The notes under the pieces were generated by a model. It saw only the letters and a program-made list of their open reading frames with translations, was not told the origin of the DNA and made no database searches. Made by a program: the position numbers and the translations under genes. Shown here in pieces: positions 1 through 64,000 of a stretch of 64,000 nucleotides of DNA; positions within the stretch are counted from its first letter, which is position 1; every line of letters starts with the position of its first letter. Source of the stretch: Polyangiaceae bacterium (GTDB lineage: Bacteria > Myxococcota_A > Polyangia > Polyangiales > Polyangiaceae); the NCBI GenBank assembly GCA_019637295.1, contig JAHBVX010000005.1, forward strand, positions 248,001-312,000. The letters run 5' to 3'.

Positions 1-415
1 CGCCCTCGTTCTTGGCCTCGATGAAGGCGAACACCTGTCCCGCGCCCGCGGAGATCGAGGCGGCGGGAACCGGCTCCCGGTCGGCGATCGCGTGGGTCAC
101 CACCAGGCGCTTGATCCCGAGCGCGGCGGAGGTCGCGGCGGCGGGCTCGCCGCCAGCGCTGCCGGCGACCGGGTCCGTGGCGGCGGTGGCGACCGGCGCG
201 AGCTGCTGCACGGTCGGTGAGGTCGCCGGCCGCGCCTCGGGCGCCAGCGCGCGCTCGACGGTCGCGCCCGGACCGGCGTTGGCCTCTGCCTGCTCCGCAG
301 CGGTGCGGGCTGGCTCGGCCTCCACCGAGCCGCGCTCCCGCTGGCACCCGGCTGCAGCGAGCAGGAGACCGAGCGCGAGAAGGGATGCAAAACGAGTGGA
401 CCGTGCTGATGTCAT
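1..415 (-). CDS. DUF2914-type lipoprotein, C-terminus cut off by window edge
   Basis: The gene is read leftwards from an ATG at 415 and runs off the window after 138 codons. The N-terminus has an Arg-containing start, a hydrophobic stretch and a lipobox ending at Cys24 (AAAGC), so it should be a lipoprotein. An Ala/Pro/Glu-rich linker of about 70 residues follows. The last visible part (GIKRLVVTHAIADREPV, then VFAFIEAKNEG) matches the start of the DUF2914 fold, a beta-rich domain of unknown role found in many delta-proteobacterial envelope proteins. GAGGAG lies seven bases upstream of the ATG, which supports this start. Function unknown; the lipoprotein call is firm, the domain call moderate. 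Confidence 0.7.
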   Translation of the reverse strand, partial: MTSARSTRFASLLALGLLLAAAGCQRERGSVEAEPARTAAEQAEANAGPGATVERALAPEARPATSPTVQQLAPVATAATDPVAGSAGGEPAAATSAALGIKRLVVTHAIADREPVPAASISAGAGQVFAFIEAKNEG

Positions 416-429
416 GGGACTCCTCACCC

Positions 430-458
430 ACCCTAGGAGCAAGCCCCTGGCCAGCCAA
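430..458 (-). promoter_or_regulatory. Candidate sigma70-type promoter for the DUF2914 lipoprotein
   Basis: On the minus strand TTGGCT (453-458) and TAGGGT (430-435) are separated by exactly 17 bases and lie just upstream of the lipoprotein start at 415. The match is by eye only. The same TAGGGT -10 sequence occurs in the likely tRNA-Glu promoter of this window, which adds a little support. Confidence 0.4.
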
Positions 459-541
459 CTTTCCGGCGTTTCCTTGACCGAACGGCGCTGAGCCGTGGCT
501 CGGGGCCCACGGCGCCGCGGCCGGCTGGACGCGCGCAGTCG

Positions 542-913
542 CTACCCGTCTCGGGCCTGGGCCCGGGCGAGGTGGCTGAGCGCGGCGGTGATCGCCGTCG
601 CGAGCTCGGCCAGCGGGGGCCCGTCGGCCGAGACGAGCGCCAGGTAGGTCTTGGGCAGCACCTCGTAGCGTGGCATGAACTCGAATCGCACCAGCGCGGC
701 GCCGTCCGGCAGGACAAGCCGCGCCCCCGCGGGGGGCACGTCGAGGGGCCGACCGTAGCGGCGGAAGACGGCGGGCAGGGCCCCCGGGGGCAGCGCGCGC
801 CCGGGCTCGCCAGGCTCGAGCAGGCTCAGCCCGGAGCCGTCCAGCACGAGCCAGGTGGCCTGCACGGCGCCGTCCGGCGCCAAGCGCTCGAAGACGCGCA
901 ACCGATTCGCCAT
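542..913 (-). CDS. Conserved-looking hypothetical protein, 123 aa
   Basis: A small soluble protein beginning MANRLRVFERLAPDG, with no signal peptide or membrane segment. It reads as an alternating beta-strand pattern followed by an amphipathic C-terminal helix (ELATAITAALSHLARA). No family was recognised. An ATG 33 bases further upstream (946) is in frame, but a -10-like TAAGAT (954-959 on the minus strand) would put the transcript start almost on it, so the ATG at 913, preceded by AAAGG, is preferred. It is divergent from the zinc operon and could share its control region, but nothing in the protein suggests a metal role. Confidence 0.6.
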   Translation of the reverse strand: MANRLRVFERLAPDGAVQATWLVLDGSGLSLLEPGEPGRALPPGALPAVFRRYGRPLDVPPAGARLVLPDGAALVRFEFMPRYEVLPKTYLALVSADGPPLAELATAITAALSHLARAQARDG

Positions 914-1024
914 CAGTTCGTCACTGCCTTTGGAGTGCGAACGCATCCCAGTTGCATCTTACTGCCTGGGCGCGGCCTGCGCGACCTTGCGTACACCACC
1001 CGGCTGTGGGAGATTGCCGGCGTC

Positions 1025-1462
1025 GTGCACAAGCTGTGCTCCCGAGCTGCCTCCTTCCCGGCCCGCGCGCTCGCGGTGTGCGTGGTGGCGCTCGTGGCCC
1101 TCGGTCAGCTCAACGCGCTCGGCCACACCTGGCTGGTGCAGCACACGGTCTGCGCCGAGCACGGCGATGTCCATCACGAAGTGAGCGCAGGACCGCCCAG
1201 CTCGAGCGCAACGCCGGCCCCCGCCGTGCAGGTCACCGTCACCGCAGGCGGGGCTTCGGCCGGCGCGGACCATGAGCACTGCGATGGCTGGGTTCGCCTG
1301 CCACAGCCGCTCGCGCCGCCCGAGCCCCGCCTGAGCGCGGAGCTTGGCTCCCAGTCCCAGTCCATGCCGCGGGCCCCGGCACGCGCCGAGCACGCCCTCT
1401 CCATTCCGCTGCTCGCCGTCGCACCCAAGCTGCCGCCCCCGACCGCGCGCTCCTGGGCCTGA
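1025..1462 (+). CDS. Exported His/Cys-motif small protein at head of zinc operon
   Basis: A GTG start at 1025, preceded by GGGAG, gives 145 residues. The N-terminus is basic, then hydrophobic (residues 14-33), i.e. a signal peptide or membrane anchor. Immediately after it comes a metal-ligand-like cluster: His34, His40, Cys43, His46, His50, His51. A second cluster, DHEHC, lies in the middle of the protein, and the rest is Pro/Ala/Ser-rich. The layout recalls the DUF2946-type small periplasmic proteins near metal transporters, though this assignment is weak. It is the first gene of a same-strand run ending with ZnuB, so a role in binding or handing over zinc in the periplasm is plausible but inferred. 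Confidence 0.6.
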   Translation: MHKLCSRAASFPARALAVCVVALVALGQLNALGHTWLVQHTVCAEHGDVHHEVSAGPPSSSATPAPAVQVTVTAGGASAGADHEHCDGWVRLPQPLAPPEPRLSAELGSQSQSMPRAPARAEHALSIPLLAVAPKLPPPTARSWA

Positions 1463-1578
1463 CCCGAGACGCGTCGAGTCCCGACGCGGCCTGACCTGTA
1501 CCCGCACGGCGAGCTGGCCGGGCGATGGCGCGGGTCCCTCGCTCCGACTTGGATCCCCCTCGCGTGCAAGGCGCGCTC

Positions 1579-2787
1579 ATGCGACGGAATCGCTTCGCTA
1601 CACCCATCCTCATCGCACTCGCTCTCTGCTCGCCGCTGCGCGCGGCCGGGGACGAGTTTGACCGGCTCGCTCGCGAGCTCGAGACGGGCGAAGCGTCGGC
1701 TCCCGCGGGCGAGGCCGTGGGCGCGGGCCCGACGACACCCAGCGCCATGAACCCCGAGATCAGTCTGGTGCTCGACGTCGCCGCGGCGTGGTTCTCGAGC
1801 GACGAGAATGGGCAGACCGGCGCGCACGATCCCACGACCACCGGCTTCAACTTCCAGCAACTCGAGCTCGCCGTGCGTGCGCCCGTGGACCCCTACTTCC
1901 GGTTCGACGCCTATCTGGTGTTCGGACTGTTCGGCGTGGAGCTCGAGGAAGCGTACGGCACCACCCTCGCGCTCCCCGCTGGACTTCAGGCGCGGTTCGG
2001 TCAGTTCCTGACGCGCTTCGGGCGCATCAACGCAATGCACCCTCACGCGTGGGACTTCGCCGATCAGCCGCTCGCCATCGGTCGGGTGTTCGGCGCCGAG
2101 GGTAGTCGCGGCCTGGGTGCGGAGCTCAGCTGGCTCTTGCCACTGCCCTGGTCCGTCGAGTGGGCCGTGTCCGCGTCGGGCGCTGCGGGAGAGGGCACCA
2201 ACCGTAGCTTCTATGGCGGCGACGACCTGGGCGTACGAGGCCCCGCCGACTTGCTGTACATCACCGCGCTGAAGCAGTTCTTCGAGCTGAGCTCCGACTG
2301 GTCGGCCCTGTGGGGACTGTCGGGGGCTTTCGGACCGAACTCGAGTGGGCGCGCCAATCGCACCGAGGTGTACGGCACCGACTTCTTCCTGAAGTACCGC
2401 CCCATCCGCACCGCCAGCACCTCCGAGGTGCGCTGGCAGACGGAGCTCGTGCATCGCCGCCGTCAGGTACCGGACGCGGTGCTCACGGACGTGAACGCTT
2501 ACTCGCAGCTCGCTTGGCGCTTCGCTCGCCGCTGGGTCAGCGCCGGACGCTACGAGTATGGCTCCCCGGTGTGGGATCTGGACGGGCGGCGCGCCGCCGA
2601 CCCGCTCGATCCCGAGTGGGTCGACGCCCGCCATCGGGTCGCCATCGCGCTGACCCACTACCCAACCGAGTTCTCCCGCCTGCGGCTGCAGACCAGCTCG
2701 GATCTCCCGGGCGACGCGGACCCGATCTGGAGCGCCTTCCTCACCGCCGAGCTCGTGGTGGGTGCCCACGGCGCCCACGCCTTCTGA
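1579..2787 (+). CDS. Putative zinc-linked outer-membrane beta-barrel protein
   Basis: The ATG at 1579 has AAGG seven bases upstream and opens a clean signal peptide (MRRNRFATPILIALALCSPLRAAGD); an in-frame upstream start at 1525 would bury it. The mature protein of about 380 residues is rich in alternating hydrophobic/aromatic strands (for example GFNFQQLELAVRAPVDPYFRF and VSAGRYEYGSPVWDL) and lacks the plug and TonB box of a classic TonB-dependent receptor. Proteins of this size and place beside ZnuA are commonly annotated in delta-proteobacteria as zinc-regulated outer-membrane receptors. Its position between a His-rich protein and znuA supports passage of zinc across the outer membrane. 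The barrel call is strong, the substrate inferred. Confidence 0.75.
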   Translation: MRRNRFATPILIALALCSPLRAAGDEFDRLARELETGEASAPAGEAVGAGPTTPSAMNPEISLVLDVAAAWFSSDENGQTGAHDPTTTGFNFQQLELAVRAPVDPYFRFDAYLVFGLFGVELEEAYGTTLALPAGLQARFGQFLTRFGRINAMHPHAWDFADQPLAIGRVFGAEGSRGLGAELSWLLPLPWSVEWAVSASGAAGEGTNRSFYGGDDLGVRGPADLLYITALKQFFELSSDWSALWGLSGAFGPNSSGRANRTEVYGTDFFLKYRPIRTASTSEVRWQTELVHRRRQVPDAVLTDVNAYSQLAWRFARRWVSAGRYEYGSPVWDLDGRRAADPLDPEWVDARHRVAIALTHYPTEFSRLRLQTSSDLPGDADPIWSAFLTAELVVGAHGAHAF

Positions 2788-2803
2788 ATCCCTGGAGACT
2801 GTC

Positions 2804-3712
2804 ATGACCCGACTCACCGCCCTCATTCTCGCTGTGTTCGCCTCGCTGCTGCCGAGCGGCGCCTGGGCTCAGCTCAAGGTCGTGGCCACCACGGCGGATC
2901 TCGCGTCCTTGGCCCAGGACATCGGGAGGGAGCACGCCCGGGTCACCGCGCTGGCGCTGCACACCCAAGATCCCCACTTCGTGGACGCACGGCCTCACCT
3001 CGCCCTCGAGCTCGCCAAGGCAGATCTCTTGTTGGCAGTCGGGCTCGATCTCGAGATCGGCTGGCTAGGCACGCTGCAGACGGGCTCACGCAACGGGAAG
3101 ATCCAGAGTGGCGCGCGCGGTTACCTGGAGTGCTCCGCCTTCGTCCGGGTGCTCGAGATACCCAAAGGCAAGGTCGACCGCTCCCGTGGCGACGTTCATC
3201 CAACGGGCAATCCCCACTACATGTTCGATCCGAGGCAGGCGGCGCGCGTGGCCAAGGGCATCGCCGAGCGCATGGCGGAGCTGGATCCCGAGAACGCCGC
3301 GGCCTACAAGAAGAACGCCATCGCGCTCATCAAGCAGCTCGGCGCTGCCAATCGGGCCTGGCAGAAGCAGCTCGCGCCGGCGCGCGGCGCCAAGGTCATC
3401 GCCTACCACAAGTCCTTCCCCTACCTGGCGGACTGGCTCGGGCTCACGGTGGTGGAGCACGTGGAGCCGAAGCCGGGCATTCCTCCCAACCCTCACCACG
3501 TCGCGCACGTGATGGCCACGGCACGACGGCACGACGTGCGCGTGATCCTGCAGGAGTCCTTCTACCCCAGTAAGGTCGCGCAGGTCATCGCGGAGAAGAC
3601 CGGAACCCACCTCGTGCGCATCCCCGCCGCTCCGAACTTCCGCGGCGGACAGAGCTACATCGCCCACATGGGCGCGATCGTCAGCGAGATCTCCAAGGCA
3701 TACGCCCGATGA
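2804..3712 (+). CDS. znuA: Zinc/manganese ABC transporter substrate-binding protein ZnuA-like
   Basis: Cluster 9 (ZnuA/PsaA) metal-binding protein of 302 residues, exported by a signal peptide cleaved near AWA-Q (residue 22). The family's three ligand histidines can be placed at His58 (QDPHFVDARP), His138 (NPHYMF) and His202 (AYHKSFPYL); an acidic fourth ligand lies in the C-lobe, with Glu251 (ILQESFYPS) conserved nearby. The His/Asp-rich flexible loop of enterobacterial ZnuA is absent, and the His-rich neighbours may replace it. A GGAG Shine-Dalgarno precedes the ATG at 2804, and the stop overlaps the next gene as ATGA. With ZnuC and ZnuB downstream this forms a complete importer; zinc rather than manganese is inferred from the neighbours. 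Confidence 0.9.
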   Translation: MTRLTALILAVFASLLPSGAWAQLKVVATTADLASLAQDIGREHARVTALALHTQDPHFVDARPHLALELAKADLLLAVGLDLEIGWLGTLQTGSRNGKIQSGARGYLECSAFVRVLEIPKGKVDRSRGDVHPTGNPHYMFDPRQAARVAKGIAERMAELDPENAAAYKKNAIALIKQLGAANRAWQKQLAPARGAKVIAYHKSFPYLADWLGLTVVEHVEPKPGIPPNPHHVAHVMATARRHDVRVILQESFYPSKVAQVIAEKTGTHLVRIPAAPNFRGGQSYIAHMGAIVSEISKAYAR

Positions 3713-4524
3713 TGCGCACGGCCCTCGCCTCCAGCCTGCTGCTCGGGCTCGCCGGCTGCACCTTCAGCGACGGGACCGGCTTCGCGACCATCGAGGCGGC
3801 ACACCTCGACGTCGCCTTCGAGCCCGGCGCTGCGCGGGACCTGGGGGGCGGCGCCTTCCTGACCAGCGAGGGCTTCGAGGTTCGCCTGCAGCGCTTCGAC
3901 GTCGCACTGGGTCAGCTCACGCTCAGCGAGCTGCGCGGCGCGGGAGGCAGCGTCACGGCCTTCGATCCCGCGACTCCCCCCGAGGGCTACGGCAATTGCC
4001 ACAACGGACACTGCCACGCCGACGACGGGCGGCTCGTGGACTACGCGGACATCGAGGCTGAGCTCGCCGGCGGGGGCGCGACGTTCTCCGCCATCGCCAC
4101 CGGCTCCATTGGCCGTGAGGTCTCCGCGCTCAGCGCCGAGCGCGTACCGATCCCGAGCTTTCTTCCCTCGAACGAGCTGCCGCGCACGACGATCGAGCGC
4201 GCAGAGCTCGATGCCTCCGTCGTGCTCCGCGGCGACGTGCGTCGCCACGCTGCCCCCAGCGGCCCTGTCGCGACGCTCTCCATCACGCTGCCGACGACTC
4301 GCTTCGCGCGGGGCGCCCAGCTACGAGTCGGGCGGGATGGTCCTGCCCACGTCGCGATCGACGCTTCTTTTCGCGTCGACGGCGCCCTGCTGGACGGCGT
4401 GGACTTCGACGCGGCGCTCGACGCGGGCCAACTCGTCGTCGTGGACTCCGATGCCCCAGTCGCGATCGCCGTGCTCACACGACTCGTTGAGCGCGCGCTG
4501 CAGATTCGATTCACCGCTCACTGA
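3709..4524 (+). CDS. Lipoprotein with CHNGHCH metal-type motif, zinc operon
   Basis: The start overlaps the znuA stop by four bases, implying translational coupling (a second ATG follows directly at 3712). The signal ends in a lipobox (LLGLAGC) and the mature chain has about 255 residues. Near residues 95-105 it carries NCHNGHCHADDG, a compact Cys/His cluster very likely to bind a transition metal. The rest is beta-strand-rich and resembles no family I can name. Its place inside the zinc operon argues for a periplasmic zinc carrier or sensor that feeds ZnuA. This role is inference; the lipoprotein and motif are directly visible. Confidence 0.75.
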   Translation: MMRTALASSLLLGLAGCTFSDGTGFATIEAAHLDVAFEPGAARDLGGGAFLTSEGFEVRLQRFDVALGQLTLSELRGAGGSVTAFDPATPPEGYGNCHNGHCHADDGRLVDYADIEAELAGGGATFSAIATGSIGREVSALSAERVPIPSFLPSNELPRTTIERAELDASVVLRGDVRRHAAPSGPVATLSITLPTTRFARGAQLRVGRDGPAHVAIDASFRVDGALLDGVDFDAALDAGQLVVVDSDAPVAIAVLTRLVERALQIRFTAH

Positions 4525-4535
4525 ACGCAAGCACC

Positions 4536-5015
4536 ATGACCCAACACCGAGCACTGACGGCCCTGGCCATCGCCCTCGCGGCTTCGAGCTGTGGCGACGA
4601 TCACGATCCCGACGAGCACTCGGACCCGTCGGCGCTCGCCTGCGAGACCATCGAGGAGACGGCGCCGTCGCTCACGGCGACGACCGAGCGGGCGGACGCG
4701 CCGACCTTGGCCGTGGGAGCCCACGCCAGGGTGACCCTCCCGGCGGGTGAGGCGAGCTTCGTCCGGCTGGAGAGCTCCGGCGAGCTGTTGCTGTTCGCCG
4801 ACGTCGCCAACGTCGTGACCGCCCTGTTCGCGGGAGACGACCCGAGCAACCGGCTCCCCGCAGGCAGCCCCAACCCGGACTGCCCCGCGGCCATCGCCGA
4901 CCACTTCGACCTGGACCTCTCGGGGGCCGGGCCGTGGTACCTACGGCTCGGCCCCGCAGCCGTGCCCGAGATCTGGCTGAGGTTGGTCTCCGCCGAGGGC
5001 CACGGCGCTCACTGA
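4536..5015 (+). CDS. Small lipoprotein with Asp/His-rich N-terminus, zinc operon
   Basis: A 159-residue protein with a short signal and probable lipobox Cys19 (ALAASSC). Straight after the lipid anchor comes GDDHDPDEHSDP, a dense Asp/His patch of the kind seen in zinc-scavenging proteins, and the chain ends EGHGAH. The middle is a beta-rich domain with two more cysteines that might form a disulphide. It lies 11 bases after the previous lipoprotein gene and 6 bases before znuC, so all are almost certainly co-transcribed. No family recognised. The acidic/His patch next to the membrane suggests zinc capture, which remains inferred. Confidence 0.7.
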   Translation: MTQHRALTALAIALAASSCGDDHDPDEHSDPSALACETIEETAPSLTATTERADAPTLAVGAHARVTLPAGEASFVRLESSGELLLFADVANVVTALFAGDDPSNRLPAGSPNPDCPAAIADHFDLDLSGAGPWYLRLGPAAVPEIWLRLVSAEGHGAH

Positions 5016-5021
5016 ACGGAC

Positions 5022-5768
5022 ATGTCGGCCTCACCTGGCACGCTGCTCCACTGCCGTGGGCTTCGCATCGGCTACCACGGCGTCCCGCTGCTGCCCGCCA
5101 TCGATCTCGAGATCGGACCGGGCGAGCTGTGGGCCGTCATCGGTCGCAACGGCTGCGGCAAGACGACGTGGCTTCGGACCGCGCTGGGGTTGATGCCGGC
5201 GGTGTCGGGGCGGATCGAGACGGGCCCGGACGTGAAGATGTCGTACCTGCCGCAGCGCAACGTGATCGACGAACTCTACCCCCTGCTCGCTCGAGACGTG
5301 GTGCGCATGGGGCTGCTCCGCGGCTGGTCGTTCCTACGCCCGAGCGTCCGGATCGAACCACCCTCGGTGCGCCAGGCCCTGAGCGACATGGGCGTCGGCG
5401 CGCTCGGCGACGTCCCCTATCGACGCCTCAGCGAGGGTCAGAAGCAGCGCGTGCTCTTCGCCCGTCTGGCGGTGAGCGGCGCGAACATCGCGCTCCTCGA
5501 CGAGCCCACCTCGGCGATGGATCCGGTGGCCGAGGCCGAGGCGTTCGCTCTGCTCGACGGACTACGCCATCGCCAGGGGCTCGCGATCGTGGTCGTGAGC
5601 CACTACCTGGGTATGGTCCGGCGTTACGCGGACCGAGCGCTGCTCCTCGACCGCGACACCCAGGCCGTGGTGGTGGGTCCACCGGACGAGGTGTTCGAGC
5701 ACGAGGCCTTTCACCGGCGCTTCTCCGAGCGGCCGCCCCCTGCGGCCGAGGTCGACGATGAGCGCTGA
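5022..5768 (+). CDS. znuC: Zinc ABC transporter ATP-binding protein ZnuC-like
   Basis: ABC ATPase of 248 residues with all core motifs: Walker A GRNGCGKTT (41-49), signature LSEGQ (136-140), Walker B ALLDEPTSAMD and the switch His194 (VVSHY). It powers the ZnuABC importer from the cytoplasmic face. The gene lies six bases after the small lipoprotein gene and overlaps znuB by 11 bases. The sequence alone does not separate zinc from manganese ATPases of this family, so the name rests on context. Confidence 0.9.
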   Translation: MSASPGTLLHCRGLRIGYHGVPLLPAIDLEIGPGELWAVIGRNGCGKTTWLRTALGLMPAVSGRIETGPDVKMSYLPQRNVIDELYPLLARDVVRMGLLRGWSFLRPSVRIEPPSVRQALSDMGVGALGDVPYRRLSEGQKQRVLFARLAVSGANIALLDEPTSAMDPVAEAEAFALLDGLRHRQGLAIVVVSHYLGMVRRYADRALLLDRDTQAVVVGPPDEVFEHEAFHRRFSERPPPAAEVDDER

Positions 5769-6762
5769 CGGCGGGCTGTTCTCGGAGGGCGAGTTCGAGG
5801 AGGCCTTCGGTGACGACCACCCCGACACGAGCGCCCCACCGCCGGTGGCCGCGCCCTCGGCGCCGCAGGCCGCCACGCCGAGAGCCTCACCCATCGCCTT
5901 CGTGGCGCAGCCCGAGAAGGCGCCGACCTGGGCAGAGTTCAGCGAGGGCTGGGCGCTCGGGCTGTACCGGGATCCGGTGTTCGTCGGTGTCTTCTCGGGG
6001 CTGGTGCTCGGGCTGCTCGGCGTGTACGTCGTGCTGCGCCGGGCCGTGTTCGTCACGGCGGCGGTCACGCAGGCGGCGGGGCTCGGGGTCGCGCTCGCGT
6101 TCTTGCTCGGCATCCAGCTCGAGCTCGACATCCCGCCGGTCGTCGGGGCGCTCGTCACCAGTCTGCTCGCGACGGTCGTGCTCGGGGTGCGCACGGACCG
6201 CCTCCGCCTCCCCCGCGAGACACTGGTGGGACTGACCTACCTCGCCGCCTCCGCTCTGGCCGTGCTGGTGGGCGACCGCATCACCCAGGACTCCCACGAC
6301 GTCTCCGCCATCCTGTTCGGCACGGCGGTGCTCGTGCGACCCGGCGATCTGACCCTCGTCGCGACGGTCGGCAGCTTGGTCGTGCTGCTGCTGCTGGTGA
6401 TGCATCGCGGCTTCTTGTTCGCTGGGTTCGATCCCGAGAGCGCGCGTGTGCATCGCCTGCCCGTCTCGCTCCTCGATCTGGCGCTGTGGGTCCTGATCGC
6501 CGTCCAGGCCAGCGTGTCGACTCGTGCCATCGGCGCGCTGCCCGTGTTCGCCTTCGCCGTTCTCCCCGCCATGGCGGCGCTGGCGCTGGCTCAGCGCGTC
6601 CGGCTCGCGCTCGCGCTGGCGGCCGTGTTCGGCGCCACGGCGGGGGGGCTGGGCTACCTCTTCGCCTTCTTCCTGGAGTTCCCGGTGGGCGCCTCACAGG
6701 CCGTTGTGGCCACTTTGCTGCTGCTCATCGCGCTGCCGGTGGCCCGCGTGCGGGGGCGCTGA
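5758..6762 (+). CDS. znuB: Zinc ABC transporter permease ZnuB-like, with N-terminal extension
   Basis: ABC-3 family permease (334 aa) with seven or eight hydrophobic segments beginning near residue 73 (DPVFVGVFSGLVLGLLGVYVV), the usual fold of ZnuB/MntB. The family's proteins usually start close to the first membrane span; here about 65 residues of acidic, Pro/Ala-rich sequence (including EGEFEEAFGDDHPD) precede it and should be cytoplasmic. The ATG lies inside znuC and no later in-frame ATG occurs before the first span, so the extension is probably real. Last gene of the zinc operon; a separate lipoprotein gene follows after 38 bases. Confidence 0.88.
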   Translation: MSADGGLFSEGEFEEAFGDDHPDTSAPPPVAAPSAPQAATPRASPIAFVAQPEKAPTWAEFSEGWALGLYRDPVFVGVFSGLVLGLLGVYVVLRRAVFVTAAVTQAAGLGVALAFLLGIQLELDIPPVVGALVTSLLATVVLGVRTDRLRLPRETLVGLTYLAASALAVLVGDRITQDSHDVSAILFGTAVLVRPGDLTLVATVGSLVVLLLLVMHRGFLFAGFDPESARVHRLPVSLLDLALWVLIAVQASVSTRAIGALPVFAFAVLPAMAALALAQRVRLALALAAVFGATAGGLGYLFAFFLEFPVGASQAVVATLLLLIALPVARVRGR

Positions 6763-6800
6763 GCTGCGTTTGCCAGCGGCTTGCTGTACACTCCCGCGCC

Positions 6801-7490
6801 ATGTCCAAGTGGCTATCGGGCGGGACGCCCCTGGTCGTGCTGCTCGCACTGCTGGGCTGCAACCAGAAGGACCAAGGCAAGTGCGACAACGGCAAGTCCG
6901 TCACCAAGCAAGCCGTCGCATCCGAGGACTTCGCGCTCGCGCGCCAGTGGCGTGACTACGCCTACAAGCACTGCGCCGACGCCGCCGCACTGAAGGCCCT
7001 CGACGACGAGATCGTCAGCAAGGAAGCCGAGGTGACCTCGCGCAAAGCCGAGCAGCAGCGGGTGGCCGGTGAGACGACCCAGCTCGTCAGCCTGTTCAGC
7101 GGCTGGATCGGCCAGCACCGGGCGGATCCGACGCGGGCGGCGGTCACGGTCTCGTGCAAGGGGCCGGAGGAGGGCAAGGATCGCTGGTGTTCTCGGGAGC
7201 GCTCGGTCGGCGGCAAGTACAACGTGCGCGTCACCTACTGGGAGGCCGAGCCAAAGGCCCACGAGTTTTTCACCATCGCCCCGGGCGAGGTGACCTGCGA
7301 CGCCTTCGGCGCGGCCACGCAGATCAGCGAGAAGCACGGCGGGCTACAGCGTTTCTGCGATCTGACCGCTGGCGGTCTCAGCGGGATGCAGCTCTTGATT
7401 CGTCGGGCCAAGGACGGCACCCACCTCAACGTCGTCTCCAAGGAGTACGTGGCGAAGAACGCGGCGTTTGCCGCGCTCTCGGCCCCTTGA
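6801..7490 (+). CDS. Hypothetical lipoprotein, 229 aa
   Basis: Starts at ATG 6801 with a lipobox LLALLGC near residue 20. After the anchor there is a helical, charged segment (residues 40-95, with possible short coiled coil around EIVSKEAEVTSRKAEQQRV), then a beta-rich C-terminal part containing four cysteines (VSCKGP, DRWCSRERS, EVTCDAF, RFCDL) that may form two disulphides. No family recognised. It is 38 bases downstream of znuB on the same strand, so read-through from the zinc operon is possible, but it lacks the His clusters of that operon and is probably unrelated. Confidence 0.65.
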   Translation: MSKWLSGGTPLVVLLALLGCNQKDQGKCDNGKSVTKQAVASEDFALARQWRDYAYKHCADAAALKALDDEIVSKEAEVTSRKAEQQRVAGETTQLVSLFSGWIGQHRADPTRAAVTVSCKGPEEGKDRWCSRERSVGGKYNVRVTYWEAEPKAHEFFTIAPGEVTCDAFGAATQISEKHGGLQRFCDLTAGGLSGMQLLIRRAKDGTHLNVVSKEYVAKNAAFAALSAP

Positions 7491-7503
7491 GTCGCGGCCC
7501 TGC

Positions 7504-9444
7504 TCAGCGGTTGTCGCGGTGGCCCTCGAGCACACTGCCGTCCGCCATCAGCGCGATGACTCGGCCCAGGTCGGCGAACAGACTCACGATCGGCGCCTGC
7601 AAGCTGTCGTCTTCCCACACCGGCTCGTGCGCACCCTCGACCGGCCGCATCCAGATGCGCCGCGCGGACGCGACCCACTCCCGGCCCAGGAAGTCCAGCG
7701 CCGCCGCGGACAGGTCGAACGAACCGGCGAGCTGCTCGCTGGTCACCACGCCATCCTCCAAGCGGACGACCAGCCCGTCGCTGCCGACAGCCAGGCCCAG
7801 GCCGCGATCCTGCCGCGCCGTGACGGCTACCAGCGCGCGCGCCGGCGGCACCTCGTGCTCGGTGACGGACCAGGCCAGCGGCGCCACCTCCGCGAAGTAC
7901 GCGCCACCACCAGCGCGGCGCCCCGCCAAGAGCCAGCGATCGTCCGCCAAGCGGGCGAGCCCCGCGACGGTCTTGACGCCATCGAGCGCGAGGGGCTTGA
8001 GCCAGCGGCGCGAGGTGAGCGTGTAGAGCACCGGCGGGCCGTCGCCCCGCTCTCCAACGAAGACCGCTAGGTCGTCCACGTCTCCATCAGCGGCAACGAA
8101 CGTCTCGCGTTCGCTGGGGCCTCTGACCACGTCCTGCACGCCGCGGCTGTCGAAGGAGGCGAGAAGCGCACCGTCCCCTCCAATCAGGAACTTGCCTGCG
8201 CTGCGGCGATGCACGAAGCGAATGCCGCGAGAGCTTGGCAGCTCGCCGCCCGCGACGTCGCGCCAGTCCGCGCCGTCCCAGAACGACAGACCCTCACTCG
8301 TCGCCGCCAGGCAGCGCCCGTCGCCGTCCCAGGCCACGCTGCGCACGACCCGAGCCCCGTCCGCACGGTGCCGAAGCGTCCAACGGTAGGTGGGCACGGC
8401 GCTGTCGTCGGGCGCGACGCTGCCCACCGGGACGTCCACCGTGCGCGAGCGCGCCGCGCCACGTAGCGCCGGCACCACCACGCTGGCCAACTGGGACGCG
8501 CTGCTCGGTCGCTCCTCTGGACGGCGCGCCGTGGCGCGAGCCAGGGCTTGGTCGATCACGCGGCACGCCTCCGGGTCCGCACGCAGGGCCGGGCTGAGCA
8601 TCGGGGAGTCGAGGATGCTCTTGCGCTCGGTAGCGCGCACCGCCTGCAGCATGGCGCCCACCGACGTGCCGGGGAAGTACGCGTGGCCGGTGAGCAGGAA
8701 GTACTGATCGACCGCGAAGGTGAACACGTCGCTCCAGGGCCCGATCTGCCTGTCGTCGAGCGCGGCTTGTTCGGGCGGAGAGTAGCCGACGGTGCCCACG
8801 ACCATGCCGCCGAACGTCCCCGTGATGCCCACCGGTCGGGCCAGCCCGAAGTCGGAGATCTTGAAGATCTCCTCGTCTCCCGAGCCGCAACACAGCACGT
8901 TGTTCGGCGTCAGATCGCGGTGGATGATGCCCTCCTGGTGGATGGCCTCGATGCCTTGGGCGATGCACTCCACGGCGTGGGCCGCGCGCTGACGATCGAA
9001 GGCGTGTCCGGTCTGCTCCACGCTGTGAACCAGCCGTTCGGACAGCGTCGTCCCCTGCGCGCCGCCGTGCACGTACTCGAGCGCCAGCCACGGCAGCGCG
9101 AAGCGCTGGCCGGCCTGGGTCACCTCCACTTCCCCGGAGTCCACCAGCTGGACGACGAAGGGAGTGGGGGGCACGCGCTTGTTGAGGCGAGAGAGCGCCT
9201 CGACTTCCTTCTTCACGATCAGCGCGCCGGCGCCGGTGGTCACGAAGTGCGGCCGGAGCATCTTGAGCACGACGGGCGTCCGGCTCTGGCTCGTCGCGCG
9301 CATGCCGAAATACGCAAACCCCATCGAGCCCGTGCCGAGCAGCTGACCGAACTGGTAGCGGACGAGCGGATCGCTCGGACTGGTCAGCTCATGGCGTGCG
9401 AGGCCCGACAGCGTCTCGTCGTCGTCCGCGAGCAGGATGGTCAC
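7504..9444 (-). CDS. Ser/Thr protein kinase with C-terminal beta-propeller-like region
   Basis: A GTG start at 9444 gives 646 residues. The kinase domain fills roughly residues 30-325: Gly loop GTGSMG (37-42), ATP lysine 61 (VVLKML), catalytic HRDLTPNN (His175, Asp177), DFG (198-200) and activation/P+1 segment GTVGYSPPEQ. Thus all catalytic residues are present. The remaining 300 residues are a series of Trp/Asp-containing beta blades (for example VAWDGDGRCLAAT and LSFWDGADW) like a WD/Kelch-type propeller, giving a soluble sensor or scaffold rather than the membrane span and PASTA repeats of other Hanks kinases. It is divergent, with 53 bases between the starts, from another kinase gene. Substrates unknown. 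Confidence 0.88.
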   Translation of the reverse strand: MTILLADDDETLSGLARHELTSPSDPLVRYQFGQLLGTGSMGFAYFGMRATSQSRTPVVLKMLRPHFVTTGAGALIVKKEVEALSRLNKRVPPTPFVVQLVDSGEVEVTQAGQRFALPWLALEYVHGGAQGTTLSERLVHSVEQTGHAFDRQRAAHAVECIAQGIEAIHQEGIIHRDLTPNNVLCCGSGDEEIFKISDFGLARPVGITGTFGGMVVGTVGYSPPEQAALDDRQIGPWSDVFTFAVDQYFLLTGHAYFPGTSVGAMLQAVRATERKSILDSPMLSPALRADPEACRVIDQALARATARRPEERPSSASQLASVVVPALRGAARSRTVDVPVGSVAPDDSAVPTYRWTLRHRADGARVVRSVAWDGDGRCLAATSEGLSFWDGADWRDVAGGELPSSRGIRFVHRRSAGKFLIGGDGALLASFDSRGVQDVVRGPSERETFVAADGDVDDLAVFVGERGDGPPVLYTLTSRRWLKPLALDGVKTVAGLARLADDRWLLAGRRAGGGAYFAEVAPLAWSVTEHEVPPARALVAVTARQDRGLGLAVGSDGLVVRLEDGVVTSEQLAGSFDLSAAALDFLGREWVASARRIWMRPVEGAHEPVWEDDSLQAPIVSLFADLGRVIALMADGSVLEGHRDNR

Positions 9445-9497
9445 AGCGCTGCAGTCTAGGCGCCTCCTGCGCCCGATGGTAGCCTCGATCCCCGGTC

Positions 9498-10832
9498 GTG
9501 AATCTCGTCCCTGGCGCGCTCCTGGCGGGCAAGTACCGCATCGTGCGTCACCTCGGCGACGGCGCCATGGGCTCGGTCTGGGAGGCGCTCAACGTGCGCA
9601 CTCAGCGGCGGTTCGCCCTGAAGCTGTTGCGCAGTGAGGTGGCGACGGGTGAAGCGCGTGAGCGCATGCTGCGCGAAGCGCACGCCGCGGGCCGCCTGCA
9701 GCACAAGAACGTGATCGAGGTCTACGACGTGGGCGAGACTGCGAGCGGTGACCCCTTCCTCGTGATGGAGCTGCTGCAGGGCGAGACCCTGGAGGAGCTG
9801 GCGGCGCGCTCGGCGCCGCTGCCCATGGCGGCCACAGCGGTGGTGGGCGTGGAGGTGTGTCGCGCGCTCGCGGCGGCGCACGATGCGGGCATCATCCATC
9901 GCGATCTCAAGCCGGCCAATGTGTTCATCCATCGCGGGGACGGCGACGTGCCGATCGTGAAGGTGCTGGACTTCGGGGTCAGCAAGATCACCGGGGACGC
10001 CGCGTCGGCGACGACCACGGGCGCCGCCATCGGCTCGCCCGCCTACATGAGCCCAGAGCAAGCCAAGGGCACCGGTGGACTGACCGCCCGCGCGGATCTG
10101 TGGTCGCTCGGCGTCGTGCTGTACGAGCTCGGCACAGGGCGGCCCGCCTTCGACGGCGAGACCGCGTTCGCCGTGGTCGGTGAGGTCCTGCACGGGCCGC
10201 TACCAACCATGACCGACCCCGCCTTGGCGCCGCTCGCCACGGTGATCGCCCGCTGCCTCGTGCGCGACCCCGCCGCGCGCATCGGCTCGGCTCGCGAGCT
10301 CGGTCGCGAGCTCGAGGCGATCGCCGCCGGCGCGGGTCCGGCGCTGCTGCTCGAGCCGGCTGCCCGCCCTCCGGCCGAACCGGAGGCCCGCCCCGGGACC
10401 GAGTCGGCGGTCGCCACTCGCGCCTACGTCCGTCCCCTGTGGTCGTCCGCGGAGGCAGCGGCGAGGCGCCCGCCGCCGGCCGCGCACAGGGCGTCCCGGG
10501 TCGTCATCCTTGGCGTGGCCGCCGGAGGCGTGTTGTTCGCGATCGGGCTGCTCGCCGTGCTCCTCAGCCGCTCGGAGCCCGAGCCAAGCCCCCTCGCCGC
10601 GGAGGTGACGGTTCCGGACAGCGCCCCCGCGGCCGCCAACCCGCCGCGCGACTTCGACAAGGCTGCGGACGCCGCGGCCGCACCGACAGCCGACGCCGTG
10701 GCTGACGCAACGCCGCCCGCGCAGCCCAAGCTGCGACCCAAGCCCAAGCGTCCCGCCACGGCGCCCCAGTGCCCTCCGCATCGCCTGATCTTCAATCCGG
10801 ACGGAACTCAGCGCTGCGGGCCTGGACCCTGA
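9498..10832 (+). CDS. Membrane-anchored Ser/Thr protein kinase
   Basis: Begins with GTG at 9498; 444 residues. Kinase domain about residues 13-275: Gly loop GDGAMG (20-25), ATP lysine 42, catalytic HRDLKPAN (His134, Asp136), DFG (158-160) and GSPAYMSPEQA in the P+1 region. It is therefore predicted to be active. A single membrane span (about residues 335-357) is followed by an Ala/Pro-rich periplasmic tail of roughly 85 residues that ends in a short Cys pair (QCPPHRLIFNPDG to RCGPGP). This is the typical Hanks-kinase layout of myxobacteria. The tail is too short and simple to call a ligand domain. It is transcribed divergently from the propeller kinase. Confidence 0.9.
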   Translation: MNLVPGALLAGKYRIVRHLGDGAMGSVWEALNVRTQRRFALKLLRSEVATGEARERMLREAHAAGRLQHKNVIEVYDVGETASGDPFLVMELLQGETLEELAARSAPLPMAATAVVGVEVCRALAAAHDAGIIHRDLKPANVFIHRGDGDVPIVKVLDFGVSKITGDAASATTTGAAIGSPAYMSPEQAKGTGGLTARADLWSLGVVLYELGTGRPAFDGETAFAVVGEVLHGPLPTMTDPALAPLATVIARCLVRDPAARIGSARELGRELEAIAAGAGPALLLEPAARPPAEPEARPGTESAVATRAYVRPLWSSAEAAARRPPPAAHRASRVVILGVAAGGVLFAIGLLAVLLSRSEPEPSPLAAEVTVPDSAPAAANPPRDFDKAADAAAAPTADAVADATPPAQPKLRPKPKRPATAPQCPPHRLIFNPDGTQRCGPGP

Positions 10833-10913
10833 AACGCCGGCGCGCGGCGCGGCGCGGCGCCCGCCCTTGTCGCCACCGCGGGGTCTGACTAGAGCCACTC
10901 TCGTCCGGTCGTC

Positions 10914-11768
10914 ATGGGTCGTCCCCTCACCTTCAAGAGCCGCGTTCGGCTCGCGCCGTCTGCGCTCGATCCCGAGCACCAGACCCGGCGACGCTCTCGC
11001 GCGAGCGCGGCCGGCGCAGCGGCGGCGTACGCGGCGTTGCTGGCCGCCTGCTGGGCGCTGGGCAGTGGGCGGATCCCGGTCGCCGCGTGGCTCGACGATG
11101 CGCTGAGCGTGCCATCGGTCGCTGCGGCGCCGCGCCCCGTGGCTCGACTCGCTCCGGTCGTTCCCGCGCCGGACCGACCACCAATCCCCACTCGGTCCAT
11201 CACCGCTGAGCCGAGCTTCCCACAGGCGGCAGCCCCCGCGGTTGCCCACGGCTCTCCGTTCACCGAGGAGGAGCTCGACGCCGTTGAGCCGCCCGCGTCC
11301 CTCGAGGAGGCCCCGCCCACGCCGGCGCCGGAGCGCGCCTCGGCTGCGGCGCTCGCGGCGCCCTCCGTCCCGGACGCCGTCCCCCCGCCCGCGCCGACAG
11401 CCGCGCCGCCCTCCGCGGCCGCGAGCGCCGCCTCGGCCAGCGACGGCCTCAGCTGCGAGGCAGCCCGCGAGCGCCACAGCGAGGAGATCGTCGTCGGCAG
11501 CTCGAGCCGGCCGCCGGATCTCCCCCGGGAGGCGTTTCAGAGCGTGCTCGGCTCCGGTCACTACCTGAGCGGCTGCGGCGTCCCGTCCACCACGGCCGTC
11601 GACATCTGCGCGGCGATCCGCGACGGACGAGCGATCGGCGTCACGGTGACGACCCGCCCGGGGGACGAGGCGATGTCGCGCTGCATCTCGCGAGCGGTCC
11701 GGAAGCTGTCCTTCCCGCAGAGCCCCCACCTCGACGTCACGCGCACTCGCTTCGCGGCGTCGCGCTGA
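10914..11768 (+). CDS. Single-span protein with AgmX/PglI- or TonB-like C-terminal domain
   Basis: 284 residues: an Arg-rich cytoplasmic N-terminus, one membrane span (about residues 32-48, SAAGAAAAYAALLAACWALG), a long Pro/Ala linker, then a compact C-terminal domain of about 100 residues. That domain holds three cysteines and ends with the pattern GVTVTTRPGDEAMSRCISRAVRKLSFP, which resembles the AgmX/PglI C-terminal domain of myxobacterial motility and energy-transducing proteins (normally ...C...AV..W.FP). It follows the membrane kinase gene by 81 bases on the same strand. Its TGA stop abuts the stop of the convergent hydrolase gene with no spacer, the two forming TGATCA. The TonB-like role is inference. 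Confidence 0.65.
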   Translation: MGRPLTFKSRVRLAPSALDPEHQTRRRSRASAAGAAAAYAALLAACWALGSGRIPVAAWLDDALSVPSVAAAPRPVARLAPVVPAPDRPPIPTRSITAEPSFPQAAAPAVAHGSPFTEEELDAVEPPASLEEAPPTPAPERASAAALAAPSVPDAVPPPAPTAAPPSAAASAASASDGLSCEAARERHSEEIVVGSSSRPPDLPREAFQSVLGSGHYLSGCGVPSTTAVDICAAIRDGRAIGVTVTTRPGDEAMSRCISRAVRKLSFPQSPHLDVTRTRFAASR

Positions 11769-14099
11769 TCACGGTTCGGGTGTGTTCACGTACGCGACGT
11801 GGGGGCGGCACTGCTGCGCCCGAAGCGACGGACACGGTGGCAGCGGCGTGGTCACGGCCACGTCCGGCACGACGGACAACGCGAGGCTGGACGGCCGCGC
11901 GAGGTCGTGAGCCACGGAGTGGCGCGCGACCGTCGAGAACTTCTTCAGATCGAAGAACCACTCGGCCCGGCTGTCTCCCGGCGTGTCGATCGCGATACGA
12001 ATGCGTGAACCCGCTCGAAAGACGTGGCTCGCCGCCGTGAGCCCGACGCGCACGGCCACCCAGTCGCCAGGCACCAGCAGCGCCTCGTCCTCCAGGGTCT
12101 GGGTGTGCTCGGGCCACAGCTCCGTCGAGCTCGCCGCCAGCTTGCGCCGGCTGGCCCGGAGCCATCCGCTCTGCACGAAGACCTCTTGGCCGTCTGGGCG
12201 CACCTCGGACAGGTTCACCTCGAGATCCGCGTCGTCGACGTTGGAGCGCAGGAACAGATCGACGCTGCCCGAGCCCACCATCACCAGATCCTGCGGGAGC
12301 GGCGCGCCCTCGAACACCACCGCCTTGCCGGCCGCCGGTTGAGCCCACGCGTAGTTCGGCAATGGATCCCAAATCTGCCCGCCCGGCGCGAGGATGCCGC
12401 GCTGCCCGGCCTCTGGGTCCAGCTCGAACACGCTCGCCGCGGTGGCGACGGCTGGCGGCTCGTCGGCCAGGCTCCCATCCGGTTGAAAGTAGAAGCGCCG
12501 CGCGCTGGCCGACGGCGGCGGCCAACTCGCCCAGCTCTTCTCGAAGGTGCCCGCAGGCGCGCCGGCCTCGTCGCCCGCGCCATTCTCGAAGATGACTCGC
12601 AGGCTGGGCTCCGCCTCGAACAACGCTTTGGCGGCCTCGTAGCTGGGCACGTCCGCAAAGCGATCTTCCGGGAACGACAGCTCCGTCTTGAACACCTCCT
12701 TGAACAGCAGCGGTGCCAGGGTGGTGAGTGTCGCCTCCATGCTGGGCTTGGCGCGCTTGACGTAGATGTCGAGGAACGCCTTCCACTCGGCGAGCACCTG
12801 CGGCGCGAAGCCATCCGGGTGAACGCCGTTGTACACGGTGAAGCGCTTGACCGGCGCGTTGTCGAAGCGGCTCAGCAGGTTGAAGCAGTACGGTCCCGTC
12901 TGCTCGTCCTGCCAGGAGCAAGCCAAGAACACCGGCACCTCGATGTCACTGGCGAACAGTGAGGGATTGACGGGATCGGCGACCTCGGCGGAGTAGTACG
13001 GGTTGTCCCGCGCCTTCTGGATGACGTCCACGCGCTGGTCGTGCAAGAGCTGATTCTCTTCACAGATGGTGTCACCGGCGTCGACGCGAGCTTGCTCCCA
13101 GCCCTGGGCGTAAGGCGCGGCCTTGGACAGCACGTTGGTGACCCACTGGATCGCGAAGCCATCATTCAGGATCCCACCCGGCACCAGGGTGGTGTGTGCG
13201 CTGCCGATCACGGACAGCGGCGTGATCGCGGCCAAGCTGGGCGGCTGCATCTTGGCGACGAACAGCTGCGAGATGCCCGGGTACGACAGCCCCGTCATGC
13301 CCACGTGGTTGTGCAGCACCCAGTCTTGCGCAGCGACGATCTCGATCACGTCGTAGCCATCGAGCAACTGCAGCGGCTCGAAGAAGTCGTAGGCGCCGCC
13401 CGAGCAGCCGGTGCCGCGCATGTTCACCCCCACGGTCGCGTAGCCCATGAGCGCGCCGATGAGCGCGCTGGCGTCATCCGGCGCGTCGCAAAGCACCGGC
13501 AGCGCGCCGCAGAACGCCTCGTAGTCCCCGAGCTTGGCTCCCGGCTTGGCTGGGCTGTAGCCCGAGTAGTTGACGATCGTCGGGTACGGGCCCTGCTCCG
13601 GAGGTCCGGGCAACGTGATGTAGGCGGCCAGCGTCGTGCCGTCGCGCATCGTCAAGTAGTTGACGCCGGCGGTCAGCTGCTGCTGAGCGTAAAAGCTCTG
13701 ATCGGGCTTGCTGGTCCCGAAGCCCAGGATCGTGACCGGCGCGGTCACGTTACTTGGATCGCTCTGCTCGCGCACGGCGTATCCGCCCCCTGGCGTTATC
13801 CCGCGCAGCACGAGGCTGCCGAGCGGGTCGGCCTTGCCGGACGCGACGACCTGTCCCGAGTCGTCGGCGACCTCGATGATGGTCCCGGGCACGGCGTGGG
13901 TCACGTACACCTGCTCGACCGTTCCGCGCACGGAGAAGCTCGCCTGCGAAGGCGCGCCCCCCGTACCGCCCGCGCCGCCCGCTGCGCGGCCGAAGTCTTC
14001 GTCCTGACCGCAGCCGAAGGTGGTGAATACCGCCGCGAGCGCCAGTAGTCGGATCGGGACGTCGTAGCGAGCGTGAGCGAGGAGGCGACGAGCAGGCAT
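11769..14099 (-). CDS. CocE/NonD-type serine hydrolase, lipoprotein
   Basis: 776 residues from ATG 14099 (a TTG 39 bases upstream is less likely). A signal peptide ends at lipobox Cys30 (TTFGC), then a Gly-rich linker and an N-terminal beta domain (residues ~45-130). The central alpha/beta-hydrolase of the X-Pro dipeptidyl-peptidase S15/CocE family has its catalytic triad in the expected order: Ser272 (GLSYPGIS), Asp398 (WQDEQTGPY) and His427 (GVHPDGF). The C-terminal jelly-roll typical of the family is visible (LEVNLSEVRPDGQEV, RIRIAIDTPGDSRAEW). It should hydrolyse esters, amides or proline peptides at the cell surface; the actual substrate cannot be told. Some 46 bases separate it from the redoxin-like gene upstream. 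Confidence 0.85.
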   Translation of the reverse strand: MPARRLLAHARYDVPIRLLALAAVFTTFGCGQDEDFGRAAGGAGGTGGAPSQASFSVRGTVEQVYVTHAVPGTIIEVADDSGQVVASGKADPLGSLVLRGITPGGGYAVREQSDPSNVTAPVTILGFGTSKPDQSFYAQQQLTAGVNYLTMRDGTTLAAYITLPGPPEQGPYPTIVNYSGYSPAKPGAKLGDYEAFCGALPVLCDAPDDASALIGALMGYATVGVNMRGTGCSGGAYDFFEPLQLLDGYDVIEIVAAQDWVLHNHVGMTGLSYPGISQLFVAKMQPPSLAAITPLSVIGSAHTTLVPGGILNDGFAIQWVTNVLSKAAPYAQGWEQARVDAGDTICEENQLLHDQRVDVIQKARDNPYYSAEVADPVNPSLFASDIEVPVFLACSWQDEQTGPYCFNLLSRFDNAPVKRFTVYNGVHPDGFAPQVLAEWKAFLDIYVKRAKPSMEATLTTLAPLLFKEVFKTELSFPEDRFADVPSYEAAKALFEAEPSLRVIFENGAGDEAGAPAGTFEKSWASWPPPSASARRFYFQPDGSLADEPPAVATAASVFELDPEAGQRGILAPGGQIWDPLPNYAWAQPAAGKAVVFEGAPLPQDLVMVGSGSVDLFLRSNVDDADLEVNLSEVRPDGQEVFVQSGWLRASRRKLAASSTELWPEHTQTLEDEALLVPGDWVAVRVGLTAASHVFRAGSRIRIAIDTPGDSRAEWFFDLKKFSTVARHSVAHDLARPSSLALSVVPDVAVTTPLPPCPSLRAQQCRPHVAYVNTPEP

Positions 14100-14145
14100 C
14101 AGGGACGACACTGTGCAGGCGGACGGCCCGGCTCGCAAGCCGGAT

Positions 14146-14865
14146 TCACGGCCCCAGCAGCGTCATCAGCTCGTCGAGCCCTGCGTCGGCGCTCGACGGC
14201 TGGCTGCCGTCGTAGCTGCCGAAGCCCTTCCACACGATCTTCATCGTCTGCAGGTCCACCACGTACGTCCACTCCCGGCTCACCAGCGCGGCGAGGGTCT
14301 GGTCGTCTTTGGGCTTGACCACCGAGATGTGCAGATCCTCGCTCTTGATCCAGGCCACGAGATCGCCGCTGTACAGCACGTCGACGACGACCCCACCCGC
14401 CTCGACCGCTTGCTTTCCCTTCGCACCGAAGACCTCGGCTGCCTTCTTACAGCCGGGTCAAGCGCTCAGGCTGACGTGAATCAGCCCGTACTTCTTTCCG
14501 CTCTTGCGCATGCCGTCGGTGCCGTAGTCGACGTAGGGTTTGGTGTCGCTCGGCGCGTCCGCCGTCTCGTTCACGTACCCCTCCCAGGCGAGGTTCGCGA
14601 TGGTGTCGCCCACGGCGTTGCCGTAGGGGCCCGCTGGGTAGTCGGCGCTGACGCCGCCGCTGCCGAGCCCGCCGCTGCCCGCGCCCGACGAACCACCGGA
14701 GGAGAGCCCGCCGCTGCCGCCCGCTGCGAGCCCGCCGCTGCCGCCCGACGCGAGGCCACCGCTGCCGGCGCTGCCTCCCGCGTCGTCCGAGCCGCAGGCG
14801 AGTAGAGCGAGGGACAGACTCGCGCCGAGCACGACGGCGATGGCAGACAGAGCGAGGGATCTCAT
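14146..14865 (-). CDS. Redoxin-like lipoprotein, probable selenoprotein (UGA = Sec136)
   Basis: Reading from ATG 14865 gives a lipobox (LALLAC), a (G/S/A)n linker and a redoxin-type N-terminal region (YPAGPYGNAVGDTIANLAWEGY) that stops at a TGA at 14458-14460 right after a beta-strand (KKYGLIHVSLSA). The same frame continues without any other stop for 103 more codons: PGCKKAAEVFG, then strands and helices of a thioredoxin fold, ending at a TGA at 14146. The UGA falls exactly where the first redox cysteine of C-x-x-C belongs, giving U-P-G-C. A SECIS-like hairpin follows (14423-14442). The lipobox and fold suggest a periplasmic peroxidase, reductase or thiol oxidoreductase. It overlaps the gene upstream by ATGA. 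No selA/B/C/D gene is in this window, so decoding is inferred. Confidence 0.82.
14423..14442 (-). promoter_or_regulatory. Bacterial SECIS-like hairpin just after the in-frame UGA
   Basis: On the coding strand, 15 bases after the UGA, GCA-(bulged G)-CCGA pairs with UCGG-UGC around a five-base loop GGUCU, giving seven base pairs. The loop is identical to that of the E. coli fdhF SECIS. Its first G is 24 bases from the UGA, inside the 16-37 base distance described for bacterial SECIS elements. SelB would bind it to recruit Sec-tRNA. The pairing was found by eye. Confidence 0.75.
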
Positions 14866-15761
14866 GGTGCGACGCGAACCCCGACCCACGTAAGGTACTC
14901 GATCCCTTCGCCCGGATCCATCTCGATCCGAGCGCCGTCGGCGCTCACGGCGCCGGTCGCGACCACGTCGAAGGTGGCGGGCTCGACCCAGTCCGGGAAC
15001 AAGTAGCTGCCGAGGGCGAGCCACTGCACCTTCGTACCTGCAGCGAGCTCGGAGCTCACGATGCTCAAGCGAACCTTGGCCGGCGCGCCGCCCTCGTCCT
15101 GGAACGCCGCTTCGAACGGGGCGAAGGCCACCAACAGCTCGAGGCCCAGGGCCGTGTCAGCGAACGCGCCCTGCGCAGACATGGGCACCCGCAGCGCCCG
15201 AAACTGCTTCCCGGGTTCGCCCAAAGTGATGTCCTCGACGTCGATCTTCACGAACACGCCTTCGGGCACCTCGAGGGTGACGCCCGAGCTCACGACGGTT
15301 TGCGCGGGCGTACCGAGCTTGTCACTCTTCACGACCAGCGCCGGGCCCGCGGCTGGCAGCTCCAGCAGAAGCAGCTCGCCCACGTCCACCGCACCCTCGG
15401 CGTCGAGCGGGAGGCGCCGATAGAAATTGGTGTGCGCGGGTCGGCCGTGAACGAACACCGAGTACAGCGCCGGCCTGAGCCGTACGCCGACCGGGACGTC
15501 GAAGGCCCCGGCGTCGCTCGTCTCGCCATAGAAGCACACCGGCCCGCACACGCTGACCAGCGCGGCCGCCGCCGGGCTGCCGTCCCCGAGCGCCGCCGTG
15601 CCGCTCACCGCCGCGATGCAGCGCGCGTCGGGCGATAAATCGCCCTCGCTGCAAGGCGCGCTGCCGGCGCTGCCGCCGGCGCCGCCGCCAGGCGCTGGCT
15701 CTCCGGCGCCGCACGCGAGCGTCACGAGCCAGCTGGCGACGAGCCAACGCGAGCGCCTCAT
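14862..15761 (-). CDS. Lipoprotein upstream of, and coupled to, the selenoprotein gene
   Basis: 299 residues with a signal ending in lipobox VTLAC (Cys17). A Gly-rich linker is followed by a CPC-less but Cys-containing beta-sandwich: residues 45-115 look like a carboxypeptidase-regulatory/SdrD-type fold (VSGTAALGDGSPAAAALVSVCGPVCFYGETSDAGAFDVPVG), with the pattern GxVFVHGRPAH following. The C-terminal half is also all-beta. No enzymatic motif. Its stop overlaps the ATG of the redoxin-like gene by four bases, so the two are probably made together and may act at the same site in the periplasm or outer membrane. Confidence 0.7.
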   Translation of the reverse strand: MRRSRWLVASWLVTLACGAGEPAPGGGAGGSAGSAPCSEGDLSPDARCIAAVSGTAALGDGSPAAAALVSVCGPVCFYGETSDAGAFDVPVGVRLRPALYSVFVHGRPAHTNFYRRLPLDAEGAVDVGELLLLELPAAGPALVVKSDKLGTPAQTVVSSGVTLEVPEGVFVKIDVEDITLGEPGKQFRALRVPMSAQGAFADTALGLELLVAFAPFEAAFQDEGGAPAKVRLSIVSSELAAGTKVQWLALGSYLFPDWVEPATFDVVATGAVSADGARIEMDPGEGIEYLTWVGVRVAP

Positions 15762-15805
15762 TGGCGGCTAGCTTAGCGGCGCTGGGATGATTGACCAGCC
15801 CCCGC

Positions 15806-17704
15806 TCAGCGCGGACCGTACACCGGCAGCGGGGCGCCGAGCTCGTAAGCGCCGATGTCCGGCGCGCTGCCAGCGAAGCCGTCGTTCACGTTCGGCAGGA
15901 CGGCGCCGGCGTCGATCACCGCGCCGGACGACGCGGGGCGGAGGTCCACGGGCGCCTTGGCGGGGAACGGGCTCGCGGGGAACGCCACCGGGGCAGCGAA
16001 CACGCTCAGATCGACCTGGACCGCGTGCTTCTCCGTCGTCTTGCTCTTCAGCTCGCTCAGCCCGTTGAAGCTGTTGGCGCCGAGCCGACCGGTGAAGCTG
16101 CCGGTGGTGGAGCCAAAGGCGTCGTAGTCGTAGTCCCCGGACGGGTCAGCGGCGTTCAGGGAGATGACCTTACCGTCGCCGTTGGAGTACCCTCCGTAGC
16201 TGCCGCCGGGGCCGCCGATGAACAGGTTGTTCCGCGTGTACTGCTGCTTGAAGGGCGTGCCCGAATAGACGCCGAAGGCGTCGCCGCTCTTGACGATGGT
16301 GTTGTGCAAGAGCACGTCGCCCACGGTCCCGTTGTGCAGCTTGAAGGCCACATACGCCGAGTTGTAGACGACGTTGCGGATGAAGTAGTTCGGACCGCCG
16401 TAGGTCGGCTGCGCGCTCATGCCCACGAAGACGTTGGTCATTCGGTTGCCGATGCTGCGACAGTTGTGGTCGCAGTAGTCCATCTCGATGCCGTCGTCCG
16501 GACAGGTGTCGAGCTCGTTGCCGATGAAGTCGATGGAGTGCAGATCGACGCCACCGGCCCCGGGCTCGAGCGTCGACAGGCAGTCGCGGAAACCGATCAC
16601 TCGGTTGTGCTCGACCACGTTGCCGGGGCCGTTGATCAGGATCCCCTCGCCCACGTTGTTGCCGCTGACGCCCAGGGAATCCGAGGCCCAGGTCGTCGCG
16701 CCAATGACGTCGTTGTCGGCGATGTAGTTGTCCTCGCCGCGGGTGCCGATGTCGATCCCGTTGGCCGTCGTGGTGACCGTGTTCCGCATGGCCGCCGCGC
16801 CGACCGTGCCGTTCATGCGCAGGCGGCCGTTCACCGTGAGACCGACCACGTGCACGTACTTGCGACCGATCAGCGACACGGTACCGTTTACCGTCACGGT
16901 GTCGCCGCTCTTGGCTCGGAAGACGATGGGCTTGTCCGCGGTGCCGTCCTTGGTCACGGTGATCGCCGGGTAGCTCCCTTGCGCGAGCTCGATGATGTCG
17001 CCCGGCTGCGCGCCGTTCATCACGCTGGAGAGCGTGGCCACGGTGGCCGGCTTCACGGGCGCGCCGGGCATGGGCGCCGGTACGGCGCGGGTACGGAAGG
17101 TCTCGCTGCGAAGCTCACAGCCGCCGTCGGGATCCAGCAAGAAGAGCTCGACTTCGTAGCTCGTCGCGGGCTCGAGGTCGAACAAGCTGCCGGCATGTCG
17201 CGCGGTCCAGCTGACGCTGTCGTTCGAGTCCGCGGGAACTCGCCGTAGCGGCATCCCCGTGCGCCAGCCCGTCTCGCCTTCCTTGCGGAAGCGCACGGTC
17301 ACGACGCCGTTGGCGTTGGCGTCGCCGCTGATCGACCAGAGGATGGACGCGTTGCGCAGGGTTGGATTGGGGAACGAGAGCGCCCCGGGGGTCGTGCCGT
17401 TCGGCGCTGGCCCCGGACCGGTGTTGCCCGGAGGACAGGAGGGCGGCGGGCTCGTGCTTCCGCCCGTCCCCCCGGCCCCCGCGCCGGCGCCGCTGCCCGC
17501 ACCTCCGCCGACGCTCGTCCCGCCGGCGCCGGCCTGCCCCGCCACGCCGCCGCCGGCGCCGCCGCTGCCAGCGCCCCCACTGGCGCCCGCGCCCGCGCTG
17601 CCCGACGCCGCGGCCGACCCCTCGCCCCCGGGGTCTTCTCCGGAGCAGCCAGTCAGCAGCAGCGCCAACCCCACGACCGACAACGAGCACCTGACACGGG
17701 ACAT
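15806..17704 (-). CDS. Right-handed beta-helix lipoprotein (polysaccharide-lyase-like fold)
   Basis: ATG 17704 is preceded by AAGGAG and opens a lipobox signal (LALLLTGC); 632 residues. A Gly/Ala/Ser linker of about 70 residues is followed by a fibronectin-type beta domain (about 105-225, with RFRKEGETGWR and YEVELFLLDPDGG) and a long parallel beta-helix from about residue 235 to the end. The helix shows repeated NxV/NxI rungs (NNVGEGILINGPGNVVEHNRVIG, IEMDYCDHNCRSIGNRM). The opening (SVMNGAQPGDIIELAQGSYPAITVTKDG) matches the chondroitinase-B/right-handed beta-helix family. Cleavage or binding of an acidic polysaccharide is likely, but no catalytic Lys/Arg pair could be assigned. Confidence 0.8.
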   Translation of the reverse strand: MSRVRCSLSVVGLALLLTGCSGEDPGGEGSAAASGSAGAGASGGAGSGGAGGGVAGQAGAGGTSVGGGAGSGAGAGAGGTGGSTSPPPSCPPGNTGPGPAPNGTTPGALSFPNPTLRNASILWSISGDANANGVVTVRFRKEGETGWRTGMPLRRVPADSNDSVSWTARHAGSLFDLEPATSYEVELFLLDPDGGCELRSETFRTRAVPAPMPGAPVKPATVATLSSVMNGAQPGDIIELAQGSYPAITVTKDGTADKPIVFRAKSGDTVTVNGTVSLIGRKYVHVVGLTVNGRLRMNGTVGAAAMRNTVTTTANGIDIGTRGEDNYIADNDVIGATTWASDSLGVSGNNVGEGILINGPGNVVEHNRVIGFRDCLSTLEPGAGGVDLHSIDFIGNELDTCPDDGIEMDYCDHNCRSIGNRMTNVFVGMSAQPTYGGPNYFIRNVVYNSAYVAFKLHNGTVGDVLLHNTIVKSGDAFGVYSGTPFKQQYTRNNLFIGGPGGSYGGYSNGDGKVISLNAADPSGDYDYDAFGSTTGSFTGRLGANSFNGLSELKSKTTEKHAVQVDLSVFAAPVAFPASPFPAKAPVDLRPASSGAVIDAGAVLPNVNDGFAGSAPDIGAYELGAPLPVYGPR

Positions 17705-17873
17705 TGGACTCGACTCCTTCACGCGGGACACTCGGACTGACGGCTGCGAGAGCACGAGGTGTGCCAACGCCCGTTCCCGCGATGAACCGGCATGGGCGCG
17801 ATCCCCGTGCTCACACCGAGCCGCCCCGAGGTGCGATCAGCGGGATCACGGGTGACACGCGCGGACGCCCACC

Positions 17874-19244
17874 TCACTCGTTCACCTTGCTCTTGAGCTG
17901 CTGGAAGTAGCGGCGCGCGACGCCGGCTCGGGCCGCCGCCTGGGTCACGTTGCCCTGCTTGGCTCGCAGCATCTCGCACACGAAGCGCTTCTCGAACTCG
18001 AACACGATCCGCTCGCGGGCCTCCCGCAACGGCAGGCCCGCGTCGACGACCTCGCGCACGACGGCGTCGAAGCTCGGGCCCGACGGCAGACCCTCGGCCT
18101 CGGTCCGCGGGGGGTCCGTGGCGTCCAGCGGGTGGAGTTGCTCGAGCTCGCCGAGCACCAGATGGCGCGCGACCGCGTTGCGGAGCTCACGCACGTTGCC
18201 CGGCCAGCGCTCGTCCTCCCAGCGCATCAGCACCGCCGCCGGCAGCGACCGCGCTTCGCCGCCGAGCTCGGCCCAGAAGCGCTGGGCAAGCACGCGCACG
18301 TCTCCCTTGCGCTCCCGCAGCGGCGGCAGCTCGATGCGCGCGACGCTCAGCCGATGCAGCAGATCGTCGCGGAAGCGCCCGGCGTGGACCTCACGGTCGA
18401 GATCCCGTCGCGTCGCCGCGATGATGCGCACGTCCGTAGCGAGCGTTCGATCCGAGCCCACGGCGCGCACCTCGCCGCGGTCGATGGCGCGCAGCAGCTT
18501 GGCTTGCAGAGCGAGGTCGAGATCTCCGATTTCGTCGATCAACAGCGTGCCGCCCCGCGCGAGCTCGAACACGCCCTTGCGATCACGGTGGGCGCCGGTG
18601 AACGCGCCGCGCACGTGGCCGAACAGCTCCGACTCGATCAGGTTGGGCGGCACGGCCGTGCAGTCGAACACGATGAAGGGTCGACTGGAGCGCGGCCCCT
18701 CGGCGTGCAGGGACTCGGCGAGCACCTCCTTGCCCGTCCCGGTCTCCCCCTCGATGATGACGGGCACCGTCGCCTGTGCGAGTCGTTGGCACAGCGGATA
18801 CAGTCGTCTCATCTCCGTCGAGGCACCCACGGTCTTCCCGAACTGCATCTCCGGCCAGAGCGGCGCCCGCCGCTGCTCCGGGTGGCGCTCGATGAGCAGC
18901 TTGGTCGAGCCTACGCGGAGCACCTCGCCACCCTGGGCCCAGGCCTCCGCGATCGCGATTTCGTTCAAGAACGTCCCGTTACGCGAGTCCAGATCGGTGA
19001 TGCGCAGTCGCTCGCCGGCGATGTCGAGAGTGGCGTGGCGTCGCGACACGGTGCGGTCCGAGACGCGTATCGCGCAGGTCATGGACTGACCGATCAAGGT
19101 GCGACTGGGGCAGTCGTGCGCCACCAGGAAGTGCTCGTTCTGATTCGGCCCCTCGAGCACCAATAGCCCGAAGGAGACCTTGGCCGGCGCCGTAGGCGCG
19201 AACCTGACCTGCATCAGCGTCGACTGCTCGTCGTGACCCGACAT
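17874..19244 (-). CDS. FHA-domain sigma54-dependent transcription activator
   Basis: 456 residues from ATG 19244. An FHA domain (about residues 45-120; TLIGQS, SRRHATL, DLDSRNGTFLN) reads phosphothreonine and replaces the usual response-regulator receiver. The AAA+ domain has Walker A GETGTGKE (166-173), the sigma54-contacting GAFTGA loop (213-218), Walker B LLIDEIGD and arginine-finger region RFRDDLLHRL. A Fis-type helix-turn-helix closes the protein (NVTQAAARAGVARRYFQQLK). Such FHA-NtrC proteins are typical of myxobacteria and are controlled by Ser/Thr kinases. The gene sits 14 bases after a propeller lipoprotein gene and near the kinase at 21268, a likely partner, though this is inference. 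Confidence 0.93.
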   Translation of the reverse strand: MSGHDEQSTLMQVRFAPTAPAKVSFGLLVLEGPNQNEHFLVAHDCPSRTLIGQSMTCAIRVSDRTVSRRHATLDIAGERLRITDLDSRNGTFLNEIAIAEAWAQGGEVLRVGSTKLLIERHPEQRRAPLWPEMQFGKTVGASTEMRRLYPLCQRLAQATVPVIIEGETGTGKEVLAESLHAEGPRSSRPFIVFDCTAVPPNLIESELFGHVRGAFTGAHRDRKGVFELARGGTLLIDEIGDLDLALQAKLLRAIDRGEVRAVGSDRTLATDVRIIAATRRDLDREVHAGRFRDDLLHRLSVARIELPPLRERKGDVRVLAQRFWAELGGEARSLPAAVLMRWEDERWPGNVRELRNAVARHLVLGELEQLHPLDATDPPRTEAEGLPSGPSFDAVVREVVDAGLPLREARERIVFEFEKRFVCEMLRAKQGNVTQAAARAGVARRYFQQLKSKVNE

Positions 19245-19258
19245 CGGCTCTCTCTCGG

Positions 19259-20275
19259 TCACTTGACCGTGCGCGAGATGGTACCCAGTGTCCAGCTCGT
19301 CCAGAACAGGTGCGTGGCATTCACCGCGATCCCGTGGGCCCCGGGCTGCGCGGTCACCACCAGCTCCTTGCAGCCGCCCGCTACGGGGACTCGAGAGACG
19401 GACTGGGAGGTGTTGCCCGTCCAGTACAAGTAGGCGCCGTCCAGCGCCAAGAGCCGCGGGCCCGGCTCGAGCTCCGCGAGTACGGTGAGCGCCGCGCCGC
19501 TCTTGCGGGCCCGCATCACCCGACCCACCACGGCGTTGCCGTCGCGCCAGTAGACGAACCCGTCCGGAGCGTCGTCCACCACCAGGTCCCAGACCTCGCT
19601 GCCGGGCGGAGCCTCCGCCACAGGCTCGACCTCGCCACCCGCCTTCGCCTTGCGCCTCACCCCTCCCACCTTCGTGGTCCAGTACACGTGCGTCGCATCG
19701 AGGGTGATGAAGCGCGGATCGGCTTGACCCGTCGCCACGGTCTCGGGCGTGACGGGCGCGCTTGCGGACTTCGCCCCGCGCCGAATGGCGGAGGCGACGT
19801 CGTCCGGCCAGTAGACGTGCTCGGCGTCCAGCGCCAGCCCGATGGCGTACTGTCCGTCGACCCAAACGCTGGCCGCGGAGCCGCTGCGGGGGGCGCGCAG
19901 GATGGCGCCCGAGTAGTACGCGGACAGGTACAGGTGGTCGGCGTCCAGGCGCAGCCCCGTGATCCTGGAGATACCCTGGGGCAGCCCGATGGACGTGACG
20001 TCGTTGCCGTCAGCCGCCGCTCGCATCGCGCCACCGTCCTCGTTGCTCCACCAGATCTCGTCGCCCGCGGCGAGCACGGCGAAGGGTTGGGCCTGACCGG
20101 TGGCGATCACCGCGGCCGCCTTCAGCACCGGCTGCGGGCACCCGTCGCTCGCGTCGGGCTCCTCCGCAACGGGAGCCAGCTCGATGCAGGACCCTACCCC
20201 CAGCGCCGCGAGGGCACCGACCGCCCGGCGCCAACGCAGCCGGCGGCGCTCCGCATGCCGCTCAGAACTGCCCAT
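19259..20275 (-). CDS. Beta-propeller lipoprotein-like protein
   Basis: 338 residues with a basic N-terminus, hydrophobic segment and likely lipobox (LGVGSC, Cys29). The rest consists of six or so blades with the pattern (L/I)xLDxxHxYWT (for example LDADHLYLSAYYSGAIL, LDAEHVYWPDDV, LDATHVYWTTK), as in NHL/YWTD-type six-bladed propellers, a fold used for binding. The start overlaps the TPR gene end by 14 bases and the stop is 14 bases before the FHA-sigma54 gene. It may be a surface sensor in the same signalling unit. Confidence 0.72.
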   Translation of the reverse strand: MGSSERHAERRRLRWRRAVGALAALGVGSCIELAPVAEEPDASDGCPQPVLKAAAVIATGQAQPFAVLAAGDEIWWSNEDGGAMRAAADGNDVTSIGLPQGISRITGLRLDADHLYLSAYYSGAILRAPRSGSAASVWVDGQYAIGLALDAEHVYWPDDVASAIRRGAKSASAPVTPETVATGQADPRFITLDATHVYWTTKVGGVRRKAKAGGEVEPVAEAPPGSEVWDLVVDDAPDGFVYWRDGNAVVGRVMRARKSGAALTVLAELEPGPRLLALDGAYLYWTGNTSQSVSRVPVAGGCKELVVTAQPGAHGIAVNATHLFWTSWTLGTISRTVK

Positions 20276-21200
20276 GCAGCACGATGCTCCGAGGCTCGAC
20301 CGCGAGCGCGACCCCCGCCTGAGGCCTCCGCTCGGTCCCGGGGCCGGCCAGCAGCAGCGTGACTCCGGTGACGGCGAGGGCAGCAGCGCCCACGAAGCTG
20401 CCGATGGCGACGCGGTTCTTCAGCTGGGCGCGCTCGCGTACGTGCTCGTGCTCCCGGCGGTGACCGAGCTCGTCCCAGCGGTCCCGATCCGCGAGGGCGC
20501 TCAGCTGGAAGTAGGTGCCCGCGCCCAGCGCGACCACGCCACCACCCACGAACACCCAGCCCCAGGGGACCGCGCCAGAGACCGGCTCGTCCGTGGCCCC
20601 TCGCTCACCAACCTGCGGGACCGCGACGGGCGCTTCGGGCTCGAGCGCTGGTATCGTGATGGAGAGGCTCGAGTCGGCCAGCGCGCGGATGACCTGTCGC
20701 TCGGTGCCGCCATCTCGACGGTGAACCACCAGGGCATGCGCCCCCGGCGGCAGGTGGATCCGCGTGGGCAATGCGACGCGATCCCGGTGGGCGACCGAGA
20801 CGCGGGTCGTCTCGGGGCCACGGAGGCGCACCTCCGCCAGTCGGGTCCTGAGCTCGGCGTACGCGGCCGTCGCTTGGGACCGCTGCGCCGGGTCGAGATC
20901 ACCGCGCTCGAGCGCCACACTCAGCGCGTCCGCGGCACGCGCGTCCTCGCTGGCGAGCTTCCAGGACATGCCCGCGTTGTAGCTCGCCGGCCCCAAGCCC
21001 GACTGGGCGAAGGCTCTCTCGAACAGCACGGCGGCGGCGCGGTAGTCGCGGCGCTCGAAGGCGTCCACGCCCGAGTGGAACAGCGCCTCCGAGTCGTCCC
21101 CCGCGCGGGCAGGGCCCGCCCAGAGCAGGCACGCCAGCCACCCCGCGAGCAGGACCCTCCACCAGCCCAACACCCACGTCGACCTCGGCCACGAGCGCAT
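20262..21200 (-). CDS. TPR/PEGA-type envelope protein with second membrane region
   Basis: 312 residues from ATG 21200 (an in-frame GTG lies 12 bases upstream). A signal peptide (LLAGWLACLLWAGPARAG) precedes TPR-like helices (DSEALFHSGVDAFERRDYRAAAVLFERAF) and a PEGA-type beta segment (THIHLPPGAHALVVHRRDGG-like). Two hydrophobic spans follow near the C-terminus (VPWGWVFVGGGVVALGAGTYF and VAIGSFVGAAALAVTGVTLLLAG), a layout very common in Polyangiales proteins next to Ser/Thr kinases. It is the first gene of the three-gene minus-strand unit and divergent from the kinase with under 70 bases between them. Confidence 0.72.
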   Translation of the reverse strand: MRSWPRSTWVLGWWRVLLAGWLACLLWAGPARAGDDSEALFHSGVDAFERRDYRAAAVLFERAFAQSGLGPASYNAGMSWKLASEDARAADALSVALERGDLDPAQRSQATAAYAELRTRLAEVRLRGPETTRVSVAHRDRVALPTRIHLPPGAHALVVHRRDGGTERQVIRALADSSLSITIPALEPEAPVAVPQVGERGATDEPVSGAVPWGWVFVGGGVVALGAGTYFQLSALADRDRWDELGHRREHEHVRERAQLKNRVAIGSFVGAAALAVTGVTLLLAGPGTERRPQAGVALAVEPRSIVLHGQF

Positions 21201-21267
21201 GAATCGGCCCACCGTAGCACGGCGTCGTCCGCCTCGCGCGCCTCGGCCGTGCTACGGTTCGCCGCCG

Positions 21268-22656
21268 ATGTCCGCCGACGATCGCGCTGCCGGCAGCGGC
21301 TTCCCTCCCCGCATCGGCCGCTACCGCGTGCTGGCTCCGATCGGCAGAGGCGGGATGGCGACGGTGTACCTCGCGCAGGCCGAGGGCATCGGCGGATTCA
21401 GGCGCGACGTCGCGCTCAAGGTGCTGCACGAGCACCTCCAGGACGATCCGGAGTTGCTCGACCAGTTCGTGGAGGAGGCCAACCTGGCCGCGCGGATCCG
21501 CCACCCGAACGTGGTCGCGGTCAACGACGTCGCCCGGGACGCCGCGGGGGTCTATCTGGTCATGGAGTACGTGGAGGGCGATTCGCTCTCGGGGCTGCAG
21601 AAAGCCGCCCAGGCTCAGGGTCAGCGCCTTCCGCAGGAGCTGAGCCTGCGGGTGTTGAGCGACGCGCTCTCGGGGCTGCACGCGGCCCATGAGCTGACCG
21701 ACGACGACGGCTCGAGCCTCGGCCTGGTGCACCGCGACTTCTCCCCCCAGAACATCCTCGTCGGACTCGACGGGGTCGCTCGCCTCACGGACTTCGGCAT
21801 CGCGAAGCTGGGCGCGCGGCAGGGACTCACGCGCACCGGCGTGATCAAGGGCAAGGTCCGCTACATGTCACCGGAGCAGGTGCGGGGTGAGCCCCTCGAC
21901 CGCCGTTCGGACCTGTGGGCCGCCGGCGTGATCGCCTGGGAGGCAGTCGCCGGTCAGCGCCTGTTCGAGTCACACGACGACATGGCGACGCTGTTCGAGA
22001 TCGCGACGCGTCCGCCTCGCGCTCTGTCCAGCGTGACCCGCGACGTCTCCGGAGCGCTCGAGGCCGTGATCGCGCGCGCGCTGGCCCACGATCGTGGCGA
22101 GAGGTTCCAGACCGCCGCCGAGCTTCGCGCTGCGCTGCTCGCGGCGGCGCCGGCTGCCGAGCTGCAGGTCGTCGCGGCGCAGGTCCGTGAGCTCACCCGC
22201 GAGCGAACCGACACCCACCGACGACTGGCACGGGACCCGGCGCTGGAGGCGCGGGCCGCCCCGTCGGCGCCGACTGCGGGAGACTCGAGGGACGCGACGC
22301 TGACCACGTCGGCGTCACCCGCCCCGCTCCGGCGAGGGCGCCCAGGGCGCGCGCTCCCCGTAGTCGGCGCGGCGGCGGTGGTCGTGCTCGGGCTCGCGAG
22401 TCATGCCTGGTGGACCCGCACCAATCCCAGGCCCTCGGCCGCCCCCGTGGCGTCCCCGGGCGTTGCGGCCCCGACGCCCGTCGCCGGTAGCCTCGAGCCG
22501 CCGCCTGGCGCTCCGGTCGAGGCGAGCGCCTCGGCGGCGCCGGACGCCAGCGCGCCCAAGCAGCGCGCCGCGCCGAGAGCCACCGCAAGGAAGCCGCCGG
22601 CCCCCCGTCCGCCCGCGTCGGGGCCCTCCATCTTGGCGCCCTGGCCCAAGCGGTGA
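21268..22656 (+). CDS. Membrane-anchored Ser/Thr protein kinase
   Basis: 462 residues from ATG 21268. Kinase domain about 16-285: Gly loop GRGGMA, ATP lysine 51 (ALKVL), HRDFSPQNIL in the catalytic loop, DFGIAK, and an activation segment with VRYMSPEQVRG. The catalytic Phe in HRDFSPQN instead of Leu/Lys (HRDLKPEN) is a subgroup feature common in myxobacterial kinases of this type and leaves the essential Asp and Asn intact. A single span lies around residue 365-385, followed by a Pro/Ala/Ser-rich tail without a recognisable sensor fold. It is divergent from the TPR-propeller-FHA-sigma54 genes and is a good candidate for the kinase that feeds the FHA domain. Confidence 0.9.
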   Translation: MSADDRAAGSGFPPRIGRYRVLAPIGRGGMATVYLAQAEGIGGFRRDVALKVLHEHLQDDPELLDQFVEEANLAARIRHPNVVAVNDVARDAAGVYLVMEYVEGDSLSGLQKAAQAQGQRLPQELSLRVLSDALSGLHAAHELTDDDGSSLGLVHRDFSPQNILVGLDGVARLTDFGIAKLGARQGLTRTGVIKGKVRYMSPEQVRGEPLDRRSDLWAAGVIAWEAVAGQRLFESHDDMATLFEIATRPPRALSSVTRDVSGALEAVIARALAHDRGERFQTAAELRAALLAAAPAAELQVVAAQVRELTRERTDTHRRLARDPALEARAAPSAPTAGDSRDATLTTSASPAPLRRGRPGRALPVVGAAAVVVLGLASHAWWTRTNPRPSAAPVASPGVAAPTPVAGSLEPPPGAPVEASASAAPDASAPKQRAAPRATARKPPAPRPPASGPSILAPWPKR

Positions 22657-22665
22657 GCGTCCCCG

Positions 22666-23922
22666 TCAGAGCGCGACGCGAACACGCCGCACCTCGGCCC
22701 CGGTGCAGAAGTAGACGTGCTGCGCCGTCGCCGCCAACCCCACGGCGTCCACCGAGTCGTTGCTCCAGACCAGCCGGGGCGGCGTGGTGCGGTCGAGGCG
22801 ACGCGCGTACAGCCGACCCGCAGTCCCAGGAATGCGCAGTGACCAGTAGGCCAGCTCGCCCGCGATCACCACGTCACCCCCACGCAGCGCCGTGCTCTGG
22901 AACGGAGGTACGGTGATCAGCTCGGCCTTCGACCAGCTGTCGTTCTGCCACTCGAGGAGATCCGCACCATTTCTGCGGCTGACGACCAGACGTGTCACGC
23001 CGCCGCTCGCGGCCGCGTCGATGCCATACGGCGCCTCGAGCAGCGCTGGGATCTCCACCGCGACCTTGGACGTCACGTCGATCGACCACACCTTCTCGTT
23101 GGCGTCATCCGTGACGTAGGCCACGCCCGCCGCCAGGGCGAGGTGCCGCGGCGCGAAGCCGGCCGCGCCGTGCACGACCTCGGCGGCGCCAACCCCGCTG
23201 AGCGCCCGGCGGTGCAACGCGCCCGAGCCCGTGCCCGTGAAGTACAGCCAGCCGCCGGCGACGGCGAGATCCCACGGCTGCAGGTTCGTGGTCGTGTAGA
23301 ACGAGTCGGCCGAGGCGGTCGCGACGCGCCAGACCTGGTGAGTCTCGTGACTCGTGAAGAACGCGCTCGTCCCGCTCAGCGCGACGTACGCGGCCCCCCA
23401 GTAGGGCGCGCCAGTGACCACCGGGGCGCCTGCGACAGGGAGCGGCGTCGCCGGTCCGATGTTGGCGGCGAACAGTCCTGCGTTCGCGCCGTTGCCCGTG
23501 CCATACAGCGTGAAATAGAGCGCTTGGTCGTTCACGGCGATGCCGTGGCACTGGCGCGACACAGCGGACTCGGACGCGCAGTGTCCTTCGTTGCAGTTCG
23601 CAGCGCCGCAGTCGAGCCCACACACCCCGCAGTGCTTGGCGTCGGTCAGCGTGCTCACACACTGTCCGCTGCACTCGGTCAAGCCGCCGCTGCAGCCCGC
23701 CCCCCCGCCGCTGCCGCCGAGTCCGGCCCCACCCGCGCTGCCGGCGGAGCCCTCGGTCGCCGCGTCCGTCGCGCCAGCAACGCCCCCGCTCCCTCCGCTC
23801 CCTCCGCTGCTCGCGCCACCGCTCGCCGAAGCGTCGGGCTGGCCCTGCAGCGTTCCAAGGTCGTTCGACAACGAACACCCCACGAGCAGCGTCGACAGCA
23901 CGGGCCACGTCCGGGCAAACAC
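22666..23922 (-). CDS. Lipoprotein with Cys-rich STIG1-like unit and beta-propeller
   Basis: A GTG start at 23922 gives 418 residues: a signal with lipobox LLVGC, a Gly/Ser/Ala linker (residues ~25-75), one Cys-rich unit (CSGGLTECSGQCVSTLTDAKHC, then GVCGLDC and NCNEGHC), and a six-bladed propeller with repeated (V/A)YFT/WYFTG-type blades. The Cys-rich unit is the same module that is repeated ten times in the protein at 49915. The start is not certain: no clear Shine-Dalgarno precedes it, but upstream sequence does not look like a signal. Likely exported to the cell surface, function unknown. Confidence 0.72.
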   Translation of the reverse strand: MFARTWPVLSTLLVGCSLSNDLGTLQGQPDASASGGASSGGSGGSGGVAGATDAATEGSAGSAGGAGLGGSGGGAGCSGGLTECSGQCVSTLTDAKHCGVCGLDCGAANCNEGHCASESAVSRQCHGIAVNDQALYFTLYGTGNGANAGLFAANIGPATPLPVAGAPVVTGAPYWGAAYVALSGTSAFFTSHETHQVWRVATASADSFYTTTNLQPWDLAVAGGWLYFTGTGSGALHRRALSGVGAAEVVHGAAGFAPRHLALAAGVAYVTDDANEKVWSIDVTSKVAVEIPALLEAPYGIDAAASGGVTRLVVSRRNGADLLEWQNDSWSKAELITVPPFQSTALRGGDVVIAGELAYWSLRIPGTAGRLYARRLDRTTPPRLVWSNDSVDAVGLAATAQHVYFCTGAEVRRVRVAL

Positions 23923-24022
23923 GCCGTGAATGTTAGACCGAGTCGACGCCACCGGGAACCAGGCGCGCACCAGTCGCCCGGCTCCGGCCAACACCAAGGC
24001 TGGCCGGAGCCGTCCTGCTCGG

Positions 24023-24097
24023 CGTCCCCAACGGGATTCGAACCCGTGTTACAGCCTTGAAAGGGCCGTGTCCTGGGCCTGGCTAGACGATGGGGAC
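24023..24097 (-). tRNA. tRNA-Glu (anticodon UUC)
   Basis: The minus strand folds into a full cloverleaf: acceptor GTCCCCA/TGGGGAC, D-arm beginning GTCTAG, anticodon stem CGGCC/GGCTG with loop CTTTCAA (anticodon TTC), and T-arm with GGTTCGAATCC. It closely resembles E. coli tRNA-Glu(UUC). The discriminator base is G (24023) and the next two bases are CC, but the 3' A of CCA is not encoded. Confidence 0.95.
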
Positions 24098-24110
24098 GGA
24101 AAGGGCGCGT

Positions 24111-24139
24111 ACCCTAGCCAACAACGCCCCCACGAGCAA
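24111..24139 (-). promoter_or_regulatory. Candidate promoter of tRNA-Glu
   Basis: TTGCTC (24134-24139) and TAGGGT (24111-24116), read on the minus strand, are 17 bases apart. The predicted start lies about seven bases before the tRNA 5' end, which fits a short tRNA leader. Found by eye only. Confidence 0.5.
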
Positions 24140-24183
24140 CAGCGGTCGCCGCAGGCCGGCGCGCGGCGATGTGCGGCCCGCGG

Positions 24184-25161
24184 TCAGTCCGCGGGAGCGC
24201 CGCGCAGAAACGGCTCCACCGCCGCCGCGATGGCGCCGGCGACGCGCTCGGGGTCGGACGGGTTGAACCAGGCGAAGGGCTCGAGCAGCCGGGACAACCG
24301 TAGCGGACGCTCGAGGGCGTTCCCGCGGGAGCACTCCACCAGCAGCGACAGCGCGCCTCGGTCGTCGTGGAACCAATCGAGCTCCATGCCGGGCGCGGTG
24401 AAGCCCGGCACCCAGCGGGCGGACTGCACCGCGCGATAAGGTCGGCGAGCATCGACGCTCGCGGCCACGCGCGCGGCCCAGCGCCGCAGCTCGGGCGCGT
24501 CGAGGGGCGCCTTCCACTTGGCGCCGTAGGGGTAGAGTACCACGCCGCCAAAGCTGTGCAGCGAGACGGCGCGATCGACCTGCTCCCGTCGAAATCGAGT
24601 GACGAGCGCGCGCACCTCCGGCTCGCTCGCCGGCGCTCGACCCGGCGCGAACAACCGAGTCGGCAGCCACGTCTGCACCCCGCTGCCCCCCCAAAACGCC
24701 GGAAAGTTTCGGTTCAGATCGACGCGTCGCGCGTTGTGACGCACGAAGCGGCGCCGCCCGGCGAGCACGTGCTCTTGCACCGCCAGGATGCCGTCGGGGT
24801 TGCACAGCGGCGCGATGATCACGCGCCGGTCGCGCACATCGAGCAGCCGCTCCGCGAGGGTCAGACAGGTCTCGACGCCGATCCACTCGATGGGATGGAG
24901 CCCCGCGATCAGCGCGGAGCAGCGCCTCGCGCCCGGATCTCCGAGCACCAGCCCCAGCACGGGCTCGCCCCGGACGCTTTGGCCGAGCAGCTCCAGCGTC
25001 GCTCCGCGAGCGGCGAGCGCGTCGATGCGCGAGAGCCACCCGGCGTAACCGGCGTAGCCGCCGAGTCCGCGGCGCGCGAGCACCTCGCGGACCGCCGCCG
25101 TCTCGTGCCGCGCGCGGGCGGCAGCCACGGCAGCTTCCGGCGACGGGTCGGGCTTGGCCAT
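24184..25161 (-). CDS. M14-family zinc carboxypeptidase
   Basis: 325 residues from ATG 25161, which has GAGG seven bases upstream. The metal and catalytic residues of the M14 family are all present: His89 and Glu92 (AGLHPIEW), third ligand His202 (SLHSFGG), substrate-binding Asn150-Arg151 (NRNFP) and general base Glu276 (LVECSRG). No signal peptide is seen, so the enzyme may act in the cytoplasm, which is less usual for carboxypeptidase A relatives but typical of the succinylglutamate-desuccinylase-like and gamma-D-glutamyl types. It could remove an acidic or peptide C-terminus; the exact substrate is unclear. It lies between tRNA-Glu and the spermidine synthase-like gene. Confidence 0.85.
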   Translation of the reverse strand: MAKPDPSPEAAVAAARARHETAAVREVLARRGLGGYAGYAGWLSRIDALAARGATLELLGQSVRGEPVLGLVLGDPGARRCSALIAGLHPIEWIGVETCLTLAERLLDVRDRRVIIAPLCNPDGILAVQEHVLAGRRRFVRHNARRVDLNRNFPAFWGGSGVQTWLPTRLFAPGRAPASEPEVRALVTRFRREQVDRAVSLHSFGGVVLYPYGAKWKAPLDAPELRRWAARVAASVDARRPYRAVQSARWVPGFTAPGMELDWFHDDRGALSLLVECSRGNALERPLRLSRLLEPFAWFNPSDPERVAGAIAAAVEPFLRGAPAD

Positions 25162-25237
25162 GACCCATCCTCGCACGAGGACCGGCGCAGCCTGCCCACA
25201 AAGTCGAACCTATTGGCTCGAAGGGAGGACCACCACT

Positions 25238-27700
25238 ATGGTCCGCGCCGTGGCCGAGCAAGCTCTGGCGCCTCCTCTCCCGACCGCTCGGACCGAGACC
25301 CCGACGCTCGAAGGTCGCTTTGTCTTGCTGCTGCTGCTCTTCGTGCTCAGCGGCGCCGCCGCGCTGGTCGATCAAATCTGCTTCTCGAAGTACCTGCGCA
25401 CCATCGTCGGCTCCACCGCATACGCCGTCAGCGCCGTGCTCGCCGCGTTCATGGTGGGACTGGCCCTCGGCGCGCACCTCGGAGGCCGCTTCGCCGCGAG
25501 GACCAACCGCCCGCTGTTCGCCTATGGGGTGCTCGAGTTGCTCGTCGCCGGCTCGGTGCTCGCGAGCCCCGTGGCCTTCGCGGCGCTCACTCCCGTGTAC
25601 GTTTCCCTGGCACAACGCGCACCCGACTCGATGCTGCTCGTCTCCACCGTGCGCTGGGCTCTCGCGCTGATCGTGGTGGTGGTGCCGACCACGGCCATGG
25701 GCGCCACCCTGCCGCTCGTCTCGCGCTTGCTTGGCGCCTCCGAGGCGCGCTCGCACGGTGAGCGGGCGCAGCGGGAGCGACAGCTCACGGGGCTCTACAC
25801 CGCCAACACCGTCGGCGGCGCCCTCGGCGCCCTCGGCGCGGCGTACCTGGCCCTGCCGCTGCTCGGTCTGGACGGGACGTTGTTCGCCGCCGCGGCGGTC
25901 AGCGCGTTGGTCGGCGCTGTCGCCATCGCGGTCGGTGCTCGGCCAGAGGATGCCGCCGTGAGGTCGCTCCACGACGAAGTCGCGCCGCTGCCGACCCAAT
26001 CCTTGGCACCGAGCGAGACCGAGCTGCGCGTGCTGCTGCTGCTCGCGTTCGGCTCGGGCGCGCTGGTGTTCGCCTGCGAGGTCGTGTTCACCCATCTGCT
26101 CGCGCTGATCATCGGCAACAGCGCCTACGCGTTCGGGCTCATTCTGGCCGTCTTCTTGGCGTGCCTCGCGCTCGGAGCTTCGCGCGCAGCGGGGGTGCTC
26201 GGGCGCTACGGTCCGCGAGCGCTGCCGGCGTCCCTCGTCGGGACGGGCGCCGCCCTCGCGCTCACCCTGCCGCTGTGGGACGTGCTGCCCACGTTCTTCG
26301 ATGGCACCGGCAAGGTCGTCCAGAGCTTCGCTGGGCGGGAGGCCCTGCGCGCAGCGGCCACCGCCACGATCTTGTTCGTCCCGGTCACGCTCATGGGGTT
26401 GTCCTTCCCCATCCTGCTCGCTCGGGTCGCGGCCACCCGCAACATCGGGCGCTGGGTCGGGCGCCTGACGTCCATCAACACCATTGGCGCGGTGCTGGGC
26501 TCGCTAGCGACGGGCTACGTCGTGCTCGCGGCGCTCGGCTCGCAGCGAACCCTGAGCGTGATCGCGGCGTGCTTCGCGCTCATGGGGCTGGCCGCGTTGC
26601 GGGCGGTCTGGCCCGCCACCACGAGTCGTTCCCCCGTCCTCGTGGTGGCGGGGCTGACGCTGCTGGGGCTGGTCCTCGTGCCGCGCTGGGACATGGCGCG
26701 CCTCACCAGCGGCAGCAACGTGTACTTCGACGGCAAGAGCGAACCCGAAGCCATCTTGATGATGCAGGAGGACATCCACGGCGGCGTCACCTCGGTGACT
26801 CGGGCCCAGGGCGTTCACACCCTCTACACCAACGGGAAATTCCAGGGCAATGACGGCTGGGAGCTGCACGCCCAGCGCTTCTTCGCCCATTACCCGGGGC
26901 TCTTCGTGTCGAGCTTCGATCGCGCGCTGGTGATCGGTCTGGGAACGGGCACCACCCTCGGAACCCTCGCCCTGTACCCCTTCGAGCGCATCGACGTGGT
27001 CGAGATCAGCCCCGCGATAGTGCAGGCCGCGGGGCGCTACTTCGAGGGGCCGAACCGCGGCGCCCTGCGGGATCCGCGGGTGAGACTCCACCTCGGCGAT
27101 GGCCGCAACTACCTGCTGGTCGAACGCGCCCGCTTCGATCTGATCGGCATCGAGCTCACGAGCGTCTGGTTCGCGGGGGCGGCGAACCTGTACAGCCGCG
27201 AGTTCTACGACCTGGTCCACGCTCGACTGGCGGAGCGCGGGATCTTCCAACAGTGGGTGCAGCTGCATCACATTCGGCGGCGCGACTTCGCCACCATCGT
27301 CTCGACCCTCCGCCAGCGCTTCGCCCACGTCGCGTTGTTCCTCGGCGGAGGCCAGGGGATCCTAGTCGCGTCGTCCGCACCGCTCATGGCGTCGCAGGCG
27401 CGGCTGGCGCGCCTGTCCGAGCGCGCCGGCTTTGCGGACGTGGTTCCGGGCAATCGTCCGCTCGAGACCTTGCTCGCCGACGTCTTGCTCGTGGACGAGG
27501 GCCTCGACCGCTTCCTCGCGGCGGTCGCCCGCGACTCGGGCATCGCGGTCCAGGCGATGATCTCCACCGACGACAATCTGTACCTCGAATACGCCACCCC
27601 CCGCGGTAACGTCCTGCCCTGGAGCACCCGAGACGAGCTCGTGACGGAGCTCCTGCGGTATCGCGATCCACGCGCCATCGCGGCCATGCTCGGGCCCTGA
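25238..27700 (+). CDS. Fused membrane transporter-like/spermidine synthase-like protein
   Basis: 820 residues from ATG 25238, which is preceded by AAGGGAGG at ideal distance. The first 490 residues hold about twelve to fourteen hydrophobic segments (for example LLLLLFVLSGAAALVDQI, SAVLAAFMVGLALGAHLGG), and the last ~300 form a class I methyltransferase-type Rossmann fold with the nucleotide loop VIGLGTGTTLGTLAL (about residue 563), DVVEIS and the spermidine-synthase-like ISTDDN near the end. Such fusions are known from many bacteria. Whether the C-domain makes polyamines is doubtful: the acidic aminopropyl-transfer residues are only partly conserved, so the substrate is open. Confidence 0.85.
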   Translation: MVRAVAEQALAPPLPTARTETPTLEGRFVLLLLLFVLSGAAALVDQICFSKYLRTIVGSTAYAVSAVLAAFMVGLALGAHLGGRFAARTNRPLFAYGVLELLVAGSVLASPVAFAALTPVYVSLAQRAPDSMLLVSTVRWALALIVVVVPTTAMGATLPLVSRLLGASEARSHGERAQRERQLTGLYTANTVGGALGALGAAYLALPLLGLDGTLFAAAAVSALVGAVAIAVGARPEDAAVRSLHDEVAPLPTQSLAPSETELRVLLLLAFGSGALVFACEVVFTHLLALIIGNSAYAFGLILAVFLACLALGASRAAGVLGRYGPRALPASLVGTGAALALTLPLWDVLPTFFDGTGKVVQSFAGREALRAAATATILFVPVTLMGLSFPILLARVAATRNIGRWVGRLTSINTIGAVLGSLATGYVVLAALGSQRTLSVIAACFALMGLAALRAVWPATTSRSPVLVVAGLTLLGLVLVPRWDMARLTSGSNVYFDGKSEPEAILMMQEDIHGGVTSVTRAQGVHTLYTNGKFQGNDGWELHAQRFFAHYPGLFVSSFDRALVIGLGTGTTLGTLALYPFERIDVVEISPAIVQAAGRYFEGPNRGALRDPRVRLHLGDGRNYLLVERARFDLIGIELTSVWFAGAANLYSREFYDLVHARLAERGIFQQWVQLHHIRRRDFATIVSTLRQRFAHVALFLGGGQGILVASSAPLMASQARLARLSERAGFADVVPGNRPLETLLADVLLVDEGLDRFLAAVARDSGIAVQAMISTDDNLYLEYATPRGNVLPWSTRDELVTELLRYRDPRAIAAMLGP

Positions 27701-27741
27701 GATGACGGCCAAACGGGACCGTGATAGTCGAGCGAGCTGAA

Positions 27742-28404
27742 ATGCGGTCGGTCGCCGTCGGTTTGTGCCTGGTTTCGCTCGGCTGCGCGACCACCGTCTC
27801 GCGCGCGCCGGGCGGCGAGGTCACGCTCGGGTCGGGCGCCGCCCAGGGCGAGTGCGAGTCGGAGCACTGGCTGGCGCTCGCGGGTGCGCGCTATCAGGTC
27901 CCGCAGGGGGAGCGTGGGCTTGGGCGGCGCAGCGACGGTGTCGGCGTGTATCGGGTGGGCGCTGCTCACCCGGAGAGCATCCCCGCTCTGGAGGAGAGCC
28001 TAGGCACCCGCCTGCTCCGCGACGAGGCGCGGGAGACCATCCGCGTTCACGATCGGGATCGTTTCGTCGCCATCGGCCTCGGCGCTGGCGCCGCCGCGGC
28101 CCTGGCCGTGGGCACCATCCTGCTCGTCAGCTCCTTCGAGACGAAGACCACCCGTCGAGCCGATGGCAGCCTGGACGAAGAGCAGGAGGTCGTCGGCGGT
28201 CGGCTCGCTGCCGGGGGCATCGTGCTCGGCGCGGGCTTCGGGCTCGGCATCGGCAGCGTCGCCGTGGCGCCCAGCGCCAAGCAGCGCGCCGAAGCGGACG
28301 CCGCGCGCTACGTCTTTCGTCCGGACGTGGACGATCTGAAGCGCGTCGAGACCAGCGTGGACGCCGCCAACGTGCGGACCCGCGGCCGGTGCGGGCAGCG
28401 CTGA
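27742..28404 (+). CDS. Hypothetical lipoprotein with two hydrophobic segments
   Basis: 220 residues from ATG 27742; a signal with lipobox VSLGC is followed by a short conserved-looking N-terminal region (ESEHWLALAGARYQV), then two hydrophobic hairpin segments (FVAIGLGAGAAAALAVGTILLVSSF and LAAGGIVLGAGFGLGIGSVAVAP) flanking a charged loop. This two-span layout is frequent in unknown Polyangiales envelope proteins. It ends one base from the convergent ddl gene. No function can be given. Confidence 0.6.
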   Translation: MRSVAVGLCLVSLGCATTVSRAPGGEVTLGSGAAQGECESEHWLALAGARYQVPQGERGLGRRSDGVGVYRVGAAHPESIPALEESLGTRLLRDEARETIRVHDRDRFVAIGLGAGAAAALAVGTILLVSSFETKTTRRADGSLDEEQEVVGGRLAAGGIVLGAGFGLGIGSVAVAPSAKQRAEADAARYVFRPDVDDLKRVETSVDAANVRTRGRCGQR

Positions 28405-28405
28405 C

Positions 28406-29413
28406 TCAGACCGCGAGCGCGAGCTCGTCGTCGCTCTCGATGGGGATCGCGCGCGGCACCCGGCCCGACTGCTCGACCCGAGGCGCGGCCACGTGCAGCG
28501 TGGCTCGCGCCAGGATGGCCTCACACAGCTCGCCGAAGTCATAACCCGCAGCCGCCGCGATCTTGGGCAGCAGGCTCGTGGGCGTCATTCCGGGCAGCGT
28601 GTTGACCTCGAGGACGTACTCGTTCTGCCCTTCGGTCACGATCAGATCGACCCGCACTGCGCCAGTTGCGTCAACCGCGCGCGCGGCGCGCTCCGCCAGG
28701 TTGAGCACGCCTCGATAGCGCACCGCAGGCAGCCGAGCCGGCATGTGGTACTCCGTCATGCCCGGCGTGTACTTGGCCTCGTAGTCGTAGATCCCACTCT
28801 TGGGCTCGATTTCGATGGCACCGAGCACACGTCCGTCGAGGATGCCGACGGCGACCTCCCTTCCGGCGATGAAGCGCTCCACGACCACGCTGCCGTCGTG
28901 GGTCAGCGCATCGTCCACGGCGCGGGACAGCTCCTCCGCATCGTTGGCGCGTGCCACACCGACGCTCGAGCCTTCGCGGCGCGGCTTTACGATCACGGGG
29001 TAGCCGAAGGCGCCGTGCAGCTCCTCCAGGTCCGCTCGGGCTGCGGCCCCATCCACCACGTAGTAAGGCGGTGTGGGCACGTTGTGGAGCCTGAACAGCT
29101 CCTTGCTCTTGAGCTTGTCCATGGCCAGAGCGCTGCCGAGCACCCCGGAGCCGGTGTACGGGATTTGAAGCAGCTCACACAGACCCTGGACGCAGCCGTC
29201 CTCGCCGAGGCGACCATGCAGCGCCAGGAACGCCACGTCGATGGCGGCGGCTCGCAGCGCCGCGGCCGGATCGATCCCCGCGGCCAGGTCGATACACACG
29301 ACCTCGTGCCCTCGGGCCTCGAGCGCCGCGGCCACGGACCGCCCGGTATTGAGGGAAATCTCCCGCTCCGCGGAGCTGCCACCCATCACGATACCAACGC
29401 ACCGAGTCGCCAT
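28406..29413 (-). CDS. ddl: D-alanine--D-alanine ligase
   Basis: 335 residues, the usual length of Ddl. It makes the D-Ala-D-Ala dipeptide for peptidoglycan in the cytoplasm. The ATP-grasp fold is clear: N-terminal GIVMGGSSAEREISL, substrate loop HGRLGEDGCVQGLCE, ATP region KPRREGSSVGV, and the metal/ATP residues in EVNTLPGMTP. The gene is preceded by a PP2C phosphatase gene (71-base gap) on the same strand. A second, more distant product such as a ligase making D-Ala-D-Lac is possible, but the Tyr in the active loop (IYDYEAKYTPG) favours D-Ala-D-Ala. Confidence 0.93.
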   Translation of the reverse strand: MATRCVGIVMGGSSAEREISLNTGRSVAAALEARGHEVVCIDLAAGIDPAAALRAAAIDVAFLALHGRLGEDGCVQGLCELLQIPYTGSGVLGSALAMDKLKSKELFRLHNVPTPPYYVVDGAAARADLEELHGAFGYPVIVKPRREGSSVGVARANDAEELSRAVDDALTHDGSVVVERFIAGREVAVGILDGRVLGAIEIEPKSGIYDYEAKYTPGMTEYHMPARLPAVRYRGVLNLAERAARAVDATGAVRVDLIVTEGQNEYVLEVNTLPGMTPTSLLPKIAAAAGYDFGELCEAILARATLHVAAPRVEQSGRVPRAIPIESDDELALAV

Positions 29414-29484
29414 GTCTCTACTTCTCCTGAGCCTGATTGCGTCGGTACCCGAGGGCGGGCCCCCGGGCCAAGTATCGAGCGGGC

Positions 29485-30252
29485 TCAGTAGACTTCCACG
29501 AGAATGGCGGTGATGTTGTCGCGGCCGCCTCGGGCGTTGGCCAACTCGACGAAGCGCTGCACCGCCGCGTGGCCACCCTGGGCCGCCACCTCGGGGATCT
29601 CCTCGACGCGCAGGTAGCCGTGCAGACCATCACTGCACAGCAGGTACTGATCCCCGAGCTCCATGGGCGCGACCAGCGTGTCCACCTGGACGTAGTCGCG
29701 GTTGCCCACCGCGCGGGTGATCACGTTCTTGTGCTTGGCGTGCTTCGCCTCTTCTTCGGTCAAGAGGCCCTGCTTGATCTGCCAAGCGATCAACGTGTGA
29801 TCCTCCGTGAGCTGCCGCACCTCCGTGCCGCGGACACGGTAGATTCGGCTATCCCCCACCTGCCCGAGGACCATGGCGTCGCCGATTCGCATCATGGCGC
29901 TGATGGTCGTGCCCATGCCGGCCTTGTTCGTGTCCAGCTCCGCCATGGCGAACACCATGTAGGTCGCGGCTTGCACGGCCCCCTCCACCAAGCGGCAGGC
30001 CGCGCGCTCCGACGCCTCCGTGTCGGCGGCGCTGCGATCGAACTTGGCGAGCCCGCGCTTGACCATCCCGTAGATCGTGTCGATGGCCTCCTGGCTCGCG
30101 ACCTCCCCCGCGGCGTGACCACCCATGCCGTCGGCCACGACCCAGAGGCCGAGGTCGTCGTCGACCAGGAACGCGTCCTCGTTGACCTTGCGCCGCTTGC
30201 CCAAGTCGGTCGCGCCGTAGGACCGGGTCACTAGCTGCTGCTCGACGGACAT
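29485..30252 (-). CDS. PP2C-family Ser/Thr protein phosphatase
   Basis: 255 residues from ATG 30252 (an ATG 18 bases upstream is also possible). All PP2C metal motifs are present: VNEDAF, VADGMGGHAAGE, GDSRIYRV and the final GGRDNITAILVEV. It removes phosphates from Ser/Thr residues with Mn/Mg and so can counteract the Hanks kinases in this genome. The conserved Asp/Gly positions are all intact, so it should be active. Divergent from the FIST gene, and placed directly upstream of ddl. Confidence 0.93.
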   Translation of the reverse strand: MSVEQQLVTRSYGATDLGKRRKVNEDAFLVDDDLGLWVVADGMGGHAAGEVASQEAIDTIYGMVKRGLAKFDRSAADTEASERAACRLVEGAVQAATYMVFAMAELDTNKAGMGTTISAMMRIGDAMVLGQVGDSRIYRVRGTEVRQLTEDHTLIAWQIKQGLLTEEEAKHAKHKNVITRAVGNRDYVQVDTLVAPMELGDQYLLCSDGLHGYLRVEEIPEVAAQGGHAAVQRFVELANARGGRDNITAILVEVY

Positions 30253-30278
30253 CGCGCTCACGAGCAGCATCGCCGAAA

Positions 30279-31493
30279 TTGCGCCGGGTCTCCACGAGAA
30301 AGAAGGGCCGCTCGAAGGCCGGCTTGCGCGCGACGCTGCGGGAAAATATCGTCTGGGGCGGGATGGCCGCAGGCGCACTCACGTTTCTCCTCGCCACGGA
30401 CTCGCCTCAGCGGGTGGGCCGTGAGCTCGGCGCGACGCTCGGCCGCGTGACCTCACCCGGAGGGGCGATGCTGTTCGTCTCCGGCCGCCTCGCAGACCGC
30501 GGGGCCGAGCTGGCAGACCGGATCGCCTCCCTCCGCTCTGGCGTGCCCGTGCTGATCGCGGCGGGCACCGGCGTGCTCACCGAGGCCGGGGAGCTCGAGG
30601 GGCAGTCCGCCGTTGCCGGGCTGGTCTACTCCGGCAAGCCCGCCGAGGTCGTCAGCGTCGACGGCGAGGATCCCGAAGACGTCGGCGACGCGCTCGGCCG
30701 CACCTTGGCGGATCTGCTCGCCCGCTCGGGACACCCGGCGCTGATCATGGTCTCGGCCGATGTCAGCGCTGGCCTCGGCGCGCTCGCGGACGTGCGCGGT
30801 CTCGATGCCGTGTTCGGCGCGGGTACGGCGGGCAACTCTCGGCCAACGGTGATCGATCGCGCCGGACTGGTGCGCTCTGCCAAGGGGGCGGTGATGGTGC
30901 TGCACGGCGTCGGGCGGCCGCTCATCGCCGCCTCCCCCGCGTGCCGCTTGCTCACTCCCCTGCTCGAGGTGACCGAGAGCCACGGGCGCCTGCTGCTCGC
31001 CCTCGGCGGGCAGCAGGCCCTTGAGGTCTTGTCGCGCGCCGCGGAGTCGCTCGACGACCGCTCACTGGTCCTGGTCGCCCTCGGGGACCCCGCCGCCAGC
31101 GAGGGCGACCCTGCCGTCGTGCTCAGGCCCATCCAGGGTGTGGATCCGACGCGGGGCGCGGTGGTGCTCGGCTCGGCCATCGACCCGGTGCGCCCGGTGG
31201 CCTTCGCCGTTCGCGACGCGGACGCCTCACGCACCGACTTGACGCGAGTCGCCCACGCCGCCCGGCGCGGCCTGGCCGGCGCCCTACCCCGCTTCGGCGT
31301 CTACCTGAGCTGTTCCGGGCGCGGCAGCGGGCTGTACGGCGCCCCGGACGTCGAGACCACCGTGCTGAGGCGGGCGCTGCCCGAGCTGCCCTTCGCCGGC
31401 TTGCTGTCCGCCTTCGAGATCGCGCCCCACCGCGCCCGGCCGGAGCTTCACCTTTACACGGGCGTGTTGTCCGTATTCAGCTCGCCCAGCTGA
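30279..31493 (+). CDS. FIST-domain protein
   Basis: 404 residues from a TTG at 30279; the alternative ATG 30363 starts within a high-GC3 region that looks coding, so the earlier start is preferred but not certain. The core is a FIST N plus C pair: PGGAMLFVSGRLADRGAEL and the C-terminal VYLSCSGRGSGLYG, followed by GLLSAFEIAP and ELHLYTGVLSVF, which is the typical end of the family. FIST domains sense small ligands in signal-transduction proteins. Here the domain is alone, with no kinase or cyclase partner fused, between a PP2C gene and a type III export-gate gene. Confidence 0.75.
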   Translation: MRRVSTRKKGRSKAGLRATLRENIVWGGMAAGALTFLLATDSPQRVGRELGATLGRVTSPGGAMLFVSGRLADRGAELADRIASLRSGVPVLIAAGTGVLTEAGELEGQSAVAGLVYSGKPAEVVSVDGEDPEDVGDALGRTLADLLARSGHPALIMVSADVSAGLGALADVRGLDAVFGAGTAGNSRPTVIDRAGLVRSAKGAVMVLHGVGRPLIAASPACRLLTPLLEVTESHGRLLLALGGQQALEVLSRAAESLDDRSLVLVALGDPAASEGDPAVVLRPIQGVDPTRGAVVLGSAIDPVRPVAFAVRDADASRTDLTRVAHAARRGLAGALPRFGVYLSCSGRGSGLYGAPDVETTVLRRALPELPFAGLLSAFEIAPHRARPELHLYTGVLSVFSSPS

Positions 31494-31506
31494 CTCGACG
31501 CGACTC

Positions 31507-33471
31507 ATGGCTGCTCCCTCCTCCCTGACCACCCGCCCCGCAAAGAAGCGATTTCCCATCGCCGACGCCGCCCTAGCTCTGCTGGTCATCGCGGTCGTGG
31601 GGCTGATGATCGTGCCGCTGCCGACCTGGCTGCTCGATCTGCTCATCGCGAGCAACCTCGCCATCTCGGTCTCACTGTTGCTGGTCACGCTCTATGTCAG
31701 CGACGCCCTGCGCATCGCCGCGTTTCCCACCATCTTGTTGCTCACGACCCTGGTGCGCCTGGCGCTGAACGTCTCGAGCACCCGGCTGATACTGCTGCAG
31801 GCCGACGCCGGGGAAGTGATCAAGGCGTTCGGCCAGTTCGTCGTGCGCGGCAACTACGTCGTGGGCGGCGTCATCTTCCTGATCCTCACCATCATTCAGT
31901 TCGTGGTGATCGCCAAGGGTAGCGAGCGCGTCGCGGAGGTCGGAGCCCGCTTCACCCTCGACGCGATGCCCGGCAAGCAGATGGCCATCGATGCCGAGTT
32001 GCGCAGCGGCAGCATCGACGGCGCCGAGGCCAAACGGCGCCGTCGCGCGCTGTCACGCGAGAGCCAGTTCTATGGCGCCATGGACGGCGCGATGAAGTTC
32101 GTGAAGGGCGACGTGATCGCCTCGTTCTTGATCACGCTGATCAACATCCTGGGCGGGCTCGCCATCGGGGTCGGACAGCGGGACATGGAGCTCGGGGCCG
32201 CCCTCAAGCGCTACGGCCTGCTCACCATCGGTGACGGCCTGGTCTCCCAGATCCCCGCCTTGATCATCGCGACCGCAGCGGGGGTGCTCGTCACCCGCGT
32301 CGCGAGCGACGAACCCGACACGCCGCTCGGACAGGAGTTGTCCAATCAGATCTTCGGCGCGCCTCGCGCGCTGCGCGTGGCCAGCTTGTTCGTCGTGCTG
32401 TTGGCGGTGGTTCCGGGACTGCCGGCGCTGCCGTTCCTGCTCATTGGCGCGCTGCTGTTCGTCGCCTCTCGTGCCCCCGCCCAGCCCGCCCGCCCCCTCG
32501 AGCTGGGCGCCCCCCCGGGGCGCGCGACCAGCGACGGGCAACGCGAGCCCTTCCTACCCGTGGTCGTGCCGTGGTCCCTGGAGATCGCGCCGGACCTGCA
32601 GCGTCTACTCGACGACGACGTGCGCGGCGGTCAGGTACGCCGCCCCGGGCTGCGGGCCGCGGCCGGTGCGGTTCAGGAGCTATTGTTTCGCCAGCTGGGT
32701 GTGCCATTGCCCGCCGCGGAGGTGAGCGTTGGCTCGGATCTCCCGAGCGGAACCATCGTGCTCAGCATCCACGAGGTGCCTGCGAGGCTGCTCGAGCTCC
32801 CAACGGACACCCGCGACGACGAGATCGCTGGCGCGGTCGTGGAGCAAGCGCTCGACGTCCTGCGCCCCCGGGCCGCAGATTTCCTGGGGCTGGCCGAGAC
32901 GCAGGGCTTGCTCGACCAGCTCGAGCAGGTCGCGCCCGCCTCGGTGCGTCAGGTGGTCCCCAAGCCCGTCTCCTTGACCGTGCTCACCGAGGTGCTCCGG
33001 CGGCTGGTCGAGGAGGGCATCTCCATCCGTGATCTCAAAGGCATACTCGAGGCCCTGGCGCAGGTCGCACAGGCGGATCGGGATCCCCTGACTCTGGCGG
33101 AGTTCGTGCGCTCGCAGCTGCGCCGCGCGCTCACCCACCAGCTGACGGAAGGCGCGCCCGAGCTCGAGGTCATCCTGCTCGATCCCATGATCGAGGACAC
33201 GATCCGCGGAGCCATCTCACGCACCGCGTCGGGCAGCTTCCTCACCCTCGCCCCGGCTGCGGGGCGCGACATCGTCACCGCGATCCGACGCGCGCTGGGC
33301 GACGCACCCTTGGCCTTCGCACCCGTCGTGCTCACCCAACCCGACGTCCGCCGCTTCGTCAAGAAGCTGATCGAAGTGGATCTGCCCGCGGCCCGCGTCG
33401 TCTCCTACGCCGAGCTGCTGCCGGAGCTGCGCATCAAGCCCGCAGGCCGCGCGACGCTCGTTGGGCTATGA
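31507..33471 (+). CDS. Type III secretion/flagellar export-gate protein (SctV/FlhA family), standing alone
   Basis: 654 residues. The N-terminal half has about eight membrane spans and the FHIPEP signature region (ARFTLDAMPGKQMAIDAELRSG near residue 155-175); the C-terminal half (about 350-654) is the soluble nonamer ring that binds export substrates. The protein therefore looks complete. FlhA and SctV cannot be told apart reliably by eye; myxobacteria such as Sorangium lack flagella, so SctV is the likelier type. No other type III gene (sctJ, N, R, S, T, U) is in the window, on either side for over 20 kb, which is unusual because the cluster is normally contiguous. Confidence 0.85.
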   Translation: MAAPSSLTTRPAKKRFPIADAALALLVIAVVGLMIVPLPTWLLDLLIASNLAISVSLLLVTLYVSDALRIAAFPTILLLTTLVRLALNVSSTRLILLQADAGEVIKAFGQFVVRGNYVVGGVIFLILTIIQFVVIAKGSERVAEVGARFTLDAMPGKQMAIDAELRSGSIDGAEAKRRRRALSRESQFYGAMDGAMKFVKGDVIASFLITLINILGGLAIGVGQRDMELGAALKRYGLLTIGDGLVSQIPALIIATAAGVLVTRVASDEPDTPLGQELSNQIFGAPRALRVASLFVVLLAVVPGLPALPFLLIGALLFVASRAPAQPARPLELGAPPGRATSDGQREPFLPVVVPWSLEIAPDLQRLLDDDVRGGQVRRPGLRAAAGAVQELLFRQLGVPLPAAEVSVGSDLPSGTIVLSIHEVPARLLELPTDTRDDEIAGAVVEQALDVLRPRAADFLGLAETQGLLDQLEQVAPASVRQVVPKPVSLTVLTEVLRRLVEEGISIRDLKGILEALAQVAQADRDPLTLAEFVRSQLRRALTHQLTEGAPELEVILLDPMIEDTIRGAISRTASGSFLTLAPAAGRDIVTAIRRALGDAPLAFAPVVLTQPDVRRFVKKLIEVDLPAARVVSYAELLPELRIKPAGRATLVGL

Positions 33472-33492
33472 CGATGAGCCTCGGCGCCACCC

Positions 33493-34455
33493 TCACTGCC
33501 GGCGCTGCACGACCATCTTGCGAGGCACTTGGCCGCTCTGCTCGAGCAGCCGCTTGGCCTCCTTCTGCAGCAGCGGATGGGTCCGCTTGACCAAGAAGGC
33601 GCCGAGCAAGCGGACGTCCTGCTCCAGCAGCTTCTTGAGCGCCCGCTTCATGCCCTTCAGATCGCTGCCATAGGCGCACGCGAACGCGTGGGCCCGCCAC
33701 AGCTGGGGCCGAAGCTGCTCGTACTCGGCATCCTCCGGGTCGAAGAGCTGCAGGGTCTCCAGCCCCTTCTTGGCTTGACCGGTCCGCGCCCAGGCCTCGG
33801 CGATCACGGCGGCCATCATGGCTCGTGCCTTGGCCTCGTTGTGTCGCTTGAGATCGATCCCATCCGCGAGACGGCGGGCGGGCTCCGCTTCGCCGAGCAT
33901 GAGGTGGATCATCGCGCGCTGCGAGCGGGCTTCGTCCGCGACCGGCGCCATCACCTTCCCGAGATCGATCTGCTCCAGGGTCGAGAGCGCCTTTCTGGGG
34001 TCCTCCTGCAGCTCGAGCTGCGCGCGGGCGAAGATGGCGGCTGGGTCCTTCTTCTTGAAACCCTTGTCCAGCTGCTCCAGCGCCGCCTTGCGATCGTCGG
34101 CGGTCTCCACCTGGCTGAGCACGCCGGCGACGCCACGCGCCTTCTGCGCCTGACGGATGGCCCAGAACACGATGCCGAGCAAGACGACGGTGACGACCCC
34201 CGGAACGCCGAGGGCGACGGTCTTGGCGGTGCTCGACTGGCTGACTCCGGCGATCAGGCCGCCGAGCAGCCAGACGCCGACCAGTGGGATCGCGAGCCTG
34301 AGCACCAGCTTCTTGAGGGCGTCCCGGCCGAGGGGATCGGCCAGCTCCTTGGGGCGCTGCACGAGCGGCTGTGCCAGCGCCTTCTTCCGGCTCTTGCCGT
34401 CGGCCGAGTCCTGACGCGTCGAGGCTCGGCGGAGCTTTCGGGCTTCTTTCGCCAC
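33493..34455 (-). CDS. Membrane-anchored TPR-like protein
   Basis: 320 residues. The first 50 are strongly basic (Lys/Arg-rich), then two membrane spans (about 53-70 and 82-100) and a long, all-helical C-terminal half with several TPR-like repeats (ALEQLDKGFKKKDPAAIFARAQLELQED, AIHLMLGEAEPARRLADGI). It probably sits in the inner membrane with the helical part as a protein-binding scaffold. No exact family can be given. Its stop is 22 bases from the convergent export-gate gene; downstream on its strand is nothing but that gene. Confidence 0.65.
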   Translation of the reverse strand: MAKEARKLRRASTRQDSADGKSRKKALAQPLVQRPKELADPLGRDALKKLVLRLAIPLVGVWLLGGLIAGVSQSSTAKTVALGVPGVVTVVLLGIVFWAIRQAQKARGVAGVLSQVETADDRKAALEQLDKGFKKKDPAAIFARAQLELQEDPRKALSTLEQIDLGKVMAPVADEARSQRAMIHLMLGEAEPARRLADGIDLKRHNEAKARAMMAAVIAEAWARTGQAKKGLETLQLFDPEDAEYEQLRPQLWRAHAFACAYGSDLKGMKRALKKLLEQDVRLLGAFLVKRTHPLLQKEAKRLLEQSGQVPRKMVVQRRQ

Positions 34456-34498
34456 GGCCGGGGGCTATAGCGCCGGCCGGGGTGAGGACGCAACCCGG

Positions 34499-35794
34499 TC
34501 AGGCCCGACGGCTCGACGTGATGGGAGGCGGCGGCAGGCTGTCCGGGCCCGAGTCCGGCAACAGTTCGAAGCGAAAGTGCTGGAACAGGCTCTGCGACAG
34601 GGACAGCGCCGGGACCGCGAGCAACGCCCCCCACAGCCCGAAGAAGTGTTCGCCGATGATCAGCGACAGCACGACCAACACCGGGTGCACCTTGGCCGCC
34701 ACGCCGATGATCTTCGGATTGAGCAGGTTGGCCTCGATCTGGTGGATGCCGATGATCCAGGCCAACACCCAGAGCGCGGTCCACACGTCCTGGGTCAGCC
34801 CGATCAAGACCGCGGGGATGGTCGACAAGATCGAGCCGAAGATCGGGATCAGGCTGCCTACGCCGGCCACGATGGCCAGGATCGGCCAGTACTTCAGGCC
34901 AAACAGCCAGAACCCGATGGCGCTCAGGATGCCGTTGACCAAGCAGATCAGCAGCTGTCCCCGCACCACCCCCGACAGGCCACGCTCGATGCGAAAGAGT
35001 AGTCGATCGAAGCTGGCGCGAGCCTGCGGCGGCGGCAACGAGCGGAAGAAGCCGATGATCTCCTCGCGGGTGTGGATCAAATAGGCTGCGACCATCAGGG
35101 TCAGGAAGAAGAGGAATATCCCCCGCGCCGTGCGGCTGATGATCTGTTGGCCCACCCGGATGAGCTCGAGCACGTTGCGCTTCACGTAGCCAACGAAGGT
35201 CGCCATGCTCTCGTTGGCCAGCTCGGACACGCTGAACTGCTCGTCCGCGTCCCGCTGCTGAGGCGTGACCCGCCAGCGCTTCGGACCATCCTGGACGATG
35301 TCCACTCCCGAGCCGAGGTCCACGGCAAACGAGCCGTCGTCCTTCTTGGTGACGGAGAACGCTGGCTGGCGCTCCTCGGGCTCCTTCGGGTGGGGCTCGA
35401 TGCGATCGATGAGGCCGCGCACCCAGGTCTCGGCCCGCGGAGCCCACTTCGAGTTGAGCTCCCGACCGATGCTCGGGGCGTCCCGCGCCAGCGTGGCGGC
35501 CTCCTCGTACAGCCGAGGGGCCATCGCCGCGACCGACAAGTAGATACCGCCGAGGGTGACGACGTACACCAGGATGATCGCTACCGCCCGAGGGACGCGA
35601 ACCCGCTCGCACAGGGCAACCAAGGGCGTGAGCACGAAGGCGATGATGAGCGCCAGGATGAACGGCAGCAGCACCTCGCGCACGGACACGAGCAGGGTCA
35701 CCACGGCCACCAGGCTCACGCCGAGAAAGGTGAGCCGCCGGCGGTTCCAGCCGCCGGCCAGCACTGGCTCGTCGATGATCCTGGGCTCGGTCAT
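34499..35794 (-). CDS. AI-2E family (PerM/TqsA-like) transporter
   Basis: 431 residues with the family's eight-span layout: two hydrophobic hairpins near the N-terminus (FLGVSLVAVVTLLVSVREVLLPFILALIIAFVLTPLV), a long, soluble middle domain from about residue 80 to 190 and five to six spans thereafter ending in GALLAVPALSLSQ. The family includes E. coli PerM/YdgG (TqsA) and Na+/H+ antiporters, and exports small molecules. The soluble loop is larger than in typical members, with a charged insert around residues 90-170. Substrate unknown. Confidence 0.85.
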   Translation of the reverse strand: MTEPRIIDEPVLAGGWNRRRLTFLGVSLVAVVTLLVSVREVLLPFILALIIAFVLTPLVALCERVRVPRAVAIILVYVVTLGGIYLSVAAMAPRLYEEAATLARDAPSIGRELNSKWAPRAETWVRGLIDRIEPHPKEPEERQPAFSVTKKDDGSFAVDLGSGVDIVQDGPKRWRVTPQQRDADEQFSVSELANESMATFVGYVKRNVLELIRVGQQIISRTARGIFLFFLTLMVAAYLIHTREEIIGFFRSLPPPQARASFDRLLFRIERGLSGVVRGQLLICLVNGILSAIGFWLFGLKYWPILAIVAGVGSLIPIFGSILSTIPAVLIGLTQDVWTALWVLAWIIGIHQIEANLLNPKIIGVAAKVHPVLVVLSLIIGEHFFGLWGALLAVPALSLSQSLFQHFRFELLPDSGPDSLPPPPITSSRRA

Positions 35795-35865
35795 GGTGCT
35801 CCCACGTCAGCGCGCGGGTCCACCGCAGACCGGGCCACTTGCGTAGCCCCGCGCACGGACCTGGC

Positions 35866-37620
<1,755 letters not shown>

Positions 37621-37793
37621 GTACTGTTTCTATGCCTCCGTGTCCGGGCGCGGCGTTCTCTGGCCTCGCGCACCCACCGAGTGGGGAGCGTGGGAGCGCG
37701 CGCAGCGACGCTACGCCCGGGGCCGCGTGAGGTACCGCACGGGCCTGGTCGAGTCAAACGGGAACTGCCCCGGATCGGCGCCCGACTCGCGCG

Positions 37794-38672
37794 CTAGCGC
37801 GGCGCCGCGCCGAGCTGGGGCGCGAGCCAGACGGCCAGGTGGCGGGCCGCGCGGTCGAGATCCTCACGGCTGAGCCGGCCCATCCGCGCGTCGCCATCGC
37901 CCTCGGCGGCCGCCTCGACGCGGCTCGCCCCAAGCTGGGTGAGCAGTTGGCCGAGCGCCGCGCCTTCACCGCCGCTGGCCCTCAGGGTCACTTCACCCGT
38001 CACTTGGGCCCGGAGCCGGCCGCTCGGCGGGGCCTCCCGGATGCCGAGGCGCGCCAGGGTGCCCTGGGCGCCCGGCCGCCACGCCGCCTCGATCACTCCG
38101 GGATCCCCGGTCAGCTCCAGCCCCCGCTCCGCCGAGAGCGCCCGCGAGAGTCGCTCACGGGACGACGCCGCGACCAGCGCGCCGTCCCTGGCTTGCCCAA
38201 ACGCCACGCCCGACACCTCGAGCACATCGCCGTCGAGGTGGACCGTTCGTCCCTCGGCAGCCAGCACCCGGGACAGGCCCTCGAGCACGCCGGTCTTGGG
38301 GAACAGTCCACCGACGACCAGCACCCAGTCGCCCTCGCCGGGGCCCACCGCGACCAGGACCTCCCGCAGATCGACCGCGAGCTCCACCCGGGTGGAGCCC
38401 TGCAGGCGCTTGCTCCGCTTGGGTTCGAGCTTCGTGGCCGCCGCCTCGTCCACCAGCGGCAACAGATGTCGTCGCACGGGCTCGTAGGCGATGACCTTCT
38501 CGGCGTCCACGCGCAGCGCCAGCCAGGCGTCCTTTGGCACGTGGTCTGCGGCGACCCGCCGATAGTGCAGTTTGTGGAAGTACAGACCCGCTCCCGCCGT
38601 GAGCGCGGCCGCGATCAGCGCGAAGAAGACCGCGAACACCACGCGGTAGGAGGTTCCCGAGCGAGTCTTCAT
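37794..38672 (-). CDS. Membrane-anchored protein of the interleaved family (1 of 3)
   Basis: 292 residues: cytoplasmic start MKTRSGTSYR, one membrane span (VVFAVFFALIAAALTAGAGLYF, residues 11-32), then a periplasmic domain that begins VPKDAWLALRVDAEKVIAYEPV and later has GALVAASSRERLSRALS. This combination of a strand-helix start (polar-hydrophobic repeat) and a late AASS-x-x-R-x-x-A helix recurs in the two lipoproteins at 38669 and 41677, so the three are probably related. It overlaps the end of the preceding gene by four bases. No catalytic motif and no named family; may be a substrate-like or structural protein of the envelope. Confidence 0.65.
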   Translation of the reverse strand: MKTRSGTSYRVVFAVFFALIAAALTAGAGLYFHKLHYRRVAADHVPKDAWLALRVDAEKVIAYEPVRRHLLPLVDEAAATKLEPKRSKRLQGSTRVELAVDLREVLVAVGPGEGDWVLVVGGLFPKTGVLEGLSRVLAAEGRTVHLDGDVLEVSGVAFGQARDGALVAASSRERLSRALSAERGLELTGDPGVIEAAWRPGAQGTLARLGIREAPPSGRLRAQVTGEVTLRASGGEGAALGQLLTQLGASRVEAAAEGDGDARMGRLSREDLDRAARHLAVWLAPQLGAAPR

Positions 38673-39613
38673 GGCATGGTCTCTGGCTCCGCGCGCTGCC
38701 GGTGCAGCGCGGCCGCGAGCATTTCAGTGGGCAGGACGAGGCGTAGCACGACTCGCTGTCCCACGGCCTCGACCGACAGCCGCCGCAGCGGCGCGGTCAG
38801 CTCGCCCCCGCCGCGCGTCACGGCCGTCGCCAGCTCGCCCAGCGCCCGCGCCAGCTCGATCGCCTCGGTCTCGTCCTGCACCGACAGCTCGAGCTCGGCC
38901 GTGAGTCTCTCCGAGTCGAGGTCCAGATAGCCGGACAGCTCACCCGCCGCGCGCAGCAGCCGCGTCAGGCGCACGCTGCGATCGTCGACCCAGCGCCCGA
39001 GCGCCGGCGCCCGGGCGGCCAGCGCCAGCACGCCCTTCGCCGGCGGCTCCAGGTGCGGATCGCCTTGTCGCTCCTCGATCTGCCGCTCGACGCTGTCGAT
39101 GGCCGCCGACGAGACCAGCACCACCACATCGTCGCCGGAGCGGTACAAGCGCGCCGGCTCCGCGCGCTTGGTGGCGCCGGCCCGCTGCTGACGCCGAACG
39201 TCCGCCCCCAGGTCGTGGGGCGGGCCGAAGCGCGGCGTCAGCGCGTAGCTCTGCGGGTCGAACGTGGCGAAGCGTCCGCGGAAGACCAGGACGTTGTCGA
39301 GAACGGCCAGCGTCCCCTCGGGCCGCACCGCGGCGAGCACGACGTCACTGCTCTGGAGCAGGTCGCCGAGCATGCGCTCGAGCTCCGGCTCGAGACCGCC
39401 GCGGCGACTCTGGGCTCGCAGCTCGTCGAGCGCTGCCTGCCCGAGCGCCGCGCGAATCTTGCCGAGATCGAGGCGTACGACCAGGTCCAGGTCAGCGGGG
39501 ATGGCGCTCGCCGGCGGCCCCAGCGCGGGCGCGGGCGGCGGCGGACCCACGCTGGCGCTAGCGCAGCCGAGCACGCCCAGTGCGCCCAGCTGGAGCGCGA
39601 GCCTGCGTTTCAT
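38669..39613 (-). CDS. Lipoprotein of the interleaved family (2 of 3)
   Basis: 314 residues with lipobox LGVLGC (Cys17) and a Pro-rich linker. The folded part begins IPADLDLVVRLDLGKIRAALG and later carries DDVVVLVSSAAIDSVERQIEE, matching the layout of the membrane-anchored protein downstream and the lipoprotein at 41677. Its start overlaps the cmk stop, and its own stop overlaps the next gene, each by four bases (ATGA), so it belongs to a tightly coupled cmk operon. Function unknown; position with cell-division-rate genes does not itself prove a link. Confidence 0.65.
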   Translation of the reverse strand: MKRRLALQLGALGVLGCASASVGPPPPAPALGPPASAIPADLDLVVRLDLGKIRAALGQAALDELRAQSRRGGLEPELERMLGDLLQSSDVVLAAVRPEGTLAVLDNVLVFRGRFATFDPQSYALTPRFGPPHDLGADVRRQQRAGATKRAEPARLYRSGDDVVVLVSSAAIDSVERQIEERQGDPHLEPPAKGVLALAARAPALGRWVDDRSVRLTRLLRAAGELSGYLDLDSERLTAELELSVQDETEAIELARALGELATAVTRGGGELTAPLRRLSVEAVGQRVVLRLVLPTEMLAAALHRQRAEPETMP

Positions 39614-40323
39614 GACGAGCTCTGTGCGAGACGCTCTGCCACGCCGAGCGCGTGGCCCACGATGCGCTCGACGACCTGCTCGATGTCGAGCTCCGAGCTA
39701 TCCACGAGCACTGCGTCCTCGGCTTGCCTGAGCGGAGCGATGGGGCGCATCGTATCGCGCTCGTCCCGAGCCCGCACCTCTTCGGTCACTCGAGCCAGAT
39801 CCGCCGGCGCTCCCTTGTCGCGCAGCTCCACGAAGCGCCGCTCGGCGCGCACCGCCGTGCTCGCGGTCAGAAAGAACTTCGCCTCCGCGTCCGGAAAGAC
39901 GACCGTGCCGATGTCGCGGCCCTCGAGCACCACACCGCCGTCGCGACCCGCCTGACGCTGCAGCTCCAAGAGCGCCTCACGCACCGCCGGGATCGCGCTC
40001 ACCTGGCTCGCGCCTTCGGCCACCTGCTGCGTACGTATGGCAGCGGAGACGTCCTCGCCATCGAGCAGCACGTGCCCGCCACCTCCGGGGCTCGCGTCGA
40101 AGCGGATCGCTCCCCGCCCCGCGAGCCCGAGCGCGAGCTCGCCGACGGCCGCTGTGTCCGCCCAGGACAGCCCCGCGCGTGTGGCCGCCAGTGCCACCGT
40201 GCGATAGAGCGCACCCGTGTCGACCAGTGTGTAGCCCAGGCGCTCGGCCACGCGGCGCGTGACCGTCGTCTTGCCGGCGCCCGCGGGACCGTCGATCGCC
40301 ACCACCGGCCGTGTGCGCCTCAT
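39610..40323 (-). CDS. cmk: Cytidylate kinase
   Basis: 237 residues, near the usual 220-230. Walker A is GPAGAGKTT (12-20); the CMP-binding region contains the expected DTGALYRTVA, and ISDRDIGTVVFPDA-like sequence ends with the Cmk hallmark ERR (RAERRFVELRDKG). It phosphorylates CMP and dCMP to diphosphates in the cytoplasm. It overlaps aroA by four bases, as in many bacteria where aroA-cmk are adjacent. Confidence 0.95.
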   Translation of the reverse strand: MRRTRPVVAIDGPAGAGKTTVTRRVAERLGYTLVDTGALYRTVALAATRAGLSWADTAAVGELALGLAGRGAIRFDASPGGGGHVLLDGEDVSAAIRTQQVAEGASQVSAIPAVREALLELQRQAGRDGGVVLEGRDIGTVVFPDAEAKFFLTASTAVRAERRFVELRDKGAPADLARVTEEVRARDERDTMRPIAPLRQAEDAVLVDSSELDIEQVVERIVGHALGVAERLAQSSS

Positions 40324-41669
40324 GACTCCACCTTGACCTCGGCGCCTAGCGCCCGGAGCGTGCCCGCGAAACGGGGAAAGCTGGTCGCGATGCAGTCCAC
40401 GTCGTCCACGATCGTGGTTCCGTCCGCCAGCAGCCCGAGCACCGCCGCGGTCATCGCGACGCGATGGTCGCCGCGGCTATGGACCCGGGCGGCCAGCAGC
40501 GGCCCGTCCGGGCGCCCTTCCATCACCAGTCCGTCGGGCTGCTCGGAGGCGTCGACGCCGAAGGCTCGCAAGACCTCGACGATCGCCGCGATGCGATCGC
40601 TCTCCTTCACGCGCAGCTCCGCCACGTCGGCGATCCGCGTCACGCCCGAAGCGCGCGCGCCGAGCGCGCAGGCGATGGGGATCTCGTCGATCGCACGCAC
40701 CGCCACCTCGCCGCCGATGTCGCTCGCCACGAGCCTGCTCGCTGCGACGGTGACCTCCCCTACGGGCTCGCCCAGGCGATCACCCTGGGGCGAGAAGCCG
40801 ACCTGGGCGCCGAACGCTCGCAAGACGTCGAGGATCCCCGAGCGCGTCGGGTTGAGCCCCGTGCGCCGGCAGGTGACCCGGCTGCCCTCGATCAGCGCCG
40901 CCGCGACCAGCAGGAACGCCGCCGCCGACAGATCCCCCGGCAGCTCGAGCTCGAAACCGCTGATCGCGCCTGGGTCCGCCGGCGGATGGAGGCTCACCAC
41001 GGCCCCGGCGCTGTACACCGGCAGCCCCAGGGCGCTGAGCAGGCGCTCGGTGTGATCCCGAGTGACGAGCCCCTCGGCGATCTCGGTGGGCCCGGACGCG
41101 TACAGCCCCGAGAGCAGCAGCGCGCTCTTGACCTGCGCGCTCGGCACCGGCATCGCGTACGCCAGCGGCTCGAGGCGCTCACGCTCGAGGGGCCCGATGT
41201 CGAGGGGCGCCGTGAGGTCCCCCGAGCGCGTGGGGTGAGCCCTGCCCTCCAGCCGACCGCCGCGTTGTCGCAGCGGTGCGACCACCCGGCCCATGGGACG
41301 CGACGACAGGGACTCGTCGCCGATCAGACGGGATGCGAAGTGCTGCCCCGCCAGGATCCCCGACAGCAGTCGCATCGTCGTCCCCGAGTTGCCGCAATCC
41401 AGCGCGCCCGCCGGAGCGGCGAGGCCATACAGGCCCTTGCCCGTGACGTGGACGGTGCCGTCGCCCGCGTCGTCGATGGCGATGCCCATGGCGCGAAAGG
41501 CCGCCAAGGTCGCGACGTTGTCCTCTCCGTAGGAGAACCCGCGTAGGGTCGAGCGTCCCCGCGCCAGCGACGCCAGCATCAGCGCCCGGTGACCGATGCT
41601 CTTGTCGCTCGGCACCGGAACGCTGCCCGTGAGGGGCCCCGGCTGGGGTTGTACGATCAGCCGCGCCAT
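40320..41669 (-). CDS. aroA: 5-enolpyruvylshikimate-3-phosphate synthase
   Basis: 449 residues, the typical length. It joins shikimate-3-phosphate to PEP in the aromatic pathway. Visible family motifs are PSDKSIGHRALMLA with substrate Lys23, LDCGNSGTTMRLL, and RDHTERLL; the C-terminal half has IPIACALGA and KESDRIAAI. The motif GNSGTT with Gly instead of Gly-Ala (LDAGNSGT) is the normal bacterial form, and I see no sign of the tolerant class II sequence at the other motifs, although class assignment by eye is weak. Eight bases separate it from the lipoprotein gene upstream. Confidence 0.95.
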   Translation of the reverse strand: MARLIVQPQPGPLTGSVPVPSDKSIGHRALMLASLARGRSTLRGFSYGEDNVATLAAFRAMGIAIDDAGDGTVHVTGKGLYGLAAPAGALDCGNSGTTMRLLSGILAGQHFASRLIGDESLSSRPMGRVVAPLRQRGGRLEGRAHPTRSGDLTAPLDIGPLERERLEPLAYAMPVPSAQVKSALLLSGLYASGPTEIAEGLVTRDHTERLLSALGLPVYSAGAVVSLHPPADPGAISGFELELPGDLSAAAFLLVAAALIEGSRVTCRRTGLNPTRSGILDVLRAFGAQVGFSPQGDRLGEPVGEVTVAASRLVASDIGGEVAVRAIDEIPIACALGARASGVTRIADVAELRVKESDRIAAIVEVLRAFGVDASEQPDGLVMEGRPDGPLLAARVHSRGDHRVAMTAAVLGLLADGTTIVDDVDCIATSFPRFAGTLRALGAEVKVES

Positions 41670-41676
41670 CGCTCGC

Positions 41677-42690
41677 TCAGGGAGCCTGGCCCGGGGTCAT
41701 CGTCGCCGGGATGACCTTCGGTTGCACCGGGATGCCCATCATGCGCGCGCCGCGCTCGAGCAGTCCCGCCATCGCCTCGCCGTCGAGGGCCGCGACGAAC
41801 TTCGTCTCGCGCTCCACGACCTGCGTCTCGAGCTTGCGGATCGGCTGCGGGATCCCGAGCAGATTGATCAGCCAACCGAAGGCCTGCGCGTTGTCCGCCA
41901 GTGCGCGCATCGTCTGCGAGCCTTGCTCGGCCTTCTCGTTGTCCGGGTAGGTGAGCGTCCCCGCCAGGTTCATGCCCGGCGGCTCGAAGTTGCCGAGCAC
42001 CCGGGCCGTCTCGAGCTCGTTCATGAACGGCAGGTGGGACCGCGCCGCATCCGGCAGCGGCTGCGCGCGCAGATCGAAGGCGGCGACCAACGCGGCGCCT
42101 GGCGTCTTGGCCAACTCTTCGAACCCCTCCGGCAGCGCGCGGCGCACGCGCCCTTCCTTGATGCGGTCGAGCGCGCGGCGGATGCCCGTCTCGTTGCCCA
42201 GGATCACCGTGCGCGCGGTGAGCACCACGAACCCCACGTTGCGCGAGGTGTACAGCTCCCGTCCGGCGTAGCTCGACTTGACGAGCGGCGCGCCGAGCGG
42301 CGTCTGCTGAGTGCCGTCGGCAGCGCCTTCGATCCGCGCGCGATCGAAGGTGCCGGTGGCCACCGCCGCGAAATCCGCGCCTTGCATGGAGTAGAAGCCG
42401 AGCACCATGCGCTCCAGATCCCGGGTGGGTTCGAAGCCGGCTGCAGGCGGGATGGGCGCGCGCGCCATGGTCGCGAGCCGCTCGCCGAAGGACGAAGCGA
42501 ACAGCGTCTTGGCGTCCCCGCTGACCACGCCCACGGCGCCCCCGGGCAGCAGCGCGAGCGGGTCCGCGTCGATCTCGGCGTCGGTCAGCGGACGCTCCGC
42601 CGTGTGCTCGATGATGACGTCCTCCTTCTTCGGACAGCCCGCGACCGCGAGCCCAACCCCCAGGGCCAGCCACAGCTCTCGCAGCCTCAC
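41677..42690 (-). CDS. Lipoprotein of the interleaved family (3 of 3)
   Basis: 337 residues with lipobox GLAVAGC (Cys19). The folded part starts DPLALLPGGAVGVVSGDAKTLFAS and contains VVLTARTVILGNETGIRRALDRIKEG, which is the same strand-turn-helix arrangement as in the proteins at 37794 and 38669. It overlaps the hisC stop by four bases (ATGA) and lies eight bases before aroA, so it is made with the aromatic/histidine enzymes. No enzymatic motif, no family name; probably an outer-membrane-facing or inner-membrane lipoprotein of unknown role. Confidence 0.65.
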   Translation of the reverse strand: MRLRELWLALGVGLAVAGCPKKEDVIIEHTAERPLTDAEIDADPLALLPGGAVGVVSGDAKTLFASSFGERLATMARAPIPPAAGFEPTRDLERMVLGFYSMQGADFAAVATGTFDRARIEGAADGTQQTPLGAPLVKSSYAGRELYTSRNVGFVVLTARTVILGNETGIRRALDRIKEGRVRRALPEGFEELAKTPGAALVAAFDLRAQPLPDAARSHLPFMNELETARVLGNFEPPGMNLAGTLTYPDNEKAEQGSQTMRALADNAQAFGWLINLLGIPQPIRKLETQVVERETKFVAALDGEAMAGLLERGARMMGIPVQPKVIPATMTPGQAP

Positions 42691-43766
42691 GACAGCACCT
42701 CGGCCAGGGCCGTGAGCAACCGATCGTTCTGCGCGGCGCTGCCCACCGTGATGCGCAGGAACGTCGAGTCGCCCAGGGGACGCACGATCACGCCCTTGCG
42801 CAGCAGCGCCTCGTACAGCTCGCGCCCTGGCCGGCGCGCGTCCACGAACACGAAGTTGGCCTGACTGGGCACGACCGTCAGCGGTAGCCGCCCGAGCTCC
42901 ACCTCCAGGCGACGGCGCTGCTCGGCGTTGAGCCTTCGACTGCGCTCCACGTGCTCGTGATCCTCCAGCGCCGCCAGCGCTGCCACCTGCCCGAGGGTGC
43001 CCACGTTGAAGGGCGCGCGCACCCGGTTGACGTAGTCTACGAGCTGAGCCGGCGCGACGGCGTACCCCACACGCAGCGCCGCCAGCCCGTACACCTTGGA
43101 GAACGTGCGCAGGACCACGAGCCGCTCACGCTCACCGCGCAGCTGCAGGCAGTCGGGATAGTCCGCCGCCTCCGCGTACTGCAAGTAGGCCTCGTCCATC
43201 ACCACGATCACCTGCGGCGGCAGCTCTCGGAGCAGTCGGGACACGGCCGCCCGGCCCACGTGCGTGCCCGTGGGATTGTTCGGGTTGGCCACGAACACCA
43301 GTCGCGTCTTGTCGTTGACCTTGGCGGCCATGGCCTCGAGGTCGTGGGTGAAGTCCCGCAGCGGCACGGCCGAGAAGGGCACGCCGTGCGCCAGGCACGC
43401 GAGCTTGTACACGACGAAGGAGGGCTCGGCGAACACCACGTGGTCGGCGCTGGTAGTGAAGGTGCGGATGAACAGCTCGATCAACTCGTTCGAGCCGTTG
43501 CCCGGCAGGACCTCGTTCATGGCCACGCCGTGCACCGCCGCGAGCTTCTCCCGCAGCGCGTAGGTGGCGGCGTCCGGGTAGCGGTGGAGGTCGGGCAAGG
43601 CCTGGCGCACGGCGTCGAGCGCGCGGGGGCTCGGTCCCAGCGGGTTCTCGTTCGACGCGAGCTTGACGGCGTCGGCCACGCCCAGCTCGCGCGCCAGCTC
43701 CTCGACTGGCTTACCCGCCTCGTAAGGAACCAAGGACTCTATGGTCGGGGTGACGAGCGGCCTCAT
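42687..43766 (-). CDS. hisC: Histidinol-phosphate aminotransferase
   Basis: 359 residues of PLP-dependent fold type I. The Schiff-base lysine is Lys224 (RTFSKVYGLAALRVGY), with the PLP-binding NPNNPTG near residue 161 and DEAY at 191. The final Arg region (FLRITVGSAAQNDRLL) matches the family's phosphate/substrate arginine. It makes histidinol phosphate in histidine synthesis; close relatives can also act on aromatic amino acids, which would fit its place between pheA and aroA. Confidence 0.92.
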   Translation of the reverse strand: MRPLVTPTIESLVPYEAGKPVEELARELGVADAVKLASNENPLGPSPRALDAVRQALPDLHRYPDAATYALREKLAAVHGVAMNEVLPGNGSNELIELFIRTFTTSADHVVFAEPSFVVYKLACLAHGVPFSAVPLRDFTHDLEAMAAKVNDKTRLVFVANPNNPTGTHVGRAAVSRLLRELPPQVIVVMDEAYLQYAEAADYPDCLQLRGERERLVVLRTFSKVYGLAALRVGYAVAPAQLVDYVNRVRAPFNVGTLGQVAALAALEDHEHVERSRRLNAEQRRRLEVELGRLPLTVVPSQANFVFVDARRPGRELYEALLRKGVIVRPLGDSTFLRITVGSAAQNDRLLTALAEVLS

Positions 43767-43824
43767 CTGACCCGAGCCTACGGTCTCGGCTCACGGATGT
43801 CGATTTGGTTTTCGGCCGGCGCGG

Positions 43825-44913
43825 TCACGGCGGGTTCGGAAAGGAGCCGAGCGGGCGGAGGTACTTGGTGGCGCGCTTGACGCTCTCGAGCGCGGTCACC
43901 ACCGAGCGATCGCTGATGTGGCCGCTGACCTCCACGTAGAAGACGTAGTCCCAGCTGGCCGCGTTCACCGGACGCGACTGCAGCTTCTTCAGGTTGATCC
44001 CCCGCTCCGCGAAGTGCCTCAGCACCTCGTACAGCGCGCCGGGGGCGTCGTCCACGCTGAACAGGACGCAGGTCGTGTCGTCCCCCGAGCGGCTGGCGGG
44101 CCGTGCGCCGGCGATGCCGTAGCGAAAGTGCGTGTCCGCGGCGTCACCGACGTTGGCACGCACCACGCTGAGCTCGGCCGCCTGGCCGCAGCTCTCGGGT
44201 ACCAGCGCCGCGCCGGACACGTCCGTGCGGGCAAGCTCCGCGGCCGCGACGGGCGAGCGAACGTCCACGATGGTCACCTGCCCGAGCTCGCGTGCCACGA
44301 AACGTTCGCAGGAGGCATGTGCCAGCGCCGTGGCGTACAGCTTGCGCACCTCCGAGAGCACGGTCGCGTGCCCCACCAGATCATAGGTCGCGGGCATGCT
44401 GCGCTCGGCGATCAGCGAGAGGCTGCTTTGTTCGAGCGCGTTGATCGAGGTCTGCACCAGACCATCCACCGAGGACTCGAAGGGGAACACGGCGAACAGC
44501 GCGCGACCGCGCTCGACCTCTTCGAGCGCCGCGCCGACGGTGGCGCACTCCACGAACACGGTCCCCGCGCCGAACTGGCGCTCGGCGACGGCGTGACAGA
44601 AGCCGCCCTCGGGGCCGAGATACGCGACGCGAGCCGGCTGCTCGATGCCCCGCGCCACCGCCAGCACCTCACGGAAGATCGAGCGCAGCCCCGCCGCGGG
44701 CAGCACGCCGGTCGACTCCGCTGCGATGGCGTCGAGGTGCGCCCGCTCGGCGGGGTCGAGGGAGACCGGCTCTCCCTCGAGCAGCCGGCAAATCTCACGG
44801 CTGGCACGGCCGCGCTCCTCGAGCACCCGCAGCAAGTCGCGGTCGAGCGCCTGCAGCCGCTTTCGCAGCTCGGCTAGCTCCAATTTTCGATCCGGCATCC
44901 GCTGCTCGGGCAT
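43825..44913 (-). CDS. pheA: Bifunctional chorismate mutase/prephenate dehydratase (P-protein)
   Basis: 362 residues from ATG 44913 (a second in-frame ATG at 44898 is possible). Three parts in order: an AroQ-type chorismate mutase helix (about 8-90, ELRKRLQALDRDLLRVLEERG), prephenate dehydratase (about 95-270, starting VAYLGPEGGFCHAVAERQFG) and a C-terminal ACT domain (about 280-355; TTCVLFSVDDAPGALYEVLRHFAERGINLKKLQSRP), which gives phenylalanine feedback control. Together they convert chorismate to phenylpyruvate. The normal ESRP in the ACT domain reads QSRP here. It is 58 bases upstream of hisC. Confidence 0.94.
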   Translation of the reverse strand: MPEQRMPDRKLELAELRKRLQALDRDLLRVLEERGRASREICRLLEGEPVSLDPAERAHLDAIAAESTGVLPAAGLRSIFREVLAVARGIEQPARVAYLGPEGGFCHAVAERQFGAGTVFVECATVGAALEEVERGRALFAVFPFESSVDGLVQTSINALEQSSLSLIAERSMPATYDLVGHATVLSEVRKLYATALAHASCERFVARELGQVTIVDVRSPVAAAELARTDVSGAALVPESCGQAAELSVVRANVGDAADTHFRYGIAGARPASRSGDDTTCVLFSVDDAPGALYEVLRHFAERGINLKKLQSRPVNAASWDYVFYVEVSGHISDRSVVTALESVKRATKYLRPLGSFPNPP

Positions 44914-44948
44914 CTTATCGCGCAGCCCCCCGGCTGCAACCGGACCGC

Positions 44949-45302
44949 TCAGGTCGTCGATGGCGCGGGCTTGTCGGCCTTGGGCTCGGCCTTGGCGGCG
45001 GGCGCCTCGGCAGCAGCGGTCTCGGTCGCGGCGGCCGGCGCTGCGGCGGGCTTGGCCGGGTCGGCCTTGGCGTCAGCGGTCTTCCCATCTTTCGCCGCCG
45101 GCGCTGGCGCCTCGGCCTTCTTGTTCCCGTAGCCGTCGGCGTACCAGCCGCCACCTTTGAGGATGAAGCCCTGGCCGCCGCTGACCATCCGCTTCGCGGC
45201 GCTCGCGTGGCAGTGAGGGCACTCGGTGAGCGGCGCTTCGCTGATGGGCTGCTCGGCCTCCCACTCGTGGCCACAGGCGGTACAGGCGTATTCGTAGGTC
45301 AT
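44949..45302 (-). CDS. FmdB-family zinc-ribbon protein with Ala/Lys-rich tail
   Basis: 117 residues. The first 45 form the family's zinc ribbon MTYEYACTACGHEWEAEQPISEAPLTECPHCHA (two C-x-x-C pairs), followed by the typical GGGW segment. The last 65 residues are an Ala/Pro/Lys-rich low-complexity tail, seen in many myxobacterial members. Function of the family is unknown (it was first noted in formamidase operons); a regulatory role is often proposed. It is divergent from smc, with 314 bases between the starts. Confidence 0.85.
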   Translation of the reverse strand: MTYEYACTACGHEWEAEQPISEAPLTECPHCHASAAKRMVSGGQGFILKGGGWYADGYGNKKAEAPAPAAKDGKTADAKADPAKPAAAPAAATETAAAEAPAAKAEPKADKPAPSTT

Positions 45303-45616
45303 GGGCGAGACTCGGTCGGTAGATGCGCCTCGATCACGGGGCTGTCAATTCTAAGCGTTCGACATTTCAGGCCTTGGACCGCAGCCGACCGAGCCAGCGG
45401 CTAGGGGCACGGATTTCCAGTTGTCAGACCCGGCCTCGCACTGTAGAAGTGTCCAGTGCCTGACGTGACCATACATCGCGTGCGGTTACGATAGGTGCAA
45501 GTGCCCGACGAGGGCCGCGAGACAATCGAAAACCCGGGCGCCCCCGGCCGGCGGCGGAGAGCACCCCGCTCCCCCCCCTGCTATACGTGGGAACGCGCTC
45601 GAAGAAGGACGGATCG
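45303..45616. other. Divergent intergenic region between the FmdB-like gene and smc
   Basis: No open frame with coding character was found here. It probably carries the promoters of both flanking genes; one candidate for smc is listed separately. No repeat, tRNA or strong hairpin was seen. Confidence 0.6.
45421..45449 (+). promoter_or_regulatory. Candidate promoter of smc
   Basis: TTGTCA (45421-45426) and TAGAAG (45444-45449) are spaced by 17 bases, about 170 bases before the smc start. The match is fair and by eye only. Confidence 0.3.
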
Positions 45617-48600
45617 ATGCACATCAAGAAGCTGGAAATCGCGGGATTCAAGTCCTTCGTGGACCGCACCGTGATCCACTTCGACCACGACGTCATCGGC
45701 ATCGTGGGACCGAATGGCTGCGGCAAGTCGAACATCGTCGACGCTATCCGCTGGTGCATGGGCGAGCAGAGCGCCAAGCACCTGCGCGGCAAGTCGATGG
45801 AGGACGTGATCTTCAACGGCAGCGAGTCTCGCGGTCCGCTGGGCATGGCCGAGGTCACCATCACCTTCGACAACAACGACCCATCCTACTCCGAGATGCT
45901 GCCGCCAGAGTACAAGGAGTACCCGGAGATCGCCGTCACCCGCCGGCTCTACCGCGACGGGACCAGCGAGTATTTGATCAACAAGCAGCTCATGCGGTTG
46001 CGAGACGTCACGGAGCTGTTCCTGGGTACCGGCGTCGGTACCAAGGCGTACTCCATCGTGGAGCAGGGGCGGATCGGCCAGATCGTCAGCGCCCGCCCGG
46101 AGGATCGTCGCCTGTTCATCGAAGAGGCCGCGGGTATCACGAAGTACAAGCAGCGCAAGCGGCAGGCCGAGCGCAAGATGGAGCTGACGCGACAGAACCT
46201 GCTGCGCGTCTCGGACATCGTGGGCGAGATCGATCGCACCCGCGCTTCGCTCAAGCGGCAGGTGGCCAAGGCCGAGCGCTACATCGCCTATCGCGCCGAG
46301 CTCGAAGACCTCTTCCTGCACGACGCCTCTCACAAGTTCCTCGAGCTGTTCGTCGTCGAGCGCGTGGAGCAGAGCGCCTTCGACGTCGGTCGGGCGGAGG
46401 TCGAGGGGGTGCGCGGTCAGCTGCGGGACGGCGAAGGGCAACTGGAGCTGGCCCGCCACGAGGCGCAGCGCATCGAGCACCGCGCCGAAGACGCTTCGAA
46501 GGCGGCGTTCGAGGCAGACAACGAGGTCTCCAGCCTGAGCGCCGAGATCGAGCGCTCCCGGGACCGCCTCCGCCACCTCGACGAACGCCTGGTCCAGGCC
46601 CGCGCGGAGCTCGCGGACGTCGAGCGACGGCGCACCGAGCAGGAAGCGGAGCGTCACGAGCTGCTCGGGCGCATCGAGTTCTTGTCGCAGGACGAGGAGG
46701 CCCGACACGCTGATGCCGCGCGCGAGGACGAGTCCCTCGCCACGCTGCGTACCGAGGAGGCCCAGGCCCTCGACGTGGTCCAGGGGCTGCGCCAGACGGC
46801 CTCGGACGCCGCCGCGCAGGTCGCCGCCATCGGCGCGAAGCTCGACGCGCAAGTGCAGCGGCTCGCCGACGCCCACGTGCGACGGGATCGCTTGACATCC
46901 GAGCGAGACACCCTCGACGGGGAGCTCGGCTCCTTCGAGGCGCGCCGTACCGCGCTCGAGCGCAGCGTCGCCGAGCTCGCGGAGGGCAAGCGCCTGAGCG
47001 TCGAGGAGCGCGAGGCTCTCGAGCACGAGATGACCGAGCTGTCCGGTCGACAGCTCGACAGCGAACGCGGAGTGGACGCCGCCAAGAACGAGCTTGGTCT
47101 CAAGCGCAACCGCTTGCGCGCGCTCGAGGAGCTGCACCGCCGACTCGAAGGCGTTGGCGCGGGCGCCCGGGCGCTGATCTCCAAGCACGACTCGACCGTC
47201 CTCGGGCTGGTCGCGGATCGCCTGGAGGCTCCCGAGGAGCTCACCGCCGCGCTCGCCGGCCTGCTCGGTGAGCGCCTGCAGTACGTGGTCGTATCCGACA
47301 TGGATCGCGGTCTCGAGCTGCTCGAGGCCCTGCGTACGGAGGAGCGGGGTCGAGCGAACATCGTCGCGGCCAAGCCGCCACGCGTCTCGGGCAGCTCGCT
47401 CGGCCCGTGGGCTCGAGATGAGCGGGTCCTCGGTCCGTTGGTAGAGCGCCTGCGCTTCGCGGATGCGGACTCCGAGCTGGTCCGGGCGGTGGTCGGCGAC
47501 GCGTGGCTGGTGCGCACGGCCGCCGACGCCCTCGGGGTGGCCCGGGAGCACGTCGGCGTCACCGTCGTGGCGCTCGATGGCACGGTGGTGCGACCGGACG
47601 GCGTGGTCAGCGGCGGCAGCGGTGACGACGTGGCCTCCTCCATGGTCGAGCAGAAGCGCGAGATGCGCTGCCTGGCCGAGGAAGTGGAGACCCTCGAGTC
47701 GAGCACCGCACAGCTGGTGGCCGCGCACAACCAGCTGCGGGCTCGGTTGAGCGAGCTGTCCACCTCCCTCGAGCGGGCGCGACAAGGCGCCCACGAGGGC
47801 GAGCTGCAGCACATGACCGCCGAGAAGGACCTCACGCGAGTGCACGAGCAGCTCGAGCGCACGCGGGCGCGCCGCGCCCAGCTCGAGCAGGAGGTCGCCG
47901 AGGTCACGCTGGGCATCGAGGATGCGACCCTGACCGAGACCGCGTGCCAGGAGCAGCTCGCGGCGCTTCAGGCGGAGCTCGAGCACACTCGCCACGGCCT
48001 GGTCCGAGCCGAGGCCGAGGCGGTGAGCTGGAACGACCGCGTCGCCGCTCAGGCGGCGCTGGTCACCGAGCGCAAGGTCCGCCTCGCGCAGGTCCGGGAG
48101 CAGATGGACGCGGCGCGCTCGGCCCTCGAGCGCGTCGAGGCGTCGCTGCTGGATCTGAGCACGCGCCGTGACCGCTTGGACGACGACATGACCGAGTCGG
48201 CGCGGGCCTCTGGAGAGACCGCGGGACGACTGCTGGTGCTGGCCGAGAATCGCAAGTTGGCGGTCGAGGTCGCGGCGCGTGCGCACGAGGAGCTCAGCGC
48301 CGCGCGCGGGTTGCTCGAGCAGGTTCGCTTCGCGCTAGGAACGCGGGAGGCCGAGCTCAAGGCCCTCAGGGACGAGCTGGGCGCACGGGAGGACGAGACC
48401 CGCCGAGCGGAGATGGCCCTGCAGCGCATCGCGCTCGAGCGTGAACACCTGCTGGCCAACGTGCGGGACCGCTTCCGGGGCCTCGATCTGCGCCGAGTGA
48501 TCGGAGACTACCACGCCCGCCCCGTGCCCGACGAGGAGCAGCGGCGCCGCATCGACGAGCTCATCAACCTGATCGACCGCATGGGCCCGGTGAACCTGGA

Positions 48601-49267
48601 CGCCGCCGCCGAGTGGGAGGACGCCGAGAAGCGCTTCCAGGACCTCAGCCAGCAGAAGCTCGACATCGAGAAGGCGCTCGACGATCTCGAGCGCGCGATC
48701 AAGCACATGAACCGGGAGTCGCGACGTCGCTTCAAGGAGACCTTCGACACGGTCAACGAGCTGTTCAAGTCCACCTTCCACCGCATGTTCCGCGGCGGTC
48801 GCGCCGAGCTGCTGCTGACGGATCCCGAGGATCTACTGGCGTCGGGCGTGGACATCGTGGCGCAGCCCCCGGGCAAGAAGCTCGGGAACATCGAGCTGAT
48901 GAGCGGCGGCGAGAAGGCGCTCACGGCCGTCAGCTTGATCTTCGCCATCTTTCAGCATCGCCCGAGCCCCTTCTGCGTGCTGGACGAGGTCGACGCGCCG
49001 CTGGACGAGGCCAACGTCGCTCGCTACAACGACGCCATCCGCGGCATGACCGCCAACTCTCAGTTCATCTTGATCACTCACATCAAGAAGACCATGCAGC
49101 TGGTGGACGTGTTGTACGGCGTCACCATGGGCGAGCCGGGCGTGTCCCGTCTGGTCAGCGTCAAGGTGAACGAGAACGCCACGGCGCGGAGCGACGCGCG
49201 CGCGGCCAACGCGCTCGGCTCCACGCCGCCCCCCGCGGAGCACGGGTCGGCCACGCAGGTGGCCTGA
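45617..49267 (+). CDS. smc: Chromosome segregation/condensin SMC protein
   Basis: 1,216 residues from ATG 45617, preceded by AAGGACGG (a GTG 30 bases upstream is in frame but less likely). The architecture is complete: N-terminal Walker A GPNGCGKSN (about 33-41), long coiled coil, hinge near residues 510-690 (GLVADRLEAPEELTAALAGLL), second coiled coil, and C-terminal signature LMSGGEKALTAVSL plus Walker B FCVLDEVDAPLDEAN. SMC dimers compact and separate chromosomes with ScpA and ScpB, which are not in this window. The C-terminal tail after the head is somewhat extended (about 50 residues). Confidence 0.96.
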   Translation: MHIKKLEIAGFKSFVDRTVIHFDHDVIGIVGPNGCGKSNIVDAIRWCMGEQSAKHLRGKSMEDVIFNGSESRGPLGMAEVTITFDNNDPSYSEMLPPEYKEYPEIAVTRRLYRDGTSEYLINKQLMRLRDVTELFLGTGVGTKAYSIVEQGRIGQIVSARPEDRRLFIEEAAGITKYKQRKRQAERKMELTRQNLLRVSDIVGEIDRTRASLKRQVAKAERYIAYRAELEDLFLHDASHKFLELFVVERVEQSAFDVGRAEVEGVRGQLRDGEGQLELARHEAQRIEHRAEDASKAAFEADNEVSSLSAEIERSRDRLRHLDERLVQARAELADVERRRTEQEAERHELLGRIEFLSQDEEARHADAAREDESLATLRTEEAQALDVVQGLRQTASDAAAQVAAIGAKLDAQVQRLADAHVRRDRLTSERDTLDGELGSFEARRTALERSVAELAEGKRLSVEEREALEHEMTELSGRQLDSERGVDAAKNELGLKRNRLRALEELHRRLEGVGAGARALISKHDSTVLGLVADRLEAPEELTAALAGLLGERLQYVVVSDMDRGLELLEALRTEERGRANIVAAKPPRVSGSSLGPWARDERVLGPLVERLRFADADSELVRAVVGDAWLVRTAADALGVAREHVGVTVVALDGTVVRPDGVVSGGSGDDVASSMVEQKREMRCLAEEVETLESSTAQLVAAHNQLRARLSELSTSLERARQGAHEGELQHMTAEKDLTRVHEQLERTRARRAQLEQEVAEVTLGIEDATLTETACQEQLAALQAELEHTRHGLVRAEAEAVSWNDRVAAQAALVTERKVRLAQVREQMDAARSALERVEASLLDLSTRRDRLDDDMTESARASGETAGRLLVLAENRKLAVEVAARAHEELSAARGLLEQVRFALGTREAELKALRDELGAREDETRRAEMALQRIALEREHLLANVRDRFRGLDLRRVIGDYHARPVPDEEQRRRIDELINLIDRMGPVNLDAAAEWEDAEKRFQDLSQQKLDIEKALDDLERAIKHMNRESRRRFKETFDTVNELFKSTFHRMFRGGRAELLLTDPEDLLASGVDIVAQPPGKKLGNIELMSGGEKALTAVSLIFAIFQHRPSPFCVLDEVDAPLDEANVARYNDAIRGMTANSQFILITHIKKTMQLVDVLYGVTMGEPGVSRLVSVKVNENATARSDARAANALGSTPPPAEHGSATQVA

Positions 49268-49280
49268 GCCGCACCGGATT

Positions 49281-49913
49281 TCAGCGCCTGGCGCGCCGCT
49301 GCTTGCCCGCGCTGGTACCTGGCGCGCTCCGGCGCCGCGCCAGGTACGTGCGCCCCCTGGGGGAGAGCTCGTAACCCACCTCGAAGCTCTGGGTGAGCCC
49401 GAGGCGCTTGAGCTTCACCACGTCGGCCTTGAACGACGCGGTGTCGCGCCCAGCTCGCGCCGCCAGCTCCGCGGCGCGAACCCGAGGGTTGGCCGCGATC
49501 AGCGCGAGGGTCTGCTCGGTCCAGGTCCGCCGGGCGTCCAGCCGCGCCAGCGCCGCCTCGATCTGCGCTTCTGCTTCGTCGTCCACGCGGTCGTCCAGCG
49601 CCAGATCGATGCGATCGTTCTGTCCGTCGTAGGCCAGCTCGACCCGAAACACCGGTCCGTCGAGGGACTGGTCGCTCACGCCAGCGAGATACCGGAGCAG
49701 CTCCGCCCTCGACGTGAACCCCGCCGCTCGCGCATCCTGCTCGGAGATCCGCGCCGGGACGACCTGCGAGACGCCATCGACGCGCAGAACGCCGATGGGA
49801 TGGCACCGGTAGCGTCCGCCCACCCGCACCCGCGGCCGCTCCCAGCGCCGAAACGTCAGCCGGATCGAGCCGTCGACGAGCCCCGCGTGAAACCGCTTCT
49901 GGAACAGCAACAT
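49281..49913 (-). CDS. ASCH/PUA-like domain protein with C-terminal winged helix
   Basis: 210 residues. The N-terminal 80 match the ASCH pattern (LLFQKRFHAGLVDGSIRLTFRRW, then VRVGGRYRCHPIGVLRVDGV and ISEQDARAAGFTSRAELLRYL), a PUA-like RNA-binding fold used in RNA-modifying or nuclease-type proteins. The C-terminal 75 (TWTEQTLALIAANPRVRAAELAARAGRDTASFKADVVKLKRLGL) form a winged helix-turn-helix. The combination suggests an RNA- or DNA-binding regulator; no catalytic residues can be assigned. It is convergent with smc, 13 bases apart. Confidence 0.7.
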   Translation of the reverse strand: MLLFQKRFHAGLVDGSIRLTFRRWERPRVRVGGRYRCHPIGVLRVDGVSQVVPARISEQDARAAGFTSRAELLRYLAGVSDQSLDGPVFRVELAYDGQNDRIDLALDDRVDDEAEAQIEAALARLDARRTWTEQTLALIAANPRVRAAELAARAGRDTASFKADVVKLKRLGLTQSFEVGYELSPRGRTYLARRRSAPGTSAGKQRRARR

Positions 49914-49914
49914 C

Positions 49915-51780
49915 TCAGCACGAGAATACCAGCCACTCGAAGATGACAGGGTTGGGCGTGGACGGGGAGTAGATCCCGTACAGCCGCAGGCGCGTGGTCT
50001 GCACGGCGCTCGTCAGCGTGTACGACCAGTCGTTCGTGTTGCCCGAGACGGAGCCCACGTTGACGTAGCTGCTGCCGTTCCAGTACTGCACCGTCCCGCC
50101 TGCCAGCGAGCGCCCGTTGTTTGCGCCGCAGGCGTTCGATGACGAGAGGGTCGTGTCGATGGTGAAGCGCTTGACGGTCACGTTCGAGCTCCAGCGAAAC
50201 TCGATGTACGCCGTGCCCGGAGAGGTGCCCGCGTTCACCCAGTGGAAGCCGTTCGACGAGCAGGTGGCCTCCAGGTGCCCGTCGTTCATCTTGTCCGGTC
50301 CGCGGCCGAAAGACGCCTCACCGCCACCGCTGCTGAAGGCCGTGGCGCCGAGGGCGATGTTGGTCGTCGGGCTGCAGGTCGTCACGCAGGAGCCGCTCTG
50401 GCAGGTCTGGCCGCTGCTGCAGGCGATGTTGCAGCCGCCGCAGTGGCTCGTGCTCGTCTGAGTGTTGGCGCACACGTTACCGCACTTCGTCTGTCCAGTG
50501 GGGCACACCAACGTGCAGGCGCCCGCCTGGCAGACCTGACCGGACGGGCACGTCGCGCTGCACCCGCCGCAGTGGCTGGCGTTGGTCTGGGTGTCGACGC
50601 AGACGTTGCCACACTTGGTCAGCCCCGTGCCGCACACCAGCGTGCAGCTGCCGCTCACACAGCTGAGGCCCGCGGAGCAGACGTTGTTGCACGTGCCGCA
50701 GTGGTTCGGATCGACCGACGTGGCTACGCAGCTGCCACCGCAGTTGGTCGTCCCGCCGGAGCAGACCAGCTGACAGCTGCCGGAGATGCAGCTCTGGCCC
50801 GAGGGGCAGCCGTTGCCGCAGCTGCCGCAGTTGGCCAGATCCGTCTGCAGGTTCACACACGAACTGCCGCATTTGGTCAGGCCGCCCCCGCACACGAGGG
50901 TACAAGCGCCGTTCACGCACGCCTCCCCGCCCGGGCAGGCTGCGCCGCAGCTGCCGCAGTTGGACGGATCGACCTGGGTGTCCACGCACTTGTTGCCGCA
51001 GTTCGTGGTGCCGCCGACGCACTGCACACCGCACTGCCCGGCGGAGCACACCTCCCCGCTGCCGCAGGCGTTGCCGCAGCTGCCACAGTTGGTGGGGTCG
51101 ACGGTCAAGTCGACGCACTTGCCGCTGCCACCAGAGCTGGAACAGAGCGTCGTGCCCCCCAGGCACTGCAGACCGCACTGGCCCAGGCTGCACACCTGGC
51201 TGCCCGAGCACGGGGTGTTACAAGCACCGCAGTGGGCGGGATCCCCCGAGGTGTCCACGCAGGTGTTGCCGCAGTTGGTGGTGCCACCGCCGCACTGCGC
51301 CGAGCACTGCCCGAGCGAGCAGAACTCCCCCACGCCACAGATGTTGCCGCAGCTGCCGCAGTTGCCCGGGTCTTGCTGAAGATCCACGCACGAGCCGCCG
51401 CAGTTGGACTGCCCCACCTCGCACGCCGAACCGCACGCGCCGCCGGAGCACACCTGCCCGCTGGGGCACGCATTGCCACACGCGCCGCAGTGACTCGCTG
51501 ACGAGCTCGGGTCCACGCACGCGCCATCGCAAGGGGTGGTGCCAGCGAAGCAGTCCGAGCCGCACGAGCCCAGACTGCACACCTGGCCGCTCGCGCAAGC
51601 GTTGCCGCACGCGCCGCAGTGGGCAGCGTTCGAGGCGGGCTCCACGCACACCCCGTCGCAGCGCTGCTGACCGGCTGCGCATCCGCCCGGGCCCGGGCCC
51701 GGATCGTCGCTGCTGGTGCCGGCGGCACACGCACAGAACAGGACCGTGAGCAGCGCCCCCCAGAGCCAGCCGAGCTTCAT
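49915..51780 (-). CDS. Cys-rich tandem-repeat lipoprotein with C-terminal galactose-binding-like domain
   Basis: 621 residues from ATG 51780. A lipobox signal (LTVLFCAC) is followed by ten repeats of about 40 residues with the pattern CxxGxTxCxxxCVDxxxDPxHCGxCxxxCxxGxxCxxGxC, eight or so cysteines each, as in STIG1-like modules. The last 150 residues form a discoidin/F5-8C-like jelly-roll (NIALGATAFSSGGGEASF...SVSGNTNDWSYTL), a sugar- or surface-binding domain. It is probably a rigid, disulphide-bonded surface stalk carrying a binding head. The repeats are similar but not identical, so this is unlikely to be a recent expansion. Confidence 0.82.
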   Translation of the reverse strand: MKLGWLWGALLTVLFCACAAGTSSDDPGPGPGGCAAGQQRCDGVCVEPASNAAHCGACGNACASGQVCSLGSCGSDCFAGTTPCDGACVDPSSSASHCGACGNACPSGQVCSGGACGSACEVGQSNCGGSCVDLQQDPGNCGSCGNICGVGEFCSLGQCSAQCGGGTTNCGNTCVDTSGDPAHCGACNTPCSGSQVCSLGQCGLQCLGGTTLCSSSGGSGKCVDLTVDPTNCGSCGNACGSGEVCSAGQCGVQCVGGTTNCGNKCVDTQVDPSNCGSCGAACPGGEACVNGACTLVCGGGLTKCGSSCVNLQTDLANCGSCGNGCPSGQSCISGSCQLVCSGGTTNCGGSCVATSVDPNHCGTCNNVCSAGLSCVSGSCTLVCGTGLTKCGNVCVDTQTNASHCGGCSATCPSGQVCQAGACTLVCPTGQTKCGNVCANTQTSTSHCGGCNIACSSGQTCQSGSCVTTCSPTTNIALGATAFSSGGGEASFGRGPDKMNDGHLEATCSSNGFHWVNAGTSPGTAYIEFRWSSNVTVKRFTIDTTLSSSNACGANNGRSLAGGTVQYWNGSSYVNVGSVSGNTNDWSYTLTSAVQTTRLRLYGIYSPSTPNPVIFEWLVFSC

Positions 51781-51862
51781 GGTCTCGCAGTCTAGCGCAG
51801 CCGCGGCCGCGGAGCGACGCAGGAAGTGATGCCGCTCATCGCTCCACATCGACGGCGAACGC

Positions 51863-52024
51863 TCAGAACGGCTTCCCGCAGTGCTTCTGGCAGCTCTCGA
51901 GCGCCTCGGCCGCCCGCTTCTTGCAGTCATCTGGACCGCTGGTGTCGTTCGCGCAGAACGAGGCGTTGGAGTCCGCGCAGCCCTTCTTGCACTGCTCGGT
52001 CAGCAGCTCCCGCTCCCGCGCCGC
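51863..52024 (-). pseudogene. Cys-rich orphan fragment following the MYXO-CTERM gene stop
   Basis: Directly after the TGA of the gene at 52025, in the same frame, 53 codons remain open and end at TGA 51863. They read AARERELLTEQCKKGCADSN...CKKRAAEALESCQKHCGKPF, with six cysteines spaced as in small secreted proteins. There is no ATG or GTG in frame and no Shine-Dalgarno, so it is not a normal gene. It could be the end of a lost gene that was cut off when the MYXO-CTERM gene came to rest here, or a very rare read-through product. Confidence 0.5.
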
Positions 52025-53581
52025 TCAATCGGTGCTCAGCCGCCGCGCGCGCCGTCGCCCGAGCCCGAGCGCCGCGAGCGCGAGCGCGAACAGCGAGGCC
52101 GAGCCGGGCGTTTCGGAGCGCGCAGGCACGCGACAGCCGCAGCCTCCGTCGTCATCCGAGCTGAGCGGGCCGCCGGACGAACCGCCGACCCCGGCGTCCT
52201 GCGGCGTACCGCCGAAACCGGGGAACCCGCCGCTCGACGCGCCGCCGCTCGACGCGCCGCCGCTCGACGCGCCGCCGCTCGACGTGCCGCCCGCGGCGCT
52301 GCCCGCGCTGCCTCCGGTCCCGGAGCCCGCGCTGCCCGCAGAGCCCGCTGCGCCGCCCGAGACGAGCCCGCACTCCCCACCAGCGCCGCCAGCGCCGCCG
52401 CTGCCGGCCGCCCCACCCGTGCCCGCGCCCGCCGCGCCCGCTGCGCCGCCGCCCGCGCCCGCCGCGCCCGCTGCGCCGCCCGAGGACGAGCCTGCACTCC
52501 CACCAGTGCCGCCCGCGCGCCGCCGCTGCCGCCCGCGCCCGCCGTGCCACCGTGCCGCGCCGCCGCTGCCGCCCGCGCCCGCCGCGCCACCCGCGCCCGC
52601 GCCGCCGCCCGCGCCGGCCGCGCCACCCGTCGCCCGCGCCGCCGCTGCCGCCCGCGCCCGCTGCGCCCGCTGCCGCGCGCCGCCGCCCGTTCCGCCGCTG
52701 CCGCCGGTGCCACCCGAACCCACCGAGCCCGCGGTGCCGCCGCCGCCCGCCGAGCCAGCGCTACCCGACGCACCCGCGCTGCCCGACGAACCCCCTTGGC
52801 CGCCTTGGCCGCCTGCGCCCGCGTCGGGGTTGCAGAGGTGTTTGGTGCTCGTCGAATTGCGCGGGCTCGGTGCGAGCACCGCGAAGTCCGCCGCGTTGTC
52901 GTCGGTCTCGGTGCAGCCGCCGTTCTTGCGCTGGGCAGACGTGGTGGGGGACAGCGCGGCCGTCGCGCCGCTGCCCTCGAACAGCGTCGCGCCCCCATAG
53001 CCCACCAGATCCACGATCTGAGCCAGCTCCGCAGCGCTACACGGGTTGGCGCTGCCGCCCGTGGCGCCACAGGTCAGCGCGTCGCCTTTGACCAAGGCGA
53101 CCTTACCATTCGCGCCGGACATGTCGCTGAACGTCGTCGGCGTCGCCGGCACTTGGTCGGGCGTGATCGGCAGCGGCGGTGTCGTCTGGTTCGCTGCCTC
53201 ACGCAACCCGACCAGATAGTACTGCCCGGGGTCGAGCGACACGTTCGCGAGCGCCAGACTCAGCGCCGCCGTGCCCGCGAAGTTCCCGGCTTGCGCAGCG
53301 TACTGCAGGCGCAACCCGTCCAGACTCACGGCGCTCGAGCCGCGGTTGAAGAGTACGACGTAGTCACGCGAGTACGTGCCGTTGCTCGCGTTCCCTCCCC
53401 CGTACACCTCCGCGATCACGATGTCCGCCGACAGCGCCTGCGTCGCGGTCTTGACCGTCTCGGCGTCCTTGGAGTCCGAGCAGCTCGCGATGGCGACGAC
53501 CGACAGCAAGCTCGCGACGCCCGCCGAGCGCGAGAGCAGCCGACGAACGGAGGGATGAGTCGAGGGGATGCGGTGAGTCAT
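52025..53581 (-). CDS. Lamin-tail-domain lipoprotein with MYXO-CTERM sorting signal (paralog A)
   Basis: 518 residues from ATG 53581. A lipobox signal (VVAIASC) is followed by a lamin-tail-type beta domain (SADIVIAEVYGGGNAS, DYVVLFNRG, SLDGLRLQYA), a very long Gly/Ala/Ser linker (about 240-470) and a C-terminal MYXO-CTERM signal: DDDGGCGCRVPAR, a hydrophobic run and RRRARR. Cleavage by a myxosortase would leave it attached to the outer surface. The linker holds two stretches of Arg-rich sequence (around 52504-52566 and 52630-52688) that look like short frame slips with later compensation. It is a paralog of the next gene (about half the LTD region identical). Confidence 0.8.
   Translation of the reverse strand: MTHRIPSTHPSVRRLLSRSAGVASLLSVVAIASCSDSKDAETVKTATQALSADIVIAEVYGGGNASNGTYSRDYVVLFNRGSSAVSLDGLRLQYAAQAGNFAGTAALSLALANVSLDPGQYYLVGLREAANQTTPPLPITPDQVPATPTTFSDMSGANGKVALVKGDALTCGATGGSANPCSAAELAQIVDLVGYGGATLFEGSGATAALSPTTSAQRKNGGCTETDDNAADFAVLAPSPRNSTSTKHLCNPDAGAGGQGGQGGSSGSAGASGSAGSAGGGGTAGSVGSGGTGGSGGTGGGARQRAQRARAAAAARATGGAAGAGGGAGAGGAAGAGGSGGAARWHGGRGRQRRRAGGTGGSAGSSSGGAAGAAGAGGGAAGAAGAGTGGAAGSGGAGGAGGECGLVSGGAAGSAGSAGSGTGGSAGSAAGGTSSGGASSGGASSGGASSGGFPGFGGTPQDAGVGGSSGGPLSSDDDGGCGCRVPARSETPGSASLFALALAALGLGRRRARRLSTD
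52231..52290 (-). repeat. 15-bp tandem repeat, four copies, in linker of paralog A
   Basis: Four head-to-tail copies of a 15-base unit (on the plus strand beginning CGCTCGACGCG) encode Ser-Ser-Gly-Gly-Ala each; the last copy has one changed base. The near-identity suggests recent slippage. Confidence 0.85.
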
Positions 53582-53630
53582 GAGTCCGGGCTCCAGGAGA
53601 GAAGGAATGTCAGTGCGTGAGCCCTGTCGC

Positions 53631-55016
53631 TCACGCGCGCCGCGCGCGGCGGCGAGTGAATCCAAACGCGGCGAGCGCGAGCGCGACGAGCGCCCCGGAG
53701 CTCGACGGGCCCGAGCTCGCGGGCACCCGGCAGCCGCAGCCGCCGTCGTCGTCGCTCGAGCCGCCCGACGGCGAGCCGCCTAGCCCCGCGTCCAGCCCCG
53801 GGAACGCGCCGCCCGTCTGCCAGCTCGACGGCGCCGCCGCTCGACGCGCCGCCCGTGCCGCGCCCGCCGTGCCGCGCTGCCGCCGCGCCCGCGCTGCCCG
53901 CCGCGCCCGCGCTGCCCACGCCGCGCCCGCGCTGCCCGCCGCGCCCGCGCTGCCCGCCGCGCCCGCCGCGCCGCCCGTCGCGACGCCGCCGGTGCCGCCC
54001 GTCGCCACGCCACCGGCGGCTCCGCCCGTCGCGCTGCCCCCGGTGCCGATCGCTCCACCCGTGCCGCCCGTCGCCACACCGCCGGTGCCGCCCGTGGCGC
54101 TGCCACCGGTGCCGATCGCTCCACCCGTGCCGCCCGTCGCGACGCCGCCGGTGCCGCCCGTCGCGCTGCCGCCCGTGCCGAGCCCGCCACCCGTGCCGCC
54201 CGTCGCGCTGCCGCCGGTGCCGCCTGTCGCGCTGCCACCGGTACCGATCCCTCCACCCGTGCCGCCCGTGCCCGTGGACCCGCAGTCAGCCTTGTTCGAC
54301 GACGAGTTGCGCGGGCTCGGCGCCAGCGCCTCGAAGTCCGCCGCGTTGTCGTCGGTCTCGGTGCAGCCACCGTTCTTGCGCTGGGCGGAGAGCGTAGCCG
54401 ACAACGTCGGCGCGGCCGCGGCCCCTTCGAAGAGCGTCGCGTTGCCGTAGCCCACCAGATCCACGATCTGCGAGAGCTCCGTGTTCGAACAGGGATTGGC
54501 GGTCGCACCGCAGGTCAGCGGCGTCCCCTTCACGAGCGCGAACTTGCCGGCGCCCGCCGCCGCGGCGGTGGCGGCGCCCACGAGGTCCGGTGTCGGCAGC
54601 GCGGCGCCTACGTTTCCGCCCGTGCCGAGCTGGATCAGGTAGTAGCCGCCGGCAGCGACGCTCACGTTCGGCAGCGGGTTGTTCCCGTTGGTGGGAGCGC
54701 CAAAGTTTCCGGTATTGGAGGCGTACTGCAGCGTCAGCCCGTCGAGGCCCACGGGGTTCGTGCCGCGATTGAAGAGCACCACGTAGTCGTGCGTGTACGG
54801 AGCGCTGGCGTTCCCACCTCCGCCGTACACCTCCGCGATCACGATGTCCGCCGACAGCGCCTGCTGCGCGGTCTCGAGCGAGCCCGAGTCCACGGCGTCC
54901 GAGCAGCCGCCGAGCGCGACCACGGCGGCCAGGCTCCCCAGCCCCGCGCTCCGGGACAGCGGCCGCGCGACGGCTCGGGAGTTCATTCGGGCAGGCTGCG
55001 ACAGGGCTCGGTTCAT
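53631..55016 (-). CDS. Lamin-tail-domain lipoprotein with MYXO-CTERM sorting signal (paralog B)
   Basis: 461 residues from ATG 55016, which has GAGGAG eight bases upstream. Lipobox VVALGGC, then a lamin-tail domain (SADIVIAEVYGGGGNAS, DYVVLFNRGTNPVGLDGLTLQYA) and a short shared motif NGGCTETDDNAADF, a repeated (G/T/S)GG linker built from TGG, GTGG and ATGG units, and a MYXO-CTERM signal (GGCGCRVPAS, hydrophobic run, RRRARRA). The linker has an Arg-rich stretch (about 53815-53935) that again looks like a pair of frame slips. It is tandem with paralog A (49 bases apart). Likely displayed on the cell surface; the LTD suggests binding to nucleic acid or another protein. Confidence 0.8.
   Translation of the reverse strand: MNRALSQPARMNSRAVARPLSRSAGLGSLAAVVALGGCSDAVDSGSLETAQQALSADIVIAEVYGGGGNASAPYTHDYVVLFNRGTNPVGLDGLTLQYASNTGNFGAPTNGNNPLPNVSVAAGGYYLIQLGTGGNVGAALPTPDLVGAATAAAAGAGKFALVKGTPLTCGATANPCSNTELSQIVDLVGYGNATLFEGAAAAPTLSATLSAQRKNGGCTETDDNAADFEALAPSPRNSSSNKADCGSTGTGGTGGGIGTGGSATGGTGGSATGGTGGGLGTGGSATGGTGGVATGGTGGAIGTGGSATGGTGGVATGGTGGAIGTGGSATGGAAGGVATGGTGGVATGGAAGAAGSAGAAGSAGAAWAARARRAARARRQRGTAGAARAARRAAAPSSWQTGGAFPGLDAGLGGSPSGGSSDDDGGCGCRVPASSGPSSSGALVALALAAFGFTRRRARRA
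53976..54273 (-). repeat. Imperfect tandem repeats coding (T/A)GGTGG units in paralog B linker
   Basis: The linker is built of 9- to 12-base units; a larger unit of about 66 bases (22 residues, GGTGGAIGTGGSATGGTGGVAT) occurs twice in a row with few changes. This is a typical target for slippage or recombination, and mapping and assembly can fail here. Confidence 0.7.
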
Positions 55017-55029
55017 CGGTTCACTCCTC

Positions 55030-55043
55030 GGGGGCATGCCCCC
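55030..55043. repeat. 14-bp perfect palindrome upstream of paralog B
   Basis: GGGGGCATGCCCCC lies 14-27 bases before the paralog B start codon, just upstream of its Shine-Dalgarno. It could be an operator or form an mRNA hairpin that shields the ribosome site. Confidence 0.5.
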
Positions 55044-55097
55044 GCTCCGAAGGTATCCGGCTCTCGCGGCGCGTGAACCCCCTATCGACCCTGGCTC

Positions 55098-55214
55098 AAG
55101 AGCTGCCGAAAAATCGACAGCTCTTTCATTCTGTCGCCGGGGAGGCACGCGCCTCCCCGCCCCAACGAAGTGAATTCGTTGGGGCCCCACCCCACGCGGG
55201 CCGGCTTCGCCGGC
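55098..55214. repeat. Cluster of four strong hairpins downstream of dnaE2
   Basis: Four consecutive inverted repeats fill the spacer between dnaE2 (ends 55243) and paralog B: AAGAGCTG/CAGCTCTT (55098-55125), GGGGAGGC/GCCTCCCC with a four-base loop (55139-55158), CCCCAACGAA/TTCGTTGGGG with a five-base loop (55160-55184), and GCCGGC/GCCGGC with loop TTC (55200-55214). None is followed by a T-run on the minus strand, so they may be part of a mobile hairpin element or a non-canonical terminator or transcript-protecting structure. Confidence 0.7.
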
Positions 55215-55242
55215 ATGAACTGGGTCAATTCTTGACAGACCT

Positions 55243-58200
55243 TCAGTGAAAATCCCGTGACGCGACGAGCCGCCGGCCCGAGTCGACCCGCTCGAGCTGC
55301 TCGACGATCACGTGGATCACCGCCACCGTTTGCGTCGTGACTTCGCGCGGTTCCCGCTCCACTCTGCCGCGCGCGAGCAGCAGCGAGGCGTGACGCGCGA
55401 TCAGACGCCACTGCTCGTACACGCGCCGCCAGAGCACCAGATTCACACACCCCGTCTCGTCCTCCAGCGTGATGAACACCACGCCGCTCGCGGTGGCCGG
55501 CTGCTGCCGGCAGGTCACGAGCCCCGCCACCGCCACCGGCGTGCGGTGCGCGACGTTCACGAGCTCGCTCGCCGTGACCACGCCGCGCTGCGCGAGCCGC
55601 GCGCGCAGATGACGCAGCGGATGATCGTGCACGCTCAGCCCCTTGTGGCCGTAGTCGAGCACCAGCTGCTCGGCGGCGCCGAGCGGCGGCAGCTCCACCG
55701 CTGTCTCGACGGGCTCGAGCTCTCGAAACAGGCCGCAGACCCGCGGCGCCCGCGCGCGCCACAGTGCGTTGCGGCGACCGGCCACCAGCGGCTCGAGGGC
55801 GCCCGCTTCGGCCAGTCGCTCGAGCTCATCGCGGCGCAGACCCGCGCGTCGCACCAGCGCTCCTAGCTCCGAGAACGCGCCCTCCCGGCGCGCCGCGACG
55901 ATGCGCTCCGCCGTCGCCCGGCCGAACCCCTTGATCAGCCGTAGCCCGAGGCGGATGGCGCGGCGCGCGCCCGGCGCCGTGCTCTCGACGCGACAGTCCG
56001 GCCCCGCAGGCTCGAGCGTGCAGTCCCAGTCGCTCTCGGCGATCGACACGTCCCGCACCTCCACCCCGTGGCGTTGCACGTCCTGCAAGAGCGCGCTCGG
56101 CGAGTAGAACCCCATCGGCTGCGAGTTGACGAGGGCGCACGCGAAGTGCGCCGGGTAGTGCGCCTTCTGCCACGCCGAGGCGTACACGATCAGCGCGAAG
56201 CTCGCCGCGTGGGACTCGGGAAACCCATACTCACCAAAGCCCTTGATCTGCTCGAACAACGCCTCGCCGAAGCGTCGAGGGATCCCCTTGCTCGAGAAGC
56301 CCTCGAGCAACCGTTCGCGGTGTTGCAGCAGCTTTCCGTGCTTCTTCCAGGCGGCCATGTCACGCCGGAGCTGATCCGCCTGCCCGCCGCTGTAGCCCGC
56401 GCCCACGATGGCGATCTGCATCACCTGCTCTTGGAACAACGGCACGCCCAGCGTCCGCTCCAGGATGGGCCACAGCTCCGGGTGCGGACAGTCCACCGGC
56501 TCTCGCCCGCTGCGCCGGCGCAAGTACGGGTGCACCATGCCGCCCTGGATCGGCCCGGGCCGCACGATCGCTACCTCGACCACGAGGTCGTAGAATTTCC
56601 TCGGCAAGAGCCGGGGCAGCATCGCCATCTGCGCGCGGCTCTCGATCTGGAACACGCCCACCGTATCGGCGCGGCACATGAGCTCGTAGGTCGCGGGATC
56701 CTCCGCCGGGACGCGCGTCACCACCTCCAGTGGATCGAACGCCTCGTCAGCGCCGCCCTCCGCCGCACGCAAGCCCCCGTCGCGATGGATCGCTTCGAGC
56801 GCCTTGCGCACCGCCGTCAGCATGCCCAGCCCGAGCACGTCGATCTTGAAGAACCCGAGCGTCTCGATGTCATCCTTGTCCCAGGGCAAGACCGTGCGCT
56901 CGGCCATGCGCGCGGGCTCGACCGGCGCCACCGCCCACAGCGGCTCGGCGCTGAGCACGAAGCCGCCGACGTGGATCGACAGATGCCGCGGCAACCCCTC
57001 GAGCTGTCGCGCGAGCGCCACGACCCGCCCCAGCCGCTCGTCGTCGCTGTCGAAGCCCAGCTCCGCGAGGCGCCCCGCGCTCACCTCTGCCGAGTCCCAG
57101 TGCGTGATGGTCGCCGCCAGCTTCTCCACCTGATCGAGCGACAAGCCGAAGGCCTTGCCCACCTCGCGCAGGGCGCTCTTTCCCCGATAGCAGATGACCT
57201 CGCTGACCATCGCCGCGCGGTCGCGGCCGTGGCGCGCGTAGATCTCCTGGATCACCTCTTCGCGTCGTTCGTGCTCGAAATCGATGTCGATGTCCGGTGG
57301 CTCGCGCCGCTCTTGGCTCATGAAGCGCTCGAACAAGAGGTTCGAGCGCGCCGGATCGACCGCGGTGATGCCGAGCGCGTAGCACACCGCGCTGTTGGCG
57401 GCGCTGCCCCGCCCCTGACACAGGATGCGCCGAGCCCGCGCGATCTCGACCACCTCCCAGGTGCTCAGAAAGTAGGCCGCCACCTCGAGCTCGGCGATCA
57501 GACGCAGCTCCTTGGCGAGCTGCAGCGCGACCTTCTCGGGGACGCCCCCCGGGTAGCGCCGCGCCGCACCGGCCCAAGTCAGCGCTGCCAGACGCTCGTC
57601 CGCGCTCTGGCCCGGCTCGAGCGCGCATGGAAAGCGATACCGGACCTCCGCCAGCGAGAAGCGCAGCTCGCTCGCGAGCTCCGCGCTCCGGCCCACCCAC
57701 GCGGGGCGCTGCTTGAACAGCCTGAGCATCTCGGCCTCCGAGCGCAGCCGCGCCTCGGCGTTGCCGAGCAGCAGCGTCCCGGCGCGATCCAGCGTCGTGC
57801 CCTCACGAATGCAGCACAAGACGTCGGCCAGCAGTCTGCGCGAGGCGTCGTGAACGAGCGGCGCTGCGCTGGCCACGATCTCGAAGCCGTAGCGCTCCGC
57901 CGCGCGCTCGACGGCCTCGATGCGCGCGCGATCGCCTGGCTCGAGGTGGCGATGCACTCCGAGCCAGGCGCGCTCGCCGAACGCGTCCCGAACCTGCCCG
58001 AGCAGCTTCGCTGGCGGCGCCTCGGGTCCCTCCGGATCTCGCGGCGCCGGCACGATGGCCACGAGCCCCGCCGCGTGCTCGCCGAGCCACTCGGGCTCGA
58101 GCGCGCCCTGCCCCTTCTCGACCCCCGCGTGACAGCGCGTGAGCAGCCGGCATAGATTCGAGTAGCCGCCCTGGTCCCGCACCAGCAGCACGACGGCGGG

Positions 58201-58440
58201 CGCCTCGCTCGGCAGCGGCCGTCCCCGCGGCGCCACGACCAGCTCGGCCCCCACGAGCAGCGGCTGCCCGAGCTCCGCCGCTCGCGCGTGCGCGCGCACG
58301 CTGCCGTACAGACCGAGTCGATCCGCGATCGCGATGGCCGACAGCCCCAGCTGCGCGGCGCGCTCCACGAGGTCCTCGGGCTGCGACGCCCCCCGCAGGA
58401 ACGAGAAGCACGAGCGCCCGAGCAGTTCCGCGAAGGCCAT
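55243..58440 (-). CDS. dnaE2: Error-prone DNA polymerase III alpha subunit DnaE2
   Basis: 1,065 residues, normal for DnaE2 (replicative DnaE1 is longer). An N-terminal PHP domain (MAFAELLGRSCFSFLRGASQPEDLVERAAQLG, ADRLGLYGSVRAH) is followed by the C-family polymerase core with PDIDIDF (about 382-388) and KIDVLGLG (about 530), and a C-terminal OB-fold (VAGLVTCRQQPATASGVVFITLEDETG). DnaE2 makes lesion-bypass and mutagenic synthesis with ImuA and ImuB. Its own LexA-like box sits two bases before the ATG, and the gene lies 3 kb from imuA-imuB, with two unrelated genes between them. Confidence 0.94.
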   Translation of the reverse strand: MAFAELLGRSCFSFLRGASQPEDLVERAAQLGLSAIAIADRLGLYGSVRAHARAAELGQPLLVGAELVVAPRGRPLPSEAPAVVLLVRDQGGYSNLCRLLTRCHAGVEKGQGALEPEWLGEHAAGLVAIVPAPRDPEGPEAPPAKLLGQVRDAFGERAWLGVHRHLEPGDRARIEAVERAAERYGFEIVASAAPLVHDASRRLLADVLCCIREGTTLDRAGTLLLGNAEARLRSEAEMLRLFKQRPAWVGRSAELASELRFSLAEVRYRFPCALEPGQSADERLAALTWAGAARRYPGGVPEKVALQLAKELRLIAELEVAAYFLSTWEVVEIARARRILCQGRGSAANSAVCYALGITAVDPARSNLLFERFMSQERREPPDIDIDFEHERREEVIQEIYARHGRDRAAMVSEVICYRGKSALREVGKAFGLSLDQVEKLAATITHWDSAEVSAGRLAELGFDSDDERLGRVVALARQLEGLPRHLSIHVGGFVLSAEPLWAVAPVEPARMAERTVLPWDKDDIETLGFFKIDVLGLGMLTAVRKALEAIHRDGGLRAAEGGADEAFDPLEVVTRVPAEDPATYELMCRADTVGVFQIESRAQMAMLPRLLPRKFYDLVVEVAIVRPGPIQGGMVHPYLRRRSGREPVDCPHPELWPILERTLGVPLFQEQVMQIAIVGAGYSGGQADQLRRDMAAWKKHGKLLQHRERLLEGFSSKGIPRRFGEALFEQIKGFGEYGFPESHAASFALIVYASAWQKAHYPAHFACALVNSQPMGFYSPSALLQDVQRHGVEVRDVSIAESDWDCTLEPAGPDCRVESTAPGARRAIRLGLRLIKGFGRATAERIVAARREGAFSELGALVRRAGLRRDELERLAEAGALEPLVAGRRNALWRARAPRVCGLFRELEPVETAVELPPLGAAEQLVLDYGHKGLSVHDHPLRHLRARLAQRGVVTASELVNVAHRTPVAVAGLVTCRQQPATASGVVFITLEDETGCVNLVLWRRVYEQWRLIARHASLLLARGRVEREPREVTTQTVAVIHVIVEQLERVDSGRRLVASRDFH

Positions 58441-58442
58441 GA

Positions 58443-58458
58443 CTGTTCATATGTTCAG
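58443..58458. promoter_or_regulatory. LexA (SOS) box at the dnaE2 start codon
   Basis: On the coding strand CTGAACATATGAACAG lies immediately upstream of the dnaE2 ATG. Twelve of sixteen bases match the E. coli consensus CTGTATATATATACAG on the other strand, and it fits the M. xanthus-type LexA box at most positions. Thirteen of sixteen bases are shared with the box before imuA. Confidence 0.78.
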
Positions 58459-58471
58459 TTTTTGTGTCAGC

Positions 58472-58500
58472 TTCAATAATTGTCCATAACTACCTATAAT
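58472..58500 (+). promoter_or_regulatory. Candidate promoter for the sulfatase-like gene, perfect TATAAT
   Basis: A perfect -10 TATAAT (58495-58500) has a weaker -35 TTCAAT (58472-58477) at 17 bases. It lies in an AT-rich patch in otherwise GC-rich DNA, between the divergent dnaE2 and sulfatase-like genes. Confidence 0.45.
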
Positions 58501-58517
58501 ACTTGACTATTATTGAA
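58472..58517. repeat. 9-bp inverted repeat flanking the divergent promoter region
   Basis: TTCAATAAT (58472-58480) and ATTATTGAA (58509-58517) are perfect inverted copies 28 bases apart, flanking the TATAAT. This could be an operator for a dimeric or looping regulator. Confidence 0.5.
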
Positions 58518-58630
58518 AGAATATCGGCCCGACGCGGAACCGGTGCGGCCCGCCCGCCGCTCCGTCCCGCGGCCCCGGCGAGGCCCGAGAAACTTGGCCG
58601 ACTCGCGGTGCATCGGCCAATCCACGTGGC

Positions 58631-60031
58631 GTGCAGCTCGATCGCTCCCTGCTAGTCCTGCTTCCCGCCCTGAGCTTCGGCTGCGCCGAGGCCGCGCCCG
58701 AAGCGCCACCTTCGCCCACCCCACCCGAGTCGATGCCGGCCGCCCCGGCCGAAGGGCAGCCGACGACGACGGCGACGGCTCCGAAGCCCGCAGCGTCGAG
58801 CCAGCCGAGGGCCAAGGCGCTGCCGAGGGGCCCCTTGAACGTGATCTGGATCACCGTCGACGCGCTGCGCGCCGACATGCCCTGGACCGGCTACGGCCGG
58901 GACATCGCACCGAACCTCAGCAAGCTCGCCGCCGAGTCGGTGGTGTTCGAGAACCATCGGGCCACCACCAGTCTGACCGCCCAGAGCGTGCCCGCCATGC
59001 TCTCGGGGCGGCTGGCGTCCACCCTGTATCGCAGCGGCTACTTCTTCGCCGGCTACAACGACTCCAACGAGATGTTCCCGGAGCTCTTGCAGCGGCAGGG
59101 CATCCGCACCGTCGGTCTACATGCGCACCTGTACTTCGACCGCGGCAAGGGCCTCAATCAAGGCTTCGACGTGTGGGACATGGTCCCGGGCCTGACCTTC
59201 AACGAGAAGACCGACGAGCACGTCACCAGCCCCAAGACCACCGCTGCGCTGACCGAGCTGTTGAAGGCCGCCGAGAACACCTCCGCGCAGTTCTTCGCCT
59301 GGACCCACTACATGGATCCACACGACGGCTACGTGCGACACAAAGAGTCTCCGGACTTCGGCACTGGGCTGAGGGATCGCTACGACAACGAGGTCCACTT
59401 CACCGACCAGTGGATCGGCAAGTTCATCGCCTTCGCTCGACAGCAGCCCTGGTGGGAGCGCACCGCCCTGTTCGTCACCGCGGATCACGGCGAAGCGTTC
59501 GGCGAGCACGGTCGCAACTTCCACGCCCACGAGCTGTACGAGCCGGTGGTACGCGTCCCGCTCATCGTGCACGTGCCGGGCCTCGCGGCGCAGCGGGTCA
59601 AGAGCGCACACTCCCACGTCGATCTCGCGCCGACGGTGCTCGAGCTGATGGGGCAGCCGCCCTCGGACGCGCACCAGGGCAGGAGCCTGGTGCCCGCCCT
59701 GCGCGGTGAGGCGCTGCCGGAGCGCGACGTCGTGCTCGAGCTCGCCGCGGACAACGTCCAGCCCCCGCGCCGGGCGCTGGTGAGCGGGCGGCACAAGCTC
59801 ATCCGCTTCGGCGAGCGCGCCGGCTCCCCGGAGAAGGTCTTCGATCTCGAGGCCGATCCGGGCGAGAAGACCGATCTGTCGCGCTCGGACCCGGAGCTCG
59901 CCGAGCGGCTCAGCGCCCGCCTCGACATCGCCTTCGGCGCGCTGCCCGTGGTGGAGCCCTACGGCGGCATGAAGCTCAAGAACGGCCGCACCGCCAGCGG
60001 CCCGATGCGCCCCGCCCTCGCGCAGCGCTGA
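58631..60031 (+). CDS. Sulfatase-fold (alkaline phosphatase superfamily) lipoprotein lacking the formylglycine site
   Basis: 466 residues from GTG 58631. The signal ends at lipobox Cys18 (ALSFGC), followed by a Pro/Ala-rich linker to residue 65. The sulfatase-type core has the metal Asp77 (ITVDALRAD), Asp285-His286 (TADHGEAFGEHG) and the later His in MDPHDG. The nucleophile position reads TTSLTAQSVPAMLSGR, i.e. Thr/Ser with neither Cys nor the CxPxR needed for formylglycine. So the enzyme may be a phosphatase-, phosphoglycerol- or phosphoethanolamine-transferase-like relative rather than a sulfatase. It divides imuA-imuB from dnaE2. Confidence 0.8.
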   Translation: MQLDRSLLVLLPALSFGCAEAAPEAPPSPTPPESMPAAPAEGQPTTTATAPKPAASSQPRAKALPRGPLNVIWITVDALRADMPWTGYGRDIAPNLSKLAAESVVFENHRATTSLTAQSVPAMLSGRLASTLYRSGYFFAGYNDSNEMFPELLQRQGIRTVGLHAHLYFDRGKGLNQGFDVWDMVPGLTFNEKTDEHVTSPKTTAALTELLKAAENTSAQFFAWTHYMDPHDGYVRHKESPDFGTGLRDRYDNEVHFTDQWIGKFIAFARQQPWWERTALFVTADHGEAFGEHGRNFHAHELYEPVVRVPLIVHVPGLAAQRVKSAHSHVDLAPTVLELMGQPPSDAHQGRSLVPALRGEALPERDVVLELAADNVQPPRRALVSGRHKLIRFGERAGSPEKVFDLEADPGEKTDLSRSDPELAERLSARLDIAFGALPVVEPYGGMKLKNGRTASGPMRPALAQR

Positions 60032-60032
60032 G

Positions 60033-60323
60033 GGCTGCGATACCTCGGCGCGAATCGGCAACAGCCAGCTCACGCAGTACTACCAGTGCCTGGCCTCCTC
60101 GGGCTGCGGGGGCTAGAGCTGCGAGCTGCCGACGAGCGACCTCGGCAGCCGAGTCTGCAGCAAGCTCCATGCTTACGGCTGGAGCTGCTCCGAGCAAGCG
60201 CTGAACCTGGAGGGAGCGCTGCTGCAGGAGGACCTGTACTGGGCAGCCATCAGCTGCATCCAGAAGGACTGTGACGCCGCCGTCACCTGCTACGCCAACT
60301 GGAGGGACGCCCTGACCGGGTGA
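60033..60323 (+). pseudogene. Cys-rich reading frame broken by an in-frame amber codon
   Basis: Immediately after the sulfatase-like gene a frame reads CDTSARIGNSQLTQYYQCLASS..., hits TAG at 60114, and goes on for 69 codons (SCELPTSDLGSRVCSKLHAYGW...) to TGA at 60321. Ten cysteines are spread over both sides and the codon use is like that of genes here, so it is a decayed gene rather than noise. It has no start codon and its end touches the opposite-strand lipoprotein gene. Confidence 0.5.
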
Positions 60324-61388
60324 CTACTGCCCGCCAAAGGGCGCGTCCGCCATGGTGCGGATCAAGAGCTGCTTGTACTTGGGGCTGGAGGACGTGGGCA
60401 CGAACAGGCCGAACACACCGGTGACGCTCGTGAAGTTGTGGATCAGGTCCGTGGTCAGGCCGCTGAACTGGTAGCCGCTCAGGTAGAACGGGCTGACGCT
60501 CACCACGGCTTCGACGCCCGCGTCCGAGAACTGCCCCTGCTTCCACAGCGCGAAGGTCTCGTTCGGTTGACCAGGCTTGCCGCTGACCGCCTCCACTCGC
60601 ACCAGCAGCGGGCCGTGGGTGGTCTCGTAGGCCTGCTGCGTGAGGTCCGTCAGCTGGACGGTGATGGGCGTCGGGCTGGCGCTGCCCACGACCTTCGCGC
60701 AGCCGGGGTGCGCGGCGCTGACCTCAATCAGGAGCTCGTTCAAGCCGTCGTTCGTGTGGCGCCAGGCCCAGCCGTACACGTCGACTCGGGAGCCCACGAC
60801 GGCGGCCGCGAACAGCCCGGCGTAGGTGTCGGCAACGTCGACGCGAAGGGCGTTCTGCGCGCCCGCGGCGAAGCTCGCGTAGGTGACGTCCTGCTGCACC
60901 ATCAGCTGACAGCGCGTGCCAAACACGCAGCCGCCGCCGCTGATGGCCGTCACGACCACGTTCGGGACCCACACCGCCGTCGCGGTGGTGGGATCGTCCG
61001 TCCAGAGCTGCTTGATGGTCTTGGTGACCGTGCCGCTGGGCTGGGTGTTGCAGTTCGGCGTGCCGCCGCCCGTGCCGCCGCTGCCGGCTGCGCCGCCCAT
61101 GGCGCTGCCGCCGCTGCCGCGTGGCGCTGCCGCCTGCCCGCCGCGCCGCCCATGGCGCTGCCGCTGCCCGCCGCGCGCCGGTTCCACCGGCCGCGCTGCC
61201 GCCGTTGCCCGCCGCGCCGCCCGCGGCACCGGCCGCGCTGCCGCCGCTGCCGCCGGTGGTCATCCGCCGAAGGAGAGGACGCCGCCGGCCGCGCCGCCCG
61301 CGCCGCCGCCGCCCGCCGGCGGATCGTCGGAGCTGGAGCACGCGAGGGTGAGGGTCGAGCCGATGAGCAGCAAGGTTCGTAGGCGCAT
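60324..61388 (-). pseudogene. Lipoprotein gene disrupted by frameshifts in its Gly-rich linker (or miscalled bases)
   Basis: A signal peptide with lipobox (MRLRTLLLIGSTLTLAC) starts at ATG 61388, but its frame stops after 43 residues at a TGA. The linker then continues in a second frame (TTGGSGGSAAGAAGGAAGNG) and, after at least one or two further shifts, a third one (GGSAMGGAAGSGGTGGG) leads into a folded C-terminal domain of about 235 residues (PNCNTQPSGTVTKTIKQLW to the stop at 60324), all-beta, resembling an OB-fold-type or nuclease-like binding module. All shifts fall in GC-rich low-complexity DNA, so sequencing or assembly error is as likely as real decay. If intact it would be a surface lipoprotein. 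Confidence 0.65.
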
Positions 61389-61424
61389 GGGCCGAGTATT
61401 CGGCAACGCGGCGCGAAGCTCAAG

Positions 61425-63080
61425 TCAATCCCACAGCGCCTGAAGGGAGCGCGCACCGCTGTGCGGATCGACACACACGCTGGCTTCGAGCACGCCGTCC
61501 GCGCTCGCGAGCACGACCCGCACCAAATCGCGTGCAATCGGACGACCCGTCCACCACTGCACGGAATCTAGTCGCTCTTCGAAGCAGATGCTCTCGATGG
61601 TGTACAGGCGTTGATCGAAGCACAGCGACGCGCCTCGACGCAGCGAGACCGAGAGCGGCACCGGCTCGGGGAGCACGCGCGTGGGTGGCGACCGCTCCGT
61701 ACCGGCGCGACGCACTCGAGACAGCGGGAGCTGCGCGCCGCCCCGGCGCCGGCGAGAGCGCTTGCCCGCCGACTTCTGCGTCGCGAGGACAGGCACGAGC
61801 ACGCTCTGCTCCTCGGACAGATGCGAGTCTACCTGTTCGAGCACACCGACCGAGCCAGCGCCGAGATCTGCCGACAGCTCCGCGATGAGCGAGGGCAACG
61901 CTTCACTGCCGGTGGTCTGACTGACGACACGCGATAGATCGAGCTGCTGCGCGAGCGCGCGCACCACCGCCGGTGCCGCGAGCGTGAGCGCGACGGTGGG
62001 CGCGGCGAGCTCGACACGTGCGAGCTTGGAGTTGAGCACACGCCACAGTTCCTCCTGCCGCCAGAGTGCAGCAGGCAGCTCGAGCGCGAACTTCAGCTCC
62101 GGCGACGCGCCGCGCAGCTCCGCGATGGCTCGGTCGTAGTGGAGCGTCAGCGCGAGCCTCTGCGCGGCCTCCCCTCGCCCGCCGAGTCGCGCCGACAAGC
62201 GCGCGCACACACCGCGCAGCACGAACCCCAGCGGTTCGATGCCGTCGATCGGCTCGTCCCACTCCACCCGCTCACTCGGAGTGACCGCCGGACGATAGGG
62301 CGTGAGCGGCGTGTCGTCCCGCCCCACGCACAGATCGAGCACACTCGCCGCATACTCACCGAGCCGCGCCACCGTCTGCGCGCGAGGCAGCCGCGACACC
62401 TCGGCGAGGGTGAGTACGCCGAGACGCGTGAAGTAGGTCAACAGCTCCGGCGGCAAGGGTAGCGCAGCGAGCGGCAGCTCGGTCGCGACCTCGGCGCTCT
62501 GCTCGGGAGACACCACGACAGCGCCGCGCTCCGCCGCTAGCTGACGCTCTGGCGCGAGCCAGCGGGCCAGCGCCGCCGCCAGCTCGGGACCAGCCGCCAG
62601 CGCGATGTTGGCCGAGTGGCCGAGCTGGCGCACGCGCCCGAGCAGCTCCAAGACCACCGTCGCCTCCCCACCCCACAGCTGAACCGAGCCGGTGACGTCC
62701 ACCCACACCGTGTCGGGTGCGCGGAACGCCACCAGGGGGCCGAACCCGAGCGCGACGTCGGCGACCGCCGCGAGCGCCGTCTCTACCTCGCTCCGTCGCA
62801 GCGCTCGCACGACGAGCTTGCTGCACAGCGCCTGCGCCTCCACGAGCGTCTGTCCGGGCGCGACGCCCTGTCGCCGCGCGAGGCGATTGACCTGCGCGAG
62901 CACCGAGCTCGGCTGCAGCACGGGCTCGCTGCCGCCCGCGAGGTCCTCCGCGAGGACCACGCCGAGCGGGAGCTGTCGCGCACGCGGGGTTCGCGCCGTG
63001 GACAGACGCCGAACGGCGAGCTCGACCAAGAGCTCGGGCAGAACCAACGCGACCACGCGTCGTGGCGACAGGGCGCTCAC
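61425..63080 (-). CDS. imuB: ImuB, Y-family polymerase-like mutasome subunit
   Basis: 551 residues. It is the Y-family DNA polymerase relative (VALVLPELLVELAVRRLS..., PLGVVLAEDLAGG, GVAPGQTLVEAQALC, VADVALGFGPLVAFRAPDTVWVDVTG) that lacks the acidic catalytic triad and serves as the hub binding DnaE2, the beta clamp and ImuA. The C-terminal part (little finger and ImuA-binding tail) is present. It overlaps imuA by four bases (ATG near the imuA stop), so both are in one operon. Confidence 0.9.
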   Translation of the reverse strand: MSALSPRRVVALVLPELLVELAVRRLSTARTPRARQLPLGVVLAEDLAGGSEPVLQPSSVLAQVNRLARRQGVAPGQTLVEAQALCSKLVVRALRRSEVETALAAVADVALGFGPLVAFRAPDTVWVDVTGSVQLWGGEATVVLELLGRVRQLGHSANIALAAGPELAAALARWLAPERQLAAERGAVVVSPEQSAEVATELPLAALPLPPELLTYFTRLGVLTLAEVSRLPRAQTVARLGEYAASVLDLCVGRDDTPLTPYRPAVTPSERVEWDEPIDGIEPLGFVLRGVCARLSARLGGRGEAAQRLALTLHYDRAIAELRGASPELKFALELPAALWRQEELWRVLNSKLARVELAAPTVALTLAAPAVVRALAQQLDLSRVVSQTTGSEALPSLIAELSADLGAGSVGVLEQVDSHLSEEQSVLVPVLATQKSAGKRSRRRRGGAQLPLSRVRRAGTERSPPTRVLPEPVPLSVSLRRGASLCFDQRLYTIESICFEERLDSVQWWTGRPIARDLVRVVLASADGVLEASVCVDPHSGARSLQALWD

Positions 63081-63811
63081 GAGCCCACTCCTTCGTGCAG
63101 GGGCGCGCTGGGTACTTCACAGCCGCGCGCCTCCCGCGGCGAGACCGGGCGCAGGCTGACGGTGCGCGCGAGACCTACCCGACCGCGACGATCTTTGGCC
63201 ACGCGCACCCGGAGCAGCTCCGGCGCTGGACGCGACAGCTCGAGCCGCTGCGCCACCGGCAAGGGGACGGTGACTGCTCCCGACTCGGTGATGAACAGCA
63301 CGCTGAGCGCCGTGCCCTCCACCGCGAGGGCGAGCCGACGCACCAGCCGCGGCCACTGCTCGGTCCGCGCTTCGACGAAGCACCCCGGCACCCCGACGGC
63401 ATCCACGACGAGCACGGCGAACGCCCGCGACTCCGCGAGGCGAACGGCGACCCGCTGTAGCTGCTCTGCCCCGGGGCGGACCACGAGCAAGCGCTCGAGC
63501 GCGACGCCAGCTCGAACCACACCGGGCGCGTGAAGCGTGCGCGATGGATCGACGAACGCGCACCAGGCCAGCTCCCCACCGTGACGCAGAGCCTCTTGCT
63601 GGGCCGCGCGGCAGGCAGCGAGTGCCAGTGTAGTCCCGAACGCGGCGCCGCCCTGGACAGCGAGCTGGACCACCCCACCCCGCAAGAGCCCCCCACCCGG
63701 CAGCGCCGAGCCTACCTCCCCGAGCTCGATGGGCAGCACGAGCTGCGGCTCTTCCCCGAGGATCCCCACGCCGGGAGGGAGTCGGTCGAGCAGCTGGGCC
63801 GGCAGCGCCAT
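63077..63811 (-). CDS. imuA: ImuA, RecA-like mutasome subunit
   Basis: 244 residues from ATG 63811 (another ATG lies 12 bases upstream, inside the LexA-like box). It has the reduced RecA fold of ImuA: IELGEVGSALPGGGLLRGGVVQLAVQGGAAFGTTLALAA in place of Walker A, and AFAVLVVDAVGVPG as the Walker B-like strand. The glycine-rich loop lacks the usual GKT lysine, so ATP binding is doubtful, which matches the ImuA family. First gene of the imuA-imuB operon, with a LexA box on its start. Confidence 0.85.
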   Translation of the reverse strand: MALPAQLLDRLPPGVGILGEEPQLVLPIELGEVGSALPGGGLLRGGVVQLAVQGGAAFGTTLALAACRAAQQEALRHGGELAWCAFVDPSRTLHAPGVVRAGVALERLLVVRPGAEQLQRVAVRLAESRAFAVLVVDAVGVPGCFVEARTEQWPRLVRRLALAVEGTALSVLFITESGAVTVPLPVAQRLELSRPAPELLRVRVAKDRRGRVGLARTVSLRPVSPREARGCEVPSAPLHEGVGS

Positions 63812-63815
63812 GACA

Positions 63816-63831
63816 CTGAACATATCATCAG
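63816..63831. promoter_or_regulatory. LexA (SOS) box at the imuA start codon
   Basis: CTGATGATATGTTCAG on the coding strand lies four bases before the imuA ATG and shares 13 of 16 bases with the box before dnaE2. A -35-like TTGCGG and -10-like TATGTT would place the transcript start next to the ATG, so the messenger may be almost leaderless. Confidence 0.72.
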
Positions 63832-63953
63832 CTATGCTTCCCGCAAGCCCGCGACACCTCCCCCGGACATTGTTCGTCCCACCCGGCCTGCCCCGCGGCC
63901 GACGCGCGGATTTCACCGCCCTCGCCGCCGCCCGCGGCTATGCTCGCCGCTCG

Positions 63954-64000
63954 ATGCGCCGCTTGCTCTTGCTCTGCGCCGCTGCCACCCTCGTGGCCTG
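63954..64000 (+). CDS. Start of a lipoprotein gene cut off by window edge
   Basis: ATG 63954 opens MRRLLLLCAAATLVA followed by TG at the edge, which would give a lipobox Cys (LVAC). Only 15 complete codons are visible. It is divergent from imuA. Confidence 0.5.
   Translation, partial: MRRLLLLCAAATLVA

Follow-up and report, generated by a model that had tools for sequence, protein, structure and literature searches.

A putative envelope-anchored thioredoxin-fold selenoprotein with a U-x-x-C active site in a Polyangiaceae genome

Reading frame and conservation of the in-frame UGA

The minus strand of the window (the whole stretch of DNA analyzed here, 64,000 nucleotides from a Polyangiaceae bacterium) holds a lipoprotein-like reading frame with a TGA codon inside a redoxin-type active site, which raises the question of whether this codon ends the protein or is read as selenocysteine (Sec). 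Our results favor the latter: with a probability of roughly 0.92, the gene encodes an exported, lipid-anchored thioredoxin-fold selenoprotein redox enzyme, here called Sec-redoxin, whose Sec insertion, export and redox chemistry are computational predictions. The original prediction described a minus-strand frame that starts at 14865, meets a TGA at 14460-14458, remains open for 103 further sense codons and ends at 14146, and all of these particulars were confirmed. The gene (14146-14865, minus strand, as are all features below) would encode 239 residues with Sec at position 136, and its terminal TGA is at 14148-14146; codon 136 is the sole stop within this frame. The protein is predicted to begin with a signal peptide that extends through an LLAC lipobox at residues 21-24 and ends at Cys24 (14794-14865), both read by eye only, followed by a Gly/Ser-rich linker, a YPAGPYG motif and then the redox domain. 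The in-frame UGA (14458-14460) lies within the segment LIHVSLSA-U-P-G-C-KKAAEVFG, in which the codon for Cys139 (14449-14451) supplies the second half of the U-P-G-C motif. Ordinary gene calling is expected to break genes of this type at the UGA.

To assess coding after the TGA, we compared this region with its counterparts at loci L011-L013. Differences at the first, second and third codon positions numbered 20/11/41, 26/19/45 and 24/19/39, respectively, with dN of 0.17-0.25 and dS of 0.73-0.94, and both the excess at third positions and these rates indicate that the second half of the gene is coding. Values for the more distant L014 (dN 0.51, dS 0.56) were uninformative. Third-position GC content was 0.90 after the TGA and 0.88 before it.

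Relatives were sought in 97 genomes (the window's own and related genomes) at an E-value threshold of 0.001, and some Sec-redoxin match was found in 47 of them. Internal TGA codons were present at 24 loci from 14 genomes, the window included, and at every one of these loci the TGA encodes the first residue of a U-x-x-C motif, a recurrence in one alignment column that argues against chance. A profile search of 377 genomes of the phylum contributed at least 12 further TGA loci, and 11 of the 12 listed have the codon in the same column. Combined, the matches listed comprise 36 internal-TGA loci in 18 genomes; at 35 of them the TGA occupies the first place of U-x-x-C, and 35 likewise have Cys at the position of Cys139. 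This use of UGA at the same site among relatives suggests a true selenoprotein family and not a defective gene. The UGA had also been proposed to take the place of the redox-active first cysteine of U-P-G-C, and in agreement with this, all eight aligned relatives that lack the TGA (L016, L025-L030 and L032) have Cys at position 136. Other no-TGA rows of the 97-genome search were left out of the alignment because several of them span the Gly-rich linker only. Locus L051 is absent from the protein alignment (A1), in which its start motif was not found, and is present in the DNA alignment (A2). Altogether, among the matches listed, position 136 was Sec-TGA at 35 and Cys at 9 of 44 loci, the outcome that the original prediction had looked for in homologs.

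At the ninth Cys locus, L135 (G385:C705), the TGA lies one codon upstream of position 136, directly preceding an intact CGPC motif in the place of the usual Trp, so that at least one TGA codon in this family is not a Sec site of the U136 type. A sequencing error, a pseudogene or a U-C-x-x-C site could each account for L135. The TAA codons of L137-L139 are terminal stops, none of them internal. One genome, G066, carries six Sec-form paralogues among the matches listed (L017, L042, L048, L132, L133 and L136), and the motifs found among them are UPGC, UGGC, UGIC and UGAC. All 23 named records of relatives are titled metagenome-assembled genomes, mostly assigned to Myxococcales, Polyangiaceae or Deltaproteobacteria.

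Selenocysteine machinery and the downstream hairpin

The full four-gene set for Sec synthesis and insertion was sought in the window genome alone, where selA, selB, selC and selD, the genes named for this check in the original prediction, were all found. SelA was matched with an E-value of 4.4e-114, SelB with 272 bits (cut-off 242), tRNA-Sec with 70 bits (cut-off 47) and, by ARAGORN, an anticodon of TCA, and SelD with 309 bits. The selD gene of this genome (L060; G000:C12:904961-905884) contains an in-frame TGA of its own, within the motif GGGUARK, and its product is therefore probably a selenoprotein as well.

SelA was matched in 13 of the 14 TGA-form genomes vs. 20 of the 83 others in the 97-genome set (Fisher p = 1.3e-6). 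The exception, G073, yielded no SelA match, and its SelB and tRNA-Sec were above their cut-offs. With the phylum search added, 17 of the 18 TGA-form genomes have SelA among the matches listed, and the remaining one has SelB and tRNA-Sec. In the 377-genome set the association is weak, because SelA is common there: it was matched in at least 246 genomes, including 14 of 15 TGA-form genomes among the matches listed (p = 0.024). Among eight genomes whose only clear forms are Cys forms, SelA was matched in one. In G034, which carries a Cys-for-Sec version of a related operon (L016), no SelA match was found.

The original prediction also included a hairpin with a GGUCU loop downstream of the UGA. 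Such a bSECIS-like hairpin is present at 14423-14442, with its apical loop at 14434-14430, 23 nt after the UGA and with a folding energy of -8.0 kcal/mol. According to the portion of a recent selenoprotein catalogue that describes it, the bSECIS model has a loop of 3-9 nt with G in its first two positions, lies 16-37 nt past the UGA and has a minimum free energy of -7.5 or below (PMC13188914); the window hairpin agrees with this model in its 5-nt loop, its distance and its energy. The element is nevertheless unremarkable when judged from the window alone, where it is no stronger than synonymous shuffles (fraction 0.53) and competes with another, stronger hairpin that begins within the UGA and forms the minimum-energy fold of the region.

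Support for a putative bSECIS function comes instead from the relatives, in which the hairpin is mostly positioned 21-24 bases after the UGA. Over the 60 bases from the UGA, the alignment of the 24 loci is free of gaps, and in the protein alignment some of them have a three-codon insertion just past the stem. When a seven-pair stem was scored over these loci in the register of the majority (the group that includes the window pairs one base over), 83.9% of the cells were paired; slid controls gave 32-45%, and shuffles 79.2%, with none of 500 reaching the observed value. Two-sided changes were found at four of the seven stem pairs, vs. 1.8 for shuffles, of which 15 in 500 had as many. The loop-proximal stem of the window group covaries in its own register, with CCGA/UCGG vs. 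CCCA/UGGG around a GGUCU or GGUCC loop. These two scored registers fit 28 of the 36 listed loci, and eight fit neither. Hairpin strength relative to synonymous shuffles had a mean z of -1.04 at the 24 Sec loci vs. +0.56 at seven Cys loci (p = 2.5e-5; L025 could not be scored), a control that is imperfect because the Cys loci are more distant. A search of Rfam gave a single sub-threshold match, to PtaRNA1 (21.2 bits vs. 47; E 0.16), adjacent to the TGA, which was treated as a chance match.

A coupled four-cysteine lipoprotein and a proposed mechanism

Immediately upstream of Sec-redoxin is a gene for a 299-residue lipoprotein with an HGRP motif (14862-15761), the stop codon of which shares the four bases ATGA (14862-14865) with the Sec-redoxin start. 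Among 13 aligned partners, Cys 37, 48, 72 and 76 (window numbering) are invariant, and the last two form a CGxxC motif. By tblastn, 12 of the 24 Sec loci, counting that of the window, have a partner relative upstream, as does the Cys locus L016 of G034; at another Cys locus, L032, the partner relative is downstream instead. Some partners may have been missed in this count because the locus sequences reach only about 1-1.5 kb upstream. Of the 13 loci, seven besides the window have a start that allows the 4-base overlap, L016 has an ATG 3 bases past the partner stop, and the lipobox search gave no start for L019, L022, L023 and L046. In the phylum set, 29 of the 74 listed partner matches are followed on their own strand by a listed redoxin match no more than 1 kb downstream, and the partner is so placed for 12 of the 32 listed TGA rows; the order of the two genes is reversed in G073:C25 and G042:C79. 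In either tally, a recognized adjacent partner is missing from at least half of the Sec loci.

The best 50 Foldseek rows for the partner contained only weak or partial matches, to teneurin, carboxypeptidase D and cohesin-type domains, with TM scores of 0.12-0.26 by query length. A CarboxypepD_reg match (E 0.1 or better) was found in 6 of the 13 partners, not including that of the window, and the partner fold is recognized only as a CarboxypepD_reg-like part in these six.

Other neighbors were also observed. The window gene at 11769-14138 (minus strand) encodes a lipoprotein-like protein with Peptidase_S15 and PepX_C domains, which is 63% identical to a 781-residue stretch on the Sec-redoxin contig of G001 (same genus), about 5 kb from the Sec-redoxin gene. 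The paralogues L024 (UGSC) and L044 (UPAC) share a different upstream frame, which by eye resembles a 2OG-Fe oxygenase, and have no four-Cys partner. A plasmid search gave no match.

We propose that SelB and tRNA-Sec would read the UGA at codon 136 as selenocysteine, assisted by the hairpin located approximately 21-24 bases downstream. The product would be anchored in the cell envelope, where Sec136 would attack and Cys139 would resolve, and the U-x-x-C motif points to thiol-disulfide exchange as the most likely reaction. The translationally coupled four-Cys lipoprotein might be a redox partner or client of Sec-redoxin, a suggestion that we offer tentatively. Equally speculative is a broader scheme in which the overlapping pair acts as an envelope module devoted to selenium: one lipoprotein, as a Sec reductase or isomerase, would keep the four Cys residues of its client in the right redox state, with Cys pairs being more widespread across the phylum and Sec having been adopted in lineages with Sec machinery and then duplicated to as many as six copies.

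Fold, alternative readings and likeness to known systems

AlphaFold2 modeling of the linker-free thioredoxin-fold domain (14640-14149) gave a mean pLDDT of 97 and a pTM of 0.92. The best Foldseek matches of this domain were ResA, CcmG and AhpC-type chains, and the best 50 rows of VIA-align contained peroxiredoxins, ResA-type proteins and one deiodinase, with Z scores of 14.4-15.6 that are tied within about 1. When the A1 profile was compared with the PDB, ResA was the best match (E 2.1e-6 for 1st9 and 3.2e-7 for the CPHC variant). No model of Pfam or NCBIfam matched the window Sec-redoxin; among 31 members of the family, the Pfam models AhpC-TSA (PF00578) and Redoxin (PF08534) matched 18, weakly, and one, respectively.

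Proteins of the TlpA/ResA type are marked by a Trp before C-x-x-C and by a cis-Pro that faces the active site. A Trp precedes the active site at 6 of the 36 listed TGA loci (1 of 24 and 5 of 12) and at 7 of 8 Cys loci; the window protein has Ala. In the column of the ResA cis-Pro, Pro was found at none of the 24 Sec loci, at 1 of the 12 further listed TGA loci (L135) and at 3 of the 8 Cys loci. Most sequences have E or D in this column (Glu in the window), and a basic residue precedes it at every one of the 24 aligned Sec loci (23 R and one K). Besides the two motif positions, no further invariant or near-invariant His or Cys was observed in the aligned domain. Because Trp and cis-Pro are mostly missing from the TGA loci, thiol-disulfide exchange is not certain, and other readings have to be weighed.

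That the UGA is a real stop, created by sequencing error, left in a pseudogene or ending a deliberate 135-residue lipoprotein, is very improbable. The first half is by itself an open frame that ends at the TGA; against this, the same codon is TGA at 35 of the 36 listed internal-TGA loci in 18 genomes, the sequence past it is under purifying selection relative to L011-L013, and SelA, or SelB together with tRNA-Sec, was matched in 18 of 18 genomes among the matches listed. Pseudogene and sequencing error were rejected on the conservation of the TGA and the selection after it. General recoding of TGA was also considered unlikely, because all three stop codons, TGA included, occur at the ends of the aligned relatives. 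If the gene does encode a genuine selenoprotein, it might chiefly reduce peroxides or other oxidants, with a peroxidatic Sec and Cys139 as the resolving residue. This role, which we consider unlikely, would be consistent with the many peroxiredoxins that tie with ResA among the structural neighbors, with the AhpC-TSA matches in 18 of 31 members, and with the loss of Pro from the cis-Pro column at 24 of 24 Sec loci, each with R (23) or K (1) just before it. Peroxiredoxins have a characteristic Arg; the Arg before the lost cis-Pro was considered as its equivalent and set back, as the ResA alignment places it one residue away from the cis-Pro column. Moreover, a common fold does not show function, and here Sec is the first residue of U-x-x-C, so that Sec rather than Thr stands three before Cys. 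The available catalogue table gives TxxU for Sec peroxiredoxins (PMC13188914), and the TxxC/TxxU motif of peroxiredoxins thus differs from the UxxC of Sec-redoxin.

A further alternative is metal or metalloid binding by Sec and Cys in the envelope, instead of redox catalysis. The cis-Pro suppresses metal binding in thioredoxin-fold proteins, and its column is without Pro at all 24 aligned Sec loci; in the part of the catalogue at hand, predicted metal binding is noted for many Sec families (PMC13188914). However, the aligned domain offers no other invariant or near-invariant His or Cys as a ligand, and we regard this role as improbable, less so than a real stop and more so than a peroxidase. 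A thioredoxin-fold redox protein is the reading we prefer for Sec-redoxin, and we do not file it as a member of TlpA/ResA.

A full-text literature search found, among the papers it covered and by the titles listed, no study on the selenoproteins of Myxococcota or myxobacteria. Sec-redoxin appears to represent a selenoprotein family that faces the envelope and is absent from the catalogue, and 35 Sec sites in one column from 18 genomes belong to it among the matches listed. The natural Sec/Cys pairs of the related operon (window genome vs. G034) could be used to ask what benefit selenium brings to an exported thiol enzyme, for which the four-Cys lipoprotein is a specific candidate client. The claim that the protein falls outside the standard annotated selenoprotein families held as far as tested: no model of Pfam or NCBIfam matched the window protein, and in the accessible text of the 2026 catalogue paper, myxo-, polyangi- and lipoprotein are nowhere mentioned (PMC13188914). 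The catalogued UxxC families of the redoxin type might nevertheless include Sec-redoxin, and Sec-redoxin would therefore be new as a family or variant but not as a kind. The catalogue table is stated to comprise 119 selenoprotein families or subfamilies, among which the UxxC thioredoxin-fold entries include a Prx-like thiol:disulfide oxidoreductase (PF00578), a Redoxin family protein (PF08534; representative HEU0032618.1) and a thiol-disulfide isomerase-like protein (cd02966) (PMC13188914). The comparison of Sec-redoxin with these entries is one of descriptions and Pfam matches. The NCBIfam model NF041054 (WAxxUGC_long) is by name ResA-like with Sec, yet its Sec is in WAxxUGC rather than UxxC; it matched one of the 31 members (E 0.0019), not the window protein. 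Sec-redoxin shares the fold and the C-x-x-C spacing of the ResA/TlpA/CcmG-type oxidoreductases, of which ResA is its best PDB profile match, whereas these proteins have Cys where Sec-redoxin has Sec, and Trp is lacking at 30 and cis-Pro at 35 of the 36 listed TGA loci. The catalogued UxxC selenoproteins, in the portion of the catalogue available, likewise have Sec as the first residue of UxxC within a thioredoxin-type domain (PMC13188914).
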